Virus record (IMG/VR): IMGVR_UViG_3300033571_010619
Location: 1-27,357 of that record
DNA from: a virus
Direction: 5' to 3' (one strand)
Length of the DNA: 27,357 nt
Every line of letters starts with the position of its first letter. Positions within the stretch are counted from its first letter, which is position 1. The position numbers were made by a program, and so were the translations under genes. Below are positions 1-27,357 of the stretch, piece by piece. A model generated the notes under the pieces. That model had not been told where the DNA came from. It did no database searches and saw only the letters and a program-made list of their open reading frames with translations.

Positions 1-105
1 GTGCAACTTTCGGCGGTGCAACTTTCGGCGGTGCAACTTTCGGCGGTGCAACTTTCGGCGGTGCAACTTTCGGCGGTGCAACTTTCGTCGGTGCAACTTT
101 CGTCG
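1..105. repeat. 15-bp tandem repeat, 7 copies, encoding PPKVA/PTKVA
   Basis: Five identical copies of gtgcaactttcggcg fill 1-75. Two copies with a single G-to-T change (gtgcaactttcgtcg) fill 76-105. Read on the minus strand in the frame of the large protein, each unit encodes one pentapeptide: PPKVA for the five and PTKVA for the two. The array runs off the left edge, so its true length is unknown. Perfect identity of the outer copies suggests recent slippage expansion. Confidence 0.97.
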
Positions 106-3100
106 GCGTAGTCTCAAGCTGAGACTGTTGTTGGTCTAGCCAACCTTCAAAATCTTGAAGCCAGTTAAATATATCCTTTGAAGTCGTAGGAACTGTAGCA
201 AGGTTTTCTGGTATACCCGGAAAGATTTTGTAGATATCCTCGGATACAAGCAAAAGCTCAATCGTTTGATCAGGGTCCAGATCAGTGCCTTCCACAATAT
301 CCGTGCTTCGTGTTGATGGGTCACTGATTACATCAAAAATGTCGCTCACTTCACTCCACAGTGTTCGTAGGTTACCCAAACTGCTTGGGGTGATTTCTAT
401 TACCCCTACAACCTCATCTTCATCAACAGCATAGTTGCTGTTGATGTTGTCTCTTGGGTCACCAGTTTCGCTTTTGATAGCTTGCTTGGTAACTAGTTGT
501 GGGGTCCGATTGGGTGTCGCAGAAATCTGTTGACTGACTTGTTGTGCATCAACCCCAGCTTTTTCGGAAACTCTTTTGACAACCCCCGTCTGCGCTGTTT
601 TTTTATTCTTCGCTGACTTGGATCTGGTCTGCTGACCAGCTTGAACAGCAGCCGCAGCAGCCTGTTGTTTAAGCTTAGGGTTATTAGGAACTGGAGTTTT
701 TGGGATGTCATCCGTCCCAAGCTCTAGGGTCGTGTCCATGAGGTTCCTTGAGTCTTCCTCAATGGCTTTGATGATCTCTTCACCTTGTTCTACAGTAGCT
801 TCTGGAACCTCAGGGCTTGTAGCTCTGGTCCACGGTGTGTATCGCATACGCCCGGACTCTGCCCCAAAAGGTCCACTTGGTCTCGCTCGACGGGTTGGGG
901 TTGTCGTGGCGGAAGCAGCCACAGGAGTCAGCGTAGGTGCAACGGAAGCAGGTTCAGCGGCAACAGGGATCGGCGTAGATGCAGCGGCAACAGGGGTCAG
1001 TGTAGTTGCTGCGGCAACAGGGGTCGGTGTGGGTGCAGCGATAGGTGCGGCAGCGGCAACAGGGGTCGGTGTGGGTGCAGCGGTAGGTGCGGCAGCGGCA
1101 GGAGTCGGCGTAGGAGCAGCAGGTTTGTTCAAAGTCGCTGCAAGGAGATCCCCAGCAGAAACAGTCTTATTTCCAACGCGAACCCCGGCTCGCCCAGAGG
1201 ATTTACGTAGGACAGCTTCAACCAGATCTGCCGTGATTGGAGACCCAGACTTGCGGAGGTCACCAGTAACCTTGCTTACAAAGTCACTCTCCATCTGCCG
1301 TTGGGCAAGTTGGGTTGCCCGTTGGCTACCCTTGCTAAATTGATTCGACGTTGCTTTCGCAGCCCCAAGACCACCACCGATAGCAAGACCAACAACACCT
1401 GCGTGCAGTGCTTCGCTCATCCGATCAAACAAGGGTTTATCTTCCCCTGTAAAACTGGTTTCCACGATGCCATTGACGAACTGATCCAAAGCTTCTTCCG
1501 GAAACTCTTCAAGACCCATCTTCACACCACCAGCCACCCCAGTCATCAGGCGCGATTGGGAAGCGATCCCACTAAGACCATTTTCTTTAATGGTTTCCTT
1601 GAGTCGTTTAGCAGTGACTTCTTTAAAGGTCTTTTCGGTAAGGCGACCGTTGATCTTGGTGGTGATGCCAGATGTATCAGCGAACTGATTGATCGCACTG
1701 AGCATCTGCTTCTTGTTGGCTCCTGCCATGAACAGTTCCTCAACCCCACCTGCTTTACCAACCACCGAAAAGGTGGTGGCAAGAATAGCACTAAGCCCAC
1801 CTTGGATAAGGCCGGAAGATAGTGATGCTTTTCGGACTTCCTCCGGGGTATACATCGGAGTCCCGTCCGGTTTCTTCATCTCGGACAAGGTCGCATAAGT
1901 GCTGCTGTAACTCATCCCGGCGACACGGTTTGCTGTCGGTAGGAAGTATGCAGGAGCCTTCACCCAATCAGAGTTAAGCGCCGTGTTGTATTGTTTGATT
2001 AGACCAAGGGCTTCTTCCGGCGACACGGACTTTTTGAAGGCTCCTTCCAAGGACTCCTTCATCAGAAGCTTTTCAGCGGACATCTCTGTGGTCTCTCGTA
2101 ACCCTTTGCCAAGGGCTGCGGTCATAAGACCCTTCATCGTCATCCGTGCGCCAGACCGTGCCGCCAGATACCCTGCCCCCGCCACGGGGGTAGCTACGGT
2201 AGACACCCCAAGGGTCACAAGCCCGTCAACGATGACCGGGGTGAGACCTTCTGCGATGTCCTGTTCGATGCCAAACTGAACTCCAAAGAGGTTAGCTACG
2301 TTACGACGCTCTTGCTGTTCCTTAGCGTAGTTGATGAAATAGTCTCTGGATTGTTCGTTCCCTCCCAAAGCAGGAATGGCAAGAAGCGTGCCCCACACAG
2401 AATCCTTGATCGATGCCCCGACACCTGCTGCACGGGTCTTGAATTCATTGAAGTTATCCCGGTCCTCAAGGAATAGTTCAACAGCATCCTTCTGGGTCTT
2501 GCCAGACCCAATTACCTCTGCTTGGAAAGTGATCCACTTCTCCCCCATCTGGCTAGCGAGTTGCTTAGCAGTTTCGGGCGCACGTTCAACCATCATTGTT
2601 TCCCTATCCAGCCTAGCTGCGGCGATCTGCTGCGGGGTCAGTTCGTCTTTCTTTGCCTCTAATGTTGCTTCAAAAGAAGTCTTTCTCATCATGGCAGCGG
2701 GGTGCATCACAACACTCCCGTCCGGGGCTACCGCAATATTGGCTGCTGCCTGTTTCGGATCGTCCCCCTCAATTTCTGAAAAGCGAACTGTGCCGTCAGA
2801 GTAGGCTTGGCGCATCGCAAGCGTATCAATAATCGGTTTGATTTCTTCAACCGTTACAGAGTCACCTTTATCAAGAAGACCAGACCTGTTGAGTTCCCCC
2901 GCGATTGATTCATAAACCCCGGTCAGATCCTGTTTGGATCTCTCAGTTGCCTGTGATCCATAGTAAAGGGAAGACACAGCATCCAAAGGAGAAGTGATAT
3001 TCTCCAAGAGAGTTTTTTCTGGGGTATTTTTGAGATATTGATCCCCCGCAATTTTTTCTTTGATCTCGCCAAACCTCTCTGAGAAGTAGGGGTCATCCTT

Positions 3101-4018
3101 AATAGATTGAAAGACTACCCCACTTAGCTCTTTGGACCGTCCGTAATCAACCCACCGGATATCAGACCCATCAACCTTGAGTCCTTCCACTGGGGACAAA
3201 GCACTGAAAGCGTCTGCCGCTTTACTTGCCCCCAACACCCCAGCAGAGTATGCCTTGTTGATCTCCGCGTTAATTTGTTCTTGCGGAACACCACGGGGGA
3301 AGAACAAATCCTTGATGGGTTTCCCGTCCTTATCCAGTTCCAATTGACCACCCTTTTCTCGGTAGATTTCCGCCATGCGGAAACTCCCTTGGGAAACCAG
3401 ATCTCGCTTGATCTTGTTCTGGAACAAGGGATCGGATACGATCTTATCAGCTTCGGCCTTGAGGATGTTGTATTTGTCTTCTACACCGTCCGCAAAACCT
3501 TCTTTTTTAAGTTCCGAATACTCATACGAGACTGCTTCATCCCGTTCGTTGAGGACATCCCTAAAGGCAACATACTCGGAAAGAACGTCCCGTTCGTCTT
3601 TGGTCAGGTTGTCACTATCACGGGCAAGCCCTATGAGCTTTTCGGTATCAAGCTCATCTTCCATGAAGATCCCTGTCTTATCGAGGGCTTCTTGACGGGC
3701 TTTTTTACGGGCTTCTTCGTCTTCTTCGTCTTCGGTTTTTTCGACTGCTCCGTAATAATCAAGGATGTTTGCCATCCCTTGGCGGATCTCATTCTCAGAG
3801 TCCGCTCCGGAATACTTGTTGGAACTCAACAAGGACTGACGAACATAGTTACCGTATTCCTTGACGGGTCTATGATAATCGTCTGCGGGGGCAGATTTGC
3901 CTAACAGACTATCGACACGAAGGGTGTCAAACTTATTCGAGGTCTCCGGTCTCTGGAGCCATTCATCGAACTTTAGGAATGAGGAGGTTGGTTTATTTGG
4001 GTCGGATAAAGTAGCCAT
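1..4018 (-). CDS. Very large virion-associated protein, 3' end outside window
   Basis: I read this frame codon by codon from the ATG at 4018 to base 2 in most places and found no stop, giving at least 1339 residues. The N-terminus (MATLSDPNKP) is acidic and helical. The middle has Gly/Ala-rich hydrophobic stretches (around 2160-2250 and 1360-1410) that could insert in membranes. An Ala/Pro/Thr-rich hinge of roughly 60 residues lies at 930-1140. A Lys- and Gln-rich region follows, and the visible end is a PTKVA/PPKVA pentapeptide array. No enzymatic motif was recognised. It is the last visible gene of the late minus-strand cluster, 25 bp after its neighbour. By size, position and composition it resembles podovirus internal virion (ejection) proteins or other giant phage polyproteins; that role is inference. 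There is no properly spaced Shine-Dalgarno, because AGGA directly abuts the ATG. Confidence 0.85.
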   Translation of the reverse strand, partial: MATLSDPNKPTSSFLKFDEWLQRPETSNKFDTLRVDSLLGKSAPADDYHRPVKEYGNYVRQSLLSSNKYSGADSENEIRQGMANILDYYGAVEKTEDEEDEEARKKARQEALDKTGIFMEDELDTEKLIGLARDSDNLTKDERDVLSEYVAFRDVLNERDEAVSYEYSELKKEGFADGVEDKYNILKAEADKIVSDPLFQNKIKRDLVSQGSFRMAEIYREKGGQLELDKDGKPIKDLFFPRGVPQEQINAEINKAYSAGVLGASKAADAFSALSPVEGLKVDGSDIRWVDYGRSKELSGVVFQSIKDDPYFSERFGEIKEKIAGDQYLKNTPEKTLLENITSPLDAVSSLYYGSQATERSKQDLTGVYESIAGELNRSGLLDKGDSVTVEEIKPIIDTLAMRQAYSDGTVRFSEIEGDDPKQAAANIAVAPDGSVVMHPAAMMRKTSFEATLEAKKDELTPQQIAAARLDRETMMVERAPETAKQLASQMGEKWITFQAEVIGSGKTQKDAVELFLEDRDNFNEFKTRAAGVGASIKDSVWGTLLAIPALGGNEQSRDYFINYAKEQQERRNVANLFGVQFGIEQDIAEGLTPVIVDGLVTLGVSTVATPVAGAGYLAARSGARMTMKGLMTAALGKGLRETTEMSAEKLLMKESLEGAFKKSVSPEEALGLIKQYNTALNSDWVKAPAYFLPTANRVAGMSYSSTYATLSEMKKPDGTPMYTPEEVRKASLSSGLIQGGLSAILATTFSVVGKAGGVEELFMAGANKKQMLSAINQFADTSGITTKINGRLTEKTFKEVTAKRLKETIKENGLSGIASQSRLMTGVAGGVKMGLEEFPEEALDQFVNGIVETSFTGEDKPLFDRMSEALHAGVVGLAIGGGLGAAKATSNQFSKGSQRATQLAQRQMESDFVSKVTGDLRKSGSPITADLVEAVLRKSSGRAGVRVGNKTVSAGDLLAATLNKPAAPTPTPAAAAPTAAPTPTPVAAAAPIAAPTPTPVAAATTLTPVAAASTPIPVAAEPASVAPTLTPVAASATTTPTRRARPSGPFGAESGRMRYTPWTRATSPEVPEATVEQGEEIIKAIEEDSRNLMDTTLELGTDDIPKTPVPNNPKLKQQAAAAAVQAGQQTRSKSAKNKKTAQTGVVKRVSEKAGVDAQQVSQQISATPNRTPQLVTKQAIKSETGDPRDNINSNYAVDEDEVVGVIEITPSSLGNLRTLWSEVSDIFDVISDPSTRSTDIVEGTDLDPDQTIELLLVSEDIYKIFPGIPENLATVPTTSKDIFNWLQDFEGWLDQQQSQLETTPTKVAPTKVAPPKVAPPKVAPPKVAPPKVAPPKVA

Positions 4019-4043
4019 TCCTAAAACGATGCTGTTGGTTTTG

Positions 4044-5024
4044 CTACGGGGTTGGTGTCATCCTCCCAGTAACTTCACCAACATTACCTCCATTACTGGA
4101 ACCGTCAACCCCATAGGGTAGCACTTGTTCCCACACAGACTGATATAAAGATTCATCTGGGAGGTTCGGGTCTAGTTTAAAGATTTTTGCGTAACCTTTC
4201 AATCTAGTTCTTTCAATTGGTTTAAGAGCGGGTTCCCTGTTAATAGATGCGTTTGGCCCACCACCTGAAGCCGGAGTCGGTATGACCATCTCCATACTTT
4301 TAAGATCAGAGAACATTGCACTAAACCTTTTCTGCTCTGTGGCTTGGCTATCTTTGTCCTGCTGCTGTTTTGCCGTTGCATCTGACTGGGCTTGTGCGGA
4401 CTTATTAACAGCCCCCTGAGCTTCCAAAAGAACATTAGCGGTTCCTAAAATGCCGGAATCCTTAATCTTTGCGGCTTCTTCTTTAGCTCTGTCGAAGCTG
4501 TTAGCCTTTACCAACATTTCAACGCGGGTAAGCTGATCAGCATCTTTTTGACGAGTGTCCAACTGAGCTTGGTTTATTCGTTCACGAATCTGAGCGATGT
4601 TCTCTTTGAGAACGGAACTGGATTCAATTCCAGAGATATTCTTCATCGTCCAATCTGACAGTTCTTTCTGAGCTTGGACTGGATCCACGGGAATCTTTTG
4701 ATCAATTGCGGATAGCTGAGTTGCTAACTCTGGGTTGTTAATAAACTCCAGAGCTTCCCTGCGCATTCTCGACTGCTCTTTTCCTTCTTCTAAAAGAGCT
4801 TTGTTCCGTTGGAAAACCAACTCGTCGTCGCGCCTCTTGCGCTCGTCTTCCTCTGCCTGACGAATAGCAGCCTGTGCAGGGGCAAGGACTCCTGCGGCAT
4901 AGCGTTGCGCATCAGGAGTCGAATACGTGAATCGAGATCCTGCGCGGGATGGCGCTGCATCAGGAAAGTAGCTGTTTTTTTGAGGGGCTACATCACCTTC
5001 ATAACTCCAGATAGACTCAGCCAT
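4044..5024 (-). CDS. Coiled-coil candidate internal virion protein
   Basis: This 326-residue protein is very rich in Gln, Glu, Lys and Ala. Residues from about 50 to 250 are predominantly charged and helix-forming, with a run of AQAQSDATAKQQQDKDSQ character, so an extended coiled coil is likely. The C-terminus is Gly/Ser-rich and ends in MTPTP. No enzymatic motif was seen. It lies between the Gly-rich 310-residue gene and the giant protein in one minus-strand cluster with short gaps (30 and 25 bp). Helical, Gln/Ala-rich proteins next to giant late genes are commonly internal core or ejection proteins, but that assignment rests on context alone. No Shine-Dalgarno precedes the ATG. Confidence 0.8.
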   Translation of the reverse strand: MAESIWSYEGDVAPQKNSYFPDAAPSRAGSRFTYSTPDAQRYAAGVLAPAQAAIRQAEEDERKRRDDELVFQRNKALLEEGKEQSRMRREALEFINNPELATQLSAIDQKIPVDPVQAQKELSDWTMKNISGIESSSVLKENIAQIRERINQAQLDTRQKDADQLTRVEMLVKANSFDRAKEEAAKIKDSGILGTANVLLEAQGAVNKSAQAQSDATAKQQQDKDSQATEQKRFSAMFSDLKSMEMVIPTPASGGGPNASINREPALKPIERTRLKGYAKIFKLDPNLPDESLYQSVWEQVLPYGVDGSSNGGNVGEVTGRMTPTP

Positions 5025-5054
5025 AATAACTTATTTTATGTGGCATGTATTTCT

Positions 5055-5987
5055 CTAAATCAACCGTCCAGTATATGGGTTATTCACCCCACTAAATTGT
5101 CGAGAAGACGGAGACATGGCTTGCCCACCAAACCTTCCGCCCATCGTGGGTGACTGCCCAAAAAATGGTGAGTTAATAATCGGGGGTTGCCCGAAATATT
5201 GATTATTAAGTGGGTTCTGTTGTATACCCCGTGCATACAAAGACTCAGGGGTTTGCCCCATCTGTTTAAGTTTTTTATTCTCGAAACGCGATAGCTGGGG
5301 AGCCTTAAATGTTGGCGTAGAAGACGGAACAACCCCCATACCATACACCAACCCGTTATCATCAACCCTAGCGGCAGTTGTCACATCTGATGGTGCTGTT
5401 GGTGTTGCTGATGGTGGAGCACTATTCGCGGCAAGAATTTTTCTATAAGCACTTTGAATAGCTCCTTTTCTGCCCCTACCCCCGCGGGAGCTAAAATTTA
5501 TACTGGCTGCTGGTGTACCTGCCGTAGGTTGTCCTTGATTGTTGAGATAATTTTGATACTGAGAAGAACCGGAGTATACTCCGGCAGTCCCTCCAATAAA
5601 CATACCACCCCCGACCCCGCCCCCGCCTCCGCCCCCGCCCCGGCTGCGGACGCTGCCGCCGACGCCAGCAGGACTAGCTACCCCTTCAATTCTAGAAGCT
5701 ATGTTGCGTTGTCTTATACCTTCTGCGACTTCTTTATCAGCCAGATAGCCTCGGTAAATACCCACCGCTTTAGAGTAATCCCCCGATTTCGCAAGTTCTC
5801 TGTACGTATTATAGTATGGGTCATTTAGATTCCCCATAAGTCTGCCCTTTTCAAGTTCTTGCCGACCCGTTCTTTTGAGGGCTTCTGGAGTATAATAGTT
5901 TTTAATATGACTAACATCCGCCTCATACTGAGCACGTTGAGTGCCAGTCATACCGTCGGGAGCTCCTTTATGTCCTGAATAACCCAT
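5055..5987 (-). CDS. Gly-rich hypothetical virion protein
   Basis: The product has 310 residues. The first 110 or so are charged and probably helical. They are followed by a poly-glycine stretch (SRGGGGGGGGVGGG, about residues 115-130), a Ser/Thr/Pro-rich linker, and a C-terminal region rich in Asn, Gln, Phe, Pro and Gly with repeated FFGQ/YFGQ motifs. The composition suggests a partly disordered structural or internal virion protein. No family was recognised. It sits in the late minus-strand cluster, 28 bp after the upstream gene. The leader before the ATG (AACACACTAAGATT) has no Shine-Dalgarno. Confidence 0.75.
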   Translation of the reverse strand: MGYSGHKGAPDGMTGTQRAQYEADVSHIKNYYTPEALKRTGRQELEKGRLMGNLNDPYYNTYRELAKSGDYSKAVGIYRGYLADKEVAEGIRQRNIASRIEGVASPAGVGGSVRSRGGGGGGGGVGGGMFIGGTAGVYSGSSQYQNYLNNQGQPTAGTPAASINFSSRGGRGRKGAIQSAYRKILAANSAPPSATPTAPSDVTTAARVDDNGLVYGMGVVPSSTPTFKAPQLSRFENKKLKQMGQTPESLYARGIQQNPLNNQYFGQPPIINSPFFGQSPTMGGRFGGQAMSPSSRQFSGVNNPYTGRLI

Positions 5988-6015
5988 AATCTTAGTGTGT
6001 TAAAGTTTAAAACCC

Positions 6016-7227
6016 TTATTGTCGTCCACCAAAACCATATAGGTTTGTGCCTTCTGGTGCGCCTCCTTCAAGAGCAATGCGTCTTTTTTCCGCACGGTCG
6101 CGTTGCATTTTAAAGTAATCAAGTGGGCTATCGACTCCAAGTTGTCGTGCAAGAGCTTCCTCGTAGCGCATAGCCGCAGCTTCGGGTGAGATGCTCCTAT
6201 CTCGTTCGCCTTCGTAGGTTCTTCTGTTAACGAGTCTATTTAGGCGAGTGTGGATCCGGTGAGCAGGGGCAATGGGTCGCCCCTTACCAGAAGAAAAGCC
6301 AAGGGGGACTCCACGGGATTTTTCGGTCTGCGTCTGGTAGTATTCATCAAGTCCACTACCCTTGCCTTCAAGACCTACTCTATTAGTAATCTCACCCCGT
6401 CTGGCAAGTTCTTCTTCTTGCCTAGCTATAAATCTATCAAGATCATACCCAACTCCAGCATTAATAGCGTCTTCCTTGGCTGCACTGATAACATTAAAAT
6501 CACCACTTCGGATACCCGCCTTCAAACGGTTAGCAACCTCTTGTCGGGCAGTTAACTGACCTTGGGTGGGCCTTGCTAGCTCACGATCCATGAACGAATC
6601 AAAGGCTGTATCAGACACCCCAGCACTTTTAGCCTCGGCTTTAAGCCCTGCGATCATCTCATCTTTATCACGCCCATCTTCTGCACCTAAAGCTGAACGA
6701 AGATTGCGTGCAATATCTTGACGCGCCCTGATTTGATCAGGAGTAGTGGTAGCTGCGGGTGTTTCTGGCTTTACTGATCGGGTTTGTGGTTCGACGGACG
6801 GGGATGGGGAAGGCGGTGCTTCAAGGACACCTGTTTGGGTTTCCCCCTTAGCGGCAGCATCCCTATCGCGTTTAGCTTTCTCAGCCGCAGCTTTCTCAGC
6901 CGCAGCTTTCTCAGCCGCAGCTTTCTCAGCGGCAGCTTTCTCAGCGGCAGCTTTTTCTTCAGCTTTGATGCGGTCTTCTACAGCTTTTGCAAACTCCTTC
7001 TCTTCACGCTCTTCCGCGTTAGTCGGATAACTAGATCCTTCCGTCTCAAGTTTTTTTGCGTTACGCTCCTCTTCAAGACGCATTCGTCTAGCTTCTACAG
7101 AATCATTCCAGTTACCCGCTACGGTGTTTGTAGGAGTGCCTAGAGTGTCCCTCTGAATCGAAGTGCCGTATCCGGCTCCGGAAGATCTACCAGAACTAAA
7201 AGAAGTTCCAAATGCGGTCGTTGCCAT
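6016..7227 (-). CDS. Helical virion protein with EKAAA repeats and an internal duplication
   Basis: This is a 403-residue protein if it starts at the ATG at 7227, two bases after the upstream stop (TAA CC ATG). An alternative start at 7254 would overlap the upstream gene by 25 bases and is less likely. Residues 45-125 are a charged helix containing an EKAAA array. Residues 131-165 are Pro/Ser/Thr-rich. Residues 168-219 and 228-276 are two diverged copies of one module (both run from ARQ to ELAR, with an intervening AGV). The C-terminus is basic. No enzymatic motif was found. Its location among candidate ejection proteins suggests an internal virion or scaffold-like role, which is inference. 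Confidence 0.8.
   Translation of the reverse strand: MATTAFGTSFSSGRSSGAGYGTSIQRDTLGTPTNTVAGNWNDSVEARRMRLEEERNAKKLETEGSSYPTNAEEREEKEFAKAVEDRIKAEEKAAAEKAAAEKAAAEKAAAEKAAAEKAKRDRDAAAKGETQTGVLEAPPSPSPSVEPQTRSVKPETPAATTTPDQIRARQDIARNLRSALGAEDGRDKDEMIAGLKAEAKSAGVSDTAFDSFMDRELARPTQGQLTARQEVANRLKAGIRSGDFNVISAAKEDAINAGVGYDLDRFIARQEEELARRGEITNRVGLEGKGSGLDEYYQTQTEKSRGVPLGFSSGKGRPIAPAHRIHTRLNRLVNRRTYEGERDRSISPEAAAMRYEEALARQLGVDSPLDYFKMQRDRAEKRRIALEGGAPEGTNLYGFGGRQ
6874..6948. repeat. 15-bp tandem repeat, 5 copies, encoding AAEKA
   Basis: Three copies of agctttctcagccgc are followed by two copies of agctttctcagcggc. On the minus strand they encode five AAEKA pentapeptides in the helical protein at 6016-7227. 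The unit length equals that of the PPKVA array at the left edge, but the sequence is unrelated. Confidence 0.95.
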
Positions 7228-7229
7228 GG

Positions 7230-7523
7230 TTACCAGAGGTGTTTGCAAGCCCAATGTCGGGCAGTGGTTTTATCAGTAGCCGACTCACAGTTGTGGCGGG
7301 CGCGGAAATTTGCTCGACGTTTCGGATCCTTGTGCTGCCGGAAGTCTTCGTAGTCCCGGTGTCCATAGGATACCTTTTTGACTTTCTCGCCTTCCTTACC
7401 CAACACAACGAACTTCTTCTTCGACCCTTCGGGGGCTTGCTTGGGCTTGTTGAAACCGGGATAGGTTTCTCCCATGTAGCGTATTCCTCCTCCGGGTAGT
7501 CGCTTGAAGCGTTGATTAGGCAT
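7230..7523 (-). CDS. Small conserved viral protein (FRARHNC family, possibly DUF5754-like)
   Basis: This 97-residue basic protein has two parts. The N-terminus is Gly-rich (PGGGIRYMGETYPGF). The second half contains KKKFVVLGKEGEKVKKVSYG followed by DPKRRANFRARHNC and DKTTARHWACKHLW. From memory, this C-terminal signature, with its two Cys and Trp residues, recurs in proteins of marine phages and large algal viruses of unknown function; the DUF number is uncertain. The start at 7523 is supported by a conserved 37-bp element ending 8 bp upstream. The start codon lies inside a short hairpin (7519-7537). It is the first gene of a transcription unit that follows a hairpin terminator. Confidence 0.85.
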   Translation of the reverse strand: MPNQRFKRLPGGGIRYMGETYPGFNKPKQAPEGSKKKFVVLGKEGEKVKKVSYGHRDYEDFRQHKDPKRRANFRARHNCESATDKTTARHWACKHLW

Positions 7524-7537
7524 CCCTAAAAGATGCC
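7519..7537 (-). promoter_or_regulatory. Hairpin containing the start codon of the 7230-7523 gene
   Basis: The sequence ggcatc-cctaaaa-gatgcc forms a perfect 6-bp stem with a 7-base loop. On the minus-strand transcript the ATG start (7523-7521) lies in the 3' arm of the stem. If it folds, it would partly mask initiation. The 5' arm belongs to the conserved upstream element, but the second copy of that element does not form the same hairpin. Confidence 0.4.
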
Positions 7538-7568
7538 TTAAAAATCAAATGACAGCAAGTGTTATATG
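7532..7568 (-). promoter_or_regulatory. Conserved 37-bp upstream element, copy A (candidate late promoter)
   Basis: This 37-bp stretch matches 10430-10466 at 32 of 37 positions without gaps. On the minus strand the constant parts are ATAACACTTG, GTCAT and TTTTTAAGGCATC. It ends 8 bp before the ATG at 7523 and follows the hairpin terminator at 7581-7606. That is the position expected of a promoter starting a new late transcript. No good sigma-70 -35/-10 pair is visible, so a phage-specific promoter or a conserved leader are both possible. Confidence 0.65.
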
Positions 7569-7580
7569 ATGCAGGAAACA

Positions 7581-7606
7581 GGATGTTCACGGGTGCGTGA
7601 ACATCC
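7581..7606 (-). terminator. Hairpin terminator after the tail-fibre genes
   Basis: A perfect 10-bp inverted repeat (ggatgttcac and gtgaacatcc) flanks a 6-base loop, 9 bases beyond the stop of the gene at 7616-8050. On the minus strand it is followed by TGTTTCC, a weak U-tract. Its place between a stop codon and a candidate promoter supports termination of the tail-fibre transcript. The poor U-run means it may be incomplete or serve in RNA processing. Confidence 0.6.
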
Positions 7607-7615
7607 AATCTGATC

Positions 7616-8050
7616 TCACTCGTAGGTCATTGCTTCGGTGAACCAGTCATCTACGTCGTCTGCGTCGATGAGTAATTGCTGCCGGATCGCCTCGACTTTC
7701 GGGGAGGTTCGACGCACGGTAGGTGCATATTCAAACCATTCAGTCATAATGTCCCGTTCGGTCTGGTTCTGGATGGCTGCAATAGCTGCAAGAACGGTTG
7801 CCTTGAGTCCTTTACGGATCAGCATCTCGCCGAACTGGGCGCGGGTGAGGATCAGGTTAGCCCTTGTATTTGCGAGGGTCGCTGCCGCTAGATGCGCGGC
7901 GTGGGCGATCTCAGCCGCAGGTCGTGCCGCTTCGATCTCTTCCATCGTAGGGATAGGACCACCGTCTCCTGCGGTGATTTCATCACCGTAGACGCGCCAA
8001 CCTCCACGGTTGGGCCAAGCAATCGAAAGGATGTCGTGTGTTGAGATCAT
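7616..8050 (-). CDS. Candidate tail-fibre assembly or accessory protein
   Basis: This is a 144-residue protein directly downstream of the collagen-like fibre; the fibre stop and this ATG share one base (TAATG). The N-terminal 40 residues contain an aromatic/Gly segment (WPNRGGWRVYGDEITAGDGG). This resembles the start of small proteins encoded after tail fibres, in which a short beta region precedes a helical domain (PTMEEIEAARPAAEIAHAA onward). Residues 40-110 are Ala-rich helix and the C-terminus is acidic. Such genes often encode fibre chaperones or a distal fibre subunit. The assignment rests mainly on position. A hairpin terminator follows. Confidence 0.65.
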   Translation of the reverse strand: MISTHDILSIAWPNRGGWRVYGDEITAGDGGPIPTMEEIEAARPAAEIAHAAHLAAATLANTRANLILTRAQFGEMLIRKGLKATVLAAIAAIQNQTERDIMTEWFEYAPTVRRTSPKVEAIRQQLLIDADDVDDWFTEAMTYE

Positions 8051-10050
8051 TAGGCACGCATAACATGCATTGTAAATCCACGTAAAAGATTGAAAGAAGC
8101 ATTAGAAGACTCTCCTGCCATTCGTAACGCTACCGTTCCTCCGTTACCAGAAGAGGCAATAACAGTAATTTGAATAGTGATCGGGAAATACGAACCAATG
8201 GTCGCAGCACCTTGCTCTTTTAGAGTTTCAAACGCGGAGACGGATGTGCCGATAGTTCGTGCTGCGGCGAGTGCCGTAAACGCATATTCACTATAAGTCA
8301 CAAAAGTTGGGGAAGAGGGTCCAGTAAAGTCATACTTAAACCCGTAGTTTGACCCTCCGGTTGCCCAGTATCCAGAGAAGATTGCGGTTACCGCCTCCCC
8401 TCCAGCAATCGAGAAAGACATACCGGGGACCGCTGCTAGCGTCCCAATTGTATCTACAAAATTATCTTCGTCGAGGATCGCATATTCCCCGCCTCCTCCC
8501 GCAGGAGTCGCGAAGGAGGGTGCGGCAGCAGTGCCGTTACTCTTTAAGAAAGTCCCGTTTGCGCCAAGGGCAAGCTCAACAAGTTGTCCGCTGTCGTTGG
8601 AGTGAAATACTTTCCAGTTTCCGGCAGTGTGGTCTGAAGTTGAAGTGATCGCGTGGCTACGGTCGTGGAATCGCGAATCGTTACCTTGAGCGAATTGACC
8701 AGCCGAACTACCAAACGCTCCCACCTCAAGGACTCCGCTGGTTCCTGTTTTAATTGGTAGACCGGGAGTCGTTCCGATAGCACCATCGTTTGAGATGCCT
8801 CCATGAACGTGGCTTGTCGGTGTCCTCGCATCGGTTAGGCGCGAGTCGTTAGTGGCAACGAAGTCGGTTCCGGCAGTAGCTTGAGCAACGGTTGTTCCGT
8901 TACCTTTGAGTAGACCTGTAATATTAGTAGTCGTGGACGTAGTGACCGTGTTTGGTCCCGCAGCCCCGGTTGCGCCAGCAGCCCCCGTAGCCCCGGTTGC
9001 ACCTGTCGCCCCGGTTGCTCCACGAACATCAACACCATTTGCAATAAGTGCTACAAGCCCTGTAGTCCCAACATAAAGCCCAGTTGTAGGTTTGGTCCCG
9101 GTCCCTCCTTGCCAGTCCGCGACTTGAAGAACCCTGCGCTCACCATCAGATACGACAGCAAATACAGGACTCCACCCGTTAGTGCCGCTACCACCAGTGG
9201 TCTCCAGCGTCTTTGTCCGTGAGGCAAGTTGGTCGAGGGCATCCTTTACCATTCCGGGGTCAGCACCGCTGGTCCAGTTTGCAAGGGTTGTGGGGGTGTA
9301 GATAAACCCATCTCCAGCTTCTACCGTGCCTTGAACCTTGAAGTTGAATGCGCCGGGGTCGCTGGGTGCATTCCCAAGATATGCCCCACCCCCTGAGTAA
9401 ACAGTGAGTCGATCAACACCATTGGATAGGAACTTGAGACTTCCTGATCGCTCATTGGCAAAGCTCATACCCCCCGTAGCATCACAGTAGACATAACCAA
9501 TTCGGTTCCCTGCCCCGTCGTAAAGCTCGGTCAAATTAAAACCAGTCGCTCCGGTTCCTGTCCCGACAAACCTATTTGTCCCATATGTGGTAAAATCAGG
9601 AAACTGAAGTTGAGCCTTTGCACCCGCCACCCCCCGAAGCGAAGTAACCGTTAGGTTAGTAAGGGTCGCGTCCGTATTTGGGGCAATGTAATCAGTCCCA
9701 GCAGTAGCTTGAGCAATAGTAGACCCATTACCTTTAAGAACACCATTTATAGGAGTGGTCGTGGACGTAGTGACCGTATTGGGTCCAGCAGCCCCGGTTG
9801 CTCCAGTGTCTCCTTTAGCTCCGGTTGCTCCGGTTGCTCCGGTTGCTCCGGTTGCTCCGGGCGCACCAGTAGCACCAGCAGCCCCGGTTGCTCCGGTTGC
9901 TCCGGTAGCCCCGGTAGCCCCGGTTGCGCCAGCAGCGCCAGTAGGTCCACTCGGACCCTGCTTCCCGGATACTGCTACGATGTCCCCTTTGGCGGGTAGG
10001 ACTACCTTACCACCTTTACCGGACTGAATGCGGATAATACCATTACTCAT
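8050..10050 (-). CDS. Collagen-like phage tail fibre / host-recognition protein
   Basis: This 666-residue protein has a short beta-type head (residues 1-28) and a collagen-like Gly-X-Y block at 29-91 (21 triplets, mostly GAT). A module beginning [18 protein letters not shown] is followed by a large Gly/Thr-rich beta region. A second collagen block at 344-367 (8 triplets) is followed by a second copy of the [20 protein letters not shown] module. The C-terminal 150 residues are beta-rich and aromatic ([16 protein letters not shown]) and probably form a trimeric receptor-binding head. Collagen-like triplets in phages act as fibre trimerisation stalks. The leader before the ATG lacks a Shine-Dalgarno. 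It lies 6 bp after the gene at 10057-10419, in the same transcript. Confidence 0.92.
8950..9021. repeat. Second collagen-like triplet block in the tail fibre
   Basis: Eight Gly-X-Y triplets (mostly GAT and GAA, ending GPN) are encoded on the minus strand, residues 344-367. The block is followed by the duplicated TVTTSTTT module, so a stalk-plus-module unit has been duplicated within the fibre. Confidence 0.85.
9778..9966. repeat. First collagen-like triplet block in the tail fibre
   Basis: Twenty-one Gly-X-Y triplets (residues 29-91 on the minus strand) contain runs of GAT with interspersed GAA, GAP, GAK and GDT. At DNA level these are imperfect 9-bp repeats of the type gttgctccg, prone to slippage. 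Confidence 0.9.
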
Positions 10051-10056
10051 ACAGAA

Positions 10057-10419
10057 CTACGGTTTATATTTGGCAGATGGTTGAATATCCAGATCCAGAA
10101 GCCCATACGGGATACGGTCCCCATTGGCATCTTGAAGCCATAAGGAAGCTTTCAAGATTCCCCCAGAAACAAAATAGCTTGAGGCAAGCGAGGAAAGATT
10201 TACCCGTAGCGTTGTCTCCCCACGGATAGCGTTTACGTGGGTAGCCTGTGAGATGTTCACCAAAGCACTCCCGTCAGAATCAGCGAGGTTACTCTTCGCC
10301 ATAAAATGCACAGTGGTCCCTGTAAGGTTGATGGGGTATCCAGCATCATCCGTAAACGTCAAGGGCATATCCCAGATCTGTCCAGCCGTTAGACAGAGAG
10401 TTTGAGTGGAGCAAGACAT
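10057..10419 (-). CDS. Small structural protein upstream of the tail fibre (baseplate/BppU-like fold possible)
   Basis: With the ATG at 10419 the product has 120 residues (MSCSTQTLCLTAGQIW). A GTG nine codons upstream (10446) is less likely because the conserved element would then overlap the coding region; the ATG lies 10 bp after that element. The sequence is beta-rich: WDMPLTFTDDAGYPINLTGTTV, then GETTLRVNLS, then a C-terminal strand GDRIPYGLLDLDIQPS. This pattern, polar strands with a D-x-G-x-P turn near the start, is typical of small immunoglobulin-like proteins encoded before tail fibres, such as BppU-type baseplate proteins. I did not recognise a specific family. It opens the tail-fibre transcript. 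Confidence 0.75.
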   Translation of the reverse strand: MSCSTQTLCLTAGQIWDMPLTFTDDAGYPINLTGTTVHFMAKSNLADSDGSALVNISQATHVNAIRGETTLRVNLSSLASSYFVSGGILKASLWLQDANGDRIPYGLLDLDIQPSAKYKP

Positions 10420-10429
10420 AACCACAAAG

Positions 10430-10466
10430 GATGCCTTAAAAACCACATGACTTCAAGTGTTATGTG
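10430..10466 (-). promoter_or_regulatory. Conserved 37-bp upstream element, copy B (candidate late promoter)
   Basis: This copy matches 7532-7568 at 32 of 37 positions with no gaps; the five differences are at positions 14, 17, 23, 24 and 35 of the plus-strand alignment. It ends 10 bp before the ATG at 10419, close to the 8 bp seen for copy A. Both copies open minus-strand transcripts. This makes a shared promoter or leader the simplest reading. Confidence 0.65.
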
Positions 10467-10512
10467 CGTAAGTGATCCCCCATGTGGACACTGTATGCAA
10501 CCCTGCCTTGTG

Positions 10513-10535
10513 TATGGGATGCACCCTCTCCCATA
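10513..10535. other. Hairpin, 7-bp stem and 9-base loop
   Basis: tatggga (10513-10519) and tcccata (10529-10535) are perfect inverted repeats. No T-run follows on either strand, so a terminator is unlikely. A direct repeat of atgcaac flanks it at about 10495 and 10534. Confidence 0.35.
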
Positions 10536-10592
10536 TGCAACGTAGGCTTTAATATGAGCTATCTGAATTACCACAACGACTACACACGATCC

Positions 10593-10689
10593 TACCCCCC
10601 TATTTGAAAAGTCCCCGTAGGGGGTGGGTTACAGTTATACGTATAAGCGTAACCCAGTAGTTAGAAAAGACTTTTTATGTAGGGGGGTA
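10593..10689. other. 97-bp concentric nested palindrome beside the terminase gene
   Basis: Outer arms of 21 bp (10593-10613 and 10669-10689) pair at 18 of 21 positions; both carry tacccccct and aaaagtc or their complements. They enclose an inner 32-bp dyad (10625-10656) whose arms match at 14 of 16 positions and whose centre is the perfect 12-bp palindrome ttatacgtataa. The two dyads share a centre to within half a base. It could be an operator, a terminator or cruciform between transcripts, a packaging (pac/cos) site, or a replication origin. The sequence alone does not decide. Confidence 0.7.
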
Positions 10690-10734
10690 AAAAACAAAAA
10701 CACCCTCCTGATCCCTGTATCCTGCACCCGGAAG

Positions 10735-12519
10735 CTAATCCATGAGTGTGGAATCCTCCGATGACAGACTCATTCTCAGTGACTTAATGTTCTTCGTTTG
10801 ATGTCTCTTGAACCCTGATTCCTGATTCTGGGTTCGGGGTTCCACGGCCACCAACCCCATCCGCTGACGGGCGCAGTCGAGCGCAAGGAAGGCTGCATCA
10901 GCCAAATCCGGGCTTCTGCCCATCCGCGCCTTATACTCCGGTTTGGTCTCGACCTTGACCCGAAGAGTCCCAGACTTGACCAAATCATAGTTCCGGTTCG
11001 TTATCTCTCGCGCCAATTCGGAAGATACACCCCGCAGTTGTCGAGTTCGCATCAGTTCCTTGCCCACGAACCAGAGTTCGGATACACGGTTAACGTAAAG
11101 TTCTTCGCCAACCAGCTTGCTGTTTGCACTGACGCGCCTGTCCGATGCCCTGCCCCCGAAGCTGACGCGCAGGAAGTCGCCGCTCCACTCCCCCGCTAGG
11201 ACATCACAGAACGGCGACCCCGCGCCCGTGGCATCGACCGCAAGGTTTTCCGCCGACACCTTGTGCTTCTTGCAGAGATCAACAACCTGCTTAACGATCT
11301 GGTAGGTGCGCGGCACTGCCTTGTTGGTGGCATCATCCGACAGCAAGTAATGGTTAAGGAACTCGATGGAGAAGCTCCCGCTCTTCTCGTAGCCTATCTG
11401 GGCAAAAAAGAGAACTGTTCGGTCACCCCCGTTGGTGAAGGCTGGGTCAAGCCCCGCGACAAGGACTGGTTTGGACTGCCAATCCGCAGGACTCACCGCT
11501 CCGGTGTTGACCAGTTCCGTCTCACTGTAGATGCTCTCGTTCTCATCCCCGTCGAAGAACACGGCGCGGACCATTCGCATGTAGGCCCGTGAGTCTTCGC
11601 CCAGAATCGCCTTGTCCTCCTCTACCTTATCAAAGGTAGGTAGCCAAGGATACAGGGTCTCCCCCGCTACGATGTTCGGGCTGCGCTCACCGTCGAGCCT
11701 CACATAGCGCCCACCCCACTTGGTCCCCCACGAATCGTGTAGCTGGACATCAACACTGTTCCACCCGTCCTTTGGCTCAGACCAGATACCAAAGGCGTTG
11801 AACCGGGAGGAGGGGTTCGACATGCCGATGATGTGTAGCTCTTCGTTCTTCGACAAGTTGGAGAGACCCGCATTGAGAATCGCCTCGCTGAGTTCTGACA
11901 ACTCATCCGCGATAACGAAGACTCTCTTCTGTTTGATACCGATGAACTTCCCGACTGCTTCGCGAGTCTTGGACTTCTCTGCCGCGATGAGTCGCAGCCC
12001 CGCCCGTTCGATCAGCGTCCCCTTGTCATTGGTGTAGGCGATACTGCCGATGGAGTCCCGAATCTTGCAGGGGGCGAAATCTTCAATGACAGACATCAAC
12101 GAGATCACGGACCCCCAGATACGTGTCCGCGCACCTTGCAGGGTCGTTGAGGTCATCAGGATCAGGGTCTCGTTGGGCTGGGATAACCAATTGACAATCC
12201 CAAACGCCGCCATGGTATGTGACTTACCGGAACTGGCAGACCCGCCGATGGACAGATACTTATGTTCCAGAGCTTCCCGGATCATCAACTCCGCCCACGG
12301 GTGCTTGACCATCATCGGCTCCGGACACCTGTCAGGGTCATTCCAGAGGACATCGCAGATCCGCCAGAAGTAATACTCCTTCTCCTTGACGACGTTGTGT
12401 TTTGCGAATCCAAAGAGCAGCCCAGTCAGTAATGTGGTGGGTGGGATCGTAAAATCACCAACCTGCATCAACTGGGTTTTTGGATCAACCTTCGGCTCCA
12501 GCCTTGACTTGTTTGCCAT
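10735..12519 (-). CDS. terL: Terminase large subunit (packaging ATPase/nuclease)
   Basis: This 594-residue motor protein has an N-terminal ATPase domain with a Walker A variant SASSGKS ending at residue 100 and Walker B VFVIADE at 200-206. A TSNPSS-like coupling stretch (GMSNPSSRF, 232-240) follows. The C-terminal RNase H-fold nuclease has acidic residues D358 (AGLDPAFTNGGD), D429 (LAVDATGAG) and D538/D541 (SPDLADAAF). The length and motif order are normal for phage large terminases, which pump DNA into the prohead and cut concatemers. It starts 23 bp from the divergent gene at 12543 and has no Shine-Dalgarno. The extreme C-terminus is Ser-rich (MSLSSEDSTLMD). Confidence 0.95.
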   Translation of the reverse strand: MANKSRLEPKVDPKTQLMQVGDFTIPPTTLLTGLLFGFAKHNVVKEKEYYFWRICDVLWNDPDRCPEPMMVKHPWAELMIREALEHKYLSIGGSASSGKSHTMAAFGIVNWLSQPNETLILMTSTTLQGARTRIWGSVISLMSVIEDFAPCKIRDSIGSIAYTNDKGTLIERAGLRLIAAEKSKTREAVGKFIGIKQKRVFVIADELSELSEAILNAGLSNLSKNEELHIIGMSNPSSRFNAFGIWSEPKDGWNSVDVQLHDSWGTKWGGRYVRLDGERSPNIVAGETLYPWLPTFDKVEEDKAILGEDSRAYMRMVRAVFFDGDENESIYSETELVNTGAVSPADWQSKPVLVAGLDPAFTNGGDRTVLFFAQIGYEKSGSFSIEFLNHYLLSDDATNKAVPRTYQIVKQVVDLCKKHKVSAENLAVDATGAGSPFCDVLAGEWSGDFLRVSFGGRASDRRVSANSKLVGEELYVNRVSELWFVGKELMRTRQLRGVSSELAREITNRNYDLVKSGTLRVKVETKPEYKARMGRSPDLADAAFLALDCARQRMGLVAVEPRTQNQESGFKRHQTKNIKSLRMSLSSEDSTLMD

Positions 12520-12542
12520 AATGGGGATCTGTTATTCAAAGT

Positions 12543-13241
12543 ATGCCCAAATTGACCAAACACCAACTCCAAAAGGATCAGTTAAGGCAGAGGGCTATTG
12601 ATCTGCACAATCAGGATATCCCGCAGCCCCGCATCATGCAGGAGTTGCAGATCTCGAAATCAACCCTCCGTCGATGGTTGCGTGAGTTGGGGATCCCCCC
12701 AAAGGAGAGTCGCTACCACACTAACACAAAGCTAGGAGAACCGAAGGTTGACCCTGTAGAGGAAGTCCTTACCACGAACCTGACCGGGGTTCTCAGTGAC
12801 TCGATCCGGCTTGAGAAGACCAATGAACGGCAAGCAGAAGATCTGGCGATCTTGGAACACGCTGCTGCACAGACATCCCCCGCTGAGAAGTATCAGAGCT
12901 ACATTGCCGCTGGTGCGGTCAAGCTAATGCGGGATAGCCTTAAGTTGGTTAAACCCGCCAAGAACATCCGCGAGCTTGACCAACTTGACCAGATCATCCG
13001 GCGCAGCTTCGGCCTTGATGCACGATCTGGTGGTGGTCGCGGCAAGATCAGCATCGACGTATCGATCCTGACCAACAGCAAGGCTGCGCTCAACGGAGGT
13101 GCGGTGGGTGTAGGGGGAGTCCCCACCCACACCATCGATGTCAAGGCACTGCGGCAGAACAAGGGTAAGGTCATCGACGTTGAGGTCGAGGACGACGAAG
13201 TTGACGGTGAGGTTGAGATCGAGGTCGAGGACGAAGGATGA
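12543..13241 (+). CDS. HTH protein, probable terminase small subunit
   Basis: The product has 232 residues. Residues 14-52 form a clear helix-turn-helix (RAIDLHNQDIPQPRIMQE, then ISKSTLRRWLRELG). A helical central region (about 75-160) could oligomerise. A Gly-rich linker is followed by a strongly acidic tail (DVEVEDDEVDGEVEIEVE). An N-terminal HTH, a helical core and an acidic C-terminus match small terminase subunits that bind the packaging site. It is divergent from, rather than in line with, the large subunit. An alternative is a DNA-binding regulator. It overlaps the RuvC gene by ATGA. Confidence 0.65.
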   Translation: MPKLTKHQLQKDQLRQRAIDLHNQDIPQPRIMQELQISKSTLRRWLRELGIPPKESRYHTNTKLGEPKVDPVEEVLTTNLTGVLSDSIRLEKTNERQAEDLAILEHAAAQTSPAEKYQSYIAAGAVKLMRDSLKLVKPAKNIRELDQLDQIIRRSFGLDARSGGGRGKISIDVSILTNSKAALNGGAVGVGGVPTHTIDVKALRQNKGKVIDVEVEDDEVDGEVEIEVEDEG

Positions 13242-13717
13242 TCATCGGGATCGATAACGGGATCGATGGAGGACTCTGCGCAATCTCGCGTAGTCACGGC
13301 AAAATTATCGCGAAGCGTGTCATGCCGATCCTCAAGCGGAATGGTAAGTCCGAAGTGGATGTCCCCATGCTCCGCGATTGGATCCTCGCCCTGCACACTG
13401 AACCCTGTATCGTGGTCGAGGAACCCTTGCGCCACGCCAAAAGCTCTCAGGCAATGCGGTCGATGGCGATGAACTTCGGCAAGATCCTAGGGGCGTGTGA
13501 GATGAAGGGGTGGCAAACGGTTCCTGTTGAAGTCCACCACTGGCAGAAGAATATGCTGGTAGGATCCAAGGGCAAGGGAACGAAGGCTGCTGCGCTGACC
13601 GTAGCTGAACGGCTATCCCCCGGCGAGGATTGGACAAAATCAGACAAGGCGACAATCCCCCATGACGGGATGATCGACGCTTATCTTATCGCGTGTTATT
13701 GGAGAAAACAAAAGTAA
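13238..13717 (+). CDS. ruvC: RuvC-like Holliday junction resolvase
   Basis: A 159-residue RNase H-fold nuclease. The first strand carries GIDNGIDGG with catalytic D6. The second acidic site is VVEEP at E61/E62. The C-terminal helix has HDGMIDAYLIA with H142, D143 and D147. These four acidic positions are the RuvC catalytic set, and the length fits phage RuvC-like resolvases. It would cut four-way junctions and branched replication intermediates before packaging. It overlaps the upstream HTH gene by four bases (ATGA), so translation is probably coupled. A 45-bp gap separates it from the helicase. Confidence 0.9.
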   Translation: MIIGIDNGIDGGLCAISRSHGKIIAKRVMPILKRNGKSEVDVPMLRDWILALHTEPCIVVEEPLRHAKSSQAMRSMAMNFGKILGACEMKGWQTVPVEVHHWQKNMLVGSKGKGTKAAALTVAERLSPGEDWTKSDKATIPHDGMIDAYLIACYWRKQK

Positions 13718-13762
13718 ACAAAAATCCCTTGATGGTTTTGTTTCCGGCTTTACGGTCCCCCT

Positions 13763-15082
13763 GTGAAGCAATTATTCGACAAACAAGTGGAGGCAAAAGA
13801 CTTCTTCCGGACGAAACACCTGTCCAGAAAATCGACCCTCGACACCTCCTCGACCGGAACGGGTAAGACCGTGGTAGCCGCGAGACTCGCCATGGAGTGG
13901 GTGCAGGAAGGTAACCACGTTGCCGTCCTTTGCCCAAAGGCAGTGATCCCTTCATGGGAGCGTGAGTTGGCTGAGTGCAACGTGACACCGCTTTTCGTGA
14001 CCAACTACGAGAAAATCCGGGGTGGGAAAACCCCTTGGATGTCCAAGCAAGGGGCGAAGCTAATGACTTGGAAGCTGCCCAAGAACACCCTTGTCCTGCT
14101 TGACGAAGTCCATAAGTGCAAGGGTCCATACACGCAGAACGCGCAGTTGTTTATCTCGCTGCTCCAGCAAGGGTATGTGACCCACTCCATGTCTGCTACG
14201 GCAGCGGAGAATCCAGCAGAGATGCGTGGGTTGGGTTACGCGATGCAACTGCACAACCTCAACAAATCGGAGAACGGATTACCTAACTTTTTCTCATGGA
14301 TGTTACGCAATGGTTGTGTGAGGAACGCATGGGGTCAGTGGGACTTCGTCGCCAAAAGATACCTCTCCAACATCCGCACGGAGCTTTACGAGGCAGACGG
14401 ACACTCCGCACATAAACTCAGCATTTCGGACTTCCCCGATTCGTTCCGTGGAAACATGGTCCACTACGAGCCGATCCAGTTCTCCAACCTGTCCAAGATC
14501 CGCAAGGCATTCAGTGACCTTGGGCTTACGCCCCAAATCATGGAGGACTACATCGAGAACGGGACCGTTGAGGACAAGGACAACATCATGCTCGTAAACA
14601 TCCTACGCGCACGGCAGTTAGCGGAGTCGCTCAAGGTCCATGACATCGCAGAGATGGCGGAGGATCTTTTGCTGGAAGGAAAGTCCGTGGTGATCTTTGT
14701 CAATTTCTCCGACACGGCAGATGCCCTTGCCCAACTCTTGGGGTGCGGGAAGATCGTGGGCAACCAGACAGCCGACGACAGGCAGAACATCATCGACCGA
14801 TTCCAGAGGGACGAGGATAGAGTCGTAGTGGTCAATATCGCCGCAGGAGGAACTGGTATCTCGCTCCACGATCTGCGGGGTGAATACCCACGGGTGTCGT
14901 TGATCTCGCCCAGCTACTCCGCGAAAAACCATGTGCAGTGCCTTGGGCGAATCCACCGCAATGGCGCGAAGTCCGATGCGATCCAGAAGGTCTTGTTCGC
15001 CTCAGACTCCATCGAGGAGGTGGTCATCAAGGCACTCCAGCGGAAGATCGAAAATTTAACAACCCTGCACGGGGTTGCATAA
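13763..15082 (+). CDS. SF2 (SNF2/DEAD-like) DNA helicase or translocase
   Basis: A 439-residue protein with two RecA-like domains. Motif I is STGTGKT (residues 30-36), motif II is DEVH (114-117), motif III is SAT (144-146), and motif VI is QCLGRIHR (392-399). The GGTGISLHDL stretch before motif VI is typical of SNF2-type helicases of phages. It would remodel replication or recombination intermediates. It starts with GTG, as no in-frame ATG lies nearer the conserved N-terminus, and no Shine-Dalgarno is visible. It lies between the resolvase and a run of small genes, all on the plus strand. Confidence 0.92.
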   Translation: MKQLFDKQVEAKDFFRTKHLSRKSTLDTSSTGTGKTVVAARLAMEWVQEGNHVAVLCPKAVIPSWERELAECNVTPLFVTNYEKIRGGKTPWMSKQGAKLMTWKLPKNTLVLLDEVHKCKGPYTQNAQLFISLLQQGYVTHSMSATAAENPAEMRGLGYAMQLHNLNKSENGLPNFFSWMLRNGCVRNAWGQWDFVAKRYLSNIRTELYEADGHSAHKLSISDFPDSFRGNMVHYEPIQFSNLSKIRKAFSDLGLTPQIMEDYIENGTVEDKDNIMLVNILRARQLAESLKVHDIAEMAEDLLLEGKSVVIFVNFSDTADALAQLLGCGKIVGNQTADDRQNIIDRFQRDEDRVVVVNIAAGGTGISLHDLRGEYPRVSLISPSYSAKNHVQCLGRIHRNGAKSDAIQKVLFASDSIEEVVIKALQRKIENLTTLHGVA

Positions 15083-15098
15083 CAAAGATACTAGAACC

Positions 15099-15308
15099 AT
15101 GAATAACTGGCAGAAACAAAAGATTGACCAAGGCATGTGCCTACAGTGCGGACGCTACCCTTTCGGTGGCGAAGGCGGAACCAAGAACCGTTGTGCTAGC
15201 TGCGCTGAGAAATCTCGTCAATACAACCGCAACCGATACAGAGCATCCCGTGGTATCCCCTTTGATAAACCCACCCCCACCGAACGAAACGCACAAGAGA
15301 AACCATGA
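15099..15308 (+). CDS. Small zinc-ribbon-like protein
   Basis: This 69-residue protein has two CxxC pairs (CLQCGRYPF, then NRCASC) separated by about 14 residues, followed by a very basic stretch (KSRQYNRNRYRASRG). This is the layout of small HNH-like or zinc-ribbon nucleic-acid-binding proteins of phages, but no HNH catalytic histidines were seen. The ATG at 15099 is preferred to a TTG eight codons upstream. Its stop overlaps the next start (ATGA). Confidence 0.75.
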   Translation: MNNWQKQKIDQGMCLQCGRYPFGGEGGTKNRCASCAEKSRQYNRNRYRASRGIPFDKPTPTERNAQEKP

Positions 15309-15382
15309 CCGACTTGGCACTCCTTGTCCTCTTCGCGATCCTCAATGGAGTCGCTATGATCAACATTATTTTTAAACCATGA
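15305..15382 (+). CDS. 25-residue single-pass membrane peptide
   Basis: This micro-gene overlaps the upstream stop and the downstream start by ATGA at both ends, so both its limits are fixed by neighbours. The peptide is almost entirely hydrophobic (LALLVLFAILNGVAMINIIF) after MTD and ends KP, which is enough for one membrane helix. The exact stop-start packing argues that it is translated. The function is unknown. Confidence 0.6.
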   Translation: MTDLALLVLFAILNGVAMINIIFKP

Positions 15383-15783
15383 AAGAACAAAACGAACTAC
15401 TAGAAGCCGCAGAAAAACTGTTGGGAATCCTAAGCACCATCGATGCTATCACTTTCGGGGATCTCACCATCTCTGAATGGAATGTGATTGAGGAGGCTCG
15501 ACAAATCGTTGAGAAACACCGCCCAAAGCCTAAGAGGATTGAGGGCTGGATCAACCTTTATGCTCCTGATGAAGAATACATGGGTTTTATTTATCTTACT
15601 GAGGAGGACGCTAAGACCCATTGCAGCGATTACACGTTGAGGCAGGTCCACATCCGCGAAGTCCTTCCGGTCGAGTGGGATCCTTGGACCGTCGAAACCT
15701 TGTTAGATTTTCCGCATTTAAAAGCCATCATTGATGCTCACAACGCAGAGATGGAAAGGGTAATCGCCATAATCGGCGAATAA
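15379..15783 (+). CDS. Hypothetical protein, 134 residues
   Basis: The first 50 residues are an acidic, helical region (ELLEAAEKLLGILSTIDAITFGD, then EARQIVEKH). The second half is beta-containing (GWINLYAPDEEYMGFIYLTEEDAKTHC), followed by a C-terminal helix. No family was recognised. The start overlaps the 25-residue membrane peptide by ATGA, supporting the ATG at 15379. It ends just before a small hairpin (15786-15806). Confidence 0.75.
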   Translation: MKEQNELLEAAEKLLGILSTIDAITFGDLTISEWNVIEEARQIVEKHRPKPKRIEGWINLYAPDEEYMGFIYLTEEDAKTHCSDYTLRQVHIREVLPVEWDPWTVETLLDFPHLKAIIDAHNAEMERVIAIIGE

Positions 15784-15785
15784 AA

Positions 15786-15806
15786 CGAGTAATTTCAGAT
15801 TACTCG
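15786..15806 (+). other. Hairpin between small early genes
   Basis: cgagtaat and attactcg form a perfect 8-bp stem with a 5-base loop, three bases after a stop codon and 16 bases before the next ATG. No T-run follows, so a transcript-processing or stabilising structure is more likely than a terminator. Confidence 0.45.
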
Positions 15807-15822
15807 CAGAGCATGACGAATT

Positions 15823-16110
15823 ATGAGTGGAGGATATATCGGCTATCATCAGCACCGCTTAACGGATATCGCATTTGAAATTGAGGAATTGATCGCGTTG
15901 AACGACGACAAGACTCTAGACCGATTCGGAGAGAGGATTGGGAACGGATTCCCGCAGGAGATCACCGACAAGTTTGAAGAAACGGTATACACCTTGCGGA
16001 AGGTCGCGGAGATGGTTAAGCGAATTGACTACCTACTCAGCGGCGACGACGGCGAGGAATCGTTCCTGCGTGAGTGGCAGGAAAAAGTGGAACAACGCAC
16101 CAACGACTAA
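15823..16110 (+). CDS. Hypothetical acidic helical protein, 95 residues
   Basis: An acidic protein, mostly helical (LTDIAFEIEELIALNDDKTLD, then FEETVYTLRKVAEMVKRIDYLL), ending in EKVEQRTND. No domain was recognised. It is followed two bases after its stop by the zincin-like gene. The leader lacks a Shine-Dalgarno. Confidence 0.72.
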   Translation: MSGGYIGYHQHRLTDIAFEIEELIALNDDKTLDRFGERIGNGFPQEITDKFEETVYTLRKVAEMVKRIDYLLSGDDGEESFLREWQEKVEQRTND

Positions 16111-16112
16111 TC

Positions 16113-16469
16113 ATGAAAACCGCTGACCAGATATTTATCGACGCTTTCAAAAAATCTCAAGAGGCTCTCGGGCTAATCCATTTCAGAACCTCATTTGAGT
16201 TGGATAATTCGATGGTCGCTTACGCAAGCATCCACCGGAACTCGGTAGACTGCACTGCCCACGTTAAGTTTAACGCACAGATGATGGAGCGCGATAAGGT
16301 CTTGGTCTCTACGGCTGTCCATGAGGCAGCACACCTCCTCGTCCAAGACCTACGTTGGGCGCAGCAGTGCGCCCCCGACCACATAGCGGATACCGAAGAC
16401 GAGAGGATCGCGAGTCGCCTTGAACCGCTACTCCTCCGCGCCCTCTTTCCAAACCAGAAGACTAAATGA
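16113..16469 (+). CDS. Zincin-like putative metallopeptidase
   Basis: With the ATG at 16113 the product has 118 residues. The motif VHEAAHLL is a HExxH zinc-binding helix, and the downstream DERIASRLEPLL supplies a Glu that could be the third ligand. This arrangement, a short protein with HExxH followed by an E/R-rich helix, occurs in a phage family annotated as putative metallopeptidases, whose substrates are unknown. An upstream ATG at 16074 would overlap the previous gene by 37 bases and is rejected. It overlaps an 8-codon frame by ATGA at its end. Confidence 0.8.
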   Translation: MKTADQIFIDAFKKSQEALGLIHFRTSFELDNSMVAYASIHRNSVDCTAHVKFNAQMMERDKVLVSTAVHEAAHLLVQDLRWAQQCAPDHIADTEDERIASRLEPLLLRALFPNQKTK

Positions 16470-16499
16470 CAGAACAAACCAAACAAGTATAAATAACAA

Positions 16500-16811
16500 A
16501 TGAACATCATCGATAACCGAAGAGAAGATAGCAACGCAGAGAGAATGGCTGAGTTTGAAAGAAAACCCTACATGACGATGCATGAGCTTTTCACACGCGC
16601 CTTCAACGCAGGGGTAGCCGCTCAGTCCGATCAACAAGAAGCGGAGAGACAAGACGCGATGGACAAGGCGCGGGAGCGATACAACGCGCAACGTGACACC
16701 GAACCTGTTGCGTTCATGGACGTTGCCCCCGGCAAAATGATCGCGAGTATCGCCTTTAAAATGACCCTTTCTTCAGAGAGGCTTTTTCCTAAACAAGAAA
16801 ACCCTCTCTAA
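16500..16811 (+). CDS. Hypothetical protein, 103 residues
   Basis: A charged, helical protein (MNIIDNRREDSNAERMAEFERKP start, Ala/Gln/Glu/Arg-rich middle) with a short C-terminal hydrophobic patch (GKMIASIAFKM). No family was recognised. The leader (tataaataacaa) is A/T-rich with no Shine-Dalgarno. It lies in the run of small early genes. Confidence 0.68.
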   Translation: MNIIDNRREDSNAERMAEFERKPYMTMHELFTRAFNAGVAAQSDQQEAERQDAMDKARERYNAQRDTEPVAFMDVAPGKMIASIAFKMTLSSERLFPKQENPL

Positions 16812-16833
16812 GAGGAAACTCATATTTTAAAGT

Positions 16834-17043
16834 ATGACAAGAGACCCAGAAATTGACGCTGACGCGATCCTCGCTACGATGAGCGAGAAGAAAATTGTCA
16901 ACCTCATCGTTGACATTGACTCCACCATCGGGGACATGAACTTCACCCAGCACCTTCTCAAAGAACTCATTAAGTCCCTTAGCGGAGACATGAGTAAAGA
17001 AGATGTGAAAGCTTTTGTGATGAAACTACTAAACGAAAAATGA
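16834..17043 (+). CDS. Hypothetical small helical protein, 69 residues
   Basis: An acidic helical protein (DADAILATMSEKKIVNLIVDID, then HLLKELIKSLSGDMSKEDVKAFVMKLLNEK). It overlaps the start of the nuclease N-terminal fragment by ATGA, so the two are probably translated together. The function is unknown. Confidence 0.72.
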   Translation: MTRDPEIDADAILATMSEKKIVNLIVDIDSTIGDMNFTQHLLKELIKSLSGDMSKEDVKAFVMKLLNEK

Positions 17044-17285
17044 AACCAGACCACGCAAACCGGGGACACGCTGAGTTCTCCCCAAGCTCACTGAAGTATG
17101 TCGCTGGATGCCCCGGCTACAAAGGACTGAGTGGCAGCAGTGCCGCCGCAGAAAAGGGAACACGCATCCACGAAGCTCTCGAAACCCGCGACCCATCTGC
17201 GCTGCACGATGAGGAAGAAGTCTCGATCTACGACAAGATCGTTGATATGGAAACCGCATTCCTTGAGACCTTTATCTCAGGATGA
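17040..17285 (+). CDS. N-terminal piece of a split RecB/Cas4-type PD-(D/E)XK nuclease
   Basis: An 81-residue product whose sequence matches the start of the phage RecB-family nuclease pattern: SPSSLKYVAGCP (a Ser-containing helix ending in C24-P25), then EKGTRIHEALE with the conserved motif His at H44. It stops right after a helix (DMETAFLETFISG), where an intact family member would run on into the catalytic core. That core is encoded separately at 17747-18613, in a different frame and after two other genes. C24 is at the place of the first cysteine of the AddB/Cas4-type iron-sulfur cluster; the other three are in the second piece. The ends overlap neighbours by ATGA on both sides. Whether the two chains assemble is unknown. 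Confidence 0.75.
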   Translation: MKPDHANRGHAEFSPSSLKYVAGCPGYKGLSGSSAAAEKGTRIHEALETRDPSALHDEEEVSIYDKIVDMETAFLETFISG

Positions 17286-17539
17286 AATCCCTTCGATACG
17301 GACAACGGGCAGACTTACGTGACCGAATCCTACTGTTGTTAAGCGATGGGAAGCAATGGCACATCCGGGACTTGACTGAAGCTCTCGCGTGGCCGAAGGC
17401 AACCAACATCTCAAAAGTTCTCAACGAGATAAAACAACATTTGGTAGTCACACGGGATCCCCGGCGACTCCTCAAGGAATCATCCAACAACTGCCGTAAA
17501 GGAACACTTTGGCAACTAAATACAAAAGACAATGACTGA
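17282..17539 (+). CDS. Winged-helix-like small protein inserted between the nuclease halves
   Basis: An 85-residue basic protein. LRDRILLLLSDGKQWHIRDL, then ATNISKVLNEIKQHL and a basic hairpin (VVTRDPRRLLKES), gives the helix-helix-helix-wing order of a winged-helix DNA-binding domain. It starts within the stop of the nuclease N-terminal piece (ATGA) and overlaps the next gene by 8 bp. It could be a regulator or part of a mobile insertion; neither is shown by the sequence. Confidence 0.65.
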   Translation: MKSLRYGQRADLRDRILLLLSDGKQWHIRDLTEALAWPKATNISKVLNEIKQHLVVTRDPRRLLKESSNNCRKGTLWQLNTKDND

Positions 17540-17750
17540 ATCACACACTGTCGGAGAATGGCTCGACAAGTCGCAGATGAAAGATATGAGGCTCCTCAAG
17601 GAGCATGAGCTTCTTTCCAAGTTCCCGGACGAAACCTTGACCATGCTGTATGAGGATTGGTGTCACCAAGAGCGGGGATGCCTTTGGGCTACCGCTAACC
17701 CCAAGAATGTCAGAGAATTTGTGAAGCATCTTAAACGAGAAAATCAATGA
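17532..17750 (+). CDS. Hypothetical 72-residue protein inserted between the nuclease halves
   Basis: A helical, acidic/basic mixed protein (GEWLDKSQMKDMRLLKEHELL, then FPDETLTMLYEDWCHQERGCLW), with no family recognised. It overlaps the upstream gene by 8 bp and the downstream nuclease core by ATGA, so all four genes from 17040 to 18613 form one translationally coupled string. Confidence 0.65.
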   Translation: MTESHTVGEWLDKSQMKDMRLLKEHELLSKFPDETLTMLYEDWCHQERGCLWATANPKNVREFVKHLKRENQ

Positions 17751-18613
17751 TAACAGAATACAACGAGATCCAATTGGAGATCCCCCTCAACTACGGTCTT
17801 AAGACCTACGGAACCTGCGACCGTCTTACGATCAAAGATAAGAAGGCACTCCTCGCTGATTATAAAACGGGGGTATCACAGATTGATCACCCCTCTGAGA
17901 ACTGGCAAGCGATGGCTTACACCATCGGGGTATTTGATAAGTTCAGTGACATTGAAAGCGTCACGTTCGTTTTCTACATCCCCTTCTACAACGACACCCC
18001 CAACCATACCTTCCACCGCAGTGAACTTGAGACCCTGCGGGAAAAGGTCAGCGTGGTAATCGCCCGTGCTGCCTATGTCCGCTCCAAGTGGACCTGCGGC
18101 ACACCGTCGTTGGATGAATTGAATCCGTCTCAGAACTGCCGCTTCTGCGCTTACGAGTCGAACTGCCCCGCGTTGGGAAGTCTCGTCCTTGGGGTCGCAG
18201 ATAAGTTGGGCGTGAACTTGCCTGATTCGCTCGACCCAGAAGGAGCAGACCCTGAGACGCTTGAGAACGTCTACGGAATCGCTAAGGTTGTGTCCAATTG
18301 GGCAGACACCTTCCGCTCCAAGGTGGTGGCTATGGCGAAGGACGGGCTTGAGTTCCCTACCTTGCGGCTGCGTTCCATGGGGTGTACGAAGCGTTGCGAG
18401 GACAACGAGAAGCTTGTAGAAGTAGCTATGAGTTATGGACTTACGGACATTGAAGTCCTTTCCGCAGCAACCTTCCCGTTGGGTAAGCTTACCAAGGCTA
18501 TTTCTGATAAAGCTCCGAAGGGCGAAAAGAGTGCGAAACAAAAAGAATTTCTTGACGATCTCGATTCACATGGGATCCTTGAGACCTCTGAGGAGCGGTT
18601 CACGCTCTCCTGA
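17747..18613 (+). CDS. Catalytic piece of a split RecB/Cas4-type PD-(D/E)XK nuclease
   Basis: This 288-residue product holds the core motifs of the RecB nuclease family: E11 in the first strand, YGTCDRL with D25, LLADYKTG with D38 and K40 (the D-x-K catalytic pair), and the Q54-x3-Y58 motif (NWQAMAYT). C131, C134 and C140 (CRFCAYESNC) are three of the four cysteines of an AddB/Cas4-type iron-sulfur staple. The first cysteine and the GxxxH motif are missing here and are found on the separate product at 17040-17285. The C-terminal half is helical and ends in a Lys-rich segment. It would process DNA ends in recombination or replication. It lies just upstream of a candidate ssDNA-binding gene. 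Confidence 0.85.
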   Translation: MITEYNEIQLEIPLNYGLKTYGTCDRLTIKDKKALLADYKTGVSQIDHPSENWQAMAYTIGVFDKFSDIESVTFVFYIPFYNDTPNHTFHRSELETLREKVSVVIARAAYVRSKWTCGTPSLDELNPSQNCRFCAYESNCPALGSLVLGVADKLGVNLPDSLDPEGADPETLENVYGIAKVVSNWADTFRSKVVAMAKDGLEFPTLRLRSMGCTKRCEDNEKLVEVAMSYGLTDIEVLSAATFPLGKLTKAISDKAPKGEKSAKQKEFLDDLDSHGILETSEERFTLS

Positions 18614-18658
18614 GACGCTAAACTAACAAACCAATAAAACAAAAAGCAGTAAAACAAC

Positions 18659-19279
18659 ATGAGTGAAATCGTAAAGACGCAACCAGCAAACAAGGGATTT
18701 CTCATCTCCGCAGATGACATTGATATCCCCCGCATCAACCTGATCCAGAAGACATCGAATATCGATGCTCCAGTTGGGTCCATCGTTCTGGACAAGATCC
18801 ACGTTCTCGCTGAGAAAGAGTCGGCGATCCCCGTCACGGTGATCAACCCTGTCAAGGGTTGGAAAGAAGACATCCCGTATGGCTCCGATGCCATGTGCCG
18901 GATGGCTTACAACGAAGCTGAAGCAGCGGTCCTCCGCGAAGAGTCGGACCACAAGGTCATCGAGTTCGCAGAGATCACGCTTCTGTTCCAGTCGCCTGAC
19001 GAAGATCCCGATCCCGCGACTTACCCGCTCCCGTTGGGTGGTAAGTTCTGCGCCCTCGGCAAGATCCATGTCCACAAGGATGCCTACCGCATGACCTACA
19101 AGGCACTCGCTACGTGGGCTGCTGCCAATAGCCCCCGCAGTATCTCGGAGGTTGAATGGGAGTTTAAATCCTCCCTCCTCCAGCGTGGACCCCACAGTTG
19201 GTTCGTCCCTTCTCTGAAGGTTACCTCCAGAGAAACCAACCCGCAGATCCTTGAGTTCCTCAACAAGTTTTCTGCATGA
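18659..19279 (+). CDS. Candidate ssDNA-binding protein (hypothetical)
   Basis: The product has 206 residues. Beta-type segments (GSIVLDKIHVLAEKESAIPVTVINP, then IEFAEITLLFQSP) alternate with Pro-rich loops, and the second half has a mixed helical/beta pattern with aromatic residues (HSWFVPSLKVTS). The sequence lacks an enzymatic motif and lies between the nuclease and DNA polymerase. That is where many phages carry the replication ssDNA-binding or recombination-mediator gene. The OB-fold assignment is inference; I did not recognise a specific family. The leader is A-rich with no Shine-Dalgarno, and the stop overlaps the next gene (ATGA). Confidence 0.7.
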   Translation: MSEIVKTQPANKGFLISADDIDIPRINLIQKTSNIDAPVGSIVLDKIHVLAEKESAIPVTVINPVKGWKEDIPYGSDAMCRMAYNEAEAAVLREESDHKVIEFAEITLLFQSPDEDPDPATYPLPLGGKFCALGKIHVHKDAYRMTYKALATWAAANSPRSISEVEWEFKSSLLQRGPHSWFVPSLKVTSRETNPQILEFLNKFSA

Positions 19280-19455
19280 GCGGTGACGAACTGACCACCC
19301 TCCGCAGCTACACTGTGGAACTGGATTACCTCGGGCGGAAGCTGGAAGAAAAACAAGATGAAATCGACCGGGAACTGGACAGGATTAGATTGGTCCAGAA
19401 AGCAATCGAGATTGTTCTGGAAGCCAATCCGGAATTGAGTTTCCGCGACAACTAA
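19276..19455 (+). CDS. Small coiled-coil protein, 59 residues
   Basis: The frame starts in the ATGA overlap with the candidate ssDNA-binding gene and ends at TAA 19453-19455. After MSGDELTTLRS the product is a continuous charged helix (LDYLGRKLEEKQDEIDRELD, then IRLVQKAIEIVLE) suited to a coiled coil. It is the last gene before the strong terminator at 19496-19532. It probably works with its upstream neighbour; the function is unknown. Confidence 0.75.
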   Translation: MSGDELTTLRSYTVELDYLGRKLEEKQDEIDRELDRIRLVQKAIEIVLEANPELSFRDN

Positions 19456-19495
19456 TCCTGTAGCCGAAAGGCATTGAAGACTAACGAAGTCACCG

Positions 19496-19532
19496 AAACC
19501 CCCCTCTGTGAAATACCAGAGGGGGGTTTTTT
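19496..19532 (+). terminator. Strong intrinsic terminator before the DNA polymerase gene
   Basis: The arms aaacccccctctg and cagaggggggttt form a 13-bp stem (10 bp of it GC-rich) with an 8-base loop (tgaaatac). The stem runs into a six-base T-run at 19527-19532. It closes the plus-strand run that begins at 12543. Only 22 bases separate it from the polymerase ATG. Confidence 0.92.
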
Positions 19533-19554
19533 AAACTCAAATTAAAAAACAAAA

Positions 19555-21330
19555 ATGAGAATTTACGCAGTCGATTTTGAAACCTACTACGACAACGAGT
19601 GCAGTATTAAAACACTCGGGTGGAAAGGATACTTTAACCACTTCGCTTTCGATGCCTACCTTGTCACGGTCTACGCGAATGATGATCAAGGAGAGTTTTC
19701 CTACGTGGGATCTCCTAAAGAACTGGACTGGTCCATCTTGGACGGGAACATGGCTATCTCCCACAACGCAGCCTTCGATGAGTTGCTCTACCACGAAGGA
19801 CTGTTGAAAGGGTGGTGGAAGGGTCCGGAGTCTGTCGAATGGAACTGCACCGCTGATATGGCTTCGTTCCTTGGACTTCCCCGCGCACTTAAGAACGCTT
19901 CTAAAGAGGTGCTTGGCGTTGAGGTTTCCAAGGAAGTCCGGGACACCATGAAGGGGCAAAACTGGGACAGCATGACCCCAGAGTTCCAGAAGCAGGTGAG
20001 CGACTACGCCATCAAGGACAGTGTCCTCTGTCTTGATCTGTGGAATGCTGTGTCTGCACAATGGCCGGAAGTAGAGCGCAAGATCAGTCGCATCAACCGG
20101 ATGGTTCTCAGGAACGGTGTCCCGATGGACGTTAACGAACTTAAGACCCAGAAGGATTATTTGAAGGCTGAGTTGTTCAAAGTCGAACAGCAGGTTCCGT
20201 GGGCGGATGAATCCCCGATCCTTAGCCCGAAAGCATTCAACAATGCCTGTCGCGAAGTGGGTATCGAACCTCCGAAAAGCCTTGCGATGGATGACCCTGA
20301 CGCAGAGGAATGGATCCGCCGATACGGTAAAAAGTTCCTGTGGGTCGAAGCTGTCCGAAACTGGAGACGTATCAATGCACTCCAGAAGAAGCTGGAGTCC
20401 ATTGACCACTCCACCAATGCCTCCGGTCGCTGCTACATCGGACTGACCTACTTCGGAGCGCACACCGGACGCTTCTCCGGAAGTGGTGGGAACTTTAACA
20501 TCCAGAACCTTCCCCGCGCTGAGATGTTCGGAGTGAACCTCCGCTCCTTGATTACTGCTCCAGCCGGGAAGAGCTTGGTTGTGGTTGACTTGTCCCAGAT
20601 CGAAGTTCGCACCTTGGCGTGGTTGGCAGGAGATGAAGACCTGTTGAAGGAGATCGCACAGTCTGACGATATCTATGAGGTCTTCGCGATCCGATTCGGG
20701 ATGTGGTCGAAGGATCGTGGTTCTCTCCGGGCGGAAGATCCCAAGCTGCGCCACAAGGTCAAGACCATCGTCCTTGGCTGCGGGTATGGTGCGGGGGCGA
20801 AGAAGTTCTCAGAGATCTCCGATATGGATATGGTCGAGGCTTTTGAGGCAGTCCACCTGTATCGACGGGCCTTGCCAAAAGTCCCCAAACTCTGGGCGAA
20901 GTATGATTCTTGCCTATACTCTGCGTTTCAGATGATCAGTTCCGGCAGGAAGTGGGATCTTACCCTGCCATCCGGGCGATCCCTCAACTACTCCGGTATC
21001 TCCTTCGTGTCCCACAACGGAGGACGGCAGTGTGTTATCGACAAAATCATCGGTGGGAATAAACGCAAGACCCGCGTATGGGGTGGGGTCATCACGGAAA
21101 ACGCATCACAAGCCCTTGCGCGGGATATCTTCTGCCACCACATTGTCTCGCTCCATGAGGCGGGGTATAAGATCCTGTTCCATGTCCATGACGAAGTCGT
21201 CATCGAGTCCCCTTCTGAGGGTGCTGAAGAAACCTTGAAGGAGGTCGTAAAGATCATGTCCACCGCACCAGAGTGGATCGACTTGCCTCTTAGTGCCGAA
21301 GGTAAGATTTTGAAGCAATACGAAAAATGA
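19555..21330 (+). CDS. polA: Family A DNA polymerase with 3'-5' exonuclease, Leu at the 762 position
   Basis: This 591-residue replicative polymerase is shorter than bacterial Pol I and lacks a 5'-3' exonuclease domain, as usual for phages. The proofreading domain has DFE (D7, E9), SHNAAFD (D75) and YAIKD (Y151, D155). The polymerase domain has HTGRFSGSGGNFNIQNLPR, motif A DLSQIE (D345, E350), motif B RHKVKTIVLGCGYG (R399, K403, Y411) and motif C HDE (H545-E547). Aligned with E. coli motif B, L407 takes the place of Phe762. It follows a terminator by 22 bases with no visible promoter. It overlaps the primase-helicase by ATGA, so the two form a replication pair. Confidence 0.97.
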   Translation: MRIYAVDFETYYDNECSIKTLGWKGYFNHFAFDAYLVTVYANDDQGEFSYVGSPKELDWSILDGNMAISHNAAFDELLYHEGLLKGWWKGPESVEWNCTADMASFLGLPRALKNASKEVLGVEVSKEVRDTMKGQNWDSMTPEFQKQVSDYAIKDSVLCLDLWNAVSAQWPEVERKISRINRMVLRNGVPMDVNELKTQKDYLKAELFKVEQQVPWADESPILSPKAFNNACREVGIEPPKSLAMDDPDAEEWIRRYGKKFLWVEAVRNWRRINALQKKLESIDHSTNASGRCYIGLTYFGAHTGRFSGSGGNFNIQNLPRAEMFGVNLRSLITAPAGKSLVVVDLSQIEVRTLAWLAGDEDLLKEIAQSDDIYEVFAIRFGMWSKDRGSLRAEDPKLRHKVKTIVLGCGYGAGAKKFSEISDMDMVEAFEAVHLYRRALPKVPKLWAKYDSCLYSAFQMISSGRKWDLTLPSGRSLNYSGISFVSHNGGRQCVIDKIIGGNKRKTRVWGGVITENASQALARDIFCHHIVSLHEAGYKILFHVHDEVVIESPSEGAEETLKEVVKIMSTAPEWIDLPLSAEGKILKQYEK

Positions 21331-23486
21331 GATACATCGATAACCTTAGAAGCGACGACGCAAAGAAGCTGGATGATCCCCAGACAAAGTCGAAAAGCTG
21401 TGCCGTCCCACAGTTCGACAGCAAGGCTGAGTTCCGTGACTGGTGCGCGGACCAGAACACCAAGCACGCTTTCATCAGCTATTGTGAAGGCGACTCCCCG
21501 CGCAAGCGGGTCTCTGCCAAGAATCCTGTGAACAAGGTGGGGGGGTTTATCGCGGACTTTGATGCCCCGGTTGACTGGGTCTCCGTCAAAGACATCATCA
21601 ACGCAGCACTCCCGGTCGCTCCTACTTGGATCACCAAGACGTTCAGCGGATATATCCGCATGATCTGGGAGTTTGAAGAGCCGCTTCCAATCGACCCAAA
21701 CATGTATGATGCCTTCATCCGGGAACTTGCACGTAGCCTCAAGGCTCCGAAAGCGTTGGCTGGGTTTGACGAATGCAGCTACAAATCGACTCAGTATTAC
21801 GAGATCGGATCCGACTGGACAAAGATGGGGTCCGTAGTCCCCGGTGACCTCATCTACACCGCTCTTGTAAAAGTTGCTGGGACACGCCCCCCAACATCGA
21901 CTGATACAACAGTCCCCATGGATGTTGTCGCGGCAGAGATCGAGGCTCAATACCCCGGTCGATGGCATGGCGATTTCGAGGTTGGTGCGCGTGGTCCGTT
22001 GTTCTGGATTGACGATGGAATCAACCGTGATGGTTGTCAGGTCGCTGAAGACGGGATGATCTGTTACAGTGATCGGGCCGGAAAAGGATTCGTCTCATGG
22101 CGCGAAATCTTGGGCAAGAAGTTCATCGAGCAGTATGAGCGTAAGAAGATCGGAATCGTCCTTGATGAATACTGGTTCAACGGGAAGAGCTTCTTCAAGC
22201 TCCTCAACGGTAGCTCCGTGATTATCCCCAAGGACCAACTATTGCTTGAGTTGAAGGCAGCTAACTTTTCTTCCAAACCGAAGAAGAACCAAGTCCTTAC
22301 GGAAATCGAGCAAGCAGTGCTGGCAATCTCCAACCACAATCGCGTGGATGAGATCGCCCCGGTCGTGTTCTCCGCAGACCGCATTGTCGAACACAACGGT
22401 CACCGGATTCTCAACTCGGCATCCATCGAGCCTGTCGAACCTGCTGACGACGGAGACCCTGCGCTTTGGCCGTTTATGAATGCGTGGCTGGGTCAGATGT
22501 TCGTCCCTGCGTATGGAGCCAACGGTCCCAGACCTGCGACCGACTACCTGTTTGCTTGGATCAAACGATTCTACCAAGCTGTCCTCAACCGTAAGTTTTC
22601 CCAAGGACAGGCACTGTTGTTGGTTGGACCTACCAACAAGGGGAAGTCACTCCTGTCCAACAAGGTTATCTCCGCGATGGTTGGTGGGCTTGCAGACGCT
22701 TCCGAATACCTGTCCGGGCAAACGAAGTTTAACAAGGATCTCGCACGGGTCGCTGCATGGGTGATCGATGACACGGTATCCGCTGCATCGTTCCAAGATC
22801 AGCGACGAGCAACGGAGCTTATCAAGCGTGCCGTAGCAAACCCGCGCATCGAGTATCACGCCAAATACGTTGATGCCGTGTCGATCCCTTGGACGGGGCG
22901 GGTTATCTTGTCGTTGAACATGGATGCTAACAGTCTGTCAGTTATCCCTGCGCTCGATAGTTCCAACCGGGACAAGCTGCTCGCCTTGCGGATCAGCGAT
23001 GCTGCTACCAGTAACTTCCCATCGAATAACATCCTTGAGGACATCATCGACAAGGAACTCCCCCACTTCGCCAAATACATCTTGGACTGGGCTGTCCCAC
23101 AGGACATCGAAGTCTACTCCCGTTTCGGGATTGAAAGCTACATCGATGAGTCCATTGCGTCTGCCGCGTATGACAACTCCAGCCGTTCGTCCATTGCGGA
23201 ACTGGTTGAGTTCTTTGCAGTTCACTGCCGTGGGGTTAACACTTCAATGAACGAGTGGACTGGGACAGTTACTCAGTTCCAAGTCTTGGTGCAGGAATAC
23301 AACAACGGTCGCCATGTGGGGCAGTCCGCGAACCTTGAATTCGTTCGTCGCGGGATTGCTGCCATGGAGGAGGCTTATAAATCCAACACCAAGCTACGTC
23401 CAGTCCGCTCCACAGGAAGTGGTGGCGGTAAGGTCTGGACAATCGGAATTGAAGAACGCTTCGATATCATCAAAAACCTACACTAA
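21327..23486 (+). CDS. Primase-helicase: N-terminal primase-like region and C-terminal SF3 helicase
   Basis: A 719-residue protein. The N-terminal 200 residues contain IADFD (D77, D79), a pattern like the first motif of archaeo-eukaryotic primases, followed by SGYIRMIWEFEEPLP; the primase assignment is tentative. The C-terminal helicase has Walker A GPTNKGKS (434-441), Walker B AAWVIDD (D481, D482) and the SF3 motif C-like stretch GRVILSLNMD, followed by a probable arginine finger region (SSNRDKLLALR). The architecture is that of D5/P4-alpha-type primase-helicases that load at origins and unwind DNA for the adjacent polymerase. The start overlaps the polymerase stop by ATGA. Confidence 0.9.
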   Translation: MRYIDNLRSDDAKKLDDPQTKSKSCAVPQFDSKAEFRDWCADQNTKHAFISYCEGDSPRKRVSAKNPVNKVGGFIADFDAPVDWVSVKDIINAALPVAPTWITKTFSGYIRMIWEFEEPLPIDPNMYDAFIRELARSLKAPKALAGFDECSYKSTQYYEIGSDWTKMGSVVPGDLIYTALVKVAGTRPPTSTDTTVPMDVVAAEIEAQYPGRWHGDFEVGARGPLFWIDDGINRDGCQVAEDGMICYSDRAGKGFVSWREILGKKFIEQYERKKIGIVLDEYWFNGKSFFKLLNGSSVIIPKDQLLLELKAANFSSKPKKNQVLTEIEQAVLAISNHNRVDEIAPVVFSADRIVEHNGHRILNSASIEPVEPADDGDPALWPFMNAWLGQMFVPAYGANGPRPATDYLFAWIKRFYQAVLNRKFSQGQALLLVGPTNKGKSLLSNKVISAMVGGLADASEYLSGQTKFNKDLARVAAWVIDDTVSAASFQDQRRATELIKRAVANPRIEYHAKYVDAVSIPWTGRVILSLNMDANSLSVIPALDSSNRDKLLALRISDAATSNFPSNNILEDIIDKELPHFAKYILDWAVPQDIEVYSRFGIESYIDESIASAAYDNSSRSSIAELVEFFAVHCRGVNTSMNEWTGTVTQFQVLVQEYNNGRHVGQSANLEFVRRGIAAMEEAYKSNTKLRPVRSTGSGGGKVWTIGIEERFDIIKNLH

Positions 23487-23487
23487 T

Positions 23488-23649
23488 ATGACAAACTATG
23501 GACTTGTTGCCGGGATGTGTTTCGGCATGGCATTCGGAGTTATCTACGCATGGGCGACCCATGTCGTAGTTGAGCAAAGACACGCAAAGGAAATCGAGGA
23601 GATCGTAGGTGATCTCAATGCCTATCGTGTGATGGCAGAGTGGGACTAA
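23488..23649 (+). CDS. Small single-pass membrane protein, 53 residues
   Basis: The ATG lies one base after the primase-helicase stop. Residues 5-28 (GLVAGMCFGMAFGVIYAWAT) form a transmembrane helix. A charged helix follows (EQRHAKEIEEIVGDL). This is the shape of a small membrane-anchored coiled-coil protein; it could be an i-spanin-like or replication-anchoring factor, but neither is established. Its last four bases overlap the stop of the convergent gene at 23646-23933. Confidence 0.7.
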   Translation: MTNYGLVAGMCFGMAFGVIYAWATHVVVEQRHAKEIEEIVGDLNAYRVMAEWD

Positions 23650-23933
23650 CTCTTGCGAGCATCCTTGATGGCAGCTTTCCGGCTGCGATAGGGGCGCACT
23701 TTGTCAGCGATCTTTCTGGGTTGCGCGACAAATTGCTGCCCCTTTTTCATGCCCTCCCGCTTCGCTGCCGAAGTCCTTTGATACTCCGCATCGGACAAAG
23801 CTCCGATTGCTTTCTCAGGTAAGTAGCGTTCTCCCGTAGCCTCTGGGCCTTGGGTCGAAGGCTTACCGCTCTTGGTCCTCCATTTCTGGTCGGTCCAACT
23901 CTTCAACGATTTCTGTGAAGCACGGAGGGCCAT
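23646..23933 (-). CDS. Small basic conserved viral protein (DUF5872-like)
   Basis: With the ATG at 23933 the product has 95 residues. It is strongly basic. It has SLKSWTDQKWRTKSGKPS, then GERYLPEKAIGALSDAEY, and a C-terminal GQQFVAQPRKIADKVRPYR. From memory, this three-part signature recurs in phages and large algal viruses as a family of unknown function; the DUF number is uncertain. The stop-start junction with the upstream gene is TAA CC ATG, with GGAGGG 14 bases upstream. A longer frame starting at 24005 lies inside that gene and is rejected. The stop overlaps the convergent membrane-protein gene. Confidence 0.82.
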   Translation of the reverse strand: MALRASQKSLKSWTDQKWRTKSGKPSTQGPEATGERYLPEKAIGALSDAEYQRTSAAKREGMKKGQQFVAQPRKIADKVRPYRSRKAAIKDARKS

Positions 23934-23935
23934 GG

Positions 23936-24115
23936 TTAATCGGTATACCCTCCGCCTGATTGTTTGTAGCGGAGCGCGAGTAGCTGGGCTTTTCTCGCAG
24001 ACCACTGCCCCGGTTTGCCGCCTTTGCTCCCACCTTTGATCTGGTTGAACAATTGCTTACGCATGGAGGGCTTGGTGTAATTCCCCGCTTCGTTGACCCG
24101 TGACTCAGATTTCAT
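23936..24115 (-). CDS. Small basic conserved phage protein (GGKPGQWSARKAQ family)
   Basis: A 59-residue basic protein: KPSMRKQLFNQIKGGSKGGK, then PGQWSARKAQLLALRYKQSGGGYTD. The GSKGGKPGQWSARKAQ signature recurs, in my recollection, in phage and algal-virus proteins, often beside or fused to the family encoded by the next gene. Here the two are separate, with a two-base gap between them. The start overlaps the upstream gene's stop by ATGA. Confidence 0.85.
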   Translation of the reverse strand: MKSESRVNEAGNYTKPSMRKQLFNQIKGGSKGGKPGQWSARKAQLLALRYKQSGGGYTD

Positions 24116-24234
24116 TTCTTGATTTTGACCTCTCCGGAATGAAGCTCCTTACGAAGCTTTTCGATCTGAGTCTTGCGGAGGGGAGACCCCTTGGACAAGA
24201 GATACCGCACTTGCTGTTTGCTCTTGGTCTTCAT
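24112..24234 (-). CDS. 40-residue basic phage protein
   Basis: A basic peptide (KQQVRYLLSKGSPLRKTQIE, then KLRKELHSGEVKIKK). Its ends overlap the endolysin stop and the next start by ATGA, which fixes both limits. The pattern RYLLSKGSPL followed by LHSGEVKIKK resembles small phage proteins of unknown function seen near lysis and structural genes. It is shorter than common gene-calling limits but the ATGA packing supports it. Confidence 0.75.
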   Translation of the reverse strand: MKTKSKQQVRYLLSKGSPLRKTQIEKLRKELHSGEVKIKK

Positions 24235-24929
24235 GCTTCGTTTGTCGAAACCTGCCCGTCACTCTGAACAACTTCAGCCGGGGATCCATCGAGGTTGAAT
24301 CCGCTGGGCCACCGATACCCAACCACACGGGATTGAAGGAAAGGCTTAATGTTTACGGCATCACCTTGGTTACCGCCAAGAATCATCAGGTTACCATATT
24401 GGTCTTTCCCAGTCAGGAAACCAACGTGACCCGTGGAAGAGTTCCGCGACCCGCGCCAGAACACAACGATGGCTCCCTTGAGCGGACCACAGGGTTGACC
24501 CCATCTTTCAAAGCTCCGCGCCATGCCGGAACGTGTGCCTTTGATATCAACGTCTTCCAACATCGCATTGACATAGCCAGCACACCAAGGGGTCTCGTCG
24601 TCCCGGAACGACAGTTTTGCCAACTCCCAATAGGACAGCACCCGCTTACTGTGTTGCTTCCCGGCGATCTCAGAAACCCCGATCTCTTGCCGTGCGCGAC
24701 GGAGCCAGATAGGTTCATCGGCGACAGAGGGTGGGGCAACACGGTCGGAGGGTTCCTTTCGGAGTTCCGCCATCGTGATCGGACCCACGTAATCCCGTGG
24801 ACTGAGACCCTTGAAAACCTTAAATGCTACAATAGCAGAAGAGGTAAGGAGACTGAGCTTGCCGTCCACGGGTCCGGGATCGAACCCGTGGACTTTAAGT
24901 CGAGTCTGGATTTCCTTGATGTCGTTCAT
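24231..24929 (-). CDS. Endolysin: peptidoglycan-binding plus CHAP/NlpC-like amidase (TIGR02594 type)
   Basis: A 232-residue protein. Residues 1-58 are a PG_binding_1-type module (IQTRLKVHGFDPGPVDGKLS). Residues 74-215 follow the TIGR02594 pattern: WLRRARQEIGVSEIAG, then DETPWCAGYVNAML with probable nucleophile C116, WGQPCGPLKGAIVVFWRG, TGHVGF with H168, LGGNQGD (N187) and VVGYRWP. It would cut peptidoglycan at the end of infection. There is no signal peptide, so export needs the holin. It lies 27 bp after the holin candidate and overlaps the next small gene by ATGA. Confidence 0.93.
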   Translation of the reverse strand: MNDIKEIQTRLKVHGFDPGPVDGKLSLLTSSAIVAFKVFKGLSPRDYVGPITMAELRKEPSDRVAPPSVADEPIWLRRARQEIGVSEIAGKQHSKRVLSYWELAKLSFRDDETPWCAGYVNAMLEDVDIKGTRSGMARSFERWGQPCGPLKGAIVVFWRGSRNSSTGHVGFLTGKDQYGNLMILGGNQGDAVNIKPFLQSRVVGYRWPSGFNLDGSPAEVVQSDGQVSTNEA

Positions 24930-24956
24930 GGGAATACCAGTTTCGGGTTATCGGAA

Positions 24957-25145
24957 TTAGAATTTCTTGCCAGCATCAGCGATGCCTTGACCGACGATGT
25001 ATCCGGTGATGATCGTAGCGATCCACTGGGACATCTCGGGGGTAAGTCCGACTTGAGTTCCGAACGTGATCAGGGTCGTGCCGATGACAGCAGCCCACAG
25101 CTTACGGGATTTGATTTTTTCCATATTATTTGTTGGGTGTAACAT
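24957..25145 (-). CDS. Candidate holin, two membrane segments
   Basis: A 62-residue protein from the ATG at 25145, or 55 residues from a second ATG at 25124. It has a basic start (MEKIKSRK), a first membrane segment (LWAAVIGTTLITFGTQVG), a short polar turn (LTPEMSQ) and a second segment (WIATIITGYIVGQGIAD), ending in AGKKF. Size, topology and position immediately upstream of the endolysin fit a small two-segment holin that releases the endolysin. The paired starts seven codons apart recall dual-start holin/antiholin genes, but this is speculative. Confidence 0.8.
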   Translation of the reverse strand: MLHPTNNMEKIKSRKLWAAVIGTTLITFGTQVGLTPEMSQWIATIITGYIVGQGIADAGKKF

Positions 25146-25148
25146 GAC

Positions 25149-26081
25149 TCACATCATGTTGTAAAGACTATGTCCTGATTTGCCCATCGGGTCCAGTTGG
25201 ACTTTGGGTCGAGCCATGCCATTGAAGGCATCCTTCTCCTCATCGAGCAACTGTTTGCAAGTTCCCCAATGAAACGCAGAACGCTCCATGTCAGCGTTAT
25301 CTTCAGCAACGATACCAAGCAAAGCGTGTTTGATAGCGTTGATGTTGGAAAGGTAAACGATGTCCGTGTTGAAGAGCAGCGTGTTGAACTTTCGCTTAAG
25401 CAAAAGAACAACGTGCTTCTCATCGCTATTGGGGTTTGCAAAACGATACCAGCGATAGCGAGCGATTTCATCCCCGCGACCTTCTGCTAAGGAAAAACTG
25501 GTGGCTCCCGAAACTAACTGGACATCTACCATAGCCGTTAAGCCTTCAAAGCGGACCAACTCAACATCAACAACTTTGTTGGCATCAGTAAACGCAGTCT
25601 GTATGGAAGCACTCCCATCTAACTGAAACTTGTGGATTACCTTCTGCGAGTCCGATTTTACGTAGGTCACGTATACCGCCCCATAGGTTGGCAAAACGAC
25701 TTCCGGCGTGACGGGGACCACCTTTAGTTGATACTTGGTGGTCCCATCAAACTCAAACTTGGTTGGGTGTAGCCCGTCATCCACTGCACCATACAGGTAG
25801 TTTGGACTATCCTCATAGCGACCGCTGGTTTTGTAGTCCTGCCATCGAGCGTTCAGATCAACAGGGTAGCCCTCTATAACGGCAGACATTACAGACTCCG
25901 CTTCCCGTGGGATGTAGAAGTAGTTTGTGTCTGTAGAGATGGTGTATTCAAACACAAGGTCGCGCCAGTAGCCCAGACTATAAAGTCGTGGGAGAGCCAT
26001 GTTCAAATAATTGACAAAGCCATCCCCCGGAGGTATGTAGCCAGAAAGGGACGAGCTTAAGGCTGAGACAAATTGAGCCAT
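25149..26081 (-). CDS. Structural protein, candidate head-tail connector/adaptor
   Basis: With the ATG at 26081 the product has 310 residues; a TTG 11 codons upstream is less likely. It starts with a helix (MAQFVSALSSSLSGYI, then LNMALPRLYSLGYWRDL), followed by beta-rich central segments (NYFYIPREAESVMSAVIEG, and a KYQLKVVPVTPEV region). The C-terminal part is helical (NAIKHALLGIVAEDNADMER, then HWGTCKQLLDEEKDAF). An N-terminal helical bundle plus a beta region is reminiscent of tail-tubular A-type adaptors, but I did not recognise the family securely. It precedes the lysis genes on the same strand. Confidence 0.72.
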   Translation of the reverse strand: MAQFVSALSSSLSGYIPPGDGFVNYLNMALPRLYSLGYWRDLVFEYTISTDTNYFYIPREAESVMSAVIEGYPVDLNARWQDYKTSGRYEDSPNYLYGAVDDGLHPTKFEFDGTTKYQLKVVPVTPEVVLPTYGAVYVTYVKSDSQKVIHKFQLDGSASIQTAFTDANKVVDVELVRFEGLTAMVDVQLVSGATSFSLAEGRGDEIARYRWYRFANPNSDEKHVVLLLKRKFNTLLFNTDIVYLSNINAIKHALLGIVAEDNADMERSAFHWGTCKQLLDEEKDAFNGMARPKVQLDPMGKSGHSLYNMM

Positions 26082-26126
26082 GGTAAAGTCTAGATCAGTA
26101 AAGAGAATATTCAAGAACAGAGTCTT

Positions 26127-27128
26127 ATGAGAAAACTTTTGTTAAGGAACAACCTGAGCCTTGGGGATGTCGTCGTTTGTTCTGCGGCTATCCGTGATTT
26201 GCATAAAGCTCATCCGGGTAAGTTCCTAACTGGATATACGGGATCTTGTGCGCAAGTTTTTGACCACAACCCCTACATCGAACACGATCCGGAGGCAGAG
26301 GAAATTAATTTGGAGTATCCTGCAATCCATAAAAGCAATCAACGCCCCCGGCACTTCATCGAGGCTTACCATGAGTTCTTGTCAGATACGTTAGGGGTGG
26401 ATATCCCCATCACAGAGTTCAAAGGGGATATCCACCTGACTGATGATGAGAAGAAGTGGGTTAGCCAAGTGCATGAAATCGTAGGTTTCGATGCCCCTTT
26501 CTGGATCATCGTATCCGGCGGGAAGTTCGACTATACCTGCAAATGGTGGGGGCATCACCATTACCAAAAGGTGGTGGATGAACTGCGCGGGAAAGTCTTG
26601 TTCGTGCATGTGGGTGAAAAGGACCACCACCACCCCCAGCTTGACGGGGTGATCGATCTACGAGGTAAGACCGATGTCAGACAGTTGATCCGGTTGGTCC
26701 ACCACTCCCAAGGGATCGTGTGTCCTGTAACCAGCCTCATGCACCTTGCTGCGGCTGTCCCGGCAAAGGAAGGTAACCCTACGAACAGGGCTTGTATCGT
26801 CGTTGCAGGAGGCAGGGAACCCGTTGCGTGGGAGCATTATCCGTCTCACCAGTTCATGCACACTGTCGGAATGCTCCCCTGCTGCCAAACCGGAGGGTGC
26901 TGGAAGTCCCGCACCGTAGCGTTGAACGACGGCAGTGACAAAGATAATAGCCTGTGCGCGGCTCCTACCATATCCTCTGTTGGAACTCATACACCGAAAT
27001 GCATGGAAATGATCACCCCCGCGAGTGTGGTCACGGCAGTCTTCAAGTATCTGGTCGGCGGGTCTTATAAGGTCATAGACCCGGATAAATGGTCCCGTGT
27101 GGAGGCTCACCTTACAGCCCCGCTATAA
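26127..27128 (+). CDS. GT9-family glycosyltransferase (heptosyltransferase-like) with Cys cluster
   Basis: A 333-residue GT-B-fold enzyme. The start (NNLSLGDVVVCSAAIRDLHK) carries the GD motif (G13, D14) of ADP-heptose transferases. The donor half has SGGKFDYTCKWW, then GKTDVRQLIRLVHHSQGIVC and PVTSLMHLAAA (S203, H206). The C-terminal part holds C252, C253, C258, C277 and C292 (CCQTGGCW and KCMEMI), like the metal-binding cysteines of TibC-type protein O-heptosyltransferases. It may therefore glycosylate a protein rather than lipopolysaccharide; the donor sugar and target are inference. It is the only plus-strand gene among the late minus-strand genes at this end, and its stop abuts that of the Ser-rich gene. 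Confidence 0.85.
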   Translation: MRKLLLRNNLSLGDVVVCSAAIRDLHKAHPGKFLTGYTGSCAQVFDHNPYIEHDPEAEEINLEYPAIHKSNQRPRHFIEAYHEFLSDTLGVDIPITEFKGDIHLTDDEKKWVSQVHEIVGFDAPFWIIVSGGKFDYTCKWWGHHHYQKVVDELRGKVLFVHVGEKDHHHPQLDGVIDLRGKTDVRQLIRLVHHSQGIVCPVTSLMHLAAAVPAKEGNPTNRACIVVAGGREPVAWEHYPSHQFMHTVGMLPCCQTGGCWKSRTVALNDGSDKDNSLCAAPTISSVGTHTPKCMEMITPASVVTAVFKYLVGGSYKVIDPDKWSRVEAHLTAPL

Positions 27129-27357
27129 TTACGGCGGGGTATCTGTGTAGCAAAATACCGATTGGCCGGAATTAATATAACCCGGAGGGACCGTTACAGC
27201 TATTTGATAATTACCAGTAGCAGGGTAAAGTCCTGTTTCGCAGGTCCAAGTGGTCAGTTCACCGCTAGAGCTAGAATCAGAGCTATACTCAGAGCTATAC
27301 TCAGAGCTATACTCAGAGCTATACTCAGAGCTATACTCAGAGCTATACTCAGAGCTA
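27129..27357 (-). CDS. C-terminal part of a Ser-rich (SSEY) repeat protein, 5' end outside window
   Basis: Read from the right edge on the minus strand, the frame encodes a run of SSEY tetrapeptides. The run then gives way to SSDSSSSGELTTWTC, GLYPATGNYQIAVTVPPGY and INSGQSVFCYTDTPP before TAA (27131-27129). At least 75 residues are visible. The end is a short beta-type domain with two cysteines. The Ser/Glu/Tyr repeat would be extended and exposed, and serines in such repeats are typical O-glycosylation sites. Its stop directly abuts the stop of the convergent glycosyltransferase. The function is unknown; a virion surface or fibre protein is possible. Confidence 0.8.
   Translation of the reverse strand, partial: SSEYSSEYSSEYSSEYSSEYSSEYSSDSSSSGELTTWTCETGLYPATGNYQIAVTVPPGYINSGQSVFCYTDTPP
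27277..27357. repeat. 12-bp tandem repeat encoding SSEY
   Basis: Six complete copies plus nine bases of tcagagctatac run to the right edge, all identical. The period of 12 keeps the minus-strand frame, giving one SSEY tetrapeptide per unit. The real array length is unknown because the window ends within it. Confidence 0.97.

Follow-up and report, generated by a model that had tools for sequence, protein, structure and literature searches.

A RecB/Cas4-type phage nuclease gene divided in two around changing cargo genes: a proposed two-chain enzyme

The window, as we call the whole 27,357-nucleotide stretch of viral DNA analysed here, contains two genes whose products of 81 and 288 aa were confirmed to be the two halves of one RecB/Cas4-type (DUF2800, phrog_69) nuclease. 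In the absence of complex or activity data, we nevertheless hold it highly probable that they are the two chains of one such enzyme and that they reassemble non-covalently. The genes concerned, all on the same strand, are arranged as follows.

16834..17043, + strand: upstream 69-aa gene, outside the nuclease, ATGA-coupled to the N-terminal chain
17040..17285, + strand: N-terminal chain of the split RecB/Cas4-type nuclease, 81 aa, assigned by phrog_69 and alignment to intact relatives
17286..17746, + strand: gap (insert) between the nuclease halves, 461 bases, its counterpart in other split phages holding variable cargo
17282..17539, + strand: predicted winged-helix protein, 85 aa, assigned by AlphaFold2, Foldseek and homologues in split loci
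17532..17750, + strand: 72-aa protein, no function assigned; by alignments, present in split clades A and C and missing from B
17747..18613, + strand: C-terminal chain of the split nuclease, 288 aa, with the PD-(D/E)XK core, assigned by DUF2800, PDDEXK_1 and phrog_69

The 81-aa ORF (17040-17285) contains SPSSLKYVAGCP and GTRIHE (H44), and provides the metal-cluster Cys24 and the catalytic-motif His44 and Glu45. The 288-aa chain carries D25, D38, K40, Q54 and Y58 and has no N-terminal Cys/His motif. Read across the two chains, H44 of the small one followed by D25, D38-Y-K40, Q54 and Y58 of the large one gives the catalytic order His, D, D-x-K, Q-x3-Y. The large chain also has a three-cysteine end, C131-x2-C134-x5-C140, and the cysteine layout is one N-terminal (C24, small chain) plus three C-terminal (C131, C134 and C140, large chain). 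The upstream 69-aa gene terminates in an ATGA on the start of the 81-aa gene, and the junctions between the genes for 81, 85, 72 and 288 aa are, in this order, ATGA, an 8-nt overlap and ATGA. When re-checked on the window, the coordinates and motifs that a first-pass annotation had given for both ORFs all proved correct, and so did its description of overlapping stop-start junctions and of a 461-base gap with two small genes, which encode the 85-aa and 72-aa products.

In Pfam searches the 288-aa product matched DUF2800 (E 4.8e-19) and PDDEXK_1 (E 6e-8), and the 81-aa product reached DUF2800 at a sub-threshold E of 0.12; the phrog_69 exonuclease was matched by both (E 2.4e-5 for the 81 aa and E 3.9e-25 for the 288 aa). 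An identity as CRISPR Cas4 proper (TIGR00372) was rejected, the score being 15.8 bits against a curated cut-off of 65, and a profile search of solved structures returned no match at E 0.01. A viral scan with the 288-aa product returned 12 loci, four with the same four-gene order (L001-L004) and eight with one ORF of 372-386 aa (L005-L012), whose N-terminus aligned to the 81 aa and the rest to the 288 aa. The intact one-chain relative L005, for example, was 77% identical to the 81-aa product over its N-terminus and ~50% identical to the 288-aa product over the remainder. Larger scans gathered at least 85 distinct intact sequences, with single chains of ~370-386 aa. In the junction alignment the intact '...SSFANGETYKEYNEIQVDI' stands against the split '...ETFISG* / MITEYNEIQLEI'; the halves align end to end to intact relatives and no residue is missing at the break. 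One mark of a gene in pieces, namely one-chain homologues covering both ORFs end to end, is thus present. The first-pass annotation had read the two ORFs as pieces of one nuclease and proposed separate searches for one-chain relatives; these were found, they carry both pieces in a single frame and they support that reading. The two outcomes that it had named as fatal did not materialize, the 81-aa product being the N-terminal part of the nuclease family rather than an unrelated complete family, and no full-length 288-aa form with its own N-terminal Cys and His having been seen.

The break was mapped on the one-chain model of an intact relative, L044, and not on a two-chain model. This AlphaFold2 model (43-row alignment; pLDDT 83, pTM 0.65) has a helix at 60-77, a loop at 78-82 and a strand at 83-95, and by alignment the break maps into the loop, in agreement with the helix boundary proposed earlier from the sequence. 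Foldseek matched the model in the PDB to the ACE1/Cas4-family 9iac, AdnA, Cas4 SSO0001 (4ic1), MGME1, RecE and AddAB (E 3e-7 to 5e-4), with modest whole-chain TM-scores of 0.2-0.4. In Cas4 and AddB a cluster is held by one N-terminal and three C-terminal cysteines, and every cysteine mutant of Cas4 SSO0001 was insoluble (PMC3466216). By homology, the split would divide the cluster ligands 1 + 3 between the chains and separate the catalytic His from the D/DxK core, each on its own chain. A joining of the two chains by this presumed Fe-S or Zn cluster is an inference.

The split was found at the same place in the window and in at least 18 other IMG/VR contigs, 16 of those 18 loci being complete and two (L066 and L067) being cut off by the contig end. 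Clade A comprises the window and L001-L004, with a gap of 461 bp; clade B comprises the N-piece relatives L047, L066, L067, L074 and L077 together with L105-L108, of which L107 is a mixed case, with a gap of 701-3184 bp where complete; and clade C comprises L209, L210, L211, L213 and L214, with an additional 217-218-aa ORF ahead of the winged-helix gene. Chance, sequencing error and assembly error were excluded as the source of the split. In trees of the joined N and C sequences, a single branch set the split forms apart from the rest, within the intact forms, with UFboot/SH-aLRT values of 99/99 (A and B) and 100/100 (A, B and C), and path lengths between split sub-clades were ~1 substitution per site (0.98 to 1.35). 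These trees show a single old origin of the split. A search of genome contigs with the N piece gave matches on three contigs from MAGs, which bear the names Altibacter, Verrucomicrobiales and Blastopirellula and leave the host unclear.

Nei-Gojobori dN/dS values, restricted to pairs with usable dS given its saturation in distant pairs, were 0.06-0.14 for the N half and 0.04-0.14 for the C half, and in the gap genes 0.04-0.12 (winged helix) and 0.06-0.16 (72 aa). For the window genes the figures were ~0.09 (81 aa), 0.08-0.14 (288 aa) and 0.05-0.10 (85 aa). Residues C24, H44 and E45 of the small chain and D25, D38, K40, Q54, Y58, C131, C134 and C140 of the large chain were invariant in 54/54 intact and split sequences, and the ATGA coupling at the large-chain start was preserved in clades A and B. 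A second mark of genes in pieces, purifying selection on both parts with the active residues kept, is therefore met as well. Interruption by foreign DNA is usually fatal to a gene, and the pieces here lie in different frames, which would suit a nuclease broken by an insertion with both ORFs as its decaying remains. However, the same break is present in at least 19 phage records, window included, that form one old clade, with no further frameshifts, dN/dS of ~0.1 in both halves and all the catalytic residues retained. Selection and invariant active residues in both halves therefore exclude decay, and a pseudogene is hardly a tenable reading.

This selection demonstrates a need for both products but does not show binding between them. 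The large chain alone could have residual activity, and it might even be the full enzyme in the split clade, the 81-aa chain having acquired another role, such as inhibitor or regulator; the location of the core D/DxK motif on the large chain and the evolution of the small chain as a separate gene would be compatible with this. We consider such repurposing quite unlikely, since the small chain retains exactly the residues needed in the one-chain enzymes (C24, H44 and E45) and has diverged less than the large one (77% vs ~50% identity to L005), and the large chain lacks one cluster ligand and the catalytic His. The functional two-chain enzyme put forward in the first-pass annotation is thus strongly supported by the single old origin and purifying selection, but it lacks a biochemical demonstration.

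Across complete split loci the gap ranged from 461 to 3184 bp and held unrelated genes in different phages. The sole element common to all of them was the winged-helix gene, placed directly before the large chain in clade B and before the 72-aa gene in clades A and C. The AlphaFold2 model of the 85-aa product (H-E-H-H-E-E, pLDDT 76) matched mostly winged-helix proteins in the PDB with Foldseek, at weak E-values, and the winged-helix-like character suspected earlier is upheld at the level of prediction; the window protein was 36% identical to a clade B copy (E 3e-14). Neither this gene nor the 72-aa gene was found outside split loci among the matches listed in the IMG/VR scans or in the phage collection, and the winged helix had no match in the fetched intact loci. 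The 72-aa product gave a weak Pfam match to Phage_int_SAM_1 (E 0.014, below the cut-off). The suggestion in the first-pass annotation that the inserted proteins could regulate cleavage is a conjecture.

The composition of the gap also bears on whether a single chain is restored by a self-splicing intron, a split intein, ribosomal bypass or read-through. Precedents exist: group I introns and inteins frequently break up phage genes (PMC2988022), and split inteins have been described in 'fractured genes' (Dassa 2009, cited in PMC10448857). At this locus, however, the region to be crossed is full of overlapping ORFs and differs in length and genes from phage to phage; no Rfam family was detected in the window, nor in any of six split loci, a relaxed threshold on the window region yielding one chance match (E 8); no intein sequence was present in the 81-aa chain, whose last residues vary, or where the 288-aa chain begins; and the ATGA overlap supplies the large chain with an ATG of its own. 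Restoration of one chain is, in our view, highly improbable.

The gap of L077 (5262-8215) carried a phrog_15826 protein together with nucleoside-deoxyribosyltransferase-like, QueD-like and QueE-like proteins, the latter three being possibly part of a 7-deazaguanine DNA-modification set, and that of L105 carried a DUF6948 protein. The L077 and L074 records were 99.5% and 99.4% identical over the 8.3 and 3.8 kb flanking the gap, the alignment stopping where the N piece ends and resuming upstream of the winged-helix gene, so that, of the 12 kb common to these two phages, gene content differs at the nuclease break alone. Most likely, the break became a cargo site.

The N piece of the clade B phages L047, L077 and L074 runs into a palindromic element of ~55 nt. 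These imperfect palindromes, CGAAC...GTTCG, were located at L047:5233-5287, L077:5233-5285 and 6669-6723, and L074:5634-5688. The cargo of L077 is bordered by two of them, which differ in sequence and share a fold (DNA folding z about -3.0 and -4.9); the first copy in L074 folded no better than its shuffles. Strong copies were restricted to the gap in the records scanned, and the elements are possibly cassette recombination sites. The attC consensus is RYYYAAC/GTTRRRY; the letters adjoining AAC/GTT in the palindromes do not fit it, and an attC-like reading is left open.

A mobile element of the homing endonuclease type could have made the break or could maintain it, as mobE in Aeh1 nrdA. Both the logic and the gene order match those of known phage genes in pieces (PMC2988022), cargo turnover is fast, phages 99.5% identical over 12 kb differing only in the gap, and palindromic elements flank the cargo in three clade B phages. 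Against this, profile searches of the gap proteins tested revealed no homing endonuclease gene, whether by HNH, GIY-YIG or other endonuclease matches, the winged-helix protein has no nuclease motif, and no unsplit, vacant-site relative of the same clade was found. We regard this origin as doubtful, though by no means negligible; the mobile insertion suggested in the first-pass annotation finds support in the gain and loss of genes in the gap, but not in any mobility gene found there.

Two other clade B records deserve mention. A 30-bp exact direct repeat (L105:4682-4728 and 5394-5440) flanks the DUF6948 cassette of L105, which shows a Gly-rich/low-complexity repeat array with a 12-bp period; L106 has a single copy and no cassette. 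In L107:1-10316, the N piece and the next 218-aa ORF match clade C (the N-piece protein being 100% identical), and the following 7 kb have 100.000% DNA identity to clade B L106, so that L107 may be a recent recombinant joined within the gap, or else a chimera produced by assembly at the contig end. We set it aside as evidence for shuffling of the halves, since the foreign part lies at the contig end and a chimera cannot be excluded.

The role of the enzyme was approached through its neighbours in the window.

13763..15082, + strand: SF2 helicase (Helicase_C E 7e-11; phrog_62 E 1e-40)
18659..19279, + strand: 206-aa neighbour, presumed Gp2.5-like ssDNA-binding/annealing partner, by position only
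19555..21330, + strand: family A DNA polymerase (DNA_pol_A E 8e-31)

A duf2800-gp2.5-polA module is known in phages (PMC8093625), and the PolA gene is its third member in the window. The 206-aa protein is conserved beside both intact and split nucleases and was matched by no Pfam, PHROG or NCBIfam model; that it is the Gp2.5-like member is inferred from position only. In intact relatives the helicase lies directly before the nuclease gene (adjacency in L006). Judged by its family and these neighbours, the split nuclease is most likely a DNA-end-processing exonuclease for phage replication or recombination, its activity being inferred. Between helicase and nuclease, ~2 kb of small ORFs are found in clade A (window 15075-17043), the two genes being adjacent in intact relatives and in L107, and this interval is a second gene-gaining place in clade A. 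Elsewhere in the window, at 26127-27128, the phage carries a Glycosyltransferase family 9 (heptosyltransferase-like) gene (E 1.6e-10).

As an explanation, we propose that the ancestral gene encoded one chain of ~370 aa and was opened once, long ago, in the loop that links the third helix to the core's first strand, both parts remaining translated through a stop and a new start after it. From the small chain would come the N-terminal helices, one metal-cluster cysteine and the catalytic His, and from the large chain the three remaining cysteines and the metal-binding D/DxK core. Both chains would contribute to the active site and to an Fe-S (or Zn) cluster that, if it forms as it does in Cas4 and AddB, would hold them together. 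The assembled enzyme would then act as its intact relatives do, most likely by exonucleolytic trimming of DNA ends on behalf of the phage's helicase, ssDNA-binding and PolA module. The gap would have become a safe site for cargo, with the winged-helix gene staying ahead of the large chain; its product, whose role is inferred, may bind the chain pair, target DNA or regulate the operon. More tentatively, and as a minority possibility in our own estimate, the nuclease could be made of three parts, the small and large chains plus the winged helix as a DNA-targeting subunit, with a two-chain metal cluster and a break kept as a dedicated cargo site, cassettes (some palindrome-bordered, including the QueD/QueE set) being swapped between near-identical phages.

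A natural split RecB/Cas4 nuclease is now available to test, and the case shows that the interior of an enzyme can turn into a gene-exchange site. Annotation overlooks such enzymes, the 81-aa half falling below the Pfam and NCBIfam cut-offs. No description of a split DUF2800 nuclease was found in the literature, within a partial coverage. Compared with Cas4, AddB, RecB and the phage DUF2800 exonucleases, the fold, the D / DxK / Q-Y and His motifs and the 1 + 3 cysteines are alike; all the relatives seen are single polypeptides, whereas the window has two, between which the active site and the cluster ligands appear to be divided.

Other phage enzymes also occur in pieces. The mobE gene splits NrdA in Aeromonas phage Aeh1 (Friedrich 2007; reviewed in PMC2988022), and the T4 topoisomerase gp39/gp60 (mobA) and the DNA polymerase gp43A/43B of phages 25 and 44RR are further cases (PMC2988022). 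Aeh1 NrdA shares with the window pair a DNA-metabolism enzyme in two ORFs, an insertion in a critical region and stop-start coupling. The Aeh1 chains rebuild an active enzyme, as does the split gp43 of phage 25 (PMC2988022), whereas assembly of the window pair is inferred. T4 gp39/gp60 and gp43A/43B resemble the present case as two-chain forms of enzymes that are single-chain in relatives, and gp43A/B co-purify and are active (PMC2988022); they belong to other enzyme families, and cargo-gene turnover is not reported for them in the portion available. In 'fractured genes' with split inteins (Dassa 2009), genes likewise lie between the halves in environmental phage sequence, but the window break has no intein parts and protein ligation is therefore not expected. 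The known split phage enzymes (NrdA, gp39/60 and gp43) are mostly tied to homing endonucleases; the window-type split has lasted ~1 substitution per site with none found. In contrast to Aeh1 NrdA, the gap holds a winged-helix gene and variable cargo with no homing endonuclease detected, the split is old and extends over three diverged clades, and the ligands of one cluster would be divided between chains. What differs from the known cases is the enzyme, the putatively divided cluster ligands, the lack of a detected homing endonuclease, the age of the split and the turnover of its cargo.
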